A stretch of 64,000 nucleotides of DNA from Microcoleus sp. FACHB-672. GTDB lineage: Bacteria > Cyanobacteriota > Cyanobacteriia > Cyanobacteriales > Oscillatoriaceae. Where the stretch lies: positions 62,001-126,000 of the forward strand of contig NZ_JACJOU010000020.1 in NCBI RefSeq assembly GCF_014695725.1, written 5' to 3'. The position numbers and the translations under genes were made by a program. Below are positions 1 to 64,000 of this stretch, in pieces (within the stretch, counting starts at the first letter, position 1; the number at the start of each line of letters is the position of its first letter). The notes beneath the pieces are model-generated. The model was not told where the DNA came from. It saw only the letters and a program-made list of their open reading frames with translations, and made no database searches.

Positions 1-44
1 GCAGCCACCCTAAATCTGTCTGGTCGAGCGCGAGCTTAAGCTTT

Positions 45-341
45 CTATTTTAATGACTGCCGGCTGTCAAGTACAGCTTGCCGAAAGCCTAGCACAACCA
101 AGATATTTGACAGAGTTAAGAACACTTCCGCAGCGCCATGTAACCAATCTATATTTGCTAAAGACTCGTTATAGGCAACTTTGGCGTAAATGCCGGCGGG
201 AATGGTAACGGCAACAAAAACCAAAGTCATGTAAAACCCGATCAGCGCCAGCCGGGGCATCTGCCCTGAACGGGTGACAAACCACAAGAATCCCAGGTAA
301 GGAAACAAGGACACAGCAAACAGAGTTTCTTTAGAAATCAT
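45..341 (-). CDS. DUF3593 membrane protein
   Basis: A 98-residue, largely hydrophobic protein. Hydrophobic stretches lie at about residues 5-22, 30-50 and 68-88, so I read three membrane segments. The motif SLFPYLGFLWF near the N-terminus and the segment DWLHGAAEVFLTLSN match my memory of the cyanobacterial/plastid DUF3593 family, whose function is unknown. Its start codon overlaps the stop of the upstream DUF2499 gene by four bases (ATGA), so the two are translationally coupled. The pairing of DUF2499 and DUF3593 is itself typical of cyanobacteria and suggests a shared membrane role. Length and reading frame look intact. Confidence 0.85.
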   Translation of the reverse strand: MISKETLFAVSLFPYLGFLWFVTRSGQMPRLALIGFYMTLVFVAVTIPAGIYAKVAYNESLANIDWLHGAAEVFLTLSNILVVLGFRQAVLDSRQSLK

Positions 342-721
342 GCCTCGAAATCCTTTGGTGTGGTAGAAGGGCGAGAACCCTTTTCGCCTTCAAGTTGCTG
401 TTGATTGCCGGCAGAGTCTCTTGTACGCCAAATTAACCAGCCGGCGATGCAAAGGGTGCAGTTATTCACCACTGTCATGGCAGCTTGCAGGGTGACAAGC
501 CATTCTAAGGATGCTGGGTTGTCAAAAAAGTGCCAAGTACAGGCGCACATGGCGCTAATTAATGCCGGCAGCATCGCTAAAGACAGCGCCCACCAAGCCC
601 GGTTGCCAGTAACTTCGCCATACGTCCAAATTAGCCAAATGGCTGCAATCCACTCAATGACACTGGAAACGTGAATAATCCAAGTGGGAATCGAAAGCGC
701 GTGCATAAAAATAACGGACAC
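338..721 (-). CDS. DUF2499 (Ycf49-like) membrane protein
   Basis: A 127-residue protein with the segment SIPTWIIHVSSVIEWI near the N-terminus, the signature I associate with DUF2499, related to the plastid reading frame Ycf49. There are about three hydrophobic segments, and a conserved-looking ACTWHFFDN motif in the middle. The last 25 residues are polar and probably disordered. The true start may be the Met at base 706 (MHALSIP), because homologues tend to begin there; the five extra residues are uncertain. It overlaps the downstream DUF3593 gene by four bases, forming a two-gene operon. Function is unknown; a thylakoid or envelope membrane location is inferred. Confidence 0.85.
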   Translation of the reverse strand: MSVIFMHALSIPTWIIHVSSVIEWIAAIWLIWTYGEVTGNRAWWALSLAMLPALISAMCACTWHFFDNPASLEWLVTLQAAMTVVNNCTLCIAGWLIWRTRDSAGNQQQLEGEKGSRPSTTPKDFEA

Positions 722-834
722 AGAAGATTTTGTTTATGCTACCCCGATTAATTGTTGAAGCGTTGTCTTTTGAAGTTTGCTGTCAACTGCTGCCCTAAAC
801 TGAATTGGAGGGGCGAACACAGCTAGGAAGTGAA

Positions 835-1887
835 ATGGGGCAGATTCAAGCAGTATGTAGCGGATATTATGGCAAAGGCAACGGCGGTGACGAAGCGTTG
901 CTGGCTTCGCTGTTGCAAATGTTACCGGCTGACGTGACGCCGGTTGTTCTTTCTGGCAACCCAGCTGAAACCCGTGAACGCTATGGGGTGGCAGCCGTGG
1001 ATCGGATGAATGCCCGATTGGTATTTGCAGCACTGCGCCAGTCTGATGTATTTATCTGGGGCGGAGGCAGTTTAATTCAAGATGTTACCAGCGCCCTCAG
1101 TCCAGTTTATTATGCCGGCTTGATGGGATTAGCGCAGCGCTTGGGTTTGAAAACCATTGCTTGGGCGCAGGGCGTTGGCCCCTTGAAGCGTCCCTTAACT
1201 CGCCAAATGGCAAAACGAGCCTTTGCCGGCTGCACAGTCGTCAGCGTGCGAGATCGCGCCTCTGCCGGCCTGCTCTTAGACTGGGATATTCCTTGCTCTA
1301 TGGCACCCGATCCCGTCTGGGCGCTAGATTCGATGCCCGTGCCCGGTTTGTGGGATTTACCGGCCCCTAGAGTCGCTATAACGCTGCGATCGCATCCCCA
1401 ACTCACCCCCGCACGATTGCAAATTCTCACTCGCGCCCTGATAGACTTCCAGAAAGCAACCCAAACTTGTATTCTCCTGATTCCATTTCAGGCTTCTCAA
1501 GATTTGGCAATCGCTGAATTGATTCAGCCGCAATTAGCCGGCCCTTCTCATATTCTCAGACTAGAAGACCCCAAACAATTAAAAGGCGTGTTTCGGGGAG
1601 TAGAAATGGCAATCGGAATGCGCCTTCACAGTTTAATCATGGCGGCTGCCGAAGAGTGCCGGTGTTTTGCCCTTAGTTATGACCCCAAAGTAACTCAGCT
1701 AATGGCAGAACTGGAAATGCCGGGATGGGAATTATCCCAAATGCCTGAAGACGCCACAATCATTAGCAAGCGTTGGATAGAAGAATATGCCAATGGCGAT
1801 CCCCTTTCACCAGGGCAGATTCAATCTTTGGTTGATCGCGCGTTAATTCACCAAGAAGTTTTGAAAGATGCGTTTCAGTATTTTTAA
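835..1887 (+). CDS. csaB: Polysaccharide pyruvyl transferase CsaB-like
   Basis: The CsaB family transfers pyruvate from phosphoenolpyruvate to sugars of cell-wall or S-layer-anchoring polysaccharides. From the ATG at 835 the protein is 350 residues. It shows the N-terminal GKGNGGDEALL motif (13-23), a GGGSL turn (76-80) and the C-terminal GMRLHSLIMAA motif (261-271) followed by SYDPKV (281-286), all typical of the family. I chose the ATG at 835 because AGGAAG lies at 825-830; an in-frame TTG at 805 would add ten residues but has no better ribosome site. The gene stands alone and is divergent from the DUF2499 operon, so its promoter lies in 722-834. Confidence 0.88.
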   Translation: MGQIQAVCSGYYGKGNGGDEALLASLLQMLPADVTPVVLSGNPAETRERYGVAAVDRMNARLVFAALRQSDVFIWGGGSLIQDVTSALSPVYYAGLMGLAQRLGLKTIAWAQGVGPLKRPLTRQMAKRAFAGCTVVSVRDRASAGLLLDWDIPCSMAPDPVWALDSMPVPGLWDLPAPRVAITLRSHPQLTPARLQILTRALIDFQKATQTCILLIPFQASQDLAIAELIQPQLAGPSHILRLEDPKQLKGVFRGVEMAIGMRLHSLIMAAAEECRCFALSYDPKVTQLMAELEMPGWELSQMPEDATIISKRWIEEYANGDPLSPGQIQSLVDRALIHQEVLKDAFQYF

Positions 1888-2026
1888 ACCACAAATGGGG
1901 GAAGTTAATCAATTTTTTAGAATCGTGCCGGCACTTAGAATTTCCCCTCTATAAGCGGGACAACTCCAAATTAAACTTTTTCTAGAGACAGATTCTCAGC
2001 CGTTCTTCTATCAATAAAAGGATATT

Positions 2027-2224
2027 TATAGCAATTCTCAATTGTATTCAAGCAAGGGTTTCAAATCCTAATTTAGAATCAACTTCATGGTATTGACGCC
2101 CAGCAGATCAACCCTTTTGGAGGGGGTTTGGGGGACGCAACCGTCCACCAATCGGGGGTTTGGGGGATTCCCCCCAATGCCTTTCTGGCTTTTCCAGTCT
2201 TTCATCCAATTGAGAACCCCTATA
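2027..2224. mobile_element. MITE-like element, copy 1
   Basis: The element is bounded by TATAGCAATTCTCAATTG (2027-2044) and CAATTGAGAACCCCTATA (2207-2224), which are imperfect inverted repeats of each other. The inside is non-coding and has G-run/C-run hairpins. Bases 2091-2224 are almost identical to 2260-2394 in the next copy. TA-bounded ends with such inverted repeats are what non-autonomous derivatives of IS630/Tc1-type transposons look like; that family assignment is an inference, since no transposase is present here. Confidence 0.6.
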
Positions 2225-2394
2225 TAGCAGTTCTCACTTATAAGAGACTCAGCTCAAAATATTGATACCCAGCAGATCAACCCTTTTGGAGGGGGTTTGG
2301 GGGACGCAACCGTCACCCAATCGGGGGTTTGGGGGGAACCCCCCCAATGCCTTTCTGGCTTTTCCAATCTTTCATCCAATTGAGAACCCCTATA
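2223..2394. mobile_element. MITE-like element, copy 2
   Basis: The second copy begins with TATAGCAGTTCTCACTTA (2223-2240) and ends with CAATTGAGAACCCCTATA (2377-2394). It shares the TA at 2223-2224 with copy 1, so the two elements abut head to tail. The left 50 bases differ from copy 1, while the right 135 bases are about 95 percent identical by eye. The pair fills most of the 585-base gap between csaB and grxC; no gene is visible in the rest of that gap. Confidence 0.6.
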
Positions 2395-2472
2395 CTTTTA
2401 AAATACATTTCCTTGCCTGACGAGCAATGATCTAGGCTATAGATAGTTCACTTACAATCTACCCTTTGAAAA

Positions 2473-2790
2473 ATGCTAGATTTTCTTAACCCTATCCTTA
2501 ACCGGCATCCAGAACGCATAAAAGCCAATGTAGAAATCTACACTTGGCAAACCTGCCCCTTTTGCATTCGCGCAAAACTATTACTTTGGTGGAAAGGCGT
2601 TAATTACACCGAATACAAAATTGATGGAGATGGGGCAGCGCGAGTTAAAATGGCTGAACGCGCGGATGGACGGCGCAGCGTGCCGCAAATTTTCATCAAC
2701 AACCAGCACATTGGTGGCTGTGATGATCTTTATCAGTTGGATAGCCAGGGACAGTTAGAACCCCTGCTGAGTCAGCAACCGGCTGTTTAG
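2473..2790 (+). CDS. grxC: Glutaredoxin 3
   Basis: A small thiol-disulfide oxidoreductase that uses glutathione to reduce protein disulfides and mixed disulfides in the cytoplasm. The 105-residue protein has the dithiol active site CPFC (28-31), the cis-proline segment SVPQIF (69-74) and the glutathione-binding GGCDDL (81-86). The extra Cys in GGC is usual in cyanobacterial GrxC. The first 18 residues precede the first beta strand and could be an N-terminal extension, but no better internal start is present. It is followed 60 bases later by tadA in the same direction; no terminator is visible between them, so co-transcription is possible. Confidence 0.93.
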   Translation: MLDFLNPILNRHPERIKANVEIYTWQTCPFCIRAKLLLWWKGVNYTEYKIDGDGAARVKMAERADGRRSVPQIFINNQHIGGCDDLYQLDSQGQLEPLLSQQPAV

Positions 2791-2850
2791 AAATAAAAGT
2801 TACCCGCCTTCACCGGCATTGTTTGGGCAGCCCCAAAATTCAAGTCTGAG

Positions 2851-3339
2851 ATGCTAATTGATGAGCCAACCTATCAGATTCACCGGCACTGGATGAGTCG
2901 TGCCTTAGAACTTGCACAAGCTGCCGGAGATGCTGGCGAAGTGCCGGTGGGGGCGTTAATTGTTGACAATGCCGGCAAATTAATTGCAGAAGCGCAAAAC
3001 CGTAAAGAGCGAGATAAAGATCCCACTGCTCATGCTGAAATTCTTGCCTTACGGGCAGCCGGCCAATTTTTGCAAACTTGGCACCTGAATGATTGCACAC
3101 TTTACGTCACTCTTGAACCCTGCCCGATGTGTGCCGGTGCGATTGTTCATGCAAGGTTAAATCTTCTCGTTTATGGTGCCGACGACGCAAAAACCGGCGC
3201 CATCCGAACCGTGGCGAATATTCCCGACAGTGCCACTTCTAATCATCGCTTGCCCGTGCTTGCCGGCATTTTAGAATCTGCTTGCCGGCAGCAGTTGCAA
3301 TCTTGGTTTGCCCATCGCCGGCAGCAAGCGAAAGAGTGA
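2851..3339 (+). CDS. tadA: tRNA-specific adenosine deaminase TadA
   Basis: Deaminates A34 to inosine in the anticodon of tRNA-Arg(ACG). The 162-residue protein has the zinc-dependent cytidine-deaminase fold signature: HAE at 61-63 (zinc His and catalytic Glu) and PCPMC at 90-94 (the two zinc Cys). The segment EVPVGALIV (30-38) is also typical. Length is normal for the family. The ATG at 2851 is taken as the start; translation from the Met at residue 15 is conceivable, since homologues often begin close to HRHWMxRAL. Downstream is the convergent CheR-like gene, with only 25 bases between stop codons. Confidence 0.94.
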   Translation: MLIDEPTYQIHRHWMSRALELAQAAGDAGEVPVGALIVDNAGKLIAEAQNRKERDKDPTAHAEILALRAAGQFLQTWHLNDCTLYVTLEPCPMCAGAIVHARLNLLVYGADDAKTGAIRTVANIPDSATSNHRLPVLAGILESACRQQLQSWFAHRRQQAKE

Positions 3340-3364
3340 AGGAAACTGAGCGGTATAAATAATT

Positions 3365-4291
3365 TTACAATTCTCCGGGTCTCCTCTGTTGAAATGCTTC
3401 AATTAATTGGCGAGCTGAATAAGTTGTTGAAACCTTCTTATAAATTCGGTTTTGCTGGCTGACTCCAGAGAAGAAAACATTATCAATGCCAGTGTTTGGT
3501 CTTTCTTTATTGCCTAAGACCAAAATTCCCTTATTTTTTAACCCAAAATGAAAGCGATATAAAACTCGATTTTGCCCACTCACGTTAAAATACATCAAAG
3601 TATTGCGGCACACCAATAAATCTACTTGAGAAATAGGAGCGTTCTCAAGCAAGCTGCTCTGGGCAAAGACGATTGGATGCCGAAACTCCTTGCGAAAGAT
3701 ATAACTTTGATTAATTTCTTCAAAGTATCGTTCTTGGAAAACCGGGGGAACACCCACCATTTGATTTTGAGAGTATTTGCCCTGACGAGCAAGGTAAAGA
3801 GCTTCTGGATCGATATCCGTTCCATAAATCCGAACTTGCCGGTTAAATTGCTCGACTCCCAAGGCTTCAATGAGTAGAATTGCTAGAGTATAAGTTTCTT
3901 CTCCAGATGCACACCCAGCACTCCAGACTTTAATCAACTCATCAGATTTTTGATTGGCAATAATGTGCGGAATAACGTCGGTCGTGATGTGATCCCAAGT
4001 CTCAGCATCTCTGAAAAAACAAGTATGATTAATGGGGATAAACTTCAACAAAGCTGTTGATTCTTCTGAATGCGCTTTTAGGTATTTGATATAATCTTTA
4101 TAGCTTGATAGGGCAAGTGATTTCATTCGCTGCCCGACTCGGCGCATCAAGTTCGCTCGTTTATAATACGTGAAGTTAAATCCGTATTCTTCCCAAAAGT
4201 AGTTCAAAAAAGTTTCAAAAGCTTCTCCGTCTTCAAAGGGCAGTTCATTGCTATTTTCTGGTAGATTTAACGTTGGAGTGTTTGAAATCAT
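3365..4291 (-). CDS. CheR-type protein methyltransferase
   Basis: A 308-residue S-adenosylmethionine-dependent methyltransferase of the CheR family, which methylates glutamates of chemoreceptors. The N-terminal helical domain (about 20-85) is followed by the CheR signature N88-H-T-C-F-F-R-D95, the SAM motif AGCASGEE (near 126-132), the acidic loop GTDIDPEAL (157-165) and DLLVCRNTLMYF (224-235). No other che gene is nearby, so its substrate may be a non-classical sensor. The upstream region holds a perfect 41-base palindrome and, about 390 bases upstream, a GTA-N8-TAC site followed by TATAAT on this strand, suggesting a long leader and Crp-type control. Confidence 0.88.
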   Translation of the reverse strand: MISNTPTLNLPENSNELPFEDGEAFETFLNYFWEEYGFNFTYYKRANLMRRVGQRMKSLALSSYKDYIKYLKAHSEESTALLKFIPINHTCFFRDAETWDHITTDVIPHIIANQKSDELIKVWSAGCASGEETYTLAILLIEALGVEQFNRQVRIYGTDIDPEALYLARQGKYSQNQMVGVPPVFQERYFEEINQSYIFRKEFRHPIVFAQSSLLENAPISQVDLLVCRNTLMYFNVSGQNRVLYRFHFGLKNKGILVLGNKERPNTGIDNVFFSGVSQQNRIYKKVSTTYSARQLIEAFQQRRPGEL

Positions 4292-4331
4292 CGTTTTTGA
4301 ACTTATTTAATAAATATTGACTCAATATCGT

Positions 4332-4372
4332 TGAAAAATTATATTTTTCTCAGAGAAAAATATAATTTTTCA
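4332..4372. repeat. Perfect 20-bp palindrome upstream of cheR-like gene
   Basis: Bases 4332-4351 and 4353-4372 are exact inverted repeats around a single central A; the arms are A/T-rich. It lies 41-81 bases upstream of the start codon of the CheR-like gene (start at 4291). Because there is no loop, the RNA could only fold with a few unpaired bases at the tip. It may be an operator for a dimeric regulator or a leader hairpin; the sequence alone does not decide. Confidence 0.7.
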
Positions 4373-4676
4373 AATAGTTATGTAACTTTTGCTGACAAAG
4401 CATTGCTATAAATCCTATATTTTTGACGATTCTGTGATTGAAAAACTTTAAAAAATTGCTACAATCATCACAATCCTCTCACCTTTTCCTCCAAATATTT
4501 GACGGAAAATCTGGGAATTAGACTTTAACCAAGGGGTAAGACCCCCTTAACCTCGATATAGGAACTAATGATTGAAAAATTGTATGAGTTGAGGAATCGC
4601 ACCGGCAGCGAACAACACTGTTAAACCTGATTGCTGATCTTCCTTAAAGAATAATTATAACCCGCCTCAAAATTCT

Positions 4677-4690
4677 GTACGAAAACGTAC
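4677..4690 (-). promoter_or_regulatory. NtcA/Crp-type palindrome GTACG-N4-CGTAC
   Basis: GTACGAAAACGTAC fits the NtcA consensus GTA-N8-TAC and has longer palindromic arms (GTACG/CGTAC). On the minus strand it is followed 17 bases later by TATAAT, oriented toward the CheR-like gene. The rest of 4373-4755 holds a G/C hairpin at about 4531-4548 and no gene. The same 16-base block with one mismatch recurs at 7661-7676. Confidence 0.5.
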
Positions 4691-4755
4691 TTAAAAATAT
4701 ATGAGTTTATCAGCGTGTGCCACTCATTGAAATCGGCACATTGAATCGTGAAAAG

Positions 4756-5169
4756 TTACCGAGTGCCACAGAGCCGGTACAGGAGATTCATTAACTGCTG
4801 TCCATCTTCCAGGTAAGTCACATACTCACGTTCGCCAAGCTGAATATCTTTGCCTTCGAGATCAGCACCGTAGTGCTCAGCGATAATCACAATCGGCGTA
4901 TCTTTAGGAAGACCCGTGCTTTGGCAGATATACAGACCTAAATTTACGCTCTCCTCAATCGACAGATCCATCTGATTGATCAAAAGTAGGTCAGGATATT
5001 CGCTTCTGCCACGGATACGGTCGATCGCGTCTTCTGCATCTAGCACCACAATCGTACGGTAACCTTTGCTAGTGAGATTATGCTTTAGCAGTGGCCGTGT
5101 CTCGTCATCTGGCTCAAGCAGCAGGATAGTTGGCGGTGCATTTCGTTCCTCTTTCATGAGGTTAGACAT
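4756..5169 (-). CDS. Degenerate response-regulator receiver protein
   Basis: A stand-alone receiver domain of 137 residues. The first strand ends in LLLEPDD (17-22), keeping the acidic pair that binds magnesium. At the position of the phosphorylated Asp it has Asn (PDLLLINQMD, Asn65), and the usual Lys near the end (YLxKP) is replaced by Glu (TYLED). It therefore probably cannot be phosphorylated in the normal way and may act as a pseudo-receiver that binds a partner. It starts two bases after the stop of the Crp/Fnr gene, so the pair is co-transcribed and likely works together. No output domain is present. Confidence 0.8.
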   Translation of the reverse strand: MSNLMKEERNAPPTILLLEPDDETRPLLKHNLTSKGYRTIVVLDAEDAIDRIRGRSEYPDLLLINQMDLSIEESVNLGLYICQSTGLPKDTPIVIIAEHYGADLEGKDIQLGEREYVTYLEDGQQLMNLLYRLCGTR

Positions 5170-5171
5170 TC

Positions 5172-5870
5172 CTACTTTGCTCCTAGCAAGCGATTATATT
5201 CATCCCCGACAGTCTTAAAACACTCACAGGCTGCTGCTTCTAGTCCCTGTTGGTCGATAATGTGGACGCGCCCCCGGCTGTAGTGGATGAGACTCTTTTC
5301 TTGGAACTTTTGCGCGGCTTGGGTGACACCGGCACGGCGCACGCCCAGCATATGGCCAAGGAACTCCTGTGTCAGCAACAGCTCGTCCGATTCCATCCGG
5401 GTTTGAGACTCCAGCAGCCAACGTCCAAAGCGTTGTTCCAAAACGTGAAGCCGGTTGCAGGCGGTTGTTTGCGATATCTGCGCGATTAGCGCTTGGGTAA
5501 AACGCAGCAATAAATCCCGCACTTCCTTATTGTGATCAAACAGATCCAGCAGCACCGACGCATCTGTCTTCAGCCCCGTGCCAGCAATTTGCACGATATA
5601 TTCCGTCTGCGTGGTTTCGCTGCCCCCCATAAAGGCGTTGACACCCAGCATTTCTCGATTGCCAATGACACCCGTCTCAGCGGTAGAACCGTCTTTCATG
5701 GTGATGGTGATGGAAATCAGGCAATCCAGGGGAAAATAGACATCGTGGATCGTTTCGCCCGGAAGGTGGAGGATCTTGCCCCGCTCTAGGGAGACAAGCT
5801 TTAAATGGGGAGCGAGTTTCTCGGATACTTCACGAGGCAAGGCAGTAAGCAGCCGATTGTGGACTTTCAT
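5172..5870 (-). CDS. Crp/Fnr family transcriptional regulator
   Basis: A 232-residue protein with an N-terminal cyclic-nucleotide-binding-like beta barrel (about 20-140), a dimerisation helix (about 110-150) and a C-terminal winged helix (about 150-215). The effector pocket lacks the clear RxAT-type phosphate cassette of true cAMP receptors, so the ligand is unknown. The putative recognition helix reads VRRAGVTQAAQKF, unlike that of NtcA. This type is frequent in cyanobacteria and proteobacteria as a stress or redox regulator. The receiver gene follows after two bases, forming a two-gene operon. A PAS-containing Crp protein is encoded just upstream on the same strand. Confidence 0.88.
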   Translation of the reverse strand: MKVHNRLLTALPREVSEKLAPHLKLVSLERGKILHLPGETIHDVYFPLDCLISITITMKDGSTAETGVIGNREMLGVNAFMGGSETTQTEYIVQIAGTGLKTDASVLLDLFDHNKEVRDLLLRFTQALIAQISQTTACNRLHVLEQRFGRWLLESQTRMESDELLLTQEFLGHMLGVRRAGVTQAAQKFQEKSLIHYSRGRVHIIDQQGLEAAACECFKTVGDEYNRLLGAK

Positions 5871-6189
5871 AAGGATATTTTTAAACTGCTAGATCAAAAC
5901 CTACCTTTTAGAGCTTATCTAAAAAAGAAGCAAAATCTCGCAGACAAATACAGCCTTTTTCCTGCCGGTGAAATCCCCACATTGTGGAAGGGGCAGATTG
6001 AGTCATTATCCCAGCTTCCCAATGAATAAGCTATCTATCAAAGGGTGCCTTTAGAAATGCTGTGGTGCGGCAGTTTGCAAACCACGATGGGAGATTCATT
6101 TGCCGGCTTTTCACGATTGTAAAAAGGGCAAATAGAAGATTTGTAAAAATCAGATGCTCCCATTTATTCGCGGTTTTATCCTTTCAAAT

Positions 6190-7350
6190 TTATCCTTTCA
6201 AAATTAAGTGATGTTGAGAGTCTATCCTCAGCTTCTTTTGCTGCTGGAGTATGCTGACTAACCGGGTGACGGTGACTCTGGTTGTGCAGCAGGCAGTGGC
6301 TAACTCTTCATGGGTGAGACGAACGCTTAGCCGAGTGCCATCCGCCACAGGTTCCCCAACTTCCTGTTTTAACAGCTGTAATAAGCTGTAAAGGCGATCT
6401 GCCACGCGTATTTGTCCGTAAACTGTTAGCAGCAATTCCGTTTGTCTAAGCCGGCGACTAATTTGTGGCAAAAGGCGGTGTCTGAGAGTAGCAGAAGACT
6501 CGAAATCAGCGACGGGAATGCTGCATAGCTCAGTATCACTGAGGGCAGTTGCCGCATAAAGTGGCAAGGCAGTCAAGCTAGGGCCAAAAGGAGCCTCAGC
6601 ACCCGCTAAGCCAACCAAAACTTCTTGACCGTTATCGGAAAATGTGGTTAATTTCACCAGTCCTGAACGCACTTGCCAAATGATCTGAGGGTTAAGGGGA
6701 ATGGCTTCTCCTTTGTAATAAACCCGCACAGGATAGTTCAGCTCGGCATTACTGTCAGATTGTTCTGGGGTTTTGGCTAGGCTCTCATCCTTGTGCCGGC
6801 ATAGCAACCAGCGCAGGGTCAGGGGTTCGTCAATTGCGGGCCGGCTACCTTCAACGACAGCGCTGACTCTAAAAGCAATATCGTGACGTGGCTGCAAATC
6901 TAGCTGGCACTGCTGTTTCCAGGGGCTTTGCTGAAACTGCTGCAACTGAGTTTGAAATTGTTTGCGCGTTTGGGGCGCGATAAATGCCGTCAGAGACTGA
7001 CCGATCACTAGGTTTTGCGGAAGGTTGAGCAATTCGGCAGCTGCCCGATTGGTTTCCTGAATAATTCCTGTTGCATCGGTTAGCAGGCAAGGATCGGGGA
7101 TAAACTCCAGCAATTCTTGATATCGCCGGCGTTCGGCTTTTGCAGTCTGGTCAGCTAATAATAACTGCTCATTCTGGTGGTACAGCATTTTTGCGGCCAA
7201 CTGAAGCCGTTCAGAGACAATACCGAGTTCTTTCAGCGCAGAGGGCAGCAGTGCCTCCGGTACTGCTGCAGAAGTATTGAGTCCTTGATACAGGTTTGCT
7301 AAGCGATCAGAGATGACTTTAACCTGTTGTGTAAAGACTTTTGTATTCAT
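6190..7350 (-). CDS. PAS-Crp fusion regulator with NtcA-like HTH
   Basis: A 386-residue regulator with three parts: a helical, probably coiled-coil N-terminus (1-75), a PAS domain (about 77-185, LEFIPDPCLLTDATG onward), and a Crp-type barrel plus winged helix (about 205-386). The DNA-binding segment contains TTRVTVTRLVSIL, very close to the STRVTVTRLLGDL I recall for the NtcA recognition helix. A PAS sensor ahead of a Crp module is not the usual NtcA layout (NtcA is about 220 residues and has no PAS). A GTA-N8-TAC site with properly spaced TAN3T boxes lies upstream on this strand, so autoregulation or NtcA control is plausible. A sensor for light, redox or a small ligand feeding an NtcA-like regulon is an inference. 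Confidence 0.8.
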   Translation of the reverse strand: MNTKVFTQQVKVISDRLANLYQGLNTSAAVPEALLPSALKELGIVSERLQLAAKMLYHQNEQLLLADQTAKAERRRYQELLEFIPDPCLLTDATGIIQETNRAAAELLNLPQNLVIGQSLTAFIAPQTRKQFQTQLQQFQQSPWKQQCQLDLQPRHDIAFRVSAVVEGSRPAIDEPLTLRWLLCRHKDESLAKTPEQSDSNAELNYPVRVYYKGEAIPLNPQIIWQVRSGLVKLTTFSDNGQEVLVGLAGAEAPFGPSLTALPLYAATALSDTELCSIPVADFESSATLRHRLLPQISRRLRQTELLLTVYGQIRVADRLYSLLQLLKQEVGEPVADGTRLSVRLTHEELATACCTTRVTVTRLVSILQQQKKLRIDSQHHLILKG

Positions 7351-7974
7351 GTTGTAGACACCCCTAGAAGGTACGGGCTTGGCTGAGCGACGGTTTCGAT
7401 TAACTTATTCATATCGGAGAATTTTGCTTGATGCCGGCAGCTCCCAACGACAAAACATGGATGCGCTCGTTTTGCTCTGGGTAGGCCGGTAAACTAATGG
7501 CTGGAGATTATGAGTTGTTGCGCGTTCTCAAAAGTTTTAACCTGGCTCATCTGTCAGTCATTATCTTTATCAGGAATATCTTTCAATACAAAAACATTGC
7601 TAAATTCAGGCTGACTGCTAAACTAAGATTCAGTATAGTATTTGCCGGCCTTCGGAGTCAGTACGAAACCGTACTTTACTGGGGATGAATTAAGGAAATC
7701 TAACTCAGCAAAGGATTAAACCAGTCAATTCGAGCTGAATGCTGATTCTCGTGGCAATCTTTGCAGCCCAATTCTATCTAAAGATTTACGTCACGGGAAA
7801 TAGGGTTAATTTTTAAATAGAAAGCACTTTTTCAACTTTAGAATAAGCCCCTGAATCACGTTCCTTGGGTCGTTGAGTTTTAAGTGCTTGGAGGTTAGGT
7901 GATGCTCATTTTACGCATAACCGGCATCTTTCTGGCACAATAAGCTTGAGAATAAAATTTTATCTAGCTTAGCG
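7351..7974. other. Intergenic region between divergent genes
   Basis: No gene is supportable in these 624 bases. The region holds the promoter of the PAS-Crp gene (site at 7632-7674) and presumably that of the binding-protein gene at 7975. A 63-codon reading frame at 7497-7688 has no ribosome site and ordinary non-coding composition, and it crosses the regulatory site. Confidence 0.6.
7632..7674 (-). promoter_or_regulatory. NtcA-type promoter upstream of PAS-Crp gene
   Basis: Bases 7661-7674 read GTACGAAACCGTAC, a GTA-N8-TAC palindrome. On the minus strand TAC is followed by 20 bases and then TACTAT (7640-7635), or by 23 bases and TATACT (7637-7632). Both fit the known NtcA-activated arrangement of GTA-N8-TAC, 20-24 bases, TAN3T. 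The predicted transcript would start near 7625 and have a leader of about 275 bases before the PAS-Crp start codon. Confidence 0.55.
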
Positions 7975-9264
7975 ATGATTGCTCAGTGGCGGCGTTGGTT
8001 TTGTGTAATTTTCCTCAGTCTCAATTTGCTGATGATCAGCGGTTGTCAAACCTTTCCGAACGCGTCTGTCAGCGAGGAGGGAAAGCAAGTCATTCATCTG
8101 ACGATGTGGCATGGCATTAACCCGCCACCCAACCGAGATGTATTTCAAAAGTTGGTAGATAATTTTAATCAAACTCATCCCAACATTCAAGTTGAATCGC
8201 TTTATGTTGGGCAAGCCGATCAACAATTAGCGAAAATTCTCACGGCTGTTGTCGGTAATGCGCCGCCGGATATTCTGTGGTTTTCACCCATGCTCACTGG
8301 CCAGTTGGTAGAATTGGGAGCAATTCGACCTGTGGAAGATTGGTTGAATCAATCGCCGCTAAAGTCTGGCATTGATCCAGTAATGTTTGAAAGCATGAAC
8401 TTGGACGGTCATACGTGGTCGATTCCAATGGGAACGAATAATATTGGAGTATTTTACCGGCCAAGTTTATTTAAAGCAGCCGGTATTACTCAATTACCCC
8501 GAACTTGGGAAGAATTTCGACAAGCCGCACGCAAACTAACCCAAGATAAAAATGGAGATGGCCGGCTCGATCAGCATGGAATAATTTTATCTTTAGGCAA
8601 AGGTGAATGGACAGTTTTCACCTGGTTGCCTTTTATGTATAGTGCCGGCGGAGAATTGGTACAAGCTGACAAACCAAATTTAGTGAATAATGGGGCGATC
8701 TCCGCCTTACAATTGTGGTCGGATATGGTAAAAGAAGGATCGGCTGTGCTTTCCGCCCCAGAACGGGGTTATGAGCAAGATGATTTCATTGCCGGCAGGG
8801 TGGCAATGCAATTAACCGGCCCTTGGACATTGGGTTATTTGCCCCAGGCAGGGATTGATTTTGATGTGATGCCGGTGCCGGTGCTAGAAAAACCGGCAGC
8901 CGTCATGGGTGGGGAAAATTTATTTGTGATGAAAACACTGCCGGCACGAGAACAAGCAGCTTGGGAATTTCTAGAGTATGTTTTAACGGAAGAATTTCAA
9001 ACGCAATGGGCTTTAGGAACCGGCTATTTACCGATTAACTTAAAAGCACGAAAAAGCCAAACTTACCAAGATTTTATTGCAAAACAACCGACGCTCAAAG
9101 TCTTTTTAGAGCAAATGGAATGGACGCGTTCACGGCCTATCATTCCCGGTTATTCTCGCTTATCTGATAGCTTGGGAAGGGCAATTGAAGCAACTTTATT
9201 AGGTGGCGCACCTAAAGAAGCTTTAGAAGATTCTCAAAAGCGCTTAAATTTGATTTTGGATTGA
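7975..9264 (+). CDS. Sugar ABC transporter solute-binding lipoprotein
   Basis: A family-1 (MalE/UgpB-like) extracellular binding protein of 429 residues. The N-terminus has a hydrophobic signal and a lipobox ending in ISGC, with Cys24 as the lipidated residue, so it is anchored on the periplasmic face. Typical segments include TMWHGINPP, a Ca-binding-like DKNGDGRLDQHG loop near 195-206 and the hinge region GPWTLGYLP. It should bind an oligosaccharide or glycerol-phosphate-type ligand for import. No permease or ATPase gene is adjacent, so it must share a transporter encoded elsewhere. The ATG at 7975 gives a good signal peptide, although no strong ribosome site is seen. Confidence 0.9.
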   Translation: MIAQWRRWFCVIFLSLNLLMISGCQTFPNASVSEEGKQVIHLTMWHGINPPPNRDVFQKLVDNFNQTHPNIQVESLYVGQADQQLAKILTAVVGNAPPDILWFSPMLTGQLVELGAIRPVEDWLNQSPLKSGIDPVMFESMNLDGHTWSIPMGTNNIGVFYRPSLFKAAGITQLPRTWEEFRQAARKLTQDKNGDGRLDQHGIILSLGKGEWTVFTWLPFMYSAGGELVQADKPNLVNNGAISALQLWSDMVKEGSAVLSAPERGYEQDDFIAGRVAMQLTGPWTLGYLPQAGIDFDVMPVPVLEKPAAVMGGENLFVMKTLPAREQAAWEFLEYVLTEEFQTQWALGTGYLPINLKARKSQTYQDFIAKQPTLKVFLEQMEWTRSRPIIPGYSRLSDSLGRAIEATLLGGAPKEALEDSQKRLNLILD

Positions 9265-9401
9265 AGATTTAGGGATTCCTATCAAATCTCGGTCTTAACT
9301 CACATTTTGTACCCGTCTTCTGAAAAGGACTAGATATTGAACCGATATGATGCAATATCTCTGTCTTAACCCTCTCCTCAAGAGGTAAGCCGGCACTTGG
9401 C

Positions 9402-10073
9402 ATGAGGTCTAAAATACGATCTAGCAAATCGTATTCAAGGAGTAACCCTCTGTCACTAGAAGTTATCACCATACCACCGGCAAGCGGTCAACCCCCTGTT
9501 GGCTTAGTCATTGTGCTGCATGGCTGGGGTGCCAACGCCAAAGATTTAGCATCTGTGGTGCCGGTGTTGAATTTACCGGATTACCAGTTTATCTGCCCAA
9601 ACGCCCCCTTTAGTCATCCCCGGATGTCTACCGGCAAAGCGTGGTACAACCTGGAACAACAAGATTCCAAGGGATTAACAGAAAGCCGGCAACTATTAAA
9701 AGATTGGTTAAAATCCCTCGAAAGCACCACCGGCGTCCCCCTTTCGCGCACAATTTTATGCGGATTTTCTCAAGGTGCGGCAATGACGCTGGATGTGGGA
9801 TTAACTTTACCCCTTGCCGGTTTAATCTGCCTTAGTGGCTATTTGCATCCAAATCCTCAGCCAGCCGGCAAGATTTCCACACCGATTTTGATTGTACATG
9901 GCCGACAAGACTATATGGTTCCTCTGCGTGCTGCCCAGCAAGCGCGAGACACTTTAACTGCTTTAGGATTGCCGGTGAAGTATCAAGAATACGACATGGG
10001 GCATGAAATTGTGCCGGCTGCCATTGTTCTGATGCGAAGTTTTATTGTGGAAACCGTGTCGAATACCCGCTAA
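9402..10073 (+). CDS. Alpha/beta hydrolase, carboxylesterase/phospholipase family
   Basis: A serine esterase of the YpfH/acyl-protein-thioesterase type. Motifs: oxyanion HGWGAN (40-45), nucleophile GFSQG with Ser123, acid Asp170 (HGRQD) and base His201 (MGHE). Length is normal at 223 residues. The start is uncertain: the ATG at 9402 gives 16 extra basic/serine-rich residues not expected in the family, whereas a perfect AAGGAG (9437-9442) sits seven bases before an in-frame CTG at 9450 that would start LSLEVITIPP. I keep 9402 as the formal start. Substrate is unknown; short-chain esters or acyl groups are likely. Confidence 0.87.
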   Translation: MRSKIRSSKSYSRSNPLSLEVITIPPASGQPPVGLVIVLHGWGANAKDLASVVPVLNLPDYQFICPNAPFSHPRMSTGKAWYNLEQQDSKGLTESRQLLKDWLKSLESTTGVPLSRTILCGFSQGAAMTLDVGLTLPLAGLICLSGYLHPNPQPAGKISTPILIVHGRQDYMVPLRAAQQARDTLTALGLPVKYQEYDMGHEIVPAAIVLMRSFIVETVSNTR

Positions 10074-10157
10074 AAAGCTTAGGATAGATGTCGGAGTCGC
10101 ATCTGTACTCCTTGAGTCAAAAGTTAATGCAGATGCTAACCAAAGGAGGGCGGATCA

Positions 10158-10370
10158 ATGGTAACTTCGAGCATTTTCAAGCAAGAAATCGCTACTCTGA
10201 CATCAGATGATGTAGCGAAACTGGCTGTACGGCTAGAGAAAGATGAATATACGGATGCCTTTGAGGGGCTAAATGATTGGCACCTTTTGCGTGCCATCGC
10301 ATTTCAACGTCCAGAACTCGTTGAACCTTACATCTACCTCCTGGATATGGAAGCTTATGACGAAGCTTGA
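10158..10370 (+). CDS. DUF2555-like conserved cyanobacterial protein
   Basis: A 70-residue acidic protein with the segments LTSDDVAKLAVRLEKD and DWHLLRAIAFQRPELVEPY. I recognise it as a small protein conserved across cyanobacteria, often next to coaBC, and believe it is DUF2555; the family number is from memory. Function unknown. A strong ribosome site (AAAGGAGGG at 10140-10148) precedes the ATG. The short gap to coaBC contains an intrinsic terminator, so the two genes are adjacent but may be transcribed separately or with attenuation. Confidence 0.82.
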   Translation: MVTSSIFKQEIATLTSDDVAKLAVRLEKDEYTDAFEGLNDWHLLRAIAFQRPELVEPYIYLLDMEAYDEA

Positions 10371-10397
10371 CGGGAAGTAACAGAGGAACTCCAGCAG

Positions 10398-10436
10398 TGA
10401 GGGAGAATTAGACTAAAAGTTCTCCCTTACTTTTTT
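10398..10436 (+). terminator. Intrinsic terminator between DUF2555 gene and coaBC
   Basis: TGAGGGAGAA (10398-10407) pairs with TTCTCCCTTA (10420-10429) across a 12-base loop, with one wobble pair. TTTTTT follows at 10431-10436. It lies just upstream of the coaBC start, so coaBC needs read-through or a promoter within it. Confidence 0.8.
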
Positions 10437-10445
10437 CTAAATTTT

Positions 10446-11663
10446 ATGTATGGCAGACGCGTTTTAATTGGTATCACCGGCGGTATTGCAGCTTATAAAG
10501 TCTGTGATGTGATTTCAACCTTGGCAAAAGCTGGGGCTGAAGTTCGGGTAATTATGACGGATAGTGCCCAAGAATTTATCACACCCCTAGCGGTAGCAAC
10601 CCTATGCCGGCATCCCGCCTATACCGATGCAAATTTCTGGCAACCCACCCACAAACGCCCGCTACATATTGAGTTGGGGGAATGGGCAGAAATTTTCGCA
10701 ATCGCGCCGCTAACCGCAAATACGCTGGCAAAATTAACTTACGGTATGGCAGACAACCTGCTGACGAATACCGTCCTCGCTTCTACTTGTCCGATTTTGT
10801 TAGCACCGGCAATGAATACAGATATGTGGGAACAGGTGCCGGTGCGGCGAAACTGGCAACTAATTCAAACCGATTCCCGATATCATAGTGTCGGCCCTGA
10901 TGCCGGTATTTTAGCCTGTGATCGGGTAGGTTCCGGACGTATGGCAGAACCTGAGCAAATTTTGACCCAAATTGAATCGCTGCTACATACTGCCGGCAAA
11001 CGAGATTTAGCCGGTAAACAAATTTTAATTAGTGCCGGTGGAACCCGAGAACACTTAGATCCGGTGCGCTTCATCGGTAACCCTTCGACAGGTAAAATGG
11101 GCATCGCCTTAGTCCAGGCAGCCGTCCACCGGGGTGCTAAGGTGACACTGGTTCACGCACCAATGGAGACAAAAATGCTCGCCTCTGTGCAACAAGTGCG
11201 AACCATTGCCGCCGGCAGCGCAGCGCAGATGCAACAGGCAATGCTTGAATGTTTTCCCGATGCTGATTTAATTATCATGGCGGCAGCGGTAGCCGATGTT
11301 AAGCCGGCGCATTACACAGCCCAAAAGTTACCAAAACGAGCACTGCCGGCCTCTTTACCTTTAGAGCCGGTGCCTGATATTGTGGCGCAATTAAGCACGC
11401 TCAAACAACCTCATCAGCGTTTGATCGGATTTGCCGCCCAAACCGGCGATATTTTGACGCCGGCGCGGCGGAAATTACAGACAAAAAAATTAGATGCGAT
11501 TGTTGCCAATCCGATTGATATCCCGGATGCCGGTTTTGGCAGCAACACCAATCAAGCCATCTTTCTAAATAGTGAAGGCCGGCAAGTTGAAATTCCCCCC
11601 TGTAGCAAGCTGCAACTCGCTCATCATCTCTTTGATTTTCTTCAAGAAGAAGCCGGTAATTAA
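10446..11663 (+). CDS. coaBC: Bifunctional CoaBC (PPC decarboxylase / PPC synthetase)
   Basis: Makes 4'-phosphopantetheine for coenzyme A. The 405-residue protein joins two enzymes. CoaC is a flavin-dependent phosphopantothenoylcysteine decarboxylase (1-180) with catalytic His74 (LHIELGEW), PAMN at 121-124 and the lid [10 protein letters not shown] with Cys158. CoaB is the CTP-dependent phosphopantothenate-cysteine ligase (about 187-405) with [13 protein letters not shown] and PKRALP including the conserved Lys. All key residues are present and the length is normal. The ATG at 10446 begins [13 protein letters not shown], directly at the first beta strand. Confidence 0.96.
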
Positions 11664-12327
11664 TCCCAAGCACAATTACTCAAACAGGTTAAACTACACA
11701 TTTAAGCAAGCCGAGCCTTAATGATTTTACATTTGTTAACTTTAATGAAAGTATTAAGCAGCAAACATTGCAGGCATTTTCCACTGTTAGAAAATAACTA
11801 AATTTTGCTAAAAGTAAAGTTTTTTGTCATGAACAGTTGCTTTCAAAATGCAGTGCTATATTAATAAGTGAAGCAACAAAGCTTCCCTGGCAGAGACAAC
11901 AGCCAAGTCCCATTAAATTGAGAGGTAAAAAGAGCTGTTTCACTTAAATCTGTCTCGTCTAAATACAGTCACACCCAAGCAAAACGCTGATACTTCCTCA
12001 CTTAGTTGATAGAGAGCAATGTCACTGATATTCCTGAGCAACCTCAGTGAAAATATAAATCAGTACACCTCTAAAAAAGATCACCAAACAAGAGGAAATC
12101 ACTCAGTTAGTAAAGCCTTGGGTGTTGCTGTTTAAAATATTAAAAACAACTAAATCGTTTCCCAATCCCCTCATCCGCTAATCCCAGCCTTCTTTCTCTA
12201 AAATCTAAAATTTTGTGAGTCTGCTATCCTAGGTAGAGTTTTTGACCCAGTTTTCTGAGAAAATTGCGTTGTTTTCTATATAGCCCTGCTCATAATGAGA
12301 GGGATGCGTTTAGGATAGCCATTCTGT
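11664..12327. other. Gene-free 664-base intergenic region
   Basis: No reading frame with a ribosome site and no clear RNA gene is visible. The region is A/T-rich with short A and T runs. A TATAGCC/TAATGAG stretch near 12280-12298 could be the promoter of the gene at 12328. A small RNA here cannot be excluded. Confidence 0.5.
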
Positions 12328-12591
12328 ATGCCCAGAACCCCTAATGAATATGCCGTTCACATCTTGATGGAGGGTGGACACCGGGAAGAAGTTCGTTTCC
12401 CGACCATTCAAGAATTTCAGAAGTGGTACAGCGGCGAATTAGTGCCCAAATCCAATTCCAACGACTTCATCAGCGTACCGATCAAAAATATTCAAGGTGA
12501 GTATATGGTCGCACGCCCCTCCCGAATTTTGGCGCTTCGGGTAGAACCGATTTACACATCTAGTGTAGAAAGATACACCGAAGAAGATTGA
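12328..12591 (+). CDS. Conserved cyanobacterial hypothetical protein
   Basis: An 87-residue protein beginning MPRTPNEYAVHILMEGGHREE, with the segments FPTIQEFQKWY and SVPIKNIQGEYMVARPSRI. I recall close relatives across cyanobacteria, but no function or domain name. It has no signal peptide or membrane segment and is probably a small mixed alpha/beta cytoplasmic protein. It ends in an acidic tail (YTEED). It appears to be a single-gene unit, with long gaps on both sides. Confidence 0.78.
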   Translation: MPRTPNEYAVHILMEGGHREEVRFPTIQEFQKWYSGELVPKSNSNDFISVPIKNIQGEYMVARPSRILALRVEPIYTSSVERYTEED

Positions 12592-12962
12592 CACACCTGG
12601 CTCTCATTTAGGCTGTGCCAAACAAATCCTCCCCACTCTGGTAGAAACCAGTGTGGCTACTTGTCTATCCAATATTGGCGGCACCATTACATTCAGCCTT
12701 CATTCTCCTGGTTGCTCAAGCCGTATCGTTCACACCACGGGCTGAGCTTGCTTCTCAGACTCCCATGCGGAATTTAGACACAGTTCTGATTGTTTTTGCC
12801 TCCAATATTGATTTATTGCTTCATCGAGTTTTCGGGTTATTGAGACTACATAGCGAAGTGATCAGGATGGCATTGGCGTGAAGCCGGCTAAAACCGGCAG
12901 CCAGTGTTTTTCTCTCAGCGCAGCTTAGCGACTGAGTCTCCTACTCTATCGGATTTCTCTTT
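12592..12962. other. Intergenic region, no supportable gene
   Basis: A 76-codon reading frame (12651-12881) opens here but has no ribosome site, its hydrophobic content is irregular, and I recognise nothing in it. Inverted GCCGGC-type motifs at 12882-12902 (agccggctaaaaccggca) may form a small hairpin. The mltA promoter should lie near the 3' end. Confidence 0.5.
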
Positions 12963-14129
12963 ATGATTAAAAAATTGGCTTTGGTGCTCAGTTTAGGAGT
13001 CGCCTTATCAACGCTTCAATTGAGTGGACTCTCAAGTGTCCCATTGCAGCCCATCATTCCAGATCGTCAGAATACCAGCAACGTCTTAGGTTTAGATGAC
13101 CAATTGTGGGACAAAGCCGGCCAACCTGGTGATCGGCAAGCAATGCTAACTGCGATTGACAACAGCCTACGATATTTAGAAACACCGGCAGCCGCCAAAG
13201 CCTATCAGCAGTATCCGGCAGCTGATATTACTCTTGATCGGGTTCGTCGCAGCCTCCAACGGTTCCGGCAACTGGTGATCAAATCAAACTCGCCGGCAGA
13301 ACTGCAAGCGGCTGTTCGCCGTGAATTTGTGTATTACCAATCAACCGGCAGCGATGATCGGGGAACCGTGTTTTTCACCGGCTATTACACACCGCAATTT
13401 GCCGCCAGCCGCGTCCCCACTTCAGTTTATCGCTATCCCCTCTACCGCCGGCCCTCCAACTTCGCCAACTGGTCTCAACCCCATCCCACTCGCGCCCAAC
13501 TCGAAGGTTACGATGGGTTGCAAGCGGCGAATGGCCCACTCCGGGGGATGGAACTGGTGTGGCTGAGTGATCGCCTAGAAGCCTTCTGGGTTCATATCCA
13601 AGGCTCGGCGCAATTGCAGTTAACTGACGGCAGCGTGATGAGCGTTGGCTATGGCGGCGCAACCAACTATCCTTATACCAGCATTGGCCGGCTCCTGGCA
13701 AACGATGGTAAATTAAAGCTCGATGGCCAGACAATCCCGGTTCTCACCGACTTTTTCCGCAGAAATCCGGGTGAACTGAATAACTATCTACCGCAAAATA
13801 ATCGCTTTATTTTCTTCGCAGAAACCAAGAGTGGGGGACCGACGGGAAGCTTGCAAGTGCCGGTGACTGCGGAACGCTCGATCGCCACCGATAAATCCGT
13901 CATGCCGCCCGGTGCCTTAGCCTTGGTTCACACAAAATTGCCTTACCACAATGCTGCCGGTCAGATAGAGCAACGCTTGGTGAGCCGCTATGTGCTTGAC
14001 CAGGATGCCGGTAGCGCCATCAAAGGGCCAGGTCGCGCTGATTATTTTGTGGGAGCCGGTAAGATGGCTGGAGAACGTGCCGGTGTCACCGGCACCAGAG
14101 GAAATCTCTATTACCTACTCCTCAAGTAA
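12963..14129 (+). CDS. mltA: Membrane-bound lytic murein transglycosylase A (MltA)
   Basis: Cleaves the glycan strand of peptidoglycan to 1,6-anhydro products during wall turnover. The 388-residue protein has an N-terminal signal (IKKLALVLSLGVALSTLQLSG). The MltA barrel domain runs from about 115 to 290 (TGYYTPQF, YPLYRRPSN, WVHIQGSAQL). A C-terminal 3D (three-Asp) domain spans about 300-385 and includes YVLDQDAGSAIKGPGRADYFVG. The segment DAGSAIKGPGR.D carries the conserved acidic residues. No lipobox is seen, so it may be soluble in the periplasm or held by its signal anchor. It is complete, with the length usual for the family. Confidence 0.93.
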   Translation: MIKKLALVLSLGVALSTLQLSGLSSVPLQPIIPDRQNTSNVLGLDDQLWDKAGQPGDRQAMLTAIDNSLRYLETPAAAKAYQQYPAADITLDRVRRSLQRFRQLVIKSNSPAELQAAVRREFVYYQSTGSDDRGTVFFTGYYTPQFAASRVPTSVYRYPLYRRPSNFANWSQPHPTRAQLEGYDGLQAANGPLRGMELVWLSDRLEAFWVHIQGSAQLQLTDGSVMSVGYGGATNYPYTSIGRLLANDGKLKLDGQTIPVLTDFFRRNPGELNNYLPQNNRFIFFAETKSGGPTGSLQVPVTAERSIATDKSVMPPGALALVHTKLPYHNAAGQIEQRLVSRYVLDQDAGSAIKGPGRADYFVGAGKMAGERAGVTGTRGNLYYLLLK

Positions 14130-14456
14130 GGAGACGCTCACAATCTTTAGATTTTGCCGGACAGAGCCGAGTGATTAGCCTTCAGTCTCTGGCCGGCACC
14201 CTTGAGCTTAGTACCCTAACTAAACCATTCAATCGGCTATGCTATTCTGGGTTGACTTGGATCTGAGGCTCCAAGAAAATCAAAAACAACCCTTTAGATT
14301 ATCATTTTTCCTGGGTTAACCCCTGACTTTGGACGAACTTCTGGGGAAACTTTTTACTCCCCCGCTTCAGTGTTTATGCCAACTCCACTCAGTCGCGATC
14401 AACCCGAAAAATGAGGCATTTAACCCCAAGCGGATAGTCTGCACTGAATCACGCCT
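14130..14456. other. Intergenic region upstream of antiporter
   Basis: These 327 bases contain no reading frame of note. They should hold the mltA terminator and the promoter of the antiporter gene, but I see no clean hairpin or promoter motif. Confidence 0.45.
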
Positions 14457-16382
14457 ATGGACTCACCTTTTGATATTACCCTGCTGATAGTTTTAACTGT
14501 CGTCAGCGGAATAGCGGCTCAAGTTCTGGGCGACTATTTAAAAGTCCCCAGTATCGTTTTCTTGCTGCTGTTCGGCATTCTCTTAGGCTCGGATGGCTTG
14601 GGGGTGCTGCATCCCAACCTGCTGGGCGAGGGGTTAGAGGTGATTGTGTCTCTCTCAGTAGCATTAATTTTATTTGAGGGAGGGCTGAATCTAGAACTGC
14701 GAGAACTCGGAAGAGTTTCAACGAGTTTGCGGAACTTGGTTACCATCGGCACGCTAATCACGCTCATTGGCGGAGGCATGGCGGCGCACTGGCTGGGCGA
14801 ATTTCCTTGGCCCATTGCCTTTCTCTACGCGGCGCTTGTCGTTGTCACCGGCCCGACCGTGATTGGCCCATTGCTGAAACAGGTACAGGTTGATCGTCAG
14901 GTTGCCGCCTTGTTAGAGGGCGAAGGCGTCTTAATCGATCCGGTGGGGGCAATTTTAGCCGTTTTAGTGCTCGACATCATTTTAAATGGCGATGCTGACC
15001 CTGTAAGGCTGATTTCAGGCTTGGTTCTTCGCTTAGGAATTGGCGGCGCGATCGGCGCTGCCGGTGGTTGGGGTATGGGCTTTTTCCTGAAAAAAGCTGA
15101 GTTTCTCTCTGAAGAACTAAAAAACTTAGTCGTTTTAGCCGGCTTGTGGGGTTTATTTTGTCTGGCGCAAGGCGTGCGGGATGAGTCCGGACTGATGGCA
15201 ACGGTGGTTGCCGGTATTGTTTTGCGTTCGGCGTCTTTGCCAGAGGAGCGTTTGTTGCGCCGGTTTAAGGGCCAGCTCACGATTTTAGCCGTTTCAGTGC
15301 TGTTTATTTTGCTGGCTGCAGATTTATCCCTCGCCAGTATTATCGCTTTAGGATGGGGCAGCCTTTTCACAGTCTTAGCACTCATGTTTATAGTGCGCCC
15401 GATTAATGTCTGGCTTTGCACTTGGAACAGTGGGCTAAACTGGCGTCAAAAGCTCTTTGTCTGTTGGATTGCCCCCAGAGGAATTGTTTCCGCCTCAGTG
15501 TCTTCTCTATTTGCAATTTTGTTAACTCAGCGCGGAATTAACGGGGGAGATTCAATTAAAGCCCTGGTTTTTCTAACAATTATCTTGACGGTTTTTGTGC
15601 AAGGATTAACCGCTCGTTGGGTCGCTCAGTTGCTCCGCGTTACCTCCACAAAGGCAACCGGCGCTGTGATTGTTGGGTCGAATCCTCTATCACGGCTGAT
15701 TGCGCGTCTATTCCAAGAACGGGGTGAATCTGTCGTTATAATTGATACCAACCCGGAAGCTTGTAAGCTGGCTGAAGAAGAAAATATTCCGATCTTTTTA
15801 AGCAGTGCCCTTGATACGAATGTATTGGACGAGGCGGGACTGGCATCAATCGGAACATTTTTAGCAATGACGAGCAATGGTGAGGTGAATTTAGTATTAG
15901 CTCAGCGTGCTGCGGAAGAATTTCAACCTCCTAGAGTTTTGGCAATATTCCCTCGTGATCCGCAAGCCAGTCCTCCCACGAATAAAGCAAAAATAAATCA
16001 GCCGTTTATGCCAGATGTGCCAAGTAAAGCTTGGAACGAATATATTAGCGACGGGGAAGTAAAGTTAGGGGAAACGCTTCTTAAAGAACCTGGCTTTGCT
16101 TTTCAAGAAGCTCATCTCCAAGCGCTAATTCGTTCGGGGGAATTGGTGCCCTTATTAAGGGAACGGGAAGCGCATTTGCAGGTAGTGCCGGCCTCTGAAA
16201 CTTGGCAACCTGGAGATCGAATTATTTATCTGCTGCACGATCCTAAACCCAAACTTTTGAGGCGACTATCGGGTGCAAACAATTCTCGTCTAACTCTAGA
16301 AAAGCTGCCGGCGGTGGAAGAAATTCCGATCCCGGCTGCTGTGTTAGAAACTGCTTTAGAAGAAGTTAAAGCCGAGTCGTAA
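14457..16382 (+). CDS. CPA1-type cation:proton antiporter with RCK domain
   Basis: A 641-residue inner-membrane antiporter. Residues 1-385 form about twelve membrane segments with family landmarks: VPSIVFLLLFGILLGSD, LFEGGLNLEL, VVTGPTVIGPLL and the SLSVALILFEGG core. A cytoplasmic TrkA-N (RCK, Rossmann) domain follows at about 398-520 (AVIVGSNPLSRLIARLF), and an acidic C-terminal domain at 520-641. The RCK domain should bind NAD(H) or a nucleotide and gate Na+ or K+/H+ exchange for salt and pH balance. Related proteins are annotated NhaP/NhaS-like in cyanobacteria. It is complete, and I chose the ATG at 14457 because it leads straight into the first membrane helix. Confidence 0.92.
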   Translation: MDSPFDITLLIVLTVVSGIAAQVLGDYLKVPSIVFLLLFGILLGSDGLGVLHPNLLGEGLEVIVSLSVALILFEGGLNLELRELGRVSTSLRNLVTIGTLITLIGGGMAAHWLGEFPWPIAFLYAALVVVTGPTVIGPLLKQVQVDRQVAALLEGEGVLIDPVGAILAVLVLDIILNGDADPVRLISGLVLRLGIGGAIGAAGGWGMGFFLKKAEFLSEELKNLVVLAGLWGLFCLAQGVRDESGLMATVVAGIVLRSASLPEERLLRRFKGQLTILAVSVLFILLAADLSLASIIALGWGSLFTVLALMFIVRPINVWLCTWNSGLNWRQKLFVCWIAPRGIVSASVSSLFAILLTQRGINGGDSIKALVFLTIILTVFVQGLTARWVAQLLRVTSTKATGAVIVGSNPLSRLIARLFQERGESVVIIDTNPEACKLAEEENIPIFLSSALDTNVLDEAGLASIGTFLAMTSNGEVNLVLAQRAAEEFQPPRVLAIFPRDPQASPPTNKAKINQPFMPDVPSKAWNEYISDGEVKLGETLLKEPGFAFQEAHLQALIRSGELVPLLREREAHLQVVPASETWQPGDRIIYLLHDPKPKLLRRLSGANNSRLTLEKLPAVEEIPIPAAVLETALEEVKAES

Positions 16383-16385
16383 AAG

Positions 16386-16873
16386 TTATGACTGATGGGC
16401 TTCTAACCAAGCGACTAAATCACTAGCCTCGGAGAAATCCAACAGCGCTTCACCTAATTCCTCGAGCTGAGGGATGGATAAACGCTGAATGCGTTCTTGC
16501 ATCTGTGAATCAACTCCACCCAGCCGGCGGGCGATCTGGCGTAAAATTAACAGCAACTCGCCAACTCGCCTTCTTGCCGACCTTCTTGCCGGCCTTCTTC
16601 AAGAATAGCTTGATAGGTAACAGATTCCTTCATAATGTCCTCTCTAAATAGTTGACGGCTCAAATCTTTTTCGAATCGTAAGCCGGCGAGAATATCCGCA
16701 CAACTTAAAATATTTCGCCACTCATCAATGTCTTTAATTCTAGCGATTTGTTGAGCGACTTGCTCTAGGAAGGTTAGGGGAGAGGCGGTGCGAGTTAGAG
16801 TGGCTAGGAGCAGCAGTGCGGGGTTAGCTAGGAATGGCGCAATTGATGTAAAATTCAACGATCCTATAGGCAC
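16386..16873 (-). pseudogene. Decayed Rpn-family nuclease/transposase (DUF4351)
   Basis: The fragment starts in the middle of a cyanobacterial Rpn-type (PD-(D/E)XK) protein: NPALLLLATLTRT, VAQQIARIKDIDEWRNI, ILAGLRFEKDL, EDIMKESVTYQAILEEGRQEG. The catalytic N-terminal half is missing. At 16555-16570 the 8-base block AACTCGCC is duplicated in tandem, which shifts the frame. Removing one copy restores ELLLILRQIARRLGG followed by the typical DUF4351 end LSIPQLEELGEALLDF...LVAWLEAHQS, with a stop at 16386-16388. So this is a 5'-truncated gene additionally broken by a slippage duplication. These genes are abundant and decay quickly in filamentous cyanobacteria. Confidence 0.85.
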
Positions 16874-17233
16874 CGGCTTGTGTCATACAGGTATGACTTG
16901 TGAAATTGGACAGGTTAAGGTGACAATTGGAGATCCGCAGTATTGAATGTAAAAGGCTTAGCTATTGTTAGAGCAAAAAGGTTGATAAATTATTAAAAAT
17001 TGAATGTATTTTACTGTAATTTTTATTAACAATTAATTTTCTAAAATTTCTTAGAGAATTTACTGCCTAATCTTTGCAGCATGAATGCTATTACTAGCAT
17101 CAATGGTAAGTGGATTATGCAGTTTATAGGCAAACTGTGCGAATTTTTATCCACGGCTCTCTCCATGCAGAGACTCGGTATCCATACATAGAGTAAACTC
17201 TAAAACAGTAACTTTGGATACCAAATTAATCTG
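16874..17233. other. A/T-rich intergenic region with small palindrome
   Basis: No gene is seen. The palindrome TAGAGTAAACTCTA at 17189-17202, 32 bases before the GST start, could be an operator. The missing 5' half of the Rpn gene is not present here in any frame I read. Confidence 0.45.
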
Positions 17234-17842
17234 ATGGCTAGAACCTTATACTACGCTCAGAGATCGCCTTACGCTCGGAAGGTGCGGATCTTGCTGGCAG
17301 AGAAAAATTTGCCTTGTGAACTCAAGGAAACCGATATTGCGAATAAATCACCCGAATTCCTAAAAATTTCTCCGATTGGCAAAGTCCCAGTCTTCGTAGA
17401 AGAAGATGGCACCACCCTTTGGGACTCTACATTGATTGTGGAGTATCTTGACGAAACTTATCCAGAGCCGAGTTTTTACCCCAATGATCGCGCTCAACGC
17501 CTCCAATGCCGGCAGTGGGAAGAACTAGCCGATACTCTAGGGGATAATATTGTTGGCCTGTGGTATCAGAAGCGTAAAGGCGACAAGGCAGACGCCGGCG
17601 ATCAGGCAAAGTATCAAGCGGCGATTGACCGGCTCTTACCTATCCTAGAACAGCAACTCAGTAACTCCCCGTTCCTCCTTGGGACAACTTGGACGGCTGC
17701 AGATATTGCTGCGCTTTCTGCCCTCGGCTACTATACCCTGCGATTTGGGGAAGAGTGGCAGCGGCAGCACCCACAGCTGGAACAATGGTTTAAAACTCTC
17801 CACCAACGCGCATCAGTAAACTCAACAGTTCCGCAAGGATAA
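17234..17842 (+). CDS. Glutathione S-transferase family protein
   Basis: A 202-residue cytoplasmic enzyme with a thioredoxin-like N-terminal domain (1-80) and a helical C-terminal domain (90-195). The start YYAQRSPYARKVRILLAEKNLP carries Ser in the usual catalytic region, and PIGKVPVFVEEDG plus WDSTLIVEYLDETYP hold the cis-Pro and the glutathione gamma-glutamyl site. It should conjugate glutathione to electrophiles or reduce peroxides; the exact substrate is unknown. A terminator shared with the convergent lipase gene follows at 17898-17931. The palindrome at 17189-17202 may mediate induction. Confidence 0.92.
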   Translation: MARTLYYAQRSPYARKVRILLAEKNLPCELKETDIANKSPEFLKISPIGKVPVFVEEDGTTLWDSTLIVEYLDETYPEPSFYPNDRAQRLQCRQWEELADTLGDNIVGLWYQKRKGDKADAGDQAKYQAAIDRLLPILEQQLSNSPFLLGTTWTAADIAALSALGYYTLRFGEEWQRQHPQLEQWFKTLHQRASVNSTVPQG

Positions 17843-17897
17843 TCGGCAGTTAAGAATAGCGTCTCTAATTTGCATATTTGCTGGATAGTTGAAATAG

Positions 17898-17931
17898 AGG
17901 TAAAAGGAAAAATTTTTTCTTTTACCTTTTA
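17898..17931. terminator. Bidirectional terminator
   Basis: AGGTAAAAG (17898-17906) pairs with CTTTTACCT (17919-17927), with an A/T-rich loop and T runs after the stem. It separates the convergent GST and lipase genes, and its A-rich left flank would serve the minus strand as a T tract. Confidence 0.65.
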
Positions 17932-18633
17932 CTTTAAATAGGGCACCCAAGCCGGCAAAACCTCTGAGGAACCGTACCACAAACCAACACGCCTTGGAGA
18001 GTGCGTCACCCCTTCTAACACCAGGTTTTCCGCACCCTCCAGATGTGCGGCCTCAACCGGCGTTATTCCATCTCCCCAAGTATTGCCGATTCCACAAGTC
18101 AATTTATAACTGTTGTAAGCCAACAATTGCCCCGGACGCCGCGCTCCAAAAATCGCCTTGCCGGCAACACAGATATAACGCACGTTCGGATGAAACGCGC
18201 CCGGATAGTTATTATTGACAAAATCTAGATTCTTGCGCGTCCAACGTTCATATAAACTGTATTGAGGAGTTCCCAGCGTCACCAACGTCGTCACCGATGG
18301 ATGGGCGAACCACAAACCGGCATCTTCCATCACATCTCCATGAATGATGTAAGGTTTTTCTCCTAAATAAATGCGCGAGATCCAGCCGGCAGCAGAGTGA
18401 CCTATTAAGTTAACTTGAGAAGCATTGTATTCTTGTAAAACTTGTTTGACTGTGCGATCTAGGAGGCGCAAAATAGGAACAATTGACCGTCCCCCCACCG
18501 TTGGTAACCAATCCCGCCGGCGCACCGGCACCGTCACTGCAGGGAAACCCAACTCCACCAAAGATTGTTGTAATTCGCGATATTCAGCAGCGCCAGCAAA
18601 ATAACCCGGTAAAATAACAGTTGGTAATGGCAT
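17929..18633 (-). CDS. Lipase-like alpha/beta hydrolase
   Basis: A 234-residue hydrolase beginning PLPTVILPGYFAGAAEY and carrying the nucleophile elbow GHSAAGW with Ser80. LVTLGTPQYSLYERW is the strand and loop after the elbow, and a late GVTHSPR motif probably supplies the catalytic His. It resembles cyanobacterial and plant plastid esterase/lipases. No signal peptide is seen, so it is probably cytoplasmic or membrane-peripheral. The substrate may be a galactolipid or wax-type ester, which is inferred from family resemblance only. It is divergent from the Nudix gene across a 200-base gap. Confidence 0.85.
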   Translation of the reverse strand: MPLPTVILPGYFAGAAEYRELQQSLVELGFPAVTVPVRRRDWLPTVGGRSIVPILRLLDRTVKQVLQEYNASQVNLIGHSAAGWISRIYLGEKPYIIHGDVMEDAGLWFAHPSVTTLVTLGTPQYSLYERWTRKNLDFVNNNYPGAFHPNVRYICVAGKAIFGARRPGQLLAYNSYKLTCGIGNTWGDGITPVEAAHLEGAENLVLEGVTHSPRRVGLWYGSSEVLPAWVPYLK

Positions 18634-18835
18634 TTTAGTTTTTAAAGTTAAAATTGAGTTGACAATTATTTCAAGATATGCTTAAAAAGTGAGAATAAAT
18701 ATACACTCATTTAGCTCCTTGTTTTGTTAATCTTAGGTAATATTTTATGATATTTTGCCATCATATTGTTTGGTTTTGCATCCCTCTATAAACAAATTGA
18801 TAAGTAAAAGTTAATTTAAAATTTAAAATGCCATT

Positions 18836-19300
18836 ATGCTGCGTGAACCAATTCCGACTAAGTATTCTGCAATCGTTATTGTTCGGTTAGAACAGCGATT
18901 TTTGTTAGTTCAAGAATGTAATTACGATCAGCCCTGGTATTTCCCAGCTGGCAGAATTGAGCCAGGAGAAACTTGGATAGAGGCGGCACAGCGGGAAACA
19001 TTAGAGGAAGCCGGAATTCCTGTGATTCTTGAAGGAATTATTCGCATTGAATATACGCCTGTGGATGGAATATCGGCTCGTGTTCGAGTGTTTTTTGTCG
19101 CACGTCCGCAAAATAACACATCCCCAAAAACAATAGCAGATGAAGAATCTTTAGGGGCAGCCTGGTTTACGTTAGAAGAATTAGAGAAGCTACCGCTTCG
19201 CGAACAAGATGTTCGAGAAATCTGTCATTATGTAGCCGGCGGTGGGATAATTTACCCGCTTGAGCTGGTAACTTTAAAGGGAGCGCCCTTTAGAAAATAA
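18836..19300 (+). CDS. Nudix hydrolase
   Basis: A 154-residue hydrolase with a perfect Nudix box at residues 39-61 (G-RIEPG-E-TWIEAAQ-RETLEEAGI). The box binds magnesium and cleaves nucleoside diphosphate-X compounds. LVQECNYDQPWYFPAGR is the usual strand before the box. The substrate cannot be told from the sequence; relatives include human NUDT18-like 8-oxo-dGDP hydrolases. The cobI gene starts 32 bases after its stop in the same direction, so the two may be co-transcribed, although no functional link is obvious. Confidence 0.93.
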   Translation: MLREPIPTKYSAIVIVRLEQRFLLVQECNYDQPWYFPAGRIEPGETWIEAAQRETLEEAGIPVILEGIIRIEYTPVDGISARVRVFFVARPQNNTSPKTIADEESLGAAWFTLEELEKLPLREQDVREICHYVAGGGIIYPLELVTLKGAPFRK

Positions 19301-19332
19301 AATTAAAAATTAAACAGGCTATTCATTCAATT

Positions 19333-20094
19333 TTGAAAACTGAAATAACTGTGCAAACCGGCATATTATACGGCATTGGCGTTGGCCCAGGCGATCCAGA
19401 ATTAATCACGGTCAAAGGAATGCGGCTGCTGGAAAGGGTGCCGGTGGTGGCATTTCCAGCCGGCATTCACGGCAAACCGGGAATCGCCCAAGACATTGTG
19501 GCTGAATGGTTGCGTCCCCAACAAGTGCAACTGGCGTTAAACTTTCCATACGTGCAAGATGAGGAAATCTTGACACAAGCGTGGCAGCAGTCAGCGGAAA
19601 CAGTTTGGCAATATTTGCAGCAGGGACAAGATGTGGCGTTTGTCTCTGAGGGAGATGTGAGCTTTTACAGCACGTTTACCTATTTATCGCAAACACTACA
19701 ACATTTGCACCCAGAAGCTGTGGTGCAGACAATCCCCGGAATTAGTTCACCAATGGCAGCAGCAGCAGCTTTAGGATTACCCCTAACCATTCGTGGTCAA
19801 CGCCTTGTCGTGTTGCCGGCACTTTATAACATCACTGAACTGGAAACAGCGTTAAATTGGGCAGATGTTGTGGTGCTAATGAAGCTGAGTTCGGTTTATG
19901 AACAAGTTTGGGCACTATTACACCGGCATAACTTACTAACCAATACTTGGGTGGTGGAACGCGCTACCTTACCAGACCAAGTGATCTATACTGACTTGCG
20001 AGATCGTCCCCACTTAAAGTTGCCTTATTTCTCGCTAATGATTGTACAAGTGTCTGGAACGAAGCCTATCAGATTCGAGGATAGCAACTTTTAA
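19333..20094 (+). CDS. cobI: Precorrin-2 / cobalt-factor II C20-methyltransferase
   Basis: Adds the C20 methyl group to the corrin ring precursor with S-adenosylmethionine, in cobalamin synthesis (CobI in the aerobic, CbiL in the anaerobic scheme). Family motifs: YGIGVGPGDPELITVKG near the N-terminus, FVSEGDVSFYSTF and TIPGISSPMAAAAALGLPL in the middle, and VVLMKL later. At 253 residues the length is normal. The start appears to be TTG at 19333; no ATG or GTG lies between it and the first motif. It follows the Nudix gene closely. No cobalamin riboswitch is visible upstream. Confidence 0.92.
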   Translation: MKTEITVQTGILYGIGVGPGDPELITVKGMRLLERVPVVAFPAGIHGKPGIAQDIVAEWLRPQQVQLALNFPYVQDEEILTQAWQQSAETVWQYLQQGQDVAFVSEGDVSFYSTFTYLSQTLQHLHPEAVVQTIPGISSPMAAAAALGLPLTIRGQRLVVLPALYNITELETALNWADVVVLMKLSSVYEQVWALLHRHNLLTNTWVVERATLPDQVIYTDLRDRPHLKLPYFSLMIVQVSGTKPIRFEDSNF

Positions 20095-20271
20095 GCCGGC
20101 AAAGCGGTCATTTTTCTAGAGAAAATTTAGCTCAGCAGTGGTAAAAACCCCTTCTACGATCTTAGAATTTTGAAGTAATTCTGACGCTTAATCTGTGAGC
20201 GGAATACTTCTGTAGAATAGATTGCCTGCTGACAAGTCCGCCACGACAGAGTGGCCTATAGTGTACCGATT

Positions 20272-22110
20272 ATGGAAAACGCCTCCCCCTTGAATAGCCT
20301 GCGAACAACACTGTTGGAGCCAACTTGGTTGGCCATCTTCGCCTCAGTGGGCATCCATGCACTTCTCGCTGTTGGTTGGCCTATGTTGCCGATGTCTTCC
20401 AAGACAGTTAAGCCGGCCTCAACAATTAATGTTATTCAATTAACTCCCCAAGAACAGCGTCTCCTGCCGGACTTGTCAACAAGATCGCAAATTACGCTAC
20501 CACCGATTCCTTCGCCGATTAATTCACTGCCGCCTCTGCCGGCGCTGCCAGGAGAAGGTCAACTGCCCAAGCTGCCGCCCCTAGATAATCAAATAACCGC
20601 TTATAATTTTCCTCCCCTGCCGCCGCCCAACGCCTTTCCTAAATTGACCGATCTGCCGCCGCCCATTTCCTTACCAGATTTATATAGCGCCATACCTCCC
20701 ACTTCCCTCCCAGATTGGTCAAACCTGACATCCCCCGCCGATATCCCCGATTGGTCAAACCTGCCACCGAACAACACGGTGCAAGGTTCCCTCAAGCAAC
20801 CGCCGGCAATGGCCTATCCGAACTGGGATCGCCTGCCGGCACCGCCGCCATTGACAAGTTTTAACCCCCCTCCAACATCAGGTGGGACATTGCCGAATCC
20901 GGGTTTGCAGGCAGGGCTATCGCCCCTTGATCAAATGCTGCCGGCTGATCAACCGGATAACCCCCAAGCAAGGGAAGTTCAACAAAAGGTTGCACAGACC
21001 TTGGAGAAACGACAGCAAATCGCACGGCGGCAACAGCAACAGGAACAAGCTGCCCGTAAAACAGATGCGACTGGGGCAACGGCATTAGCAAAACCAGGCA
21101 CTCCAAATTCCAGTTCACTCACCCCTGAGCAACAACGCAGGGCACAAGAGGAAAGAATCGCGGCAATGATGCGGCAGAGGCAGCAACAGCAACAAGCCGC
21201 CGCAACTGCCACCGGCTCGATTTCAGAGAATGACCAACTGAGGCTGAGGGCGACAGAAGCCTATACCGTCTACTTTGCCCAAGTACAAAAGGCAAATCCT
21301 GATGCGGTGATGGCAAGCCCCCAATCAATACCGGCCCCCTATCCAAAAGAGGCCGGTTCACCGCAAAAAGAAGCGGCTGCTTTAGTGGCGGTGACGGTGA
21401 ACCCCCAAGGCAAAGTTGTTGAAGCACAGCTGTTAACGAAAACAGGGAATGAAGTGCTGGACAAGGCAGCGATAAATGCGGTGATGCAGGCTCAGTATGA
21501 TCCCACTGAAAAGCCGGTGGTTTACCAGTTAGTTGTCCAGTTCCAAACCGGCAACTCACCCCAGAATGCAGCACCGGCAACAGAAAAGCCGGCACAAAAC
21601 CAGCAGCCAACGCCGGAAAAACCGGCAACCGAAAAGCCAGCACAAAACCAGCAGCCAACGCCGGAAAAACCGGCAACCGAAAAGCCAGCACCTGAGCTGA
21701 TCCCCGAACAGCCGGTGCCGGCACCCACTCAGCCGGAACAGTCTGCACCAACTCCAGAAAAGCCGGCAGCCGAACAGCTTGAAAAACAGGCACCGACACC
21801 AGGCGCAGGAGCATCTGACCTGATCCCCGAACAGCCGGCACCGGCACCAGAAAGCGGGGCACCGGCTCAGAACCCCGACAAGTCCACATCTGTCCCTAAA
21901 AAGCCGACAGTGAATCAGACTTCTAAAGAGTCATCCGCTGTCCCACAACAGCCGGCAGCAACTCCAACACAGGCTGCAACACCAGCTCCACAACAGCCGG
22001 CAGCGACTCCAACACAGGCTGCAACACCGGCTCCACAACAGCCGGCACCTGAGCTGATCCCCGAAAAGTCTCCGCTTAGAAAGGAATCTGCACTTCCCTC
22101 AGTGCCTTAA
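20272..22110 (+). CDS. TonB-like protein with proline-rich tail
   Basis: A 612-residue protein with one N-terminal membrane segment (LAIFASVGIHALLAVGWPML), a Pro-rich linker (about 60-240), a Gln/Arg-rich helix (about 240-320) and a TonB C-terminal-type domain (about 323-423; AALVAVTVNPQGKVVEAQLL, LDKAAINAVMQAQYDP). After this comes about 185 residues of Pro/Ala/Gln/Glu with tandem repeats. TonB proteins normally end at this domain, so the tail is unusual. It should span the periplasm and energise outer-membrane receptors, or join envelope complexes. I chose ATG 20272; an in-frame GTG at 20251 would add seven residues. A strong terminator follows the gene. Confidence 0.85.
   Translation: MENASPLNSLRTTLLEPTWLAIFASVGIHALLAVGWPMLPMSSKTVKPASTINVIQLTPQEQRLLPDLSTRSQITLPPIPSPINSLPPLPALPGEGQLPKLPPLDNQITAYNFPPLPPPNAFPKLTDLPPPISLPDLYSAIPPTSLPDWSNLTSPADIPDWSNLPPNNTVQGSLKQPPAMAYPNWDRLPAPPPLTSFNPPPTSGGTLPNPGLQAGLSPLDQMLPADQPDNPQAREVQQKVAQTLEKRQQIARRQQQQEQAARKTDATGATALAKPGTPNSSSLTPEQQRRAQEERIAAMMRQRQQQQQAAATATGSISENDQLRLRATEAYTVYFAQVQKANPDAVMASPQSIPAPYPKEAGSPQKEAAALVAVTVNPQGKVVEAQLLTKTGNEVLDKAAINAVMQAQYDPTEKPVVYQLVVQFQTGNSPQNAAPATEKPAQNQQPTPEKPATEKPAQNQQPTPEKPATEKPAPELIPEQPVPAPTQPEQSAPTPEKPAAEQLEKQAPTPGAGASDLIPEQPAPAPESGAPAQNPDKSTSVPKKPTVNQTSKESSAVPQQPAATPTQAATPAPQQPAATPTQAATPAPQQPAPELIPEKSPLRKESALPSVP
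21583..21692 (+). repeat. 48-bp in-frame tandem repeat (16 residues)
   Basis: Two nearly identical 48-base units (21583-21630 and 21631-21678) are followed by the first 14 bases of a third. Each encodes EKPAQNQQPTPEKPAT. They lie in the Pro-rich tail of the TonB-like gene. The period is a multiple of three, so copy-number change keeps the frame. Confidence 0.85.
21943..22040 (+). repeat. 45-bp in-frame tandem repeat (15 residues)
   Basis: Units begin at 21943, 21988 and 22033 (partial) with a 45-base period, encoding PQQPAATPTQAATPA. They form the second repeat block in the tail of the TonB-like protein. Near identity between units suggests recent expansion. Confidence 0.85.
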
Positions 22111-22161
22111 CTGAGGATCGGCGGAATTCTCTCAAAGCATCAGGTTGCAGAACAATAACGC

Positions 22162-22204
22162 AGAGGGAAGCCGAGAAAACTTAAATCTCAGCTTCCCTCT
22201 TTTT
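22162..22204 (+). terminator. Strong intrinsic terminator after TonB-like gene
   Basis: AGAGGGAAGCCGAGA (22162-22176) pairs with TCTCAGCTTCCCTCT (22186-22200), a 15-bp stem with one wobble pair. TTTT follows. It ends the TonB-like transcript just before the convergent TPR gene. Confidence 0.85.
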
Positions 22205-22234
22205 GGTTCAACTTGGCTGGTTTCAGGAAATAAC

Positions 22235-23008
22235 TTAAACCACGCCGGCAAGAACTTTGCGCTCATCCTCAGCGATGGCCAAATTCCGCTGAGCCATTGC
22301 CCACTGTTCTGGGAATTTATCCAAGGTATAAACCTGCAAGGCATTTTCATAGCAACTAATGGCTTGCTCTAAATTCTCCAGCCGATCACCTTGAGGGCGA
22401 TCACTGTAAGCCACCGCTAAATTATTTTGGGTGCCAGCCCACACTTCTGGGAAGCTTTCCGGGCTAAACACAGCAGCCGCAATTTCGTAGCCGGTGATAG
22501 CAATCTCTAAATTACTGCCCTTATCACCCATTGGGAATTGCTGAATCAGATTGCTAAAATTGCCAATCACGCCGGCAAGTCCTTCGCCTTCTTCTTGATC
22601 CACCTGCGGCAGCGTTGACATTGCCCAGCTTTGCAGCAATTGCGCGAAAAATCCATCCAGCTTATCTACATTATTTTGCAGCAGGGGGTAAACTACTTGC
22701 GGATCAGGATTTTCTGACACGACTTGCAAGATTTCACCCAAGAAATTGAAATACTCCTCTGGACTAGCTGCGGCGGCGGCTGCGTTACCCATCGCCGCAT
22801 TTAGCTGAGTTGCGAACTCCTGCAAGAACTCCGCAGCATCGTGATTGCCCTCCTCTTGCAGCTTTGCCGATACCATTTGCATCGTTTCTACCAAGCCGGC
22901 ATCAATCAAGTCTAGGTGGGCATTCAAAATCTCCAGTTCTTCACCACTCGTACAAGTCATCAGCGATTCGATCAGCGCCAAGTAAGCTTGGATGCGTTCT
23001 TCATTCAT
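22235..23008 (-). CDS. TPR protein, cyanobacterial
   Basis: A 257-residue acidic, helical protein. The N-terminal 165 residues (EERIQAYLALIESLMTCTSGEELEILNAH...) are of the type found at the start of large cyanobacterial TPR and CHAT-associated proteins. The C-terminus holds two TPR-like units (AITGYEIAAAVFSPESFPEVWAGTQNNLAVAY and AISCYENALQVYTLDKFPEQWAMAQRNLAIAY-like). No catalytic domain is attached, so it is probably an adaptor for a complex. It is complete. It converges with the TonB-like gene. Confidence 0.8.
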   Translation of the reverse strand: MNEERIQAYLALIESLMTCTSGEELEILNAHLDLIDAGLVETMQMVSAKLQEEGNHDAAEFLQEFATQLNAAMGNAAAAAASPEEYFNFLGEILQVVSENPDPQVVYPLLQNNVDKLDGFFAQLLQSWAMSTLPQVDQEEGEGLAGVIGNFSNLIQQFPMGDKGSNLEIAITGYEIAAAVFSPESFPEVWAGTQNNLAVAYSDRPQGDRLENLEQAISCYENALQVYTLDKFPEQWAMAQRNLAIAEDERKVLAGVV

Positions 23009-23371
23009 AGGGTTTATGCGCTTAGATTTGATTTTTTGTCTTGATCACTCCCTTCCCAGAAGAAGATTATCGCTATCTCAGCATTTTTCTGTGCTGCCCA
23101 ACGGGTATTCTTAAAGTGGAAAGCGAGTAAACCTTTTAAATCTTAACGTTTATACTTTTGCTGCCGGCAGGACGCACACCGGCATGAGTTTTGCTGAGTA
23201 CACTAGCAGCCGGCAACCCTTCCCCTGCAATGGTTACAATAGCCGGCAGGCATCTCCCTCACTGATTAGCAAATCCTCTCAAAGCCCCTGTGAGCTAAAA
23301 TTTCTTCCAATTACCCAGTTCAGGGAGTTCCTTATTCCAGAAAGCTTTGCTATGATAGCAAAGCGCATCAT
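23009..23371. other. Intergenic region before tRNA-Leu
   Basis: No gene is supportable. The region is dense in GCCGGC/CCGGCA motifs (23162-23250). TATGATAG at 23350-23357 is a possible minus-10 box of the tRNA-Leu gene. Confidence 0.45.
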
Positions 23372-23453
23372 GCGGATGTGGCGAAATTGGCAGACGCGCC
23401 AGATTTAGGTTCTGGTTCCGCAAGGAGTGAAGGTTCAAGTCCTTTCATCCGCA
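23372..23453 (+). tRNA. trnL-UAG: tRNA-Leu (anticodon UAG)
   Basis: An 82-base class II tRNA. The acceptor stem GCGGATG pairs with CATCCGC, followed by discriminator A. The anticodon stem CCAGA/TCTGG encloses TTTAGGT, giving anticodon UAG for CUA codons. There is a long variable arm and a regular GGTTCAAGTCC T arm. The 3' CCA is not encoded. It borders the accessory stretch 23.5-27.2 kb. Confidence 0.95.
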
Positions 23454-23937
23454 TTAGAAGCCGGTTGTGAGCCGGTTGAAGCTAACGTTTTTTTGTCGAT
23501 TGCCACATTAGCAGTATCCGGGGTTTTTGAGCGCTCAGGAGGCAAAACATTTAATTTTAGTGAAAGAACCGCAGGAAGGAACTGCCAAGCTCGTAGAGCT
23601 AGAGCTGGACAAAGTAGTAGCTGCTTGGGCGGGGGGGCACGGCTGTTGTGACGGTTTGGATAGATGTGATTTATGGGCGGTTGCGAGCGAGTGAAGGGGT
23701 AAGGGAGAAGTGCTTTAACTGGTAGAATTTGATAAGTCGAAGGTAATCGCCTTAGTGAAAGCGGGTGAGCCTATAATTTTCGTGTCGTTACGGATACATA
23801 AACAATTGGCTAGAAAACTGAGTTACAGTCAAGTTCAAAAAATAAAAATATAACTAGAACCTACTTGTAAATAGTTCCTAGTTATATTTTTAAAGAGCCA
23901 TAATATTAACTATGACTCATACATAGTCAATAAAGGA
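23454..23937. other. Left part of accessory island, no intact gene
   Basis: A short frame from the GTG at about 23562 (VKEPQEGTAKLVELELDKVV) looks protein-like but ends within 45 codons and may be a gene remnant. The only clear signal is the hairpin at 23845-23890. I do not see a repeat of the tRNA-Leu 3' end that would mark an attachment site. Confidence 0.4.
23845..23890 (-). terminator. Terminator of the 23938-24867 gene
   Basis: AAAATATAACTAGAAC (23845-23860) and GTTCCTAGTTATATTTT (23874-23890) are inverted repeats with one bulged base. In the minus-strand direction the stem is followed by a T-rich stretch (complement of the A run at 23838-23848). It lies 48 bases past the stop of the upstream minus-strand gene. 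Confidence 0.65.
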
Positions 23938-24867
23938 TTAGCCTGGTAACAATGGTGGAATCTTCTCAGACGGTTCCATTTCCTGGTGTTTAGCCTGTAA
24001 AATTTTACTGACTTTGTGAATATTTTCGACCAGATGCAAAGGCTTTACTGCGTAGCTTGGTGGGAAATAACAAGCACAAGTCAGTTTTACGGCTTCTACA
24101 GGATGAATATTAGAAAATCGGATTAGATTACCTGCAAAACGGCTAATTGCTCCATAATCAATCAGAGGTCGTGTATCGTAGTAGTCACGAATCAAAGCCT
24201 TGTCTGGAAGATTATTGCTCTCTTTAATCTCTCGAGATTTCAATCCTTGAATACATTCATTAAGCGCATCGTGAGTCTGCGAGTAAATCTTTCTTGATGC
24301 ACGATTCGCTACTTGCCACTCCTTAACTGCTGCCATAAGTTCTGGGCGTAGTTCGTCTTTTAAGATATTTCTTGCTGTTAAGCGCTGTTCATGGATTTCA
24401 CGCAACTGCTCAAACTCTTTTGAATTAAAAACTGGGTGCCAGCCAGTTTTTTGATGTATGAACAATCGCATTCCTAAATCACGGATTAGTCCAAATGCAC
24501 GCTTGGCTTGAACGTTGGCTTCAGCATCTTGTGCCCACCAAGCAAAATATTCCACTAAGGCAGAGCAAAACCTGTCTTCAAGAATATCTCGCCCTTGTGG
24601 ATCGGTGTACCCCAACAGCGTCAAAGTCTTGCCCGCAAAAAGCTTTAGGGGTTCTGGTAGCTGATTGCTCAATGGGTCAGCTTTGCGAACTTTGTTAACC
24701 CAATCCCAAATAGAGCTAGGATGCTTTCCCACAAAACGAGCTAGGCCACGTTGGGACATTCCAGAGCGACCCGTTGACTTTACTGTGAAATATTCGCCAC
24801 CATCCTCAATACTACAAAGTAGATGCTTAGAGAAATCCTTGGGTTTAGAATTGTGTGATTTTGTCAT
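23938..24867 (-). CDS. Uncharacterised protein with HTH-like N-terminus
   Basis: A 309-residue protein of unknown function. Residues 36-60 (GMSQRGLARFVGKHPSSIWDWVNKV) look like a helix-turn-helix, as in plasmid- and phage-type regulators or antirepressors of cyanobacteria. FCSALVEYFAWWAQDAEANVQAKRAFGLIRDLGMRLFIHQKTGW follows in helical form. The C-terminal half (YDTRPLIDYGAISRFAGNLIRFSNIHPVEAV onward) is mixed, with a Cys pair in TCACYF. No enzyme motif is recognised. It is the first minus-strand gene of the island, 178 bases downstream of the aberrant tRNA, and has its own terminator. Mobile-element origin is inferred from content and neighbours. Confidence 0.65.
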   Translation of the reverse strand: MTKSHNSKPKDFSKHLLCSIEDGGEYFTVKSTGRSGMSQRGLARFVGKHPSSIWDWVNKVRKADPLSNQLPEPLKLFAGKTLTLLGYTDPQGRDILEDRFCSALVEYFAWWAQDAEANVQAKRAFGLIRDLGMRLFIHQKTGWHPVFNSKEFEQLREIHEQRLTARNILKDELRPELMAAVKEWQVANRASRKIYSQTHDALNECIQGLKSREIKESNNLPDKALIRDYYDTRPLIDYGAISRFAGNLIRFSNIHPVEAVKLTCACYFPPSYAVKPLHLVENIHKVSKILQAKHQEMEPSEKIPPLLPG

Positions 24868-24913
24868 TTGTCTACCTATTGACTAATTTTGCATTGTGTG
24901 GCTATTGGAAAAG

Positions 24914-24943
24914 GTGACAAATGCGCCAATTCTGATGTATAAT
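24914..24943 (+). promoter_or_regulatory. Sigma70-like promoter with no obvious gene
   Basis: GTGACA (24914-24919), 18 bases, TATAAT (24938-24943) is close to the sigma70 consensus on the plus strand. The transcript would run antisense into the tRNA-like gene and its upstream hairpin. No plus-strand reading frame follows. It may equally be chance in A/T-rich DNA. Confidence 0.35.
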
Positions 24944-25045
24944 CATAGGCACAATAAGCAATCTAAAGTTTTGCATCCCAGGAAGTAGGAAACCTGTAGA
25001 TACTGACTTTAGCCTTTCAATTTAGCCACGCAGAATGGTTAATCG

Positions 25046-25131
25046 TGGGGGAGGTGGGATTTGCACCCACAAAACCTAGGTCAAGGCCGCTGGATTAGGA
25101 GTCCAGTGCGTTTGCGTTCCGCCACACCCCC
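25046..25131 (-). tRNA. Aberrant class II tRNA, anticodon CCU
   Basis: On the minus strand GGGGGTG pairs with CTCCCCC (one T-T mismatch) and discriminator A. A D arm GCG/CGC encloses GAACGCAAA, the anticodon stem CTGGA/TCCAG encloses CTCCTAA (anticodon CCU, nominally Arg), a 19-base variable arm follows, and the T arm is GTGGG/CCCAC with loop TGCAAAT. The D loop lacks the GG pair (18/19) and the T loop has G instead of U at position 55, so the normal D/T-loop elbow contact cannot form. The long variable arm is wrong for tRNA-Arg. No CCA is encoded. It may be a degenerate mobile-element tRNA. Confidence 0.75.
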
Positions 25132-25140
25132 AAAAGAACA

Positions 25141-25200
25141 AACCAAACTCAAAGCGGCAAAGCTGTTTTAATGAGCATCTTTGCCGTTTTGAGTTTGGTT
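25141..25200 (-). terminator. 22-bp hairpin between HTH gene and tRNA
   Basis: Bases 25141-25162 pair with 25179-25200 with a single G-T wobble and a 16-base loop. The stem overlaps the last codons and stop of the minus-strand gene. On that strand it is followed by TGTTCTTTT and then immediately by the tRNA at 25131. It could terminate transcription or serve as a processing hairpin releasing the tRNA. Confidence 0.7.
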
Positions 25201-26019
25201 TGGAGCGAACACCTCATCTAATTTCGCCACAAGCCTCTTATAACTACTTCCAGCCAAAAGCTTTTGTTCGATTTTAGCCAACTGACTGTTTAGATTGGCT
25301 ATTTCTTCCTTAAGAAGAACATTTTCTTCTTTAATGACGATATAGTTTTGCTTGAGTTCGGCCACTTCTGTAATTAACCGAACAATTGCTACTTCTATGC
25401 CTTCGGCATCATCATTTTCATAATCAGAATCATCTATGTCTTTGCCCTTGAGTTCATACGTCGCACTTGGTTGTAAAGAATTTGATTGTTTTTGATTTTC
25501 TTCAGTCTCTGAAAGTTGAGAGTCAATTTTATTGTTATCAACCTCGATTAATTCATTTTCTACATCATCAATTGCCCAATTTTCATACTCGCTACTACTA
25601 TTACTTTGCTTTTTCTCCTTGCGTCTGGCCTGGTAACTGTCATAGCTATAGCCTTTCATAGCCATTATTTTTTGGACGTCCGCCAAAGTTACCCAGTTCG
25701 CTAAAAAATATAAATCTGCCCCTTGAGGGCCGACAAACTTACGTCGCTCTATTAATGCTCTATCTATTTGCCCGTATTCAGGATCGCTCATTCGACGGAG
25801 GCGAGTTGAGGTGGCTGCGTTTGATAAGCCCATCACGCGCATCATCTCAACCACTGTAACACCGAGACCAACTGCTGGGTCGGTGTTTTTGCCGATATAT
25901 TCTAAAGCCACCAGATCGCACTGATCGCGCGTACTGAGGTGCGGCAAGTTTCTTCTGGCTAGGCTGGAGTCAGTGCTGCTAGCTTGATCAGCGTTTGATT
26001 GTTCGCTAGAATATGACAT
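25168..26019 (-). CDS. Uncharacterised HTH/coiled-coil protein
   Basis: A 283-residue protein in three parts. The N-terminus is Ser/Asn-rich. Residues about 32-115 form a helical region that could be a winged helix (CDLVALEYIGKNTD, VVEMMRVMGLSNAATSTRLRRMSD). A long acidic linker (about 145-210) leads to a C-terminal leucine-zipper-like coiled coil (LITEVAELKQNYIVIKEENV to about 260). This resembles a DNA-binding protein that dimerises, but I do not recognise the family. The gene is directly upstream of the aberrant tRNA, separated by a large hairpin, so it may share a transcript with it. The low G+C content and simple linker fit a horizontally acquired gene. Confidence 0.65.
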   Translation of the reverse strand: MSYSSEQSNADQASSTDSSLARRNLPHLSTRDQCDLVALEYIGKNTDPAVGLGVTVVEMMRVMGLSNAATSTRLRRMSDPEYGQIDRALIERRKFVGPQGADLYFLANWVTLADVQKIMAMKGYSYDSYQARRKEKKQSNSSSEYENWAIDDVENELIEVDNNKIDSQLSETEENQKQSNSLQPSATYELKGKDIDDSDYENDDAEGIEVAIVRLITEVAELKQNYIVIKEENVLLKEEIANLNSQLAKIEQKLLAGSSYKRLVAKLDEVFAPNQTQNGKDAH

Positions 26020-26133
26020 AGAAAATTTAGCTCCTAAGTTTCAACAGGGGAGTAAAGCTGCCTCTAATTCTGGCTAATTGAAGATTGTTGCCTGGTAAGC
26101 GTTAAATCTTTCAAAAAGAACAGAGGCATACTA

Positions 26134-26186
26134 AAAGATGAAGGCAACCATGCTTTGAGGAAAGCTGGTTGCTTCATTTTTGTTTT
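26134..26186. other. Bulged stem-loop with T-rich tail
   Basis: AAGATGAAGGCAACCATGCTTT and the region GAAAGCTGGTTGCTTCATTTT form a long stem with two bulges, followed by TTTTGTTTT on the plus strand. It lies 115 bases upstream of the minus-strand HTH gene. It looks like an intrinsic terminator for a plus-strand transcript, yet no plus-strand gene precedes it. Confidence 0.5.
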
Positions 26187-26256
26187 AACATATCTTTCCG
26201 CGCCTTGCAAGTAGGCTTAGAAAAAAAGAACAAAATATCAACCACAAACCTTTTAG

Positions 26257-26592
26257 CAACAAAAAAGCTTATAAGCTCTAAGCTGAAGTTTCGTCTAGAA
26301 CATTCCCGGAAAGGCTCGTGCAGTCTTTTCTTGGGCGATTTTGAGGAGGGCGGCTACTGGATATCTTGCGGGAGGAGTCACTTCAAAAGCTTACGGGAGA
26401 AAAGCTTTGGTTAATCCCACACAGAAATAGGGTAAGAGTGAGTTCCCCCTCAAATAATCGAGGAAATCTTAAGTATATGGGTAAGCCTTCCCGGTAAAAA
26501 TCGCTCAATCAATTACAGGGTAAACCTTTCATGAGTTAGGAGGCTATTCATTGAGCGGAACTTCAGCTTAGAGCTTATAAGCTTTTTTGTTG
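26257..26592. repeat. 336-bp segment closed by perfect 34-bp inverted repeat
   Basis: Bases 26257-26290 are the exact reverse complement of 26559-26592. The arm carries an internal palindrome AGCTTATAAGCT. The 268 bases between the arms have no convincing reading frame but contain smaller hairpins, for example AAAGCTT/AAGCTTT at about 26386-26407. No target duplication is apparent, and no transposase or reverse transcriptase is nearby. It may be a non-autonomous mobile element or a structured RNA closed by the long stem. Confidence 0.8.
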
Positions 26593-27204
26593 TTACACGC
26601 CTAGCTCTATACAACAAGGTTACGACAACAAAAAACATGGGCAAAGCAGTAAGAGAGCAGAACAGCAAGAGTTAAAGCCAGTTCAGCTAGAATTATCTCT
26701 GTCGGAATAGGAGATCTGCCTAAGATTTAATTGATTGCCTACTCTCCTAAATATATTAGATAAATTTATTAATACTGAAATACTGATAAGCTATAAATAT
26801 TTTTGATGATTAGCGCCGCAGACAACACCTCTGACACAACCCATCGACCCAAAGCGCCAGTCCCTTAAACCGCGCCCCACCCTGAGGACGCTCCGAGAGC
26901 AACCGTAACCCATGCTTTTTGCACCCCTGTCTTTGCTGAAACTGCAACTCAATCTTGTGACACGGTGACATCATAAAACAAACATTTATTTGCTCAATCT
27001 TTAAAAAGTTGCAAAACTAAAGTTTCTAATGAAGCACAAATAATTTGTCCTAATTTTAGGAATGTACACTTAATTTGTAAATATACATTGGCATATTTAC
27101 AAACTCTAATTCTTCAAGCTTTGTAGTGATTATGTTTAAAATAATTAAGTTTTGCGCTCATTAATTTCGGAAGTGGTAAAATATTTTGTTAATCTACATT
27201 AAAG
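26593..27204. other. Right part of accessory island, no gene seen
   Basis: These 612 bases are A/T-rich toward the LRR gene. A block at 26816-26960 has more G+C and phrases such as ACCCATCGACCC but no open frame of length. A direct echo of the inverted-repeat arm end (CAACAAAAAA) occurs at about 26624-26633. Confidence 0.45.
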
Positions 27205-28152
27205 CTAAAACTTACAAATTGACTCAGGTTGAACCGGGCAAGCTTGTTCAGAAACTCGGTTTTGCCGCAGATTAACCGTTGTTAGTTTCGTTAAAGATTT
27301 CAAAGCACTAATATTTTTAACTTGATTGGAATTCAAATTAAGTTCAGTTAAATTCGTCAGAAATTGCAGAGCCTCGATTTCTCTAATTTTATTGACGCTA
27401 AGAAAAAGGATCGTTAAGTTACTCAATTCTTGCAAAGCGCTAATATCTCTGATTTGATTGCCGCTAACAAAAAGAGCGGTTAAGTTTTCTAGCGGCTTCA
27501 GCGGACTGAGATCCTTAATTTGATTGCCGGTGAGATAGAGTCCTGTTAAATTTGTCAAAAATTGTAAGGAACTGATATCAGAAATTTGATTAAAATCTAG
27601 AGATAGTGTCGTTAACTTAGTCAACGATTTCAGCAACGTAATATCTGAGATTTGATTATGACTCAGAGAAAGATAAGTGAGATTGGTTAAAGGTTGCAGG
27701 GGCGTGAGATCGGAAATTTGATTTTCGTAAAGGTCTAGATGAGTGAGATTGGTTAAAGATTGCAGAGGTGTAAGATCGGAAATTTGATTATAGCTGAGAT
27801 ATAGATTCGTTAAATTAGTCAGCGATTGCAAGGGGCTAAGATTAGAAATTTGCTGACCTTTAAGGATAAGAATAGTCTGTCTTGAAAGTTGCTTGTTTGC
27901 CACATCACAATCAGAAGTGCCGGCTTCTTTTAATAGCACCTCAACCGTATGTTTTACATCAGCCGAAAGATTAGCTTGATTGAAGCACCAATCAGCAAAC
28001 GTTTTAAACATCGTTGCCGGCACCGGCTGACCGATAGACGCCGGCACCCTGTAAACTTCTAAAGAGAGTGTTAGAGCAATACTCACAGAAACGAGTGCTT
28101 GAAAGATTTTTGCGCGAGCCGAGTTATTTTTGCCTAAAATTTTCAGTAACAT
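27205..28152 (-). CDS. Internalin-type leucine-rich-repeat protein
   Basis: A 315-residue protein with an N-terminal hydrophobic signal (about 15-33, FQALVSVSIALTLSLEVY), a small cap region (about 40-90), and then about nine 22-residue repeats of the form LTNLTxLxLSxNQISDLTPLQS (about 95-300). This is the bacterial internalin-like LRR class that forms a curved solenoid for protein binding. No enzyme or anchor domain is attached, so it is probably periplasmic or secreted. The repeats are regular, and the C-terminus ends shortly after a capping segment containing a Cys pair. It is divergent from the ABA4-like gene, with 33 bases between start codons, so the promoters overlap. Confidence 0.87.
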   Translation of the reverse strand: MLLKILGKNNSARAKIFQALVSVSIALTLSLEVYRVPASIGQPVPATMFKTFADWCFNQANLSADVKHTVEVLLKEAGTSDCDVANKQLSRQTILILKGQQISNLSPLQSLTNLTNLYLSYNQISDLTPLQSLTNLTHLDLYENQISDLTPLQPLTNLTYLSLSHNQISDITLLKSLTKLTTLSLDFNQISDISSLQFLTNLTGLYLTGNQIKDLSPLKPLENLTALFVSGNQIRDISALQELSNLTILFLSVNKIREIEALQFLTNLTELNLNSNQVKNISALKSLTKLTTVNLRQNRVSEQACPVQPESICKF

Positions 28153-28185
28153 TCTCTTCCATCACGCAGGAGTCACGACCAGGTT

Positions 28186-28641
28186 ATGACAATCGAACAA
28201 CTATTCACCGGCGCTAATTTATTCGTCTTACCCTTTTGGACATTAATGATTTTATTGCCCAACTGGGGGATCACCCGAAAGATTATGCAATCCCTAATAC
28301 CTTTTGTGATCTTAGCCGCGCTGTACTTATTTTTGCTCAGCGGCACCATCACATCTGAATCTGCTCAAGCATTATCCAATCCAAAATTAGCAGATATCGC
28401 CCGCTTCTTCGCTGAAGAAAGAGCCGCAGCAACCGGCTGGGTACATTTTCTAGTAATGGATCTATTTGTAGGTCGTTGGATCTACCTAGAAGGACAACGC
28501 ACCGGCACCTGGACAATTCATTCTATCGCCCTCTGCTTGTTTGCCGGCCCGTTAGGCTTGCTCTCCCATATTCTCACCGCTTGGGTAAGTCAGAAATTCT
28601 TCCCACAACCTCAAACAGAACCAACACCAACAACACCCTAA
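28186..28641 (+). CDS. ABA4-like (DUF4281) membrane protein
   Basis: A 151-residue protein with four hydrophobic segments. VLPFWTLMILLPNW at the N-terminus, WVHFLVMDLFVGRWIYLEG (about 87-105) and LFAGPLGLLSHILT are typical of the ABA4-like family. In plants ABA4 is needed for neoxanthin formation; in cyanobacteria the role is not settled and may involve carotenoid modification. The ATG at 28186 is preceded by CAGGAG at 28168-28173. It appears complete and is followed by a short tail of Thr/Pro residues. Confidence 0.88.
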   Translation: MTIEQLFTGANLFVLPFWTLMILLPNWGITRKIMQSLIPFVILAALYLFLLSGTITSESAQALSNPKLADIARFFAEERAAATGWVHFLVMDLFVGRWIYLEGQRTGTWTIHSIALCLFAGPLGLLSHILTAWVSQKFFPQPQTEPTPTTP

Positions 28642-28747
28642 CCCTATTTTCCAGCATTCACAAAAACCGCACTCAATTCTTGGCAGGTTGGGTTGACGCA
28701 GGGAACCCCTAACAAAAACATCCGAACCTAGGTGAATACAGATAAAC

Positions 28748-28779
28748 CATCTGCGTTCATCTGCGTCCATCTGCGGTTA
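28748..28779 (-). repeat. Interspersed CCGCAGATGNACGCAGATG repeat, copy 1
   Basis: On the minus strand this reads TAACCGCAGATGGACGCAG followed by ATGAACGCAGATG, three imperfect 10-base units. Similar units occur at 59196-59237 and, in part, at 63110-63151. It lies in the gap between the ABA4-like and cupin genes. Confidence 0.7.
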
Positions 28780-28807
28780 AAAAAAACCTAATTCGCAGCC
28801 AAACAGC

Positions 28808-29419
28808 TTACAAAATTTTAGCTGTAGAACTCACCGGCTCAAACTTCAACGGTGAATATTTTTCCGGTTTCCCAGAAATATGAAAACTCACCGCCGGCTC
28901 ATCACCGAAAGCTTCAACACAATGAATAACATTAGACGTAAAACACAGAATATCCCCACCCTCCAAAATGCGTTCACCAACCCGTTGAACTCGATTTGGA
29001 AATTCAGCCTCGCCGGTTCTTTGCCAAAACGTATTTTTCTCCTGACCACTAATTAGCGCCACCATTGCCCAAGTCCCATGATGGTGAATCGCCGAAACTT
29101 TTCCAGGCAGCCAAGATACAATTTGCACACATAGGGGAAAATTTGGCTCCTCGTAAAGCTTTAAAACCGACCATCCCGTTTCCGGGGAAGGTTCAAGATA
29201 AGTACATTGCAGCCAATAGGAACTCGTGAGCAACCGGCGCACCAATGGGCGAATTGCTTGGAGACGCCGGCGATCTTCTTGTACCTCCAACAGAATATCT
29301 TCCACCTCTGTCAGAAACCGATAGAGCCGGTAAGTGTTGGTTGGCCACTCACTCTCGCTCAGCAACACACAAGCTTGACACTGCCCGCTATCGGTGACTA
29401 ACCAATCATGACTTTCCAT
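28808..29419 (-). CDS. Cysteine-dioxygenase-like cupin
   Basis: A 203-residue protein of the cysteine dioxygenase family, non-heme iron cupins that oxidise thiols. The metal site appears in SAIHHHGTWAMVALISGQEKN (near 110-130), and a third His in CFTSNVIHCVEAF (near 168-180). Helices precede the cupin barrel, as in the family. The substrate could be cysteine or another thiol; cyanobacterial members are uncharacterised to my knowledge. It is divergent from the disulfide-reductase gene (29544), a thiol-related neighbour, and the two share a 125-base promoter region. Confidence 0.85.
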   Translation of the reverse strand: MESHDWLVTDSGQCQACVLLSESEWPTNTYRLYRFLTEVEDILLEVQEDRRRLQAIRPLVRRLLTSSYWLQCTYLEPSPETGWSVLKLYEEPNFPLCVQIVSWLPGKVSAIHHHGTWAMVALISGQEKNTFWQRTGEAEFPNRVQRVGERILEGGDILCFTSNVIHCVEAFGDEPAVSFHISGKPEKYSPLKFEPVSSTAKIL

Positions 29420-29543
29420 AAAAAGGCAAAACTTAAAAATATCGGTGCAACAAATATTACTGAACCGAATCGCTCAATCAGCTTTAACTGCATCACAAGC
29501 TAAGCTAAAGTTACGACGCAACACGGGAATAACAGGTGAAATC

Positions 29544-30968
29544 GTGGCAGTTGAATACGATTTAGTCATCATCGGCGGTGGATCTGGGGGTTTAGTCGTC
29601 GCTAGTGCGGCAGCGCAACTGAAAGCAAAAGTAGTCTTGGTAGAACGGGATCGCTTGGGAGGGGACTGTCTTTGGGTGGGTTGCGTACCCAGCAAATCCC
29701 TGATTCACGCCTCTCGTATCGCCTATGAAGTCAAAAATGCTGAGCGTTTTGGCATTTCCTACCAAGATCCCCAAATTGATTTTGCCAAAGCCAATCGGCA
29801 CGTTCAGCACGTCATCTCCACCATTGAACCCAATGACTCATCGGCACGATTTGAAAGCTTAGGCGTTGAAGTCATCTTTGGAGCGGGCCAATTCCTTGAC
29901 GGGCAGACTTTTGAGGTAAATGGCCGAAAACTCCGCGCCAGAGCATTTGTGATTGCCACCGGCTCAAAACCGGCACTTCTCCCTGTACCGGGACTGCAAC
30001 AAGCCGGTTATTTAACCAACGAGCAAGTTTTCTCTGTGCAACAGCGTCCAGAATCCCTTGCCGTCATCGGTGGGGGGCCAATTGGCTGCGAATTGGGTCA
30101 AGCATTCTCCCGCTTAGGTTCGCAGGTGACGCTGATCGCCAGCAAAGATCGCATTTTACCCAAAGAAGACCCGGAAGCTGCGGCTGCGGTGCAAGCCCAG
30201 TTTGAATCTGAAGGCATTCGAGTGCTAACGAACACACGAGTAGATCGGGTGGAAGTGCTGGAGGGTGAAAAAGTTCTGTGGATGGGAAACCAGAAAATTG
30301 TCGCGGCTGAAATTTTGGTGGCTGCCGGTCGAGTTGCGAATGTAGAATCTCTGAATTTGGAAGCTGCCGGTGTGGAAGCCGGTAAACAGGGAATTCAGGT
30401 AAACGGCAAACTGCAAACAACCAATCCCCGCATTTATGCCTGTGGGGATGTGATCGGCGGCTACCAATTTACCCACGTTGCCAGCTATGAAGCCAGTGTG
30501 GTGCTGAAAAATGCTTTATTCTTTCCCCTAACTAAAGCGAATTATCGGGTGATTCCCTGGGCAACCTTTACCGATCCTGAACTTGCTAGGGTCGGATTGA
30601 CAGAGGAAGCAGCGAGAAACCGTTACGGGGATCGCATTCTGGTACTTAAACAGGAATTTGCCTCTGTAGATCGCGCTCAAGCAGAAGCAGCGACAGGTGG
30701 ATTTGCTAAAATTATTACTAAAGGTAACGGAGAAATTCTCGGCGCTCATATCGTTGGCCCTTCTGCCGGCGAGTTAATTCACGAGGTCGTTTTGGCGATG
30801 TCCAACCGGCTCAAGGTATCGGCCCTCACGGGCATGATTCACATCTACCCCACCCTGGCAGAAGTTAACAGTAAAGCGGCTTTGCAGCTCACCAAGCAAA
30901 AATATGCCAAAAATAGCCGGTTGCAGAGCATTCTAGAGAAGTTCTTCCAATTGCGCCGATCCTTCTAA
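29544..30968 (+). CDS. FAD-dependent pyridine nucleotide-disulfide oxidoreductase (MerA-like)
   Basis: Family-I flavoprotein of about 475 residues with FAD motif VIIGGGSGGL, redox disulfide GDCLWVGCVPSKS, NAD(P) motif VIGGGPIGCELGQAF, second FAD motif IYACGDVIGG and C-terminal dimer/active-site segment HIYPTLAEVN with its His and Glu. Cyanobacterial relatives are often annotated mercuric reductase, but the N-terminal metal-binding domain and C-terminal Cys pair of true MerA are absent, so mercury is not a safe substrate. I chose the GTG at 29544 because AGGTGA (29534-29539) precedes it and it opens with VAVEYDLVIIGGG; a GTG at 29445 would add 33 residues of unusual composition. Confidence 0.85.
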   Translation: MAVEYDLVIIGGGSGGLVVASAAAQLKAKVVLVERDRLGGDCLWVGCVPSKSLIHASRIAYEVKNAERFGISYQDPQIDFAKANRHVQHVISTIEPNDSSARFESLGVEVIFGAGQFLDGQTFEVNGRKLRARAFVIATGSKPALLPVPGLQQAGYLTNEQVFSVQQRPESLAVIGGGPIGCELGQAFSRLGSQVTLIASKDRILPKEDPEAAAAVQAQFESEGIRVLTNTRVDRVEVLEGEKVLWMGNQKIVAAEILVAAGRVANVESLNLEAAGVEAGKQGIQVNGKLQTTNPRIYACGDVIGGYQFTHVASYEASVVLKNALFFPLTKANYRVIPWATFTDPELARVGLTEEAARNRYGDRILVLKQEFASVDRAQAEAATGGFAKIITKGNGEILGAHIVGPSAGELIHEVVLAMSNRLKVSALTGMIHIYPTLAEVNSKAALQLTKQKYAKNSRLQSILEKFFQLRRSF

Positions 30969-31275
30969 GCAGACCGAGCAAAAACGCGTTTCTCCTTTTT
31001 TGTCTGCTACTCTTTCACGCTTCAATTTTTTTACGCTCGTGCTGCTGTACTGCCTGGTCACTAGCCACCTATCTCATCCATTCGTTCCGATTAGTGATCT
31101 ATATCACATACTTTCCATACTTATATCACCCTTCCTCAATAACTAGAATCACTCTTCCGGTAGATGATTGTCACATAATTTTAATGAATCGGTCACTGTC
31201 GGTGGGAAAAAATGCCCCATACTAGAAATATGAAGATTTGTTTATGGCACCCAACAGTCCTAGGAGGGACTTGCC

Positions 31276-31665
31276 ATGCTCTCAAGACCCAGTTTCGATG
31301 ATCGAACTCTGGCTGAATCCTTTTACCAAGCGTTACTACATCGCTTCTGTGATTCTTTTGATGGTTCCACCCGCAGCCTGTTAGATAATTGCACCTTTGG
31401 TATTGCCCCCAGTCAAACTGGCGTGAAAACCTTTTTCATTTTGGCTCCTTCCCTAGACGCGGCAAAGCAACTAGCCGAAAGCATCGGCAGCATCATCACT
31501 CAAGTAACCAACCTGATGCCTGGAGTCGCCCAGACAGGTATCTGCGTGGCCCCGCCTGAAATAGCAGAGGATTCTACCAATCCAGAAGACTTAGGACAAT
31601 TTCCACCTAAGTTTATGATGGGTAAAATTTTCTCCCACCCATCCGAGGTTGGAAGTGCAAATTAG
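31276..31665 (+). CDS. Hypothetical protein
   Basis: A 129-residue protein with no domain I recognise. It starts MLSRPSFDDRTLAESFYQALLHRF, has a mixed middle (KTFFILAPSLDAAKQLAESIGSIIT) and an acidic/Pro-rich end. No signal peptide or membrane segment. The start is well supported by TAGGAGGGA at 31260-31268. A small hairpin with a T run (AGCCT...GGGCTTTTTT, 31713-31736) follows as terminator. The upstream region contains A/T-rich promoter-like sequence (ACTAGAAT, TATATCAC). It is a monocistronic unit between the disulfide reductase and the STAS/sugar-transferase gene. Confidence 0.68.
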   Translation: MLSRPSFDDRTLAESFYQALLHRFCDSFDGSTRSLLDNCTFGIAPSQTGVKTFFILAPSLDAAKQLAESIGSIITQVTNLMPGVAQTGICVAPPEIAEDSTNPEDLGQFPPKFMMGKIFSHPSEVGSAN

Positions 31666-32269
31666 CAAATATTTTGTTTGGCCGGGCTACATCTAATTTG
31701 ACCTGCTGTGCTAGAGCCTGCTTCTGTGGGCTTTTTTAATGGGGATCACGCTGTGGCAAGGGAAGGGCTATGATGTTTCTGCCGGCAGCCTAGTTTGCCT
31801 TCCGATCAAGCTCAACGCTCCCCAAACAAATTGTTAAGTTTTTTTGCACTTGACGCCTAAAAAACTAACCACTGGTAGCGAACAACTTATATTATTTCTG
31901 CGGGAGTCGCTCCATCCACTGGGAGTTCGGGTGTCCCAGCCACAAAAGCCAAAAAAAGCTTGACAAAAGCGACTATTAGCTTATTCAATTTGAGTTTTGG
32001 ATGCGGCTTTGTGTGATCGGCAATACAGCCGGCTAGATCGAAGCATTCCAAAGCGGTCAGTTTGGCCGGTAAAAACTTTTCCTTAAATTAAAGATATCTG
32101 ACATAAATTGCTAGGGGACTTTTTTTTGTTCAAGCAACTGTGTTAGAAAAGTGTGAGTGGGATTGATACTAAGTTGTTTCCTCAGTTAGGATTAGCCAGA
32201 TAAGGATGAAAATCATTCGCCAAAGTTTCAAAATAAAATTATGCGAGCGTAACTTAGTATCAGGCTTTT
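31666..32269. other. Intergenic region upstream of EPS switch cluster
   Basis: No gene is seen in 604 bases. Features are the terminator at 31713-31736, a hairpin CTGGGA/TCCCAG at 31919-31939, and TTGACA at 31960-31965 with a weak minus-10 about 17 bases later. The long leader suggests regulated transcription of the cluster that follows. Confidence 0.5.
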
Positions 32270-33271
32270 ATGGTTAGCCAACCCTCAGACGCAGACTTTC
32301 GGGTTACAGTCACTAACGAAATTCCCTTGGTTCAGCTGCCTGCTCGCCTCAGCGTGCTAGAAGCAGTCGCCTTTAAGCAAACCTGCCAACAGCTTTGCCA
32401 GCAAAGCCCCATTCCCAGCAAAATCATCCTTGATTTTAGCCAAACCCACTTTATGGACAGCAGTGGGGTAGGGGCTTTGGTCAATAATGTGCGAATCACC
32501 CAACAGCAGGGAATTGAATTGGTGCTGCAAACTGTCCAGCCCCAAGTCATGGCAGTCCTGTCCATAACTGGACTCGATCAAGTTTTAAAAATTGAACCCG
32601 CAACGGAAACAACGGCGACAACCAATAGCGCCCGTCGCGTCCAAAATCAGCTACCGACGACCCATCCCTCGGTACGATCATGGGTCAAACGCTTGATAGA
32701 CGTGGTGGGGGCTTTGGTAGGTTTGGTTCTGACGGCAATTTTGCTGATCCCCATTGGGATTGCCATCAAACTGGACGATCCTGGCCCGATTTTCTTCAGT
32801 CAAATCCGCTGCGGTTGGATGGGCCGGCGGTTTCGGTTGTGGAAACTGCGCTCCATGTGCGTCAATGCAGAAGCGCTGAAGTCACAAGTCGCCAACCAAG
32901 TAGAAGGCCCATTATTTAAAAACGACAACGATCCCCGGATCACGCGAGTAGGCCGGTTTCTGCGGCGAACCAGTTTGGATGAGTTGCCGCAGTTTTGGAA
33001 CGTGCTCAGAGGGGAAATGAGTTTAGTTGGCACCCGCCCCCCGACCCCAGATGAAGTAGAGCGTTACGAAGTGCCAGAATGGCAGCGCTTAGATGTCAAA
33101 CCCGGCATGACCGGCGAATGGCAAGTAAAGGGCCGGTCTCGCATCAGCAAATTTGAGGACGTGATCCGCCTGGATTTGCAATATCAAAAGAATTGGAGCC
33201 TTATATATGACTTAAAATTAATTATCCAAACTGTTCTGGTCCTGTTTAATAAAAACAGCGGTGCGATGTGA
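32270..33271 (+). CDS. STAS domain fused to undecaprenyl-P sugar transferase
   Basis: A 333-residue fusion. Residues 15-112 are a STAS anti-anti-sigma domain with the phosphorylation motif D63-S-S-G66. After a linker, one membrane helix (about 145-167) leads into a bacterial sugar transferase (WcaJ/ExoY type): GPIFFSQIR, FRLWKLRSM, RRTSLDELPQFWNVL and SLVGTRPP. The enzyme places the first sugar phosphate on undecaprenyl phosphate to start exopolysaccharide assembly. The fusion suggests that phosphorylation of the STAS serine switches enzyme activity or location. The next two genes encode the matching kinase and phosphatase types. The Asp-Glu pair and basic residues of the transferase are present, so it should be active. 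Confidence 0.92.
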   Translation: MVSQPSDADFRVTVTNEIPLVQLPARLSVLEAVAFKQTCQQLCQQSPIPSKIILDFSQTHFMDSSGVGALVNNVRITQQQGIELVLQTVQPQVMAVLSITGLDQVLKIEPATETTATTNSARRVQNQLPTTHPSVRSWVKRLIDVVGALVGLVLTAILLIPIGIAIKLDDPGPIFFSQIRCGWMGRRFRLWKLRSMCVNAEALKSQVANQVEGPLFKNDNDPRITRVGRFLRRTSLDELPQFWNVLRGEMSLVGTRPPTPDEVERYEVPEWQRLDVKPGMTGEWQVKGRSRISKFEDVIRLDLQYQKNWSLIYDLKLIIQTVLVLFNKNSGAM

Positions 33272-33316
33272 GGGAAGATTTCTGAATTAAGAATTGAGAA
33301 TTCTTTATTCTTCCTT

Positions 33317-33344
33317 CTTCATTCTTCATTCTTCATTCTTCATT
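33317..33344 (+). repeat. Heptanucleotide tandem repeat (4 x CTTCATT)
   Basis: Four perfect CTTCATT units, with degenerate units upstream (33303-33316). It ends six bases before the likely ATG at 33351. Heptamer repeats of this kind (STRR) are known from filamentous cyanobacteria. Copy-number change would alter the spacing of upstream signals. Confidence 0.8.
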
Positions 33345-33350
33345 GAGAAG

Positions 33351-33845
33351 ATGGTGTTAGACAACCTTGGCAGCTGGTGGAAATCCCACCTGAGAAAAAA
33401 ACCAGAGAAACAAGAACAACCCCTCAAACAAGCGCAGCTTTCCGTATTGACGGAACTGAATTCTCTAGCCGAAGTTTTGCAATGGTTTGAGCAGTTTAAG
33501 CTGGCGCTGCTACCCTGTAACGTTTGGTGGCAATGCCAAACAGCCCTTGCAGAAGGCTTGACGAACGCGGTGCGCCATGCCCACCGAAACTTGCCTCAGA
33601 CGACCCCAATTGAGATTGAGGTCAAACTTTTTCCACACAGAATGGAAATGCGAATTTGGGATCAAGGTCAACCGTTCGACCTAGAAAAAAGGTTGCACGA
33701 AAACCTAGCGCTCTTTCGCCCTGGCGATCCCGACCCGCATGGCAATGGATTGATCTTTATGTACAAGCTAATGGATGAGCTTTCGTATACGCGAACACCA
33801 GACGAGCGCAATTGTTTGCTGATGCAAAAGAACATTAGCAAATAA
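33351..33845 (+). CDS. RsbW-like serine kinase / anti-sigma factor
   Basis: A 164-residue GHKL-type ATPase. N box EGLTNAVRHAH, G1-like WDQGQPFD and G2-like HGNGLIFMYKL are all present, so ATP binding and STAS-serine kinase activity are expected. The family phosphorylates STAS antagonists such as SpoIIAA or RsbV. I chose the ATG at 33351 (VLDNLGSWWKSH) because the longer frame from 33294 is mostly the CTTCATT repeat translated. It lies 79 bases after the STAS-transferase gene and 116 bases before the phosphatase gene, all in one direction. The natural partner is the STAS domain of the upstream gene. Confidence 0.9.
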   Translation: MVLDNLGSWWKSHLRKKPEKQEQPLKQAQLSVLTELNSLAEVLQWFEQFKLALLPCNVWWQCQTALAEGLTNAVRHAHRNLPQTTPIEIEVKLFPHRMEMRIWDQGQPFDLEKRLHENLALFRPGDPDPHGNGLIFMYKLMDELSYTRTPDERNCLLMQKNISK

Positions 33846-33961
33846 TCAAATTTTTTAATGTTGGTTGTGTCAATTGCGCTTTTTTACCAGCCCGTTTAAA
33901 ATCAACCCCTAGGGGGATTGCCTCGATGAGCCACGTCTATTTAGATGTATAGGAGTAGCTT

Positions 33962-36343
33962 ATGCATTCAGAATCTTGGCTTGAGGCAAATCGTCTGATG
34001 GTTAACTCCCTCGCAAGTGGTCGTATCGCAATGATCAAGGCACCATTGCCTGATAACGAAGCCAAGAGGATTGAAGCGCTACGGAAGTATCAGGTACTTG
34101 ATACATTACCTGAACAGGCATTTGACGATCTGGTGCGTCTCGCTGCAAAAATTTGTGAAACTCCCATCGCCCTGATTAGCTTAATCGATACCGACCGGCA
34201 GTGGTTCAAGTCGAAAGTGGGATGGGCAGGACGGACTTCAAAACGGGATGTGGCGTTCTGTGCCCATGCAATTTTGTCCGATCAAGTGTTTACGGTCAGC
34301 GACACTTTGCAAGATCCCCGTTTTGTTGCCAATCCCTTAGTGATTAGTCCTCCTTATATTCGGTCTTATGCCGGTGCCCAGCTAGTAACCCCCGATGGTT
34401 TTACCTTGGGCACCTTATGCGTTATGGATTATGTGCCGCGAGAGTTGAGCGAGGCGCAGCTAGACATTCTAGCGACTCTGTCGCGTCAGGTAATGGCGCT
34501 GATGGAGAAAGGCCGGCAACTGCGGCAAATGGAAACAACCCAAGCTCATCTCCACAATTTTCTCGACAGAGCCAATGTTTTGATCCAGAGCATTCGAGTT
34601 TCTGATGGGCATTTTCTGTCTGTTAATCAAACATGGCGGCAAACGTTGGGCTATAGCGACGAGGAAGCGGCCCAACTATCGCTTTGGGATATTTTACATC
34701 CAGAAAGCCGTCAGCCTTGGTTGCTGGAAAAACTGCGCCACGGAGAATCGCTCGAATCAGTCGAGATGATTTTTGTCAGCAAGCAGGGGGAGCCGGTGTG
34801 GGTGGAAGGAAATATCAGCTGCCGGTGGGAAAATGGTCAACCTGCCGTCACGCGAGGGATTTTCCGAAATATCACCGCTCGGAAATACCGGCAAATTTTT
34901 GAAAATACCGCTCAAGGGCTGTTTCAAGTGACCCTAGACGGACATTATCGCACCGCTAACTCGGCCTTGGCTCGCATTTACGGTTATGATTCCCCAGAGC
35001 AATTTCTCGAGAGGGTAGGAAATATCAATCAACTTTATGTTAATCCCATCCACTGGGCTGAGTGCGTGCGCTACTTAGAAACTCAAGGCCAGGTGCAGCA
35101 TAAGACGGAGGCTGAGGTCTGTAAACGGGATGGAGCGGTCATCTGGATTTCCGAAACGATCCGGCTGCTGCGAGATACCCAAGGCCGGCCTGTGGCTGTG
35201 GAAGGGTTTGTGCAGGATATCACCAGTCTCAAGCAGTCAGAGGCGACGTTGCAGATGGCGAGGGACTTGCTCCAAGTTGTGCTGGATGCAGTGCCCGGTA
35301 CAGTTTCTTTAATTAGTTCCAATTTTCGCTATCTGGGAGTGAACCGGCATTTGGCCAGCATTCTCAACTTGTCTCAAGACGCGTTAGTTGGTCAAGAAGT
35401 CGGCTTTCGTCAAGATAAGTTTGGTAAATTTGTCCGCAGTTTTTTTGCTAACCGGACGAGCGAAGACTCCATAGAAATAGAGGGTCCGCCAGTCGATGGC
35501 ATTCCCCGCAGTCTGGTGGTGATTGCCAAAAAGTGGAAGTGGCTGGGAGATGAAGCGGCTGTTTTTGTCGGAATCGATATTACTAAGCGCAAGCAAGCCG
35601 AGGCAGCGTTGCGGGCGGAATTGGCAGAAGCGGCTGAGTATGTGAAATCGCTCCTCCCCTCTGCGGTTAATGAGCCGTTAAGCATCGACTCGAAGTTTAT
35701 TAGCTCGCAACAATTGGGTGGCGATTGCTTTGATTATTACTGGCTCGATCAAGACCATTTAGCGATTTATTTGCTGGATGTTTCCGGGCATGGTTTAGGG
35801 CCGGCACTGCTATCAGTTTCTGTTCTAAATGTTTTGCGTTCGCGCTCTCTTAATACAAATTTTTATCAACCGAATGCGGTCTTAGATGCGCTGAATGAGG
35901 CGTTTCAGATGGAAAAGCAACGAAATATGTACTTTACCATCTGGTATGGAGTCTATAACCGAGTCACGCGCAAACTCGTCTATGCTAGTGCCGGCCACCC
36001 GCCGGCAGTCTTATTATCAAATATAAATACCCCTTCCCCCCAAGTTCAACATCTAAGAACCCCAGGAGGGTTGCCCATTGGAATGTTTCCTAACGTCAAA
36101 TATGCAAACGCTGAGTGTCAGGTTGAACCTTGCAGCACGTTGTACATTTACAGTGATGGAATTTACGAAATTAAGCAACCTGATGGGACGATTTGGAGCT
36201 TCGATCATTTCATTGAGTGGTTGGCCGAGTCCAGACGACCGGACACCCTCAGCCTTCAACATATCTTAGACGACCTACGGGCATTGGGCAGCAAAGATAC
36301 CTTTGAAGATGATGTATCTCTTTTACAAGTGACTTTTGATTAA
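33962..36343 (+). CDS. GAF-PAS-PAS-PAS-SpoIIE phosphatase
   Basis: A 793-residue sensor phosphatase. An N-terminal GAF domain (about 40-190, LRKYQVLDTLPEQAFDDLV) is followed by PAS domains at about 197-305, 310-425 and 432-547, and a PP2C-type SpoIIE/RsbU domain at about 575-792 with GGDCFDYYWL, LLDVSGHGLGPAL, SAGHPPAV and DDVSLLQVTF. It should dephosphorylate a STAS protein in response to a ligand sensed by GAF or PAS, reversing the kinase encoded upstream. AGGAG precedes the ATG at 33962. A start at the Met about 24 residues on is possible. No transmembrane segment is seen, so it is cytoplasmic. Confidence 0.93.
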   Translation: MHSESWLEANRLMVNSLASGRIAMIKAPLPDNEAKRIEALRKYQVLDTLPEQAFDDLVRLAAKICETPIALISLIDTDRQWFKSKVGWAGRTSKRDVAFCAHAILSDQVFTVSDTLQDPRFVANPLVISPPYIRSYAGAQLVTPDGFTLGTLCVMDYVPRELSEAQLDILATLSRQVMALMEKGRQLRQMETTQAHLHNFLDRANVLIQSIRVSDGHFLSVNQTWRQTLGYSDEEAAQLSLWDILHPESRQPWLLEKLRHGESLESVEMIFVSKQGEPVWVEGNISCRWENGQPAVTRGIFRNITARKYRQIFENTAQGLFQVTLDGHYRTANSALARIYGYDSPEQFLERVGNINQLYVNPIHWAECVRYLETQGQVQHKTEAEVCKRDGAVIWISETIRLLRDTQGRPVAVEGFVQDITSLKQSEATLQMARDLLQVVLDAVPGTVSLISSNFRYLGVNRHLASILNLSQDALVGQEVGFRQDKFGKFVRSFFANRTSEDSIEIEGPPVDGIPRSLVVIAKKWKWLGDEAAVFVGIDITKRKQAEAALRAELAEAAEYVKSLLPSAVNEPLSIDSKFISSQQLGGDCFDYYWLDQDHLAIYLLDVSGHGLGPALLSVSVLNVLRSRSLNTNFYQPNAVLDALNEAFQMEKQRNMYFTIWYGVYNRVTRKLVYASAGHPPAVLLSNINTPSPQVQHLRTPGGLPIGMFPNVKYANAECQVEPCSTLYIYSDGIYEIKQPDGTIWSFDHFIEWLAESRRPDTLSLQHILDDLRALGSKDTFEDDVSLLQVTFD

Positions 36344-36418
36344 ATTTAAACCCTCAAGCGGCAACGCTCCAAGAGCTTTAATCTTCATGGCGGCTATTAT
36401 TTTTTATTAAAAATTATA

Positions 36419-36441
36419 GGGGCGAAATTAAAAATCGCCCC
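36419..36441. terminator. GGGGCGA/TCGCCCC hairpin
   Basis: GGGGCGA (36419-36425) pairs with TCGCCCC (36435-36441). The minus-strand continuation is CTATAATTTTT, so it can end the STAS transcript (36565-36900). The same arms occur at 44328-44349 near gyrB. Confidence 0.6.
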
Positions 36442-36564
36442 GACTGGCTAGAAAAATTGACTGAAACTTCAGTGATGCCGGCGTAAAATAAAAACCAAAG
36501 GCTCCAAAACCGCCAGTCTTTGATTAAACAGTATTGCCTATCGAGCGACAATTTAATCAAACAA

Positions 36565-36900
36565 TCAACGTGATGAGTCGGATGAGACTAAAGAGTTGCT
36601 AAATTCCTCACGATTGGCAAAAATATCAAGGAATCTATCAACACTAGCTAGCTCAAATAACATTCTCACCTGATGGTTAACGGAGCAGACAGCTAGTTTG
36701 CTTTTAGCAGCTTGAACCGTTTTAAAAGCAGATACTAAAACTCTTAAGCCTGAGCTATCCATAAAGGTTACATCCTTTAAATCAACCAACACAATATCAG
36801 CGCCGGCTTCAATGATCTCGCTAATTTCTTGCTCAAATTGATTGGCTTTCGTGCTATCTAAAATTCCGGAAGGTTGAACAACTTTAACTGTAAGGCTCAT
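36565..36900 (-). CDS. STAS anti-anti-sigma factor
   Basis: A stand-alone STAS protein of 111 residues from the ATG at 36900 (SLTVKVVQPSGILDS). It has the phosphorylation motif D48-S-S-G51 in VTFMDSSGLRVLV. The reading frame extends to 36996, but the 32 extra residues do not belong to the fold. It is convergent with the SpoIIE phosphatase gene and gives the cluster a second possible target for the kinase and phosphatase. Such proteins bind and neutralise anti-sigma kinases when unphosphorylated. A hairpin for termination lies at 36419-36441. Confidence 0.9.
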   Translation of the reverse strand: MSLTVKVVQPSGILDSTKANQFEQEISEIIEAGADIVLVDLKDVTFMDSSGLRVLVSAFKTVQAAKSKLAVCSVNHQVRMLFELASVDRFLDIFANREEFSNSLVSSDSSR

Positions 36901-37236
36901 GTTTTTTAAGGCATCCTTCATTTCACAGGTAGACACAGCGGCAATTCTGTATCTGATTTCGCAACTAGCGTAGCTGTACCAAAAACCGACGTACAAAAGA
37001 AACGATTTGTTCAGAGCCAGCTCATTTATAGCGTCTCCTACAAACTGCCTATTTGTCTAGTGGGTGCCAAAACAGTTATGGCACAGGAGTTACAAGGATT
37101 TGAAAATCTCTAATTTTGCTCCAAATATATGGCAATTTGGCAGCCGGTGCCACTCCCGCACCTCCACACCGGCACCCCCTCAACACCGGCTAGTTTGCTA
37201 AGCTAAACTTGCACTTTGTCAATCGATATCCCAAAT
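36901..37236. other. Intergenic region between divergent genes
   Basis: This should hold the promoters of the STAS gene (minus) and the phosphoesterase gene (plus). CCGGCA-type motifs cluster at 37139-37192. No other gene is supportable. Confidence 0.45.
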
Positions 37237-38124
37237 ATGCATCGGCTATTAACTGGCCCATTGCGGGTAGAAAATTTAACCGTTGCGATCCCCAACCTGC
37301 CGGCGCACCTCCAAGGGACAAAGCTCGCGCAGTTGTCGGACTTCCACTACGATGGAGGCAGGCTGTCTGACTCCCTTTTAGAAGAAGCCCTCGCCGTTAC
37401 CAATCAGGCAGAACCCGATCTCATCCTGCTCACTGGCGACTATGTAACGAAAAAGCCAGAACCCATTCACCAGCTCGTGCTGTACCTTAAACATCTGCAA
37501 AGCCGCGCCGGCATTTATGCGATTTTAGGCAACCACGACCTCAAATACCCGCACTCGAAAACCGAAATTACCCAAGCTTTAACTCAAATCGATATTGGCG
37601 TATTGTGGAATGAAATTGTCTATCCCTTCGGGCCAGAATTAGCCCTGGTGGGGCTAGCCGATTTTTGGTCGGGCGAGTTCAATCCTAAGCCGGTGTTTAG
37701 CCTGCTAGATCAAACGACCCCCCGAATCGTATTATCTCACAATCCGGATACTGCCCTGCCCCTGCAAAAGTGGCGAGTGGATTTGCAACTGTCTGGGCAC
37801 ACCCACGGTGGCCAAATTGTCTTACCCAAAATCGGGCCGGTGGCGGCATTTCTCAAACCAATGCGGTGCGCTACTCCCAAACCCCTACGGCGCTGGGTTC
37901 CTTATATGTCTGGAAACTGTTACAAAGTGGTTGAGCATTGGGAATGGGCAGCGGGATTGTACCAGTTAGGAAATAACCAGCTTTATGTCAATCGAGGACT
38001 GGGGACGTACCGCCCTGGTCGCCTATTTTGTCCCCCAGAAGTTACCCTAATTACGCTGATAAATTCTCAATCTTGTAGTGTAGAGGAATTTCAGCAAAAA
38101 GCTGTTTTAGGAAAACTGATCTAA
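37237..38124 (+). CDS. Calcineurin-like metallophosphoesterase
   Basis: A 295-residue binuclear-metal phosphoesterase of the YkuE type. Motifs in order: QLSDFHYDG (32-40), LLTGDYV (64-70), ILGNHD (96-101), VLSHNPD and LSGHTHGGQ. All metal ligands are present. YkuE-type enzymes are linked to cell-surface or lipid phosphate metabolism; the substrate here is unknown. I chose the ATG at 37237 (HRLLTGPLRVENL), as homologues start there; an in-frame TTG at 37216 adds seven residues. No signal peptide is evident. Confidence 0.9.
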   Translation: MHRLLTGPLRVENLTVAIPNLPAHLQGTKLAQLSDFHYDGGRLSDSLLEEALAVTNQAEPDLILLTGDYVTKKPEPIHQLVLYLKHLQSRAGIYAILGNHDLKYPHSKTEITQALTQIDIGVLWNEIVYPFGPELALVGLADFWSGEFNPKPVFSLLDQTTPRIVLSHNPDTALPLQKWRVDLQLSGHTHGGQIVLPKIGPVAAFLKPMRCATPKPLRRWVPYMSGNCYKVVEHWEWAAGLYQLGNNQLYVNRGLGTYRPGRLFCPPEVTLITLINSQSCSVEEFQQKAVLGKLI

Positions 38125-38128
38125 CAGA

Positions 38129-39667
38129 TTAATATTCATAAACACCCATATCAGGAGCTTTGCCTTTATAGGGCAAGCCAACTTCTATGCCGGCATCTAC
38201 CACCGGACTTTTTGCACTCTTCGGTTTATAGTATTGCTCTCGATTTTTCCCAGAACCGATTAATTCGGGATCGACTTCAATATTATTCTCAAAATTTGTA
38301 TTAACCGTTTTACCCTTTTCTTCTTTAAATGTCTTCTCTACTTGATAAAAACAGTTAAAAGCAATAGCAGTGTCGCGTATTTTATTGGGCGCATTATAAG
38401 CTAAAATTGCAGTTTTGACATCAATAAAAATATTATTTTTGATCTCAACTTTACGAATCTCTCCTGTCCCCACCGGCTTCAGTTTTACTCCAAATTCTAG
38501 GTTTTCACAAAGGTTGTTATAAAACTTGATATCTGAAAAATCTGCCGAATCATCAGATTGAACAAATGCCAGCGCATTTGTATTCGTTCCGCCCCGAACA
38601 ATATTATGATGAATGAGAATATTAGAGAGGGGTTCACCTCCCCACATGGCAAACGCACCAAAACTTCCAGGATTTTCAAAATAATTGTTATAAAATTCAC
38701 TATCTGAAACGGTTGCTTCTATGCCTTGAAGGTATTGCTCATCCGACCGTTTGACAATAATTTCGCAATCATGAACTGTAACGCTTCGGGTTCCTTTACC
38801 TTTGTCCCCACCCACGAGAGAAAACCACTGGTTAGACTTCACATTATAAATTTCACAATCATCGAACAGTCGCCACAGTTCCAAAGCACTATCTGCTTTC
38901 CAAAGGGGATCTGAATCGGGAACCGCGAGTTCACAATTATAAATTTTGATTCCTTTAAACCAGCCCCAAGCGAAAAACTTGATGCCATAGCCTCGATCCT
39001 CTTGAATTTTGATATCGTGAATCTTTGCTTCTTTTAAGCCGCCAATGTGGAGACAGCCAGAACTCCATTTATCCAAATCTTTAGAACAATTTTTAAAGTT
39101 ACAGTTATCAACTTCAATCCCATTAAGATAAGTTGCTGGAGGTGTCGTTCTAGAAGAAGTCCACTCAGCAATAATCTGCAAGCCGGTAAAATCAATTTCC
39201 TCAAAATCTACGCCCCGAATAATCACATTATGCCGGCCTCGAACAAAAATACCCCCCTTCAAGTTGCGATTTTGCCCCTCAATTTTGAAATTACTCAAAA
39301 TTTGATTGCCCTCCACCACTGGCGCGGATTCAAGTTGAAGTAAAAAATCATCAATTCCACTTTTAATTACAGTTTTATCGGCTCCTTCCCCTTCAATACT
39401 AATTCCGGGGGGAACAATGGAGGGGACAGTCTCTGTAAAAATGCCTTGATTTAAATGAATAGTGTGTGCTTGCGCCGTAGGGACATTCTTGACGGCATGA
39501 GCAAGCGTTTTCCACGGCTTACGCTTCGATCCATCCCCTTGATTATCGCTGCCGGCAGGATCGACATAATAGGTTTTTGCGGTGGCGGCAAGATTTGTAG
39601 CAGCTACAACTAACAAAGCTGCCCCAAATGCCAGTGCCGCCCTTCGAGTTAATGTACGTCTCAACAT
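38129..39667 (-). CDS. Secreted right-handed beta-helix protein
   Basis: About 512 residues. The N-terminus LRRTLTRRAALAFGAALLVVA is a signal sequence with consecutive arginines, possibly of the Tat type. The mature part opens with TYYVDPAGSDNQGDGSKRKPWKTL, the DUF1565 start seen in pectate-lyase-like beta helices. Repeated strands such as NVIIRGVDF, GIEVDNCNF and NVTVHDCEI-like turns build a solenoid to the end. It probably binds or cleaves polysaccharide outside the cell, but no catalytic residues can be named. I prefer the Met at 39667 over 39694 because it gives a compact signal. The nearby EPS switch cluster makes a matrix role plausible, which is inference. Confidence 0.83.
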   Translation of the reverse strand: MLRRTLTRRAALAFGAALLVVAATNLAATAKTYYVDPAGSDNQGDGSKRKPWKTLAHAVKNVPTAQAHTIHLNQGIFTETVPSIVPPGISIEGEGADKTVIKSGIDDFLLQLESAPVVEGNQILSNFKIEGQNRNLKGGIFVRGRHNVIIRGVDFEEIDFTGLQIIAEWTSSRTTPPATYLNGIEVDNCNFKNCSKDLDKWSSGCLHIGGLKEAKIHDIKIQEDRGYGIKFFAWGWFKGIKIYNCELAVPDSDPLWKADSALELWRLFDDCEIYNVKSNQWFSLVGGDKGKGTRSVTVHDCEIIVKRSDEQYLQGIEATVSDSEFYNNYFENPGSFGAFAMWGGEPLSNILIHHNIVRGGTNTNALAFVQSDDSADFSDIKFYNNLCENLEFGVKLKPVGTGEIRKVEIKNNIFIDVKTAILAYNAPNKIRDTAIAFNCFYQVEKTFKEEKGKTVNTNFENNIEVDPELIGSGKNREQYYKPKSAKSPVVDAGIEVGLPYKGKAPDMGVYEY

Positions 39668-39841
39668 TTCCCCTTTTTTCTGTGAAGCGAACAATTACTA
39701 TCTTACTCGGCAGCTTTCCTGCCGGCTTCCCCAACAGATGCAGCGAGTGTTCAAAGGATACCTCAAACTGCCTTATCTATTCGGTAACGCCGACCCATAA
39801 AATAGTAGTTCGGCAGTTGTAAATACAGGGAATCCCAATCT

Positions 39842-40579
39842 GTGAAGCTATTTGTTTACCACACCCCTGAACTGACGCCAACCGACAGCCAGCCAGACTG
39901 TGCGATTGCCGTCGATGTTCTCCGCGCTACCACTACAATAGCAACCGCACTGAATGCCGGCGCGGAAGCCGTGCAAGTCTTCAGCGATATGGAAAAACTG
40001 ATGCAAGTCAGTGAAGAGTGGCCCGCAGAGAAACGTCTTCGCGCCGGCGAACGAGGCGGTTCCAAAGTAGCCGGCTGCGACTTGGGCAACTCTCCCCTCG
40101 ACTGCACCCCAGAACGGATGCAAGGACGCCGGTTATTCATCAGTACCACCAATGGCACCCGTGCACTACAGCGCGTGCAAGACGCCTCCATGGTTTTGGC
40201 AGCTGCCTTTATCAACCGGCAGGCAGTGGTGAACTATCTGATATCCCAGAAGCCAGAAACCGTTTGGATAGTCGGTTCAGGTTGGGAAGGCAGTTTCTCT
40301 CTCGAAGATACCGCTTGCGCCGGCGCACTCGCTGACAGCCTCTTAACCGGCATTGGTGGCACTTTGAGCGCTTTTGCCGGCAACGATGAAACCGTTGCCG
40401 CCATCGCCCTTTACCGGCAATGGCAAGACCAACTATTAGAACTCATGCACCACGCCAGCCACGGCCAACGCCTCCTGCGTCTCGACTGCCACGAAGACTT
40501 AAAATATTGCGTACAAACGGATATTTTAGACGTGCTGCCGATTCAGCGAGAACCGGGCGTTTTGGTTAAGCACGGATAA
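39842..40579 (+). CDS. comB: 2-phosphosulfolactate phosphatase family (ComB)
   Basis: A 245-residue member of the ComB family. [17 protein letters not shown] near the N-terminus, [27 protein letters not shown] and the [19 protein letters not shown] segments are characteristic. ComB dephosphorylates 2-phosphosulfolactate on the way to coenzyme M in archaea; cyanobacteria keep the family although coenzyme M is not expected, so the true substrate is uncertain. The start is GTG at 39842, which fits the beginning [11 protein letters not shown] hairpin separates it from the convergent LpxB-related gene. Confidence 0.9.
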
Positions 40580-40594
40580 TGTGTTGAGGCGATC

Positions 40595-40618
40595 CCCCAC
40601 CCCTTAAAAGTGGTGGGG
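40595..40618. terminator. Hairpin between convergent genes
   Basis: CCCCACC (40595-40601) pairs with GGTGGGG (40612-40618). There is no clean T tract on either strand, so termination strength is uncertain. Its place between the comB and LpxB-related stop codons supports a role at transcript ends. Confidence 0.4.
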
Positions 40619-40646
40619 CAGAGAAAATTCAAGGCTTTCTGATCAA

Positions 40647-41939
40647 TTAATCATTTACATTTAACAATTTTTCGCTCAAACAAGCCACGATGCGGCCTGC
40701 GGCACCGGGTTCGCCCATGCGCCGCAACCCATTGTCCGCAATCAGTTGCAGCCGGTCTGGATCGCGCAGTAGCTGCCGTAATACTATAGCCACTTCGGTT
40801 GGCCGATCGAGCAAAATCAAGGATGGCCCCAGCAACCGGCTTTGAGCTTCGGCGAAAGCCGGCGTGAACTGAGGGCCAACCCCAGGAAATGCGAAGGCCG
40901 GCTTTCCCAACCCCACATACTGTTCGGTTGCAGTGCCGGCCATTGCAATCGCTAAATCTGACGGTTGCAAGCACTCAACAAAGGCGTTTTGGCTCAAAAT
41001 CAGGGTTGCATTTCCTTGAGTAAACGTCACAGCAGCAGAATCAGAAATTGGGGGAAAAATCGCTGGTTTATCCGGCTTTCCCGCTTGCCAGTGATAACCT
41101 TCTAATTTTTCGCAGAAGATATCTAAGCTTAAACCAGGCGAGATCGCAGCCAAAAACACCGGCGCTCTCTCGACAAAGGTTTGGCACAACTGCGCTACAG
41201 CTTGCAAAATTTTCTGCCAGTTATCATAAGCTTCGGGTGATCTAGAACCGGGCAGGAGGGTGACAATCAGGGGACGCCGAGTTTCTTTCAATTCCGCATC
41301 TGGATCATAAAAGAGTGCCGGTGGGTGATTAGGTTCTAATTCGTCCATCATGGGATTTCCCAGATCAAACGCGGGAATCGAAAACTTTTGTAACGTCTTG
41401 GCGGTGAGCGGATCTCTGGGAAAAACAGCTTTGCAGCGCCGATGACGCATTAGCCAGCGTTCCCAAGGTAGGTAAACTGACCCAGACCAACTCTCCAGAT
41501 CCTCAAACCACGAACGGTTCGGCAGCAAGCCGGCTTCATCGCGCAGATAATATTCTGATTTGGCAGTGCCCACAAACGCATAATTTGCCCCACTCCACCA
41601 GGCAAATAATAAGGGCACAATATCCCCTACGGCTAAGATCGATCCGCCCTGTTGTGCCCAAGCTCGCACCGCTTGTAACTGATTCCACGTCAGATCCAGT
41701 AAGCCTCCTTGCACATCCCGCCACAACTGCCGGCTATCCATATAAATAAAGCCACCAGAGGGCATTTTCTTCACCGGGGCGATCATCGGTACGCCCTCTA
41801 ACTCGGCGTAGGCTCGCCCTTCACCGACAAGGGGAAGGACTGCTAATTCCGGGGGATTTGGCTGCTGCTGTAGTTCCCGCAAAATGCGAACCGCGATCGC
41901 ATCCTCCCCATGACCATTGCTGAGGCAAAGTAGCTTCAA
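40647..41939 (-). CDS. Lipid-A-disaccharide-synthase-related protein
   Basis: A GT-B fold glycosyltransferase-like protein of 430 residues. It begins KLLCLSNGHGEDAIAVRIL and contains SILAVGDIVPLLFAW, FVGTAKSEYYLRDE, LLPGSRSPEAYDN and SDLAIAMAGTATEQYVGLGKPAFAFPG, which relate it to LpxB and MurG-like enzymes. The cyanobacterial family is named LpxB-related but its product is not established; many cyanobacteria make atypical lipid A. I chose the TTG at 41939 (GGGAG eight bases before it) because the reading frame upstream to 42086 encodes an unrelated 49-residue stretch. The complete GT-B C-terminal motif suggests activity. Confidence 0.86.
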   Translation of the reverse strand: MKLLCLSNGHGEDAIAVRILRELQQQPNPPELAVLPLVGEGRAYAELEGVPMIAPVKKMPSGGFIYMDSRQLWRDVQGGLLDLTWNQLQAVRAWAQQGGSILAVGDIVPLLFAWWSGANYAFVGTAKSEYYLRDEAGLLPNRSWFEDLESWSGSVYLPWERWLMRHRRCKAVFPRDPLTAKTLQKFSIPAFDLGNPMMDELEPNHPPALFYDPDAELKETRRPLIVTLLPGSRSPEAYDNWQKILQAVAQLCQTFVERAPVFLAAISPGLSLDIFCEKLEGYHWQAGKPDKPAIFPPISDSAAVTFTQGNATLILSQNAFVECLQPSDLAIAMAGTATEQYVGLGKPAFAFPGVGPQFTPAFAEAQSRLLGPSLILLDRPTEVAIVLRQLLRDPDRLQLIADNGLRRMGEPGAAGRIVACLSEKLLNVND

Positions 41940-42143
41940 TTTCCCATCTCCCTTGAAACCCCCCCTATATATCAGGATTAGCTGCCGGTGGCAAGCCAAA
42001 GGAACAGGGGGGTAGTGGTCAACTTCGGTTTCATCATTCACCGCCGTCAGAGTTACACTCCGCAAAACTGGCTCATTTTTCCGCAAGGTTCGTTTAACCC
42101 TACAAAAGTTTCGGGGATTACCACCTTTTTAATCTTTTTTTCC

Positions 42144-42172
42144 TAGTCCTGGTCAAAAGAATTGATTATAAT
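42144..42172 (+). promoter_or_regulatory. Promoter of tmRNA gene
   Basis: A perfect TATAAT lies at 42167-42172, 16 bases before the mature 5' end of the tmRNA. The minus-35 region (around 42144-42149) is poor. The predicted start point near 42179 leaves a short leader for RNase P to remove. Confidence 0.6.
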
Positions 42173-42187
42173 AAGAAAAGAACGTAA

Positions 42188-42578
42188 GGGGCCGTAATGG
42201 TTTCGACAGGCGAGCGAAAGCTACTTTGTGATTCAGGCCGAGAGTGAGTCGCCTCTCGTAAATCCTAGGCTCAAAAAAAAAGTAAATGCGAACAACATCG
42301 TTCCTTTTGCTCGTAAGACAGCCACTGTTGCTGCCTAATAAAAACCTCATTTAGGTTCGAGCGTCTGTAGTTCGACTCCGTTAAGGATTGCAGACAAAAC
42401 CCCAACGGATGCTCTAGTAAGTGTTCTCTGGGTGGCTTACTAGCTAAGATTTAACCAGTGCATCCTGTCATCCGGGATAATGGATGGTTCCCGCCCTGAG
42501 GGTCAGATGGGCTAAGCCTGTGAATGAGCGGAGAGTCAATACCTTGTTTGGACAGCAGTTCAATTCTGCTCGGCTCCA
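42188..42578 (+). ncRNA. ssrA: Transfer-messenger RNA (tmRNA)
   Basis: One-piece tmRNA that frees stalled ribosomes and tags their products. GGGGCCG (42188-42194) pairs with CGGCTCC before discriminator A at 42578, and a T arm GGACAGCAGTTCAATTCTGCT precedes it in tRNA-like form. The tag frame starts at GCG 42288 and reads ANNIVPFARKTATVAA to TAA at 42336-42338, the standard cyanobacterial type. The CCA end is not encoded. It sits between two protein genes, with a terminator at 42608-42650. Confidence 0.97.
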
Positions 42579-42607
42579 TTTAATTAAAAGCTAGATATAT
42601 TTAAAGC

Positions 42608-42650
42608 AAAGCCACCTAAGATTTTAAAGTCTGGGTGGTTTTTAGTTTTT
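42608..42650 (+). terminator. Terminator of tmRNA
   Basis: AAAGCCACC pairs with GGTGGTTTT across a 17-base loop containing further weak pairing. It is followed by TTTAGTTTTT. It is the first T-tailed hairpin after the tmRNA. Confidence 0.65.
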
Positions 42651-42843
42651 CGGGTGCCAGTGTTTTTCGCTACCGTAAATGCCGATTAATTGAGAATAAT
42701 CCAAGAAAACCAAGTTCTATTTCCCAAGCCGCCACAACCCTCGCACTGGATCTGTTTCCAATGACTGAGTTGCGTTCTGGCTCTAAATATGTATACTTCT
42801 GTGAAGTTTAAAAAATACATTTGTTATTGAGCGAGGAGTCTGG

Positions 42844-44316
42844 ATGTATATCGTACAAATCGCTTCCGAGTGCGCCCCCGTCATCAAAGCTGGAGGCTTG
42901 GGTGATGTGGTTTACGGACTCAGCAGGGATTTAGAAAGTCGCGGTCATACGGTAGAGTTGATTCTGCCGAAATACGATTGTATGCGCTATGACCATATTT
43001 GGGGACTTCATGATGCCTATAAAGATTTATGGGTGCCCTGGTATGGCGGTGCGATCCACTGTTCCGTTTATTGCGGCTGGGTGTACGGGCGACTGTGTTT
43101 CTTCATTGAACCGCACTCACCAGATAACTTCTTCAACCGGCACTGTTACTACGGCTGCGATGACGACAATATGCGTTTTGCATTCTTCAGCAAAGCTGCC
43201 CTAGAATTTTTGCACAAGAGTAACAAGCGTCCCGATGTCATCCACTGCCATGACTGGCAAACCGGCTTAGTTCCCGTCATGTTATTTGAGAATTATAAAT
43301 ATGACATGGGATTGCAACGGGTTTGCTACACCATCCATAACTTCAAACATCAAGGAATGGGCGGTTCAGAGGTTCTGTGGGCAACAGGACTCAACCAAGA
43401 AGCTTACTTTTTCCAGTATGATCGCCTGCGGGATAACTTCAATCCCTTTGCGTTGAACTTCATGAAAGGGGGCATTGTTTACTCGAATTACGTCACAACA
43501 GTTTCACCCCATCACGCTTGGGAAGCCTGTTATACTCCGATTGGATACGGACTCGGGCACACTTTACATACGCACCAAAGTAAATTCCGAGGCGTCCTCA
43601 ACGGCATTGATTATGAGGTGTGGAATCCAGAAAGGGATCGCTACATTCCCCATTCCTACACAAAAGAAAAATTAGAAGGAAAAGCGAAAAATAAGCAAGC
43701 CTTACGCGAACGATTGCTGCTGCGCGATGTCGATAAACCCCTCATTTGCTTTATTGGCCGGCTCGACGATCAAAAAGGCGTTCACCTCGTCCATCACGCG
43801 ATTTACTACGCTCTCGAAAAAGGAGCGCAGTTTGTGCTATTGGGTTCAGCAACCGAAGCGGGAATTAACAACCACTTCTGGCATGAAAAAGAAGTCTTAA
43901 ACGATAACCCCGATGTTCATTTAGAACTGGGATTTAATGAAGAATTATCTCACCTTATTTATGCAGGTTCAGACATGATTGTTGTGCCCAGTAATTACGA
44001 ACCTTGCGGATTAACACAAATGATTGGCTTTAGATATGGAACTGTGCCAATTGTGCGGGGAGTTGGCGGTCTAGTCAATACCGTTTTTGACCGAGACTAC
44101 GACGAAAACCATTTGCCCGAACAACGCAACGGTTATGTCTTTTATGACACCGACTTTCACGCTCTGGAATCTACGATAGATCGAGCAATTGGGTTGTGGT
44201 ATAACTCTCCCGAAGAATTCCGCCAACTCGCCATTCAGGGGATGAACTACGACTACTCATGGAACTATCCAGGTAAAGATTACTTGGAAATTTACGAGTC
44301 GATTCGACATAAGTAA
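42844..44316 (+). CDS. glgA: Glycogen (starch) synthase GlgA
   Basis: Extends alpha-1,4-glucan chains from ADP-glucose in glycogen synthesis. The 490-residue GT5 enzyme starts MYIVQIASECAPVIKAGGLGDVV, with the K-X-G-G-L-G ADP-glucose motif at 15-20. CHDWQTGLVPVML, VLNGIDYEVWNPE, CFIGRLDDQKGVHL and the C-terminal PSNYEPCGLTQMIGFRYGTVPIVRGVGGL motif are all intact. The pattern (YDCMRY, GGAIHCSVYCGWV) resembles the GlgA2-type paralogue of cyanobacteria. Ribosome site GAGGAG at 42833-42838. The convergent gyrB follows after 74 bases. Confidence 0.96.
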   Translation: MYIVQIASECAPVIKAGGLGDVVYGLSRDLESRGHTVELILPKYDCMRYDHIWGLHDAYKDLWVPWYGGAIHCSVYCGWVYGRLCFFIEPHSPDNFFNRHCYYGCDDDNMRFAFFSKAALEFLHKSNKRPDVIHCHDWQTGLVPVMLFENYKYDMGLQRVCYTIHNFKHQGMGGSEVLWATGLNQEAYFFQYDRLRDNFNPFALNFMKGGIVYSNYVTTVSPHHAWEACYTPIGYGLGHTLHTHQSKFRGVLNGIDYEVWNPERDRYIPHSYTKEKLEGKAKNKQALRERLLLRDVDKPLICFIGRLDDQKGVHLVHHAIYYALEKGAQFVLLGSATEAGINNHFWHEKEVLNDNPDVHLELGFNEELSHLIYAGSDMIVVPSNYEPCGLTQMIGFRYGTVPIVRGVGGLVNTVFDRDYDENHLPEQRNGYVFYDTDFHALESTIDRAIGLWYNSPEEFRQLAIQGMNYDYSWNYPGKDYLEIYESIRHK

Positions 44317-44320
44317 AGTC

Positions 44321-44349
44321 AAAAAAAGGGGCGAACAAAATATCGCCCC
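44321..44349 (-). terminator. Terminator of gyrB
   Basis: On the minus strand GGGGCGA, an 8-base loop, TCGCCCC and TTTTTTT form a textbook intrinsic terminator. The plus-strand coordinates of the stem are 44328-44334 and 44343-44349. It follows the gyrB stop at 44391 and lies between convergent genes. Confidence 0.85.
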
Positions 44350-44390
44350 TACCAATCAATGCAATTCAGTATTAGATGTCAAACAGGGCT

Positions 44391-46331
44391 TTAAATATCC
44401 AGATCCATCAGGTTAAGTTTTGGCCCATAGGTTTCAATGAATTCGCGGCGAGGGGCAACGCGATCACCCATTAAAACAGTAAAGACCCGATCTGCTTCAG
44501 CAGCGTCTTCAATCTCCACGCGTTTGAGGGTGCGGCTTTCTGGGTTCATCGTGGTTCGCCACAACTGTTCCGGCATCATTTCACCCAAACCTTTGAACCG
44601 CTGGATGGTGTAGTTGGCATTGGCGGGGAATTCGCGCTGGACTAAGCTGGCGAGTTCGCGCTCACTGTAGCAGTAATAATGATTGCGTCCCCGCTCAACT
44701 TTATAGAGGGGAGGGCAGGCAATATATATGTAGCCTTGATCGACAAGCGAACGTTGATAGCGATAGAAGAAGGTTAGCAACAGGGTGCGGATGTGTGCCC
44801 CATCAACGTCTGCATCTGTCATGATCACGATGCGGTGATAGCGCAGTCCGGTAGCATCGAATTCTTCACCTTTTACCCCTAAGCCAAGAGCTGTAATTAA
44901 GGCTTGAATTTCGGTATTTTTGTAGATTTTTGCGTCGTCAGTTTTCTCAATATTGAGGATTTTACCACGCAAGGGAAGAATGGCTTGGGTGCGGCGATCT
45001 CGTCCTTGTTTGGCACTGCCACCGGCACTATCCCCTTCTACGATAAAAATTTCAGATTCTGAGGGGTCTCTTGTGCTGCAATCTGCTAATTTTCCAGGTA
45101 AAGGCGAAGATTCTAAAACCGATTTTCGCCTGACCAAATCGCGGGCGCGGCGGGCAGCTTCTGCGGCTTTAAATGCCTGGATGGCTTTTTCTAAAATGGC
45201 GTCTGCAACGTTGGGGCGGAATTCTAAATATTCGGTGAGAACTTCTCCCACCAAAGAATCAACAATTCCCCGCACTTCGGTGTTGCCTAATTTTGTTTTC
45301 GTTTGCCCTTCAAATTCGGGGTCGGGTACTTTGACGGAAATAACGCCGGTTAAGCCTTCTCGCACGTTTTCTCCGCCGAGGTTGGCTTCGTTTTCTTTGA
45401 TTTTGTTGCGCTTACGGGCGATCGCATTCATCGTGCGCGTTAGCACGGCTTTCAAGCCTTCTAAGTGGGTGCCACCATCAATGGTTCGGATATTATTAGC
45501 AAAGCCTAATAAGTTATCGCTGTAGGCATCAACACACCATTGCAAGGCGACTTCTACGTGAACGTTATTGCGTTCTCCCTGGACGAAGATAACTTCTTCG
45601 TGCAAGGGTTGCTTGTCGTGGTTCATGTAGGAAATGTATTCGCGGATGCCGCCTTCATAGCAGTAGGTTTCTACTCGCTGTTCGCCATTTTTTTGCAGTT
45701 CCAGCCGATTGTCGGTGAAGGTCATTTTGACCCCGGCATTCAAGTAAGCCAATTCCCGCAAGCGCCCGGATAGGGTAGTGTAGTCAAATTCGATGCCGGT
45801 GGTGAAGATTTGACTATCGGGTTTGAAGGAAACGGAGGTGCCGGTGCGATTTTCTTTGCCGGGTTTGGATTCAAGTTCGCCGGCAGCAACGCCCCTTTCA
45901 TAGCGCTGCTTAAATTCTTTTTTCTCCCTCCAAACGGTTACTTCTACCCACTCAGATAAGGCGTTGACAACAGACACACCAACCCCGTGCAAGCCGCCTG
46001 AAACTTTGTAGCCGCCGCCGCCAAACTTACCGCCGGCATGAAGTACCGTCATCACGGTTTCTAGGGCTGATTTGCCGGTTTTGGAATGGGTATCTGTGGG
46101 AATGCCCCGCCCATCGTCTGTGACGGTGACGGAACCATCAGCATTGAGGTCAACCTCGATATGAGTGCAGTGGCCAGCTAGCGCCTCATCGATGGAATTG
46201 TCCACAACCTCGTAAACTAGATGGTGGAGTCCTCGCGGGCCGGTGGTGCCGATGTACATCCCCGGTCGTTTGCGGACGGCTTCAAGACCTTCCAAAACTT
46301 GAATCTGATCAGCGCTGTAACTGCTGGTCAT
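44391..46331 (-). CDS. gyrB: DNA gyrase subunit B
   Basis: ATPase subunit of the type II topoisomerase that introduces negative supercoils. The 646-residue protein contains the GHKL ATPase ([38 protein letters not shown]), the transducer domain, and the TOPRIM metal site ([30 protein letters not shown]) with the C-terminal end NLMDLDI. Length is typical for cyanobacteria. QTKTKLGN and the catalytic Lys of transduction are present. Several TTT/GGT-rich segments are uninterrupted, and there is no intein. It is the only gene between glgA and miaA on this strand. Confidence 0.98.
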
Positions 46332-46502
46332 ACCAAAATAGCTCCTATAATGGGTGTGAAGCCCACGGCGACTTCAAAAAGACAAAATCTAACAAAATTC
46401 TAGCACAAAAGGGTTATAGGCGACGCTAGGCCAATTTCCTGAGAAGTTTATGTAGGGGATGCACCTGTTGATTTTATATTTAGATTTGAGATTGGAGGTT
46501 GC

Positions 46503-47423
46503 TTGATTTTAATTGCAATTTGTGGGGCTACGGCAACCGGCAAGTCTGGATTGGCGCTTAATTTAGCACAGCGTCTGGGAACGGTGATTCTCAGTGCCGA
46601 TTCCCGCCAAGTGTACCGAGAGTTTAACATTGGTACAGCTAAGCCATCCGCCGCAGATAAGCAATTAGTCCCGCACTACTTGATAGACATCTGCGATCCC
46701 ACCGAAACGCTGACAGTTGCAGATTATCAGCAGCAAGCGCAAGCTTTAATTGCCTCTCCTCCTGTTTCCCCCTCTCCCCCTCCCCCACTCTTACTCGTTG
46801 GCGGCACCGGCTTATATATTAAAGCAGTGGTGCGAGGATTAAAAATTCCCAGAGTGGCTCCTCATTTGGAGTTGCGAGCGCAATTAGAGAGTCTCGGTCA
46901 AGCTCAGCTTTACGCAATTTTACAACAAGTTGATCCCGCTGCGGCAGCAAAAATTCATCCCAATGATCCCATACGGACTTTAAGGGCGATGGAGGTATTT
47001 TACGTGACGGGTCATCCCATTTCCGCACAACAAGGAGAGAACCCACCCGATTATCCAATTTTACAAATTGGTTTAGATTGTAAGGCCGAGGTTTTGGCAG
47101 AACGCATTGAATTGCGAACTAATCAAATGATAGCATCTAATTGGTTAGATGAGGTAGATTATCTTTGTAAAAAATACCGTTCTGATTTGCCTTTGTTAAA
47201 TACTTTAGGTTATCAAGAAATGAAACAATATTTAGCCGGCAGCCTTTCTCTCTCTGAAGCGAAAGATTTAACTGTCCTACACACCCGTCAGTTTGCTAAA
47301 CGTCAGCGCACTTGGTTTAGAGGTGTTCCTGACATCGAGTGGTTTGATGTGTATATGCCGGATTTATTTGAGCGAGTTTGGCAGCGGGTGCAGGAGTTTA
47401 TTACGGAATGTGGGCAAACTTAA
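46503..47423 (+). CDS. miaA: tRNA dimethylallyltransferase MiaA
   Basis: Adds an isopentenyl group to A37 of tRNAs reading UNN codons. The 306-residue enzyme starts with TTG at 46503 and reads MILIAICGATATGKS, P-loop 8-15. SADSRQVYREFNIGTAKP, VGGTGLYIKAV and DPIRTLRAMEVFYVTG are typical, and the C-terminal RQFAKRQRTWFRG is present. Residues 85-95 (SPPVSPSPPPP) are an odd proline-rich insertion between helix and strand, encoded by a CTCCCC-type repeat (46755-46790). Since it lies on a loop before LLLVGGTG, the enzyme may still work. No RBS is obvious for the TTG. Confidence 0.94.
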   Translation: MILIAICGATATGKSGLALNLAQRLGTVILSADSRQVYREFNIGTAKPSAADKQLVPHYLIDICDPTETLTVADYQQQAQALIASPPVSPSPPPPLLLVGGTGLYIKAVVRGLKIPRVAPHLELRAQLESLGQAQLYAILQQVDPAAAAKIHPNDPIRTLRAMEVFYVTGHPISAQQGENPPDYPILQIGLDCKAEVLAERIELRTNQMIASNWLDEVDYLCKKYRSDLPLLNTLGYQEMKQYLAGSLSLSEAKDLTVLHTRQFAKRQRTWFRGVPDIEWFDVYMPDLFERVWQRVQEFITECGQT

Positions 47424-47519
47424 TGAAAAAATGTCTAGGATCTTATAGGGATATATTTCCTAACGTTAAAATATTTTAAGCTTTAAAATTATAAGAAGTT
47501 TAGGTTTAAGGAGAAAGTT

Positions 47520-50500
47520 GTGGATTATCAAAACTTTATTGAACAGCTACCAAACTTGTATGAAAACTGGGGAAAGGAATCTGTTAAACCCAAGTTACAA
47601 CGGTTTCAACATTTACTCAATCGAGTCCCCATTCTGACAGAGGAAAATCTTATGCCTTTGTTTAATTTTGCCGTCTCTTGTTTAGATGCTGGCGAAATTT
47701 ACTGTGAGATTGGAACTCAACAAGGCTCAACTTTAATTGCCGCACTTAACGAGCATCCAGATTGTATGGCTTATGCAGTTAATCACTTCTCTGAGTTTGA
47801 GCTGGGAGAAGAAATGGCCGTAACTTTACTAGGGACGCTTCAAGAATTAAATATTCAGGAACAAGTATTTTTATGTGACCAAACTTTTGAAGAATTTTTC
47901 TTTTACTTACGGGATTTAAAAACTGAAGACAAAATTGGTTTATGTTTTTATAACAGTCAGCCTGATTATCGCTCACAACTTTTAGCTTTGCTTCTTGTAA
48001 AGCCTTTTTTAGCAACTCAAGCTTTACTAATTATTAATAATAGTCTTTGCAGCACAAGCCGACAAGCAATTTTGGACTTTGTGGCGACGCATAGGGAATG
48101 TCAAATTTTATTAGAATTACCCAGCGGAGCTTTTGATAAAGGAATTGTTATTTTAAGTTGGGATAGTGGGAGGGAGGAAAATTTATCTTGGGAACTGTTT
48201 AACGAAATGCGTCAAGAGACAGCAATCCAAGCGATTGCTGATCTTCAGATAGTTGAGCATCTGGTGAACCAGTTTGAAACCCTTCTTGCGGAAGCTTTGT
48301 CATTACAGAATCAAGGACAATTTGCAGAAGCCGAAAAAAAATATCAAGAATATTTACTTTATAAAAATCGAGATGCCGAAGCTTGGCTAAACTTAGGAAT
48401 TATTTATATACAAACACAAAAGTATGCAGAATCGATAGAAGCGCTGCTTAAATCTTTAGAAATTGCTCCTGAAAACGCGAGTTTGTATAATTACCTTGCT
48501 TTCGTCTTCGAGAAAAATAATAATCTGAATCAAGCTATCTTAGCTTATCGACAATTAATAGAGCTTGAACCGACCAACTTTGAAGCTTATAACAATTTGG
48601 GCCAGCTTTTGAATCAACTCGGCGAAAATGAGCCGGCGGAGGAAGCTTACCGGCAAGCCATATCTGTCAATCCCCATCATTTTGGCAGCTACCTCAACTT
48701 GGGGAATTTACTCATAGAAAAAAATCAAGTTGATCGAGCGATAGAAGCTTATCAAACCGCTTTAGAATTAAATCCTAATAATCCAGATATTGTAAATAAT
48801 TTAAACGTTGCTCTCGAAGCAAAAAGCAATCCAGCCAATTATCTATTAACTTGGGGAAATGAATTTTATCAAGCAGCCAGATATCAAGAGGCCATTGATC
48901 GATATCAAAAGTATTTAGAACTTCAGCCAGGAAGCGTTGATATTTACTTAAGTTTAAGTGACTGTTATAGTAGGCTTGAGCTAACCAAAGAGTTTCTTAA
49001 AACAGTTGAAGAAGGAATTCGTCTTTATCCTAAAGAAGGCCGATTACACTTTCCATTAATTCAAACATTGCTGCGAAATGGACGTAATGTAGAAGCTGTT
49101 GCCAGTGCAGAAAGAGCGTCGCGTCTGCTCCCAGACGATTATACCTTTAAAATTTTCAGTCATTTAATTGTTCCGATTATTTATAATACTCCGGATGAAA
49201 TAGATATCTACCGGCAGCGATTTGTCAAAGAACTGGTTAATTTAATTCAAGAGACAGCTTTAGACACTCTAGAAGCCAGACAAGGAGCTTTAGCCGGCAC
49301 AGGAAATGTAACAAACTTTTACTTAGCCTATCAAGCACATAACGTTCGAGAATCTCAATGCCGGTATGGAAATTTACTTCATAAAATTATGGAGGCTAAT
49401 TATCCAAATTGGATGCAGCCTATTTCAATGCCACCGATTCCACCCCATCAAAAAATTCGGATTGGCTACCTTTCCGCTTATCTACATTCTTATAGCGGAA
49501 CGCTTTGGTTAATTGGCTGGCTGCGCCAGCATGACCGAAATAATTTTGAAATATACTCTTATTATATCGGAAACGAACCCGACTCAATCACACAAAAATT
49601 TCAGGAATACAGTGATTTTTTTCATCATATTCCAGGCAACCTGGAAGCAGTTTGTCAGCAAGTAACTTCAGACAATCTCCACATTCTCATATTCCCGGAA
49701 ATTGGCATGAATCCCCCAACCATGCAAATCGCAAGTTTACGCCTTGCACCACTACAGTGTACAGCTTGGGGGCATCCCGTAACCACCGGCTTGTCAACCA
49801 TTGATTACTTTTTATCTAGCGTGTTAATGGAACCAGAAAACGCGCAAGAACATTACTCTGAGAGTTTAATCCTGCTCCCAAATATTGGAGTAGCCTACCC
49901 AAAACCCCAAGATATTCCGCCGATAACCAAGACTCGCGCTGATTTTGATTTGCGGGAAGAAAGCATTATTTACTTGTGCTGTCAAGCTCCGTTTAAGTAT
50001 CTGCCACAATACGATCAGATTCTTGCAGAAATTGCCCTTCGTGTTCCTCACGCTCAGTTTTTATTTTTGCGCGGAGTTGTGCTTCAAGAACGCTTACAGC
50101 GAGCATTTTTAGCAGTTGGGCTAAAATATGAAGATTATTGTGTATTCCGCAAGATTCCCACTCGCTCTGACTATCTCACAATCAATTTGCTTTCTGATGT
50201 TTTCTTAGATACTTTCACCTGGTCAGGTGGAAATACTTCGCTAGAAGCAATTGCTTGCAATCTTCCGATTGTAACTTGTCCCGGAGAATTTATGCGCGGA
50301 CGCCATGCAGATAGCTTCCTTAAAATGATGGGCGTGACAGAGACAATTGCTCAAACTGAAGCTGAATATATAGAAATTGCAGTGAGATTAGGACTAGATC
50401 CAGATTGGCGGCAGGAAATCGCCGAAAGAATGAGAATGCGACACGACAATCTTTTTGATGATAAAGTCTGCGTGGAAGCATTAGAAGCATTTTACAAACA

Positions 50501-50525
50501 GGTAGTTCAAGAAAAACTGAGTTAA
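47520..50525 (+). CDS. Methyltransferase-like/TPR/O-GlcNAc-transferase-like protein
   Basis: A 1001-residue multidomain protein starting at GTG 47520 with GGAGAA just upstream. Residues about 1-230 resemble a class I methyltransferase (EIGTQQGSTLIAAL, AYAVNHFSEF, FYNSQPDYRSQL). TPR units follow at about 255-500 (ALSLQNQGQFAEAEKKYQEYL, AYNNLGQLLNQLGENEPAEEAY). The last 390 residues match the SPINDLY/OGT GT41 type (GYLSAYLHSYSGTLW, WGHPVTTGLSTIDY, DTFTWSGGNTSLEA, GEFMRGRHADSFLKMMG). It probably O-glycosylates proteins or sugars in the envelope. The fused N-terminal domain may bind SAM, but the acidic SAM residue is replaced, so activity is uncertain. Confidence 0.83.
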   Translation: MDYQNFIEQLPNLYENWGKESVKPKLQRFQHLLNRVPILTEENLMPLFNFAVSCLDAGEIYCEIGTQQGSTLIAALNEHPDCMAYAVNHFSEFELGEEMAVTLLGTLQELNIQEQVFLCDQTFEEFFFYLRDLKTEDKIGLCFYNSQPDYRSQLLALLLVKPFLATQALLIINNSLCSTSRQAILDFVATHRECQILLELPSGAFDKGIVILSWDSGREENLSWELFNEMRQETAIQAIADLQIVEHLVNQFETLLAEALSLQNQGQFAEAEKKYQEYLLYKNRDAEAWLNLGIIYIQTQKYAESIEALLKSLEIAPENASLYNYLAFVFEKNNNLNQAILAYRQLIELEPTNFEAYNNLGQLLNQLGENEPAEEAYRQAISVNPHHFGSYLNLGNLLIEKNQVDRAIEAYQTALELNPNNPDIVNNLNVALEAKSNPANYLLTWGNEFYQAARYQEAIDRYQKYLELQPGSVDIYLSLSDCYSRLELTKEFLKTVEEGIRLYPKEGRLHFPLIQTLLRNGRNVEAVASAERASRLLPDDYTFKIFSHLIVPIIYNTPDEIDIYRQRFVKELVNLIQETALDTLEARQGALAGTGNVTNFYLAYQAHNVRESQCRYGNLLHKIMEANYPNWMQPISMPPIPPHQKIRIGYLSAYLHSYSGTLWLIGWLRQHDRNNFEIYSYYIGNEPDSITQKFQEYSDFFHHIPGNLEAVCQQVTSDNLHILIFPEIGMNPPTMQIASLRLAPLQCTAWGHPVTTGLSTIDYFLSSVLMEPENAQEHYSESLILLPNIGVAYPKPQDIPPITKTRADFDLREESIIYLCCQAPFKYLPQYDQILAEIALRVPHAQFLFLRGVVLQERLQRAFLAVGLKYEDYCVFRKIPTRSDYLTINLLSDVFLDTFTWSGGNTSLEAIACNLPIVTCPGEFMRGRHADSFLKMMGVTETIAQTEAEYIEIAVRLGLDPDWRQEIAERMRMRHDNLFDDKVCVEALEAFYKQVVQEKLS

Positions 50526-50892
50526 GAAATATTAATGTAGGAATACACTTTACAAATGCCTTTACTAAAAGGGTAAATTAAACCGACACCGTAACTAAAT
50601 TTAATAGAAATGCCAGTCATTGAGAAATCAATGCGCTTAAAAGCCTCATTGATTTAAGCTGGGGCTATAAATGGCAGATTGCGTTTTTAGACAAGTTAAA
50701 TGCTTGTAAAGAATCGCGTCTGCTTCTAGGCCGGCGATATATTATTAAAGATTGTGAGAAGCAGCCACCGGCTTATGGAAAGAGCCGGCGGATCATGGGA
50801 ATAATAGTAACAACACGCAACAGGTGCATTTACATAGGGATAGCGTGTTGTAATAACAGCTCAGATCGGACTCAAGCGCCGGCAGGGGAAAG

Positions 50893-51072
50893 GTGGAGAT
50901 CCCCAAGGTTCCGCCTATGGGCGTCGCCGGCAACCGTTGCGGGACAGGCATCTGGTATCACGACACCCAGAAAGTGAAGGTTTTAGTGGAACCGATCTTG
51001 GATAGCGACCTTAAATTGGGAATCCTTAATATGTCGCCCAGCAAAGCAATCCCCCGTCTACCGCACCTATAA
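50893..51072 (+). CDS. Possible small protein, 59 residues
   Basis: GTG at 50893 opens a 59-codon frame reading VEIPKVPPMGVAGNRCGTGIWY and on to KVKVLVEPILDSDLKLGILNM, ending in TAA at 51070-51072. The composition is protein-like, with a mix of charged and aromatic residues, and AGGGGA precedes the GTG by four bases. I recognise no family. It is too short to be sure, and it could be a remnant of a larger gene; the frame is closed just upstream by TAA TAA at about 50850. It lies in the long gap before the hybrid kinase. Confidence 0.35.
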   Translation: MEIPKVPPMGVAGNRCGTGIWYHDTQKVKVLVEPILDSDLKLGILNMSPSKAIPRLPHL

Positions 51073-51154
51073 GACAATATGCCTAATTTGCTAGATAACG
51101 ACCCATTAAAATTTTCAAAAGTTACATCACGAGTTCAAAAAGTCAGAGATTTTT

Positions 51155-51186
51155 CTCCCCCTCTCCCCCTCTCCCCCTCTCCCCCT
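51155..51186 (+). repeat. Octamer tandem repeat (4 x CTCCCCCT)
   Basis: Four perfect CTCCCCCT units, 132 bases before the start of the hybrid kinase gene. Related G-rich sequence in reverse (AGAGGGGGAGAGTGGGAGAG) lies at 55464-55483 after that gene. A related block is inside miaA at 46755-46790. Confidence 0.8.
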
Positions 51187-51317
51187 CAATCGGATTCAGG
51201 GCTGAAAGGGGTAATTTCTAATTTGATGCTGATCGGGGCGCGTCACATTCCCCGACGCAACCGGCATCGAGAAACAATCCTGCCCACTTCGGAAGCGTAC
51301 GCTGAAGGAGCAACTGC

Positions 51318-54300
51318 ATGAAACTTCGTAAGAAGACTTTGCTGATTGTTGGCGCAGCGCTGATTACTTTAAATGCCGTTCTGTACGCTACAGCTTCAAC
51401 GATTTTGCTGCGTGACTTCCAAAGACTGGAAAAACAAGGCGTCCGCAAGGATCTAGCACGCGCTGTTGATACGCTGGGTAACGAGATATCTAAGTTAAAC
51501 ACAATCACTCAAGATCAAGCTGCGTGGGATGACACCTACGCCTTTATCCGGAAGGAGAAATTAAAACCGGCCTTTACGGAGAACTATCTCAAGTCAAATT
51601 TTGGGGATGACACATTTAAGCAATTAAGACTAAATGTGGTGGTGTTGAGTGACAGTGCCGGTCGCATTGTTTTTAGCAAAGGCTTCGATCTCAACCGCGA
51701 GACAAAAACCGGCATTTCTCAAAGTTTGCAGAAACACCTGTCTCCTAATAGTCCCCTGCTGAAACACTCGAATTCTAAAACTTGGGTATCTGGAATCCTT
51801 CTGTTGTCGGAAGGCCCATTATTGATTGCCTCACAGCCGATTTTGACCAGTGAACGTAAAGGGCCGGTTCGTGGCACTCTGATTATGGGACGCTACCTTA
51901 ATGCCGCCGAACTGAAGCAGCTGGCTAAGCTAACCCAGCTTTCTCTCGGTTTGTACGAAGTTGAAGAAGTTAGGGCAAACCAACTCAGTACCCCACAGCC
52001 CCAATTACAGAGTGCAATTGCCACTTTATTAAAAAACAACCCGGCAATCGTAGAACCATTGAGTGAGGATCGCATCGGCGGCTACACCCTGCTCAAAGAC
52101 ATCTACAACAAGCCGGCACTGCTGTTGCAAGTCGATTTACCCCGAACCGTCTACCGGCAGGGTAAAGTTAACGTCCGCTATTTTACTCTCTCCCTTTTAG
52201 GCGTCGGGCTAGTATTTAGTGCCGTTACGCTGTTGCTGGTGGAAAAATTGGTGCTCTCTCGCTTGGCATTTCTCAGCAGCAGTGTGAGCAACATCGGCCA
52301 GCGCGGCGATCTTTCGTTGCGAGTCTTAACAACCGGCAATGATGAACTGTCCAGTCTGGCTGACAAAATCAACGGAATGCTCGAAGCCATCGAAGGTTTC
52401 CAACATGAACGCCACACCACCGAAGAACGTTATCGGCTGATGGCGGAAAACTCCACCGACATTATTGCCAGACACAGTCCCGACGGAGTATTTCTCTACG
52501 CATCGCCGGCCTGTCGCGCCTTACTGGGTTATGAACCCGAAGAACTGATTGGCCGGCCCGCTTATGAATTCTTCCATCCTCAAGATTTAAAATCAATTAA
52601 TAAATCTTATAGCGCTTTAAGGCACCAGCCGGTTACCTACACAATTAGCTACCGCATCCGTCGCAAAGACGGTGATTACGTCTGGTTTGAAACCACCAGC
52701 CGCACCATCCGCGACATGGAAACCGGAACCGTACAAGAAATTATCTCAATGTCCCGCGACATCACCGAGCGCAAGCAAACAGAACAAGAATTGCGAGAAA
52801 GTGAGGCGTCTATTCGCGCTTTGTATAAGGTTACTTCCGCTCGGAAACTCACCTTTGAAAAGCGCCTGCAAGGACTTCTGGCGATGGGATGCCACCGATT
52901 TGGCATGGAATGCGGCGCTTTGGCATTCATCGAAGATGACCGCTACGAAATTATTGCCGGCCAGTCGCCCAACCACTTTCTCAGAAAAGGCGATGTCTTC
53001 GATTTGCACCAAACTTACTGCCTGGAAACCGTAAGGCACAAAGAACCGCTTTACTTTGAATCCATCATGGTTTCCCGGTGGCACCGGCCTCCCTCTGATA
53101 ACTTATTCGATCAAGAAGCATATCTGGGTACGCCCGTCATAGTGGCCGGCAAAGTTTACGGCACCCTCAGTTTCTGGAATTCTAACCCGCTCCACAGACC
53201 CTTCCGAGCCGTAGACAAAGAGCTTTTAAAGCTCATGGCTCAATGGATTGGACGCGAACTTGAGCGCCAGAAAGATGCCGAAGACTTGGCCAGAGCGCGT
53301 GATCAAGCACTTGCCGCCACCCGCGCAAAAAGCGAATTTCTCGCCACCATGAGCCATGAAATCAGAACCCCCATGAACGCGGTGATCGGCATGACCGGCT
53401 TGCTGCTCGACACGCCCCTGATGCCCGAACAGCGAGACTTTGTGGAAACGATCCGCAGCAGTGGGGACGCCCTGCTCACCATCATTAACGACATTCTGGA
53501 CTTTTCTAAAATTGAGTCCGGAAAGATGGAACTGGAACAGCAACCCTTTAACTTGCGCTCTTGTATTGAAGAATCCATCGATCTGCTCGCTTCTAAAGCT
53601 GCGGAAAAAAATCTGGAAATGGCTTATTTAATTTCTCCAGAAACCCCGCTGGCGATTATGGGCGATGTTACCAGGCTGCGGCAAATTTTGGTTAATCTGC
53701 TAAGTAATGCGGTTAAATTCACCAATAAAGGTGAGGTAGTGGTATTAGTAATTGCTCAAAAAATAGAGCCTGAGGAATTAAGAATAAAGAAAGAAGAAAG
53801 TTCTCAATATTCAATTGTATTCGCGGTCAAAGATACCGGCATTGGTATTCCGGGTGACCGGATGGAACGCCTGTTTCAGTCGTTCACCCAGATAGATTCC
53901 TCCACCACTCGCCACTATGGCGGCACGGGACTGGGCTTGGTGATTAGCCAGCGCTTGAGCGAAATGATGGGGGGTCAAATGTGGGTGGAAAGTCGGGGCA
54001 CTTTAGGCGGCAATCCCCCTGATGAATTTGAATTGAGAGATCGCGATGGGGAGTCAGAAATATTTGGAATTAAGCAACAACTGGATCGTTTAAACTCCAA
54101 AGGTTCTACGTTTTATTTCACGGTGAAGGCTACCGCCGTTGAAACTTCCTCTGTGATTAATCTTGCCGACTTTCAACCCCAACTGCTCGGCAAACGGCTG
54201 CTGATTGTGGATGATAATTCGACGAATCGCCAAATTTTGACCTTACAGGCCCAGTCGTGGGGAATGCTGACTGAAGTGGCTGAATCGGGTGCGATTGCTT

Positions 54301-55427
54301 TGAACCGGCTCAAACAAGAAGAGTTGTTTGATTTGGTGATTCTGGATATGCAGATGCCAGAAATGGATGGTTTGACTTTGGCTAAACAAATCCGTCGCAT
54401 CGCGGGTAACAACGCCTTACCCCTGGTGATGCTGACTTCTTTAGGCCGGCAGGAAATTGATTTTCCCTCTGCCGGTGTTGAGTTCGCAGCCATTTTGAGC
54501 AAGCCAATCAAACAATCTCACTTATATAATGTTTTAATAGGCATTTTTGGTGGGCAGCGTCTCGAATCTCGACCCTTGCATATGGGTGCGATCTCGCCCG
54601 ATCTTGGAGAATTGCGACCTTTGCGGATTCTTTTAGCTGAGGACAATCCGGTTAATCAGAAGGTGGCTTTGCTCACGTTACAGCGGATGGGGTATCGGGC
54701 AGATATGGCCGGCAACGGGTTGGAAGTGCTTGACGCCCTGCACCGGCAGCCCTATGATGTGGTCTTGATGGATGTCCAGATGCCTGAAATGGATGGGATG
54801 GCAGCCACCCGTCATATTCGTATGGAATGGCCTGATGCGAAGAGTCCTCGAATTATTGCGATGACAGCGAATGCGATGCAGGGTGATCGAGAAGCGTGCA
54901 TTAAGGCCGGCATGGATGACTACATCAGCAAGCCAATTCGGGTAGATGAACTGGTGCAAGCTTTAGCCAAGTGCCAGCCTTATTCCAAGCCCGCAGAGAC
55001 TGCTTCGGTTGTTGGGGAGGGGGATGACGAAGTGTTTGGTCAAAAGATAGAAGACGACTGCCTTGAGGAATCCCAAATGCCGCCAGTCCTTGATGCCAAA
55101 ATGTTGCAATCACTACGGGACATTGATGCCTTAGTTGAGGTGATTGATCTTTACCTGGAAAATGTCCCGGCATTGCTGCAATCTATCAGCGAAGCGATCA
55201 GCGCGGACGATGCGCCGGCATTGAGAACAGCAGCTCACTCTTTAAAATCAACCAGCGGGACTGTAGGTGCCCTGACTCTTTTTGAACTTTGCAACCAGCT
55301 TGAATCAATGGGACGTGCCGGCGGCATAGCCGAAGCGCCGGCGCTGGCGTTGCAGGTTGAGGCGGAGTATGAGCGAGTGAAAGCCGCCTTGGAAATTGAA
55401 AAAATGAAGGATGAGGGGCAGTGCTGA
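51318..55427 (+). CDS. CHASE4-HAMP-PAS-GAF hybrid histidine kinase
   Basis: A 1369-residue membrane sensor. Two membrane helices (8-28 and about 284-305) flank an extracytoplasmic CHASE4-type domain, followed by HAMP (about 306-360), PAS (about 366-490), GAF (about 505-655), HisKA with H680 in ATMSHEIRTPMNAV, HATPase (about 790-945), two receivers (phospho-Asp 1010 and 1152) and a C-terminal HPt domain with His1307 (AAHSLKSTSGTVG). So it holds a complete internal phosphorelay H-D-(D)-H, from which the signal must leave to a separate regulator. No regulator gene is next to it. It is flanked by CTCCCCCT-type repeats. The start ATG at 51318 begins the first membrane helix. Confidence 0.93.
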   Translation: MKLRKKTLLIVGAALITLNAVLYATASTILLRDFQRLEKQGVRKDLARAVDTLGNEISKLNTITQDQAAWDDTYAFIRKEKLKPAFTENYLKSNFGDDTFKQLRLNVVVLSDSAGRIVFSKGFDLNRETKTGISQSLQKHLSPNSPLLKHSNSKTWVSGILLLSEGPLLIASQPILTSERKGPVRGTLIMGRYLNAAELKQLAKLTQLSLGLYEVEEVRANQLSTPQPQLQSAIATLLKNNPAIVEPLSEDRIGGYTLLKDIYNKPALLLQVDLPRTVYRQGKVNVRYFTLSLLGVGLVFSAVTLLLVEKLVLSRLAFLSSSVSNIGQRGDLSLRVLTTGNDELSSLADKINGMLEAIEGFQHERHTTEERYRLMAENSTDIIARHSPDGVFLYASPACRALLGYEPEELIGRPAYEFFHPQDLKSINKSYSALRHQPVTYTISYRIRRKDGDYVWFETTSRTIRDMETGTVQEIISMSRDITERKQTEQELRESEASIRALYKVTSARKLTFEKRLQGLLAMGCHRFGMECGALAFIEDDRYEIIAGQSPNHFLRKGDVFDLHQTYCLETVRHKEPLYFESIMVSRWHRPPSDNLFDQEAYLGTPVIVAGKVYGTLSFWNSNPLHRPFRAVDKELLKLMAQWIGRELERQKDAEDLARARDQALAATRAKSEFLATMSHEIRTPMNAVIGMTGLLLDTPLMPEQRDFVETIRSSGDALLTIINDILDFSKIESGKMELEQQPFNLRSCIEESIDLLASKAAEKNLEMAYLISPETPLAIMGDVTRLRQILVNLLSNAVKFTNKGEVVVLVIAQKIEPEELRIKKEESSQYSIVFAVKDTGIGIPGDRMERLFQSFTQIDSSTTRHYGGTGLGLVISQRLSEMMGGQMWVESRGTLGGNPPDEFELRDRDGESEIFGIKQQLDRLNSKGSTFYFTVKATAVETSSVINLADFQPQLLGKRLLIVDDNSTNRQILTLQAQSWGMLTEVAESGAIALNRLKQEELFDLVILDMQMPEMDGLTLAKQIRRIAGNNALPLVMLTSLGRQEIDFPSAGVEFAAILSKPIKQSHLYNVLIGIFGGQRLESRPLHMGAISPDLGELRPLRILLAEDNPVNQKVALLTLQRMGYRADMAGNGLEVLDALHRQPYDVVLMDVQMPEMDGMAATRHIRMEWPDAKSPRIIAMTANAMQGDREACIKAGMDDYISKPIRVDELVQALAKCQPYSKPAETASVVGEGDDEVFGQKIEDDCLEESQMPPVLDAKMLQSLRDIDALVEVIDLYLENVPALLQSISEAISADDAPALRTAAHSLKSTSGTVGALTLFELCNQLESMGRAGGIAEAPALALQVEAEYERVKAALEIEKMKDEGQC

Positions 55428-55534
55428 GCTTTTGAGTGTTGAGTCTTGAGTGGGATGAGTAGCAGAGGGGGAGAGTGGGAGAGGGAAGAAAAAACTTCTC
55501 AATGCCTCGTCCCTAATGCTCCATCCCCTGTGGT

Positions 55535-55771
55535 TTAAAACTTCCGCAGATCCAAACCGGCTTCTTTCGCAAAAGCCTGCAAACCTTTGTGTTCTAAAGT
55601 TTTAATCGCCTTAGTGGAAAGCCGTAATTTCACCCAACGGTTGGCTTGGGGCCACCAAATTCGCTTCCACTGTAAATTAACTTCTTGCAGTTTGTGGGTG
55701 CGCCGATGGGAGTGAGAAACTGCAAAACCATTATTTGCCTGTTTGCCGGTCAGTTGACATTTGCGTGCCAT
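55535..55771 (-). CDS. rpmB: Ribosomal protein bL28
   Basis: A 78-residue basic protein of the large ribosomal subunit. [21 protein letters not shown] at the N-terminus, [34 protein letters not shown] and LDLRKF at the end identify bL28. Length is typical for cyanobacteria. Only one zinc-type Cys is present (Cys5), so it is the zinc-free form. It forms a single-gene unit converging on the hybrid kinase, with htpG 210 bases upstream on the same strand. Confidence 0.97.
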
Positions 55772-55981
55772 TGCAACTTCCTAATCATCCTTCTTATGTG
55801 TGCAATGTCCCATTGTAACCCACTCTTACAGGCTGGGGGCAAGAGGAAGAGATTCACTCTGCCCACCAAACCGATCAATAAGCGTTCAACGCGCTAGATT
55901 CGTCAACTTTTGGTTGATCAACCTGCCGTCAATAACGCCAAGAAAGTTGAGTCACCTTGACTAGGTTACCCTATGCCTCTG

Positions 55982-57973
55982 TTAGACACCGGCAGCGCGT
56001 TCTGTGAGGCTCGTTAATAGTTTGTTAGAGCGCTCAACGAAATTTTGCATCCCTTCAGCATCAAAGCCCTTCTGAGCCATCAGCGCCAAGTCATAGACAT
56101 GATGGCAAATCATATTAGCTAGTTCACCAGAGGGAGATTGCCCTTCACCTTGAATAATGCTGCCTTGGCTGATATTGCCCAGGTTTTGGATCATTGGGTG
56201 AGCTGTATTGATCACCAAAATGTGTTCTTCTGGGAATTGCGACAATTCTTGTTGTTGCATCAAGGCATTCATATCACGTAGCCGGCGCAGAAATTCTGGC
56301 AAAAGAACCATTGCCGGTGGCGTACCTTTCGCATCGTCTGACTTCAGCGCCTCGGTGCGGATCGTTAGTTTCGGCTTATTTAAAGCATTTTGGAACAAAT
56401 CTTTGATCTGTTCACTGCGGGTTTTGTTGGTTGTCGGATCGACAATTTCAGAGGCTTTATCTTTCTCAATCAGCTTGTCGTCGAGTTCGGAGTCTACACG
56501 AGAGAATTTAACATCTTGATACTCTCGTTCCAAGAAGCTGATGAAATGAGGATCGATGAAGGAGTCCATAAATAGGACTTCTAAACCTTGGTTCTTGTGC
56601 AATTGCACATAAGTTGATTGGTTCACTTCATCGGTGCAATAAAATACCCGGTTTTCATGGCGCTCTTTGTTGCGTTCCAGGTATTCTTTAATCGTGGTAT
56701 AAGAAGGGCCACCGGCAGAATTAGATGGAGGGTTCACTTGTTGCCAAACGTCGCCTTCTTCAGATTGCACTTCCACTGCCGGCGTGTCGCTGCCGGCATT
56801 GGCATTCAGTTCGGCTGTGCTGCGGAAGATAATGATATCTTCAACTTGTTTTTTGAATTTATCATCGTTTAAGCAGCCGAATTTAACGAAGGTGCCAATA
56901 TCTTGCCAGCAATTGATATATTGCTCTTTGCTGTCGCGGTACAGTTCTTTGAGGCGATCCGCAACTTTCTTGGCAATAAAATCGGCAATTTTGCGAACGG
57001 TTCGATCCATCTGCAAGGCACTGCGCGAGACATTCAGGGGAATATCAGGGCTATCAATAACCCCCCGCATGGGCAGCAGGAATTTGGGAATAATTTCTTC
57101 GCAGTGTTCGCTAACAAAAACCTGATTGCAGAACAGTTTAATTTGTCCTTTGGTAACATCGACATCAGGTTTGAGTCTGGGGAAGTAGAGAATGCCGTTG
57201 ACGAGGAAGGGATAGTCGGTGTTTAAATGCACCCAAATCAACGGTTCTTCTTGGAATGGATAGAGGTAGCGGTAAAATTCTAAATAGTCTTCTTTGGTGA
57301 GACTGCTGGGAGATTGCCGCCACAAAGCTTTTTGACGGTTGATGGTTTCGCCATCAAGTTCAATCGGCACCGGCATGAAGTCACAATAGGTTTTTACTAG
57401 CTGCTTAATGCGAGCCGATTCCGCGTATTCTCCCTCTTCATCTTGAAGGGTGAGGGTAATGGTGGTGCCGCGAGTGGTGCGAGAAGATTCTTCTAACTGA
57501 AAAGTGGGTGAACCATCGCAAGACCAGTGTACCGCTTGAGCGCCTTCTTTGTAGGAAAGGGTATCAATCTCAACGTGCTTAGCCACCATGAAGGAGGAAT
57601 AAAAACCCAAGCCAAAGTGACCGATGATCGGCTGTTCGTCGCCGGCTTTGTACTTTTGAATAAATTCTTCAGCACTCGAGAAGGCGACTTGATTGATGTA
57701 TTTTTTTACCTCATCAACCGTCATACCGATGCCGTTGTCGGAGATGGCTAAGGTTTTCTTCTCTTTGTCGAGAGTAATCTGAATTTTGGGTTCTTCCACC
57801 TCGCCGCTGAGTTCGCCGGCAAGGGAAACCATTTTCAGTTTCTGTATTGCATCGACGGCATTAGAAACTAATTCCCGCAAGAAGATTTCGTGATCAGAGT
57901 AGAGGGACTTCTTGATAATGGGAAAAATATTCTCGGTATGAATACTGATAGTGCCCTGTTCCAGCATTGTCAT
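55982..57973 (-). CDS. htpG: Molecular chaperone HtpG (Hsp90)
   Basis: Bacterial Hsp90 of 663 residues. The ATPase domain contains YSDHEIFLRELVSNAVDAI, DNGIGM, VAFSSAEEFIQKY and GHFGLGFYSSFMVA; the middle domain has GVIDSPDIPLNVSRS with its catalytic Arg; and the C-terminal dimer domain is shorter, as in bacteria. It helps in heat, oxidative and light stress and in phycobilisome assembly in cyanobacteria (known of the family). No CIRCE element is seen upstream, so control is probably by another heat-shock factor. Starts at Met 57973 or the Met two codons later are both possible. Confidence 0.97.
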   Translation of the reverse strand: MTMLEQGTISIHTENIFPIIKKSLYSDHEIFLRELVSNAVDAIQKLKMVSLAGELSGEVEEPKIQITLDKEKKTLAISDNGIGMTVDEVKKYINQVAFSSAEEFIQKYKAGDEQPIIGHFGLGFYSSFMVAKHVEIDTLSYKEGAQAVHWSCDGSPTFQLEESSRTTRGTTITLTLQDEEGEYAESARIKQLVKTYCDFMPVPIELDGETINRQKALWRQSPSSLTKEDYLEFYRYLYPFQEEPLIWVHLNTDYPFLVNGILYFPRLKPDVDVTKGQIKLFCNQVFVSEHCEEIIPKFLLPMRGVIDSPDIPLNVSRSALQMDRTVRKIADFIAKKVADRLKELYRDSKEQYINCWQDIGTFVKFGCLNDDKFKKQVEDIIIFRSTAELNANAGSDTPAVEVQSEEGDVWQQVNPPSNSAGGPSYTTIKEYLERNKERHENRVFYCTDEVNQSTYVQLHKNQGLEVLFMDSFIDPHFISFLEREYQDVKFSRVDSELDDKLIEKDKASEIVDPTTNKTRSEQIKDLFQNALNKPKLTIRTEALKSDDAKGTPPAMVLLPEFLRRLRDMNALMQQQELSQFPEEHILVINTAHPMIQNLGNISQGSIIQGEGQSPSGELANMICHHVYDLALMAQKGFDAEGMQNFVERSNKLLTSLTERAAGV

Positions 57974-58346
57974 AGCTCTTGTTTTGGTTACTACTTAAAG
58001 ACTGAGGACTGAGTTGAGTTTTCTGCTTTCAGCCTATAGCGCTTCGCCGGCTGACTGCTGAACTTTACTGCTCAGTCCCGATTATGATCGATTTTGTAGG
58101 CTGACGCCTGATTTTGCTTCAGGGATTGCCCTACCGGCAGTGATTCGGATTTCCCTACTTTTTATGGGATTATTATTTGGGTAAAGACCAACCCACTTGA
58201 CTCACTTCTTTGCCCAGCAGAAATTATAACTTTGAAGCTTAGTATTCAACGTCCGGGGATTTGACATCTCGGAAACTTTTGAGAAATGTCACAAATATCC
58301 CTGTGACACGCTTCTACAGTTTCTGATTTTATTAAAATTGACTGGA
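57974..58346. other. Intergenic region between htpG and tRNA-Val
   Basis: No gene is seen. TGACATCTC...GAG..ATGTCA at about 58263-58290 is an imperfect inverted repeat that may be a terminator or operator. The htpG promoter must lie in the left half, but no consensus box is clear. Confidence 0.45.
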
Positions 58347-58418
58347 TGGGCAGTACTGGACTTGAACCAGTGACTCTCTGCTTGTAAGGCAGATACTCTA
58401 CCACTGAGTTAACCGCCC
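58347..58418 (-). tRNA. trnV-UAC: tRNA-Val (anticodon UAC)
   Basis: A 72-base tRNA. Acceptor GGGCGGT pairs with ACTGCCC (one wobble) plus discriminator A. D arm CTCAGTGGTAGAG, anticodon stem TCTGC/GCAGA around CTTACAA (anticodon UAC), and T arm CTGGTTCAAGTCCAG are all regular. CCA is not encoded. Confidence 0.96.
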
Positions 58419-58532
58419 GGGTTTCTCATAGAATACTATGGTAGCACCTTGTAGAAAATAAATCAATCAGCCAAACTGATTTAAGATGGGCATTTTCTAC
58501 CCCAATCCCCATTCCCCTATCCTAAATCCTGA

Positions 58533-59138
58533 ATGCCCTCTGGTCGCACCCATGACCGTATTACCTTGTGGACTTTGCCGGTGGTTGCCGGCCTGACGTT
58601 CGCGCAAACCCGGAGTGGTAATCTCACCTTGCTGGTTGCCGGTGGCTTTTTCTTCAGCGGCCTGATGTTTGGCCCAGATTTGGACATTTACTCACGGCAG
58701 TTCCAGCGTTGGGGATGGCTGCGTTGGATTTGGTTGCCTTATCAAAACAGTTTGCGCCATCGGTCATTTTTGTCTCATGGCCCACTAATTGGATCTGCGC
58801 TGCGGCTGCTTTATCTGGCCGGCTGTGTGGGGATTGTGGTAATGTTGGGGTTATTAGCCGGTCAGCAGTTTTGGGGTTGGTCTTGGACTTGGGACATGGT
58901 TGCTGACTTTCTTCTACAATCACTCAAACTTTATTATGCTGAATGGATTGCGCTTTATATCGGGCTGGAATTAGGCTCGATGAGTCACTATCTCAGTGAT
59001 TGGGTCGGTTCAGCTTATAAGCGGATTAAGAAGTATGGGCTGATGGGCTGGCTGTTTTCTGCTACGAGTTCTAAAAAAAACCGCCGTCCTGCTAGTGAGA
59101 ATAAGCGCCGGCAAACTAAAGGTAAGTCTAAAATTTAA
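58533..59138 (+). CDS. DUF2227 putative metal-binding membrane protein
   Basis: A 201-residue protein beginning MPSGRTHDRITLW, with HD-like residues His7 and Asp8, GLMFGPDLDIYSRQ, RHRSFLSHGPLIG and SHYLSDW. These His/Asp motifs are the reason the DUF2227 family is called metal-binding. There are three to four membrane segments and a basic C-terminal tail (KKNRRPASENKRRQTKGKSK). It is common in cyanobacteria with unknown function. The arrangement of H/D motifs resembles membrane-bound metal-dependent hydrolases (YdjM-type), which is an inference. Confidence 0.88.
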   Translation: MPSGRTHDRITLWTLPVVAGLTFAQTRSGNLTLLVAGGFFFSGLMFGPDLDIYSRQFQRWGWLRWIWLPYQNSLRHRSFLSHGPLIGSALRLLYLAGCVGIVVMLGLLAGQQFWGWSWTWDMVADFLLQSLKLYYAEWIALYIGLELGSMSHYLSDWVGSAYKRIKKYGLMGWLFSATSSKKNRRPASENKRRQTKGKSKI

Positions 59139-59195
59139 GTTTGCGATTTTTTAGGTTGATAAATTAGACTTTTTTCAAAAATTTGTTTTTATTTT

Positions 59196-59237
59196 TAACC
59201 GCAGATGCACGCAGATAAACGCAGATGAGCGCGGATG
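59196..59237 (+). repeat. Interspersed CCGCAGATGNACGCAGAT repeat, copy 2
   Basis: Four imperfect 10-base units starting TAACCGCAGATGCACGCAGA, in the gap before mazG. Copy 1 is at 28748-28779 on the other strand, and a divergent form makes the hairpin at 63110-63151. Confidence 0.7.
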
Positions 59238-59438
59238 TCTTACACGTTAAGTGCCGTTGATTTTGAAAACTTTCGATTTTAGCAACATATTTATTTATTC
59301 AAATTAAATTATAAAAAAATAAGCCAAAAGCAATTTTTTGAAACCTCATAACTATTAATAAGGTCTTTTTGTAGAATTTTATTGGCACCGGCAGCCAATT
59401 TAGTTAAAAATTATTAATAAGTCTTGGAGTTTTTTCTC

Positions 59439-60302
59439 ATGTCTAGCCCACAAACACCCGAACCGGCTGCATCTGATTCCGCTGCCCTTACAGCTTTGCA
59501 AAAGCTGATTGAAGTTGTTGCAAAGTTGCGATCTCCTGAAGGCGGTTGTCCCTGGGATTTAGAGCAAACACCTCAAACCTTGATTCCTTATGTGATTGAA
59601 GAAGCTTATGAGGTGGTAGATGCAATTCGCAGTGGCGAGAAGAAGGCAATTGCCGAAGAATTAGGCGATTTACTGTTGCAAGTGGTGCTACAAGCGCAAA
59701 TTGCCAGTGAGTCTGGTGATTTCACAATGGCTGAAGTAGCCGCCGGCATCACAGAAAAATTAATTCGCCGGCATCCTCATGTATTTGGTGATGTAGAAGT
59801 TAACAGCGTTGATGAAGTTCGTCAAAATTGGGAGGAAATCAAAGCAACTGAAAAAGGAGAAACCGCAGAATCACAAATATTTTCCTCAAAACTAAGCCGG
59901 TATGCGAAAACGTTGCCGCCGTTGATGGCAGGAATGAAGATTTCTCAAAAAGCTGCTGGTGTTGGGTTTGAGTGGGAAAATATTGAGGGGGTTTGGGAGA
60001 AGTTTCAGGAGGAGTTAGGGGAATTTAAATACGCCATTGAACATGAAGATAAAGCCCATCAGCAGGCAGAATTAGGGGATATTCTATTTGTCTTGATTAA
60101 TTTAGGCCGGTGGTATGATTTAGATCCGGCTGAGGCTTTACAGGAAACTAATTTGCGGTTTATTCAGCGCTTTTCAAAAATGGAAATCTTTGCAGATCGA
60201 CCGCTAACAGATTATACCTTAGATGAGTTAGAAGCAATGTGGCAGCAGGCAAAAGCTCAGTTGGCAAAGCAGAAGCAGGAAAGGGATAATTCGGGCGAGT
60301 AA
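59439..60302 (+). CDS. mazG: Nucleoside triphosphate pyrophosphohydrolase MazG
   Basis: Hydrolyses NTPs to NMP and PPi, cleaning the nucleotide pool or tuning (p)ppGpp responses. The 287-residue protein has two MazG domains: the first (about 15-120) with LRSPEGGCPWDLEQTPQTL, VIEEAYEVVDAI and EELGDLLLQVVLQA, the second (about 160-270) with MKISQKAAGVGFEWEN and AELGDILFVLINL. The EExxE/ExxD metal residues are present in both. I chose the ATG at 59439 because TTGGAG (59424-59429) sits ten bases ahead of it; the longer frame from TTG 59424 would start inside that ribosome site. Confidence 0.95.
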   Translation: MSSPQTPEPAASDSAALTALQKLIEVVAKLRSPEGGCPWDLEQTPQTLIPYVIEEAYEVVDAIRSGEKKAIAEELGDLLLQVVLQAQIASESGDFTMAEVAAGITEKLIRRHPHVFGDVEVNSVDEVRQNWEEIKATEKGETAESQIFSSKLSRYAKTLPPLMAGMKISQKAAGVGFEWENIEGVWEKFQEELGEFKYAIEHEDKAHQQAELGDILFVLINLGRWYDLDPAEALQETNLRFIQRFSKMEIFADRPLTDYTLDELEAMWQQAKAQLAKQKQERDNSGE

Positions 60303-60324
60303 AAATTGTATCTACACAAGTAAA

Positions 60325-60342
60325 GCCCGTCAATGCGGGCTA
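60325..60342. terminator. Hairpin between mazG and BRO-N-like gene
   Basis: AGCCCG (60325-60330) pairs with CGGGCT (60337-60342). It lies between convergent stop codons. T tracts are weak on both sides, so efficiency is uncertain. Confidence 0.5.
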
Positions 60343-60356
60343 TAACTCGATTTTCG

Positions 60357-60686
60357 CTATTTTAGTAAAGGTAGTGCCTCTTCATAGATCCACTTCTGAA
60401 ATTGCATAGCGGTTTGCTGATTTGCAAGGTCAAGTAACAATTCTATTCCCCGCTGTTCTACAGTTAAAAGAAGCTGTTGCCAAAGATATAATTGACCATT
60501 TTTGCCCTGACTAACTTTACGCAAACTTTTTAAGTTTTCTGGAACTTTCTTTAATGCAGTCTCGGTGAGATTCAGTGCCGGCAGCAAGTCTTCAGCAATC
60601 CATTCGATTCCTTCTGCTGTTTTGATGAGTCGCAAGGAATGATCTTTGAAATATAGCTCTTGTTCGGTTTGTTGTGGAGTGTGCAT
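60357..60686 (-). CDS. BRO-N-like small protein
   Basis: A 109-residue protein. LYFKDHSLRLIKTAEGIEWIAEDLLPALNLTETALKKV resembles the N-terminal domain of BRO/phage antirepressor proteins, in which a beta hairpin and helices bind DNA. The C-terminus (QLLLTVEQRGIELLLDLANQQTAMQFQKWIYEEALPLL) also fits this type, in which the final helix carries F.KWI.E.LP. No second domain is attached. It is divergent from the NACHT gene, with 126 bases between start codons, so the two may share regulation. A phage or defence-island origin is plausible. Confidence 0.75.
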   Translation of the reverse strand: MHTPQQTEQELYFKDHSLRLIKTAEGIEWIAEDLLPALNLTETALKKVPENLKSLRKVSQGKNGQLYLWQQLLLTVEQRGIELLLDLANQQTAMQFQKWIYEEALPLLK

Positions 60687-60812
60687 AAAAAAACTTTCAA
60701 TCTCGACATTGACATCATGACATCCGTAGCTTGAAACAAAGTCAGAGTCAGTGTTTGAGTTAGTGTAAGAGTTGTCAAAGTTGTAAAATTAACTAATACA
60801 GAGAGTACAGAT

Positions 60813-63121
60813 ATGGCAGGGCACACAATCCAGGCATCTCCCGAAGGCATCCAAACAATCAGAAAAACTCTCAAACGCAAGAAACAGTCACAAACTTATC
60901 TAGCTGGTGCGGCGGGCTGCTCTCGGCAGACTATTTGGAGTTTGTTAAAAGGCAATCCAATTGATGGCGAATTTTTTATGGAAATTTGCTCTCAGCTTAG
61001 TTTGAATTGGGAGGAGATTGCTCAAGCTGAACTTGCTGAAGAGGTACAGGAATTTGGTAATAATCTCGATGCCTTGGTGCGAGAGGTGCGAGAAAAGATC
61101 AAACCTAGAACCATCGAGCAATGTGGCACTATGCAGGTGCTGGACATGACTGAATCGATTGGGTTAAATGATATCTACACCAGCGTCAACATTTTGGAGA
61201 AAATCACTGGACGCCGAGGCATTGAAATTAATAAATTGATGCAAGGCTTTGATCCCGAAAAAGAAAACTTTGACCGTGTTGGATTTGGCAGAATTTCTGA
61301 AACACAAGTACCCGGACTAGAAGCAGTGAAGCGTTACTCTAAGCTAATGGTTTTGGGTAAACCAGGAGCGGGTAAAACTACTTTTTTGAAATATCTGGCC
61401 CTTCAGTGCATTGGTGGGGATTTTCTACGGGATCGAGTGCCGGCTTTTATCACCCTCAAGGATTTTGCCGAGACTGATTCTCAGCCTGGATTAATTGAAT
61501 TCATCATCCAGAAATTCGCTGAGAGCGGGGTGACAGAAACTCAAACTGTTGAATTGCTAAAGCAGGGGATGGCATTTCTTTTGCTCGATGGCTTGGATGA
61601 AGTTAGAGAAGAGGATGCGAGTCGAGTCATCAAGCAAGTTGAGAATTTTTCAGAACGCTATTCCATGAATCATGTTGCAATTACCTGCCGAATAGCGGCA
61701 CGAGAACATACTTTTCAACGATTCAAAGAAGTGGAAGTTGCAGATTTTAATGATGAGCAAATAAAAATATTTGTTAGCAAATGGTTTCAGGCAAAAAAGT
61801 TAAGCTTGGTTGAGCAATTCATGAAAGAATTAGAGGAACATGAACCAATTAGAGAATTGGCAACTAATCCTCTGCTACTAACTTACTATGTTTGGAATTT
61901 GAAGATTCAGGTGATTTTCCAAATGATCGTGCAGAGTTATACAAAAGGGCAACCCATACTCTACTGAGAAAATGGGACACTAAGCGTGGAATTAAGCGCG
62001 ATCAGGTTTATAAAAACCTACCTTCCAACCGAAAGGAAGATTTACTTAGTCAAGTTGCATTGATTACCTTTGAACGTAAAGATTACTTTTTCAAGCAGAG
62101 AGATGCTGAGCGATATATTACTGATTACATTCGTAACTTACAAGATGCTAAAACCGATCCAGAAGCTTTGCAACTAGATAGTGAAGTAGTGCTGAAATCC
62201 ATTGAATCGCAACATGGGCTACTGGTAGAAAGGGCAAGAGGCATTTATTCTTTTTCTCATCTCACATTTCAGGAGTATTTCGCAGCACGAAAGATTGTCA
62301 GCAGTTGTAATCCGGACTCATTAGATGACAAATCTTTGCAAGGTTTAGCTAGCCACATTACCGAACATCGTTGGCGCGAAGTCTTTTTGCTCACGCTAGG
62401 AATGTTACCAAATGCAGAGAGTCTCTTACTGTTAATGAAACAGCAGGTCGATACAATCTTAGCAGATGATGAAAAGCTACAGCGGTTCTTAATGTGGGTA
62501 AATCAAAAATCTTTGGTAGTTGATAAATGCTACGACCAAACCGCTGTTAGAGTTTTTTACCTTTGCCTTGAGTATGTTTATAATTTTAATATTTTTTCAG
62601 CCGATAATTTTATTGAATTAGCTGATTATTTTGGTGTTCAAAATTTTAATAATAATTATTATGGCACTGATGACAACCGTTTTATCGATCACAATTGCTA
62701 CGAGTTACTTTTCTACGAAAATATTTCTAATTTCAGTCCCAATAGTGCCCTTGCTGATAGCATTGAATTCATTCTGGATGACGATATTGAACCTCAACTA
62801 AAACAATCGTTACGAGAACTTAGGGATGAGTTAGCCGATCCCAATCAAGATCAAGAAAAATTTCAAGAATGGTGGCAATCTAACCGTCAAACTTGGATTG
62901 ATAAAGTAAGAAAAATAATGATTGAATATCGCAATATAGGCCATGATTGGCAGTTAAAACTTGAGGATTTTAAATTACTTGATCAGTATTACGATGCTAA
63001 TCTCTTGCTAGTGAAATGCCTCAACAGCGATTGCGTTGTATCCCCTGAAGTACGACAGGAAATAGACGATACCTTACTATTACCCATCGCTGAAATAGAA
63101 AAACGCAAAAACCGCAGATAA
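60813..63121 (+). pseudogene. NACHT NTPase disrupted by a 1-base frameshift
   Basis: An N-terminal HTH (about 15-65, YLAGAAGCSRQTIWSLLKG) and linker lead to a NACHT domain with Walker A GKPGAGKT (182-189) and Walker B FLLLDGLDEV. Frame one ends at 61967, but the protein continues in another frame from about 61883 to the stop at 63121 (DRAELYKRATHTLLRKWD, YSFSHLTFQEYFAARKIV). Adding one T at ACTTAC (61881-61886) gives NPLLLTLLCLEFEDSGDFP, the usual NACHT sequence. The C-terminal part (residues about 420-770 of the restored protein) is helical and acidic. Intact relatives are NLR-like antiphage proteins. A single-base loss, a sequencing error or programmed shifting are possible. Confidence 0.85.
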
Positions 63122-63151
63122 GCCCAGATTAATTGCCGGTTATCTGCGGTT
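63110..63151 (+). terminator. Terminator overlapping the NACHT stop codon
   Basis: AACCGCAGATAA (63110-63121) pairs perfectly with TTATCTGCGGTT (63140-63151). The left arm contains the last codons and stop of the NACHT frame. It resembles the CCGCAGAT interspersed repeat, so the repeat may have supplied the 3' end of the gene. Confidence 0.6.
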
Positions 63152-63172
63152 TAATCACTTATCTGTGCAACG

Positions 63173-64000
63173 CTACGGCATCTTCTCCCGAAATACTTCT
63201 AATACTGCATCGTGAATCGCCCCATTACTAACAACGACACCCTGGTTATTCACCATTTTTGTGCTTTCAGAAAAATTTAGGGGAATGCCATACATATCTG
63301 TGACACGCCCACCGGCTTCTTCCACCACAATTGCACCGGCAGCGTGATCCCAAATATTCTCCCGGTAATCTGGCGTCTTCGGTGACGGCAACCGCAAGTA
63401 AAGTGTCGCCATCCCACAGGCTACCGCGCCATACTTCGCCTGAGAATCCATCCGTACAGAGGGCGCATTAATGCCCACTGCCTTTGCCACTGCATCCTGA
63501 CGCGACTGATCGCTGTGCGCTGCTTCCACACTTTCCACAAAGCAGAAATTGCTGACATTGCCGGCACTCATCACCTGAATTGAGCGCAATTCACCGCCGG
63601 CAAGTGGCATCATCTGCGCCCCCTCACCGCGCACTGCCACAAATAACGCCCCCGTTTCACCGCCTTCCACCGACAGCGCAGGGCAAGCCAAAACCCCCAC
63701 TTTTATATCACCGGCTTCCACTAAGGCGATCGCTACCGCATATTGATCTTGACGTAAAAACCCTTTGGTGCCATCAATCGGATCGAGTGTCCAATAACGC
63801 GGCGCTACCGTGCCATTGCCCCGATCAATCCAGTCCAGCACCTGCTCTGACGTTGCATCCGCGATTAATTCTTTAACATAATTTGTTATTTTTGTTAAAT
63901 TCTCAGCCATCGCCGGCTCTCGTAGTTGGGCAGCATCCTCCTCACCCACCACCGGATCATCGGGAAACGCCTCTGAGATCGCCTTGCAAATCACCGCCTG
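63173..64000 (-). CDS. 3'(2'),5'-bisphosphate nucleotidase, CysQ/HAL2 type (partial)
   Basis: The C-terminal 276 or so residues of an inositol-monophosphatase-fold enzyme; the N-terminus lies beyond the window. VVGEEDAAQL, YWTLDPIDGTKGFLR (metal motif), GVLACPAL and NIWDHAAGAIVVEEAGGRVTD (second motif) are all present. The insertion and GFLRQDQYAVAIALV pattern are closer to eukaryote-type HAL2/SAL1 enzymes that remove phosphate from PAP in sulfur metabolism and salt tolerance than to SuhB. Activity on inositol phosphates is possible. The convergent NACHT gene and its hairpin lie downstream. Confidence 0.88.
   Translation of the reverse strand, partial: QAVICKAISEAFPDDPVVGEEDAAQLREPAMAENLTKITNYVKELIADATSEQVLDWIDRGNGTVAPRYWTLDPIDGTKGFLRQDQYAVAIALVEAGDIKVGVLACPALSVEGGETGALFVAVRGEGAQMMPLAGGELRSIQVMSAGNVSNFCFVESVEAAHSDQSRQDAVAKAVGINAPSVRMDSQAKYGAVACGMATLYLRLPSPKTPDYRENIWDHAAGAIVVEEAGGRVTDMYGIPLNFSESTKMVNNQGVVVSNGAIHDAVLEVFREKMP

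Follow-up and report, generated by a model that had tools for sequence, protein, structure and literature searches.

The question raised by this locus is whether a partner-switching module can have a biosynthetic enzyme as its output. In the window, by which we mean the whole 64,000-nucleotide stretch of Microcoleus sp. FACHB-672 DNA analysed, a single open frame of 333 residues (32270–33271, forward strand) joins a STAS domain (residues 11–113, Pfam E = 2e-17) to a small monotopic phosphoglycosyl transferase (PGT), whose catalytic domain is Bac_transf (PF02397, residues 140–326, E = 2.2e-66). The motif FMDSSGVGALV sets the presumed acceptor serine of the STAS domain at residue 64, with the AGC codon of this presumed phosphorylation site at 32459–32461 of the forward strand. 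The AlphaFold model displays a SpoIIAA/RsbV-like STAS fold followed by a PglC-like domain, for which the top fold matches are the PglC structures 8g1n and 8e37. The linker between the domains (residues ∼111–130) is of low confidence, the helix at 138–169 is presumed to be re-entrant, and the model gives no sign of allosteric contact between the two domains. Asp237 and Glu238, which we take to be the Asp-Glu dyad of PglC-like small phosphoglycosyl transferases, are unchanged in 62 of 62 diverse fusions. Neither the transmembrane bundle nor the DUF of large PGTs is present, as only STAS precedes residue 130 by Pfam and in the model. The transferase probably starts the synthesis of a slime polysaccharide.

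The fusion gene is followed on the same strand by genes for a 164-residue RsbW/SpoIIAB-type serine kinase (HATPase_c_2, Pfam E = 7e-25; 33351–33845) and a 793-residue PP2C phosphatase of the SpoIIE type, which carries GAF and PAS sensor domains at its N terminus (SpoIIE, E = 4.3e-42; 33962–36343). The mechanically chosen kinase reading frame starts at a TTG at 33294, the ATG at 33351 being the likelier start, and the kinase matches RsbW (6m36) by profile with E = 2.8e-12. The PAS region of the phosphatase comprises three S-box stretches (NCBIfam); its GD, DVSGHG and SDGI motifs align to 3es2, EDDVSLL can be read in the translation, and the aspartates of these motifs are presumably metal-binding. 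Convergent with the phosphatase gene, on the reverse strand, lies a free single-domain STAS protein of the RsbV/SpoIIAA type with its own FMDSSG motif (36565 to ∼36921, start codon approximate, E = 2.3e-20). A 129-residue protein with no family match (31276–31665, forward strand) lies upstream of the fusion, and it directly precedes the fusion in six genomes of the same family as well (L034–L039). These assignments bear out the preliminary description, which had proposed a sugar transferase fused to a STAS domain whose DSSG serine is intact, an RsbW-type kinase and a GAF/PAS phosphatase next to it, and a free STAS protein opposite. A Pfam scan that covered part of the window's open reading frames revealed neither a sigma factor or other obvious target nor another polysaccharide gene cluster beside the module. 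Elsewhere, the genome encodes further kinases, phosphatases and STAS proteins, and so cross-talk, or another target of the window kinase and phosphatase, is possible.

The fusion is widespread in cyanobacteria: of the 386 genomes sampled, at least 86 encode it. We counted 140 distinct fusions, defined as proteins that match both profiles with a transferase score of at least 150 bits and that differ in their last 250 residues. Removal of two Alg13/Alg14-like triple fusions and two fusions truncated at contig ends left 136 for a tree, which, like the kinase tree below, is a ‘quick’ tree with SH-aLRT support only. An artefact of frame or assembly was rejected: the four-gene block recurs with order and orientation kept in 10 of these 136 loci, the window included, and is thus neither a chance reading frame nor an assembly join. 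Full modules of fusion, kinase, free STAS and phosphatase are also present in other lineages (L166 and L171), with a further one lacking the free STAS (L169), while at L186 a kinase-phosphatase-STAS block lies upstream of the fusion. A phosphatase was detected near 15 of the 136 fusions and a free STAS near 16, both being lower bounds, as the profiles were built from window-family sequences and contig ends were left unfiltered.

Kinase adjacency could be scored for 131 fusions, with L093, L099 and L118 set aside for having less than 1.5 kb downstream, and L183 and L186 for a nearby kinase that differs in position or orientation. Of these, 54 have a same-strand kinase gene as the next gene downstream, and the other 77 have none at that position. 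Chance neighbourhood was rejected, since the 12 HATPase_c_2 matches above the cut-off in the 6.37 Mb FACHB-672 genome give a rough expectation of ∼0.1% per locus for a same-strand kinase within 1 kb downstream. The gap between fusion and kinase is 31 bases or fewer, overlaps included, in 31 of the 54 linked loci; as starts were chosen mechanically, only the short gaps were used, and overlap as a sign of translational coupling was set aside. The fusion-linked kinases form a nearly separate lineage, with 55 fusion-adjacent and 39 other cyanobacterial RsbW-like kinases separated by three label changes on the kinase tree, against a shuffled mean of 30.2. The N-box Glu and Asn are present in all 55 of the former and likewise in all 39 of the latter, and the G1 Asp in 53 of the 55. 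The preliminary description had named fusions without kinase and phosphatase genes in relatives as evidence that would refute its proposal, and in part the survey went that way, given the 77 fusions with no kinase downstream and the few with a phosphatase nearby. The absences are clustered on the tree, and the acceptor serine is retained where they occur. In genome G026, a non-adjacent kinase (L222), encoded on a different contig from the fusion, groups with the fusion-linked kinases.

Ser64 is present in all 140 distinct fusions, in the contexts DSS (135), DSC (3), DSL (1) and DSM (1). Across 62 diverse fusions, Thr59, Asp63 and Ser64 are the sole invariant residues of the STAS domain. We looked for switching between the AGY and TCN serine codons and found none, with residue 64 encoded only by AGC or AGT in 138 fusions (the two triple fusions dropped); an invariant serine is accordingly less telling of selection here than it would be had both codon families occurred. 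Retrieval of the 80 named loci relied on three peptide patterns, and Asp63-Ser64 is part of one of them; the loci from whole-genome protein searches, apparently not selected on the motif, retain Ser64 too. It is also retained in the 57 of the 80 named loci that have no detected adjacent kinase, five of which end within ∼620 bases of the fusion. With an acceptor-motif STAS fused to the enzyme, an invariant serine and a nearly separate lineage of linked kinases, the proposal that the target of the switch carries an initiating transferase of the EPS type has gained ground.

The preliminary description also knew of no characterised case of the fusion, but such cases exist. XssP of Synechocystis PCC 6803, which we recognised by annotation and by its position next to the NACHT-type regulator of the xss cluster, has the same STAS and Bac_transf architecture (48% identity over 96% of the query, residues 14–332 aligned), and a knockout phenotype has been published. 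In passages of the synechan report, XssP is the priming glycosyltransferase needed for synechan, and in the xssP mutant bloom formation is abolished and EPS accumulation suppressed (PMC8205485). The term ‘STAS’ is absent from the main text of that paper (PMC8205485), and in the open-access literature we found no text that treats the STAS part of the fusion as a switch. XssP differs from the window fusion in its acceptor motif, DSAA as opposed to DSSG, and in the place of its gene within a full EPS cluster; no RsbW-type kinase is annotated in the 19-kb stretch viewed around it. That XssP is active when placed in Synechococcus elongatus 7942 (PMC13125312) was unusable as proof of kinase-free activity because S. 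elongatus is among the matching controls for all three families: SpoIIE and STAS, where every matching control is over the cut-off, and HATPase_c_2, where 10 of the 12 are. All4160 of Anabaena PCC 7120, likened here to the window fusion by description and not by sequence, appears in a passage of PMC8256260 as a glycosyltransferase that bears a STAS domain at its N terminus, and synthesis of the heterocyst envelope polysaccharide (HEP) depends on it according to part of PMC4390870. It probably belongs in a mostly heterocystous clade of fusions without an adjacent kinase.

The kinase, STAS serine and PP2C families of the window, with their motifs, are those of the Bacillus SpoIIAB-SpoIIAA-SpoIIE and RsbW-RsbV-RsbU switches, in which RsbV provides a precedent for an active unphosphorylated form. 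Unlike in Bacillus, the STAS acceptor is covalently joined to a membrane phosphoglycosyl transferase, and the scanned window proteins include no sigma factor, although such a partner may be encoded in trans. Closer in taxonomy, HmpU-HmpV-HmpW of Nostoc punctiforme is also a cyanobacterial kinase-STAS-phosphatase switch, at a locus for hormogonium motility and polysaccharide; in the passage on it, unphosphorylated HmpV is suggested to be active, and HmpV, a STAS-only protein, is given no direct enzyme target (PMC8256260). In the SypE-SypA system of Vibrio fischeri, phosphorylation of a STAS serine governs polysaccharide-dependent biofilm formation post-transcriptionally, and unphosphorylated SypA is the active form; SypA is a free protein, with its mode of action given as unknown in that paper (PMC4517449), whereas the window STAS sits on an enzyme. 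EpsW-EpsZ of Myxococcus xanthus, as described in portions of PMC12802240, likewise places an initiating phosphoglycosyl transferase under phospho-dependent post-translational control. There, the target is a large PGT and the control comes from a response regulator that is a protein of its own; no serine kinase takes part, and STAS is absent from the text. The paper also mentions small PGTs fused to receiver domains, as described in a different study (PMC12802240). By Pfam, none of the four module proteins of the window has a receiver domain, and the window PGT is small, unlike EpsZ.

The fusion, its invariant serine and intact catalytic motifs, the gene linkage, the kinase lineage and the need for XssP in synechan synthesis make it probable, in our judgement, that the locus is a partner-switching module with the biosynthetic enzyme as its output, in which phosphorylation would directly control the first step towards a polysaccharide. 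In the mechanism that we infer, the adjacent kinase would bind the fusion at its STAS domain and phosphorylate Ser64, the GAF/PAS-controlled phosphatase would dephosphorylate the fusion, the free STAS or both, and free STAS in its unphosphorylated form would be a competitor for kinase binding. Depending on the state of its tethered STAS domain, the transferase would then transfer the first sugar-phosphate to undecaprenyl phosphate or not, and this would be the step that commits the cell to one polysaccharide. The precedents of RsbV, HmpV and SypA make us lean slightly towards the unphosphorylated fusion being the active form. Counting against this mechanism are the 77 loci without a downstream kinase, the scarcity of nearby phosphatases and free STAS genes, and the DSAA motif of XssP. 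The lack of any sign of allosteric inter-domain contact in the model, and of another polysaccharide cluster beside the module among the scanned window proteins, also counts against it, as do the other kinases, phosphatases and STAS proteins of the genome.

The phylogenetic pattern can be read in a more restricted way, with the switch real in the kinase-linked lineages and lost or rewired elsewhere, in the mostly heterocystous clade and in XssP-like proteins, where Ser64 would be structural; the switch would then be an addition made in certain lineages and not a trait of the whole family. Kinase adjacency is indeed clustered on the fusion tree, with nine changes against a shuffled mean of ∼41.6. 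The acceptor motif reads DSAA in XssP, which is absent from the tree, and DSSA in the L190 fusion, though its tree neighbours L045 and L189 have DSSG. Three genomes with such divergent fusions (G014, G105 and G122) show no kinase of this family at E = 1e-18. Against this stand the retention of Ser64 at the 57 named loci with no detected adjacent kinase and in all other distinct fusions, and the presence in many cyanobacteria, Microcoleus sp. FACHB-672 included, of further STAS-type kinases capable of acting in trans. We regard this restricted reading as rather unlikely; it is compatible with the explanation that we prefer.

It is improbable that the fused STAS domain serves only as a passive scaffold for docking, oligomerisation or positioning, with the kinase and phosphatase serving the free STAS and another target from an operon of convenience. 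The mostly heterocystous clade of 63 tree rows does keep the fusion, serine included, with no adjacent kinase in any of its 61 scored rows, and convergent pairs of phosphatase and free STAS recur elsewhere in the FACHB-672 genome (C12 and C15), as a scaffold would allow. A scaffold does not, however, predict that the only invariant STAS residues are those of the presumed phospho-site, and the near-separate lineage of the linked kinases also argues against it. In addition, neither a phosphatase nor a free STAS was detected near 40 of the 54 linked loci, which leaves the fusion as the only STAS partner at hand. In a reversed flow of information, the transferase would be a sensor for undecaprenyl phosphate or for the sugar-nucleotide supply, and through its STAS domain it would hold back or free the kinase, which would act on a sigma factor or another regulator. 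This would suit those same 40 loci with a kinase and no detected phosphatase, and STAS proteins do sequester RsbW/SpoIIAB kinases in known systems, but it is very doubtful given the absence of a sigma factor or obvious target among the scanned window proteins, the large clade that keeps the fusion without an adjacent kinase, and the need for XssP in synechan synthesis noted above.

Slime production in Microcoleus sp. FACHB-672 may thus be controlled at the enzyme, as the STAS domain is on the same protein and the kinase and phosphatase genes adjoin it; from this one might infer a link to motility or biofilm formation. If the preferred mechanism holds, the very enzyme through which undecaprenyl phosphate enters the slime pathway is switched by phosphorylation, and polysaccharide production could go on and off fast without new transcription. 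It would also be a concrete example of a STAS target without a sigma factor, a question left open for SypA. The family takes in a known biosynthetic enzyme, XssP, and by description All4160. We therefore raise, tentatively and at somewhat less than even confidence, a phylum-wide cyanobacterial STAS switch that would govern EPS, synechan and HEP synthesis at the first committed step, with dedicated kinases in the linked lineages and shared kinases acting in trans in the heterocystous ones. If so, partner switching in these organisms would act on the enzyme itself, bypassing the transcription step.

The domain matches confirm the arrangement reported in the preliminary description, a STAS-sugar transferase fusion followed by a kinase and a phosphatase, with a free STAS protein opposite. 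The fusion (32270-33271, + strand) has 333 residues, comprising a STAS domain (residues 11-113) and a bacterial sugar transferase domain (residues 140-326), and scores 295.4 against the NCBIfam EPS polyprenyl glycosylphosphotransferase model, just under its cut-off of 295.55. The RsbW-type kinase (33351-33845; HATPase_c_2, 7e-25) and the phosphatase (33962-36343; GAF, PAS and SpoIIE, the last at 4.3e-42) also lie on the + strand, while the free STAS gene (36565 to about 36921) occupies the - strand, opposite the other three. A tandem repeat of two 21-base copies (ATTCTTnATTCTT type) sits between the fusion and kinase genes at 33300-33341. The 6.37 Mb genome encodes three sugar transferases, of which the window's one alone is co-located with a STAS match. 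Outside the window, a second kinase-phosphatase-STAS set is found on contig C12 (C12:77310-79746), with further sets at C15:108584-109588 and C33:393582-397084, and the convergent phosphatase-STAS order recurs at C12 and C15.

The AlphaFold model of the fusion (mean pLDDT 88.3, pTM 0.79) displays a STAS fold and a PglC-like domain, the latter including a long helix (residues 138-169), connected by a low-confidence linker around residues 111-130. Its best fold matches are PglC and WbaP, together with the STAS proteins TM1442, SpoIIAA and RsbV. From the model and these matches, the STAS domain is predicted to occupy, on a tether, the place of the transmembrane bundle and DUF of large transferases; the model is silent on how a phosphate would alter activity. 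The kinase was modelled with a mean pLDDT of 85.7.

Full-length fusion matches are present in 22 of 40 relatives (own genome included), two of them with a stop codon within the alignment (G038, frame of 328 aa; G014, 318 aa). Incomplete matches were found in genomes G009 (cut by a contig end), G017 (frame-broken) and G007 (partial, with two stops). Across the phylum, by hand count of matches listed down to about E 5e-83, at least 86 of 386 genomes carry the full-length fusion. A STAS-plus-linker profile scan of an 84,980-species genome collection gave at least 454 candidate loci encoding a relative, the best 80 of which all have cyanobacterial titles; this result covers those 80 loci, and other phyla may be represented beyond them. 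L200:5253-6783 in genome G199 is a split or frame-broken fusion, its STAS and transferase parts being encoded in two frames that overlap, with a kinase downstream; the break at L058 (G017) is similar. Two same-family genomes encode 666-aa proteins (L056:5514-7514, +; L057:6590-8590, -) in which putative Alg13-like and Alg14-like parts, assigned by eye, are joined to STAS and sugar transferase domains; their STAS motif is FIDSM or FIDSL, and the transferase domain looks degenerate towards its end.

Ser64, the presumed phospho-acceptor, is kept in 140 of 140 distinct fusions, a count to be read with the facts that one of the three patterns behind the 80 named loci includes Asp-Ser and that residue 64 is encoded by AGC or AGT only. 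Across 62 diverse fusions, Thr59, Asp63 and Ser64 are the only invariant STAS residues. Of the 80 named loci, 57 show no detected kinase beside the fusion, and all of these keep the serine as well; in five of them the sequence stops no more than about 620 bases from the fusion.

The 140 fusions yielded 136 for the tree (two Alg13/Alg14-like triple fusions and two contig-end-cut sequences were left out), and 131 could be scored for a same-strand kinase directly downstream, which 54 have and 77 lack. A single 63-row clade (SH-aLRT 100, quick tree) holds 61 of the 77, its other two rows being unscored or too short; outside it, the kinase accompanies 54 of the 70 fusions scored. Named hosts in this clade carry Nostocales, Nostocaceae or heterocystous-genus names (Nostoc, Fischerella, Scytonema, Calothrix and others, which we take to be heterocystous), except at L090 (uncultured cyanobacterium) and L113 (cyanobacterium PCC 7702). 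With profiles built in this analysis and contig ends unfiltered, searches reaching about 6 kb from the fusion detected a phosphatase at 15 of 136 loci and a free STAS at 16; the full window arrangement, with fusion, kinase and phosphatase forward and STAS convergent, occurs at 10 of 136 loci. Loci L166, L169 and L171 each have a kinase and a SpoIIE-type phosphatase nearby and are second fusion copies in G076, G120 and G107, genomes that also carry kinase-less fusions; the motif of these second copies is the variant IIDSSG. L186 has a further kinase-phosphatase-STAS set in a different gene order. An upstream neighbour gene family (DUF3318 protein in the representative tested; median start about -1.9 kb) recurs at 62 of 80 named loci, both where the kinase is present (13 of 23) and where it is not (49 of 57).

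On a tree of 55 fusion-adjacent and 39 other cyanobacterial RsbW-like kinases, the labels change three times, compared with 30.2 times when shuffled, and the fusion-linked kinases may have a single origin. In genome G026 the fusion and a kinase of the fusion-linked group sit on different contigs, though the exact placement of this kinase on the tree lacks strong support. The separation of the kinases on the tree, and the grouping of this non-adjacent one with them, speak for a lasting functional pairing and against mere chance proximity. The proposed partner-switch reading is plausible, and phylogeny strengthens it, but not every fusion is linked to a kinase: 77 of 131 scored ones have none directly downstream. 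In the most likely mechanism, the kinase would phosphorylate Ser64, the phosphatase, controlled via its GAF and PAS domains, would remove the phosphate, the free STAS would compete for the kinase, and the tethered STAS domain would relay its state to the transferase. The sign of the switch can be guessed by analogy with related STAS proteins: unphosphorylated SypA is the active form (PMC4517449), and the same has been suggested for HmpV (PMC8256260).

The preliminary description knew of no characterisation of such a fusion, yet to genetics it is not new. XssP of Synechocystis PCC 6803 (L206:9001-9954, plasmid pSYSM) is by sequence a member of the STAS-sugar transferase family, with its serine within DSAA, and stands outside the count of 140; identification of the gene as xssP relies on its being annotated as a sugar transferase and on its position beside a NACHT-type gene. 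PMC8205485 calls XssP the synechan priming glycosyltransferase and reports that its mutant has suppressed EPS accumulation and abolished bloom formation; the word 'STAS' is absent from that paper's main text. For All4160, PMC8256260 gives the description STAS-glycosyltransferase, and according to PMC4390870 heterocyst envelope polysaccharide synthesis requires it. Searches of an open-access literature collection for STAS in combination with sugar transferase returned no paper. For post-translational control of such enzymes, PMC12802240 provides two precedents, EpsW-EpsZ and the tyrosine phosphorylation of CapM. Since the fusions XssP and, by description, All4160, as well as these modes of control, came before, the parts are already known, and what would be new is the proposed coupling of a partner switch directly to the enzyme.
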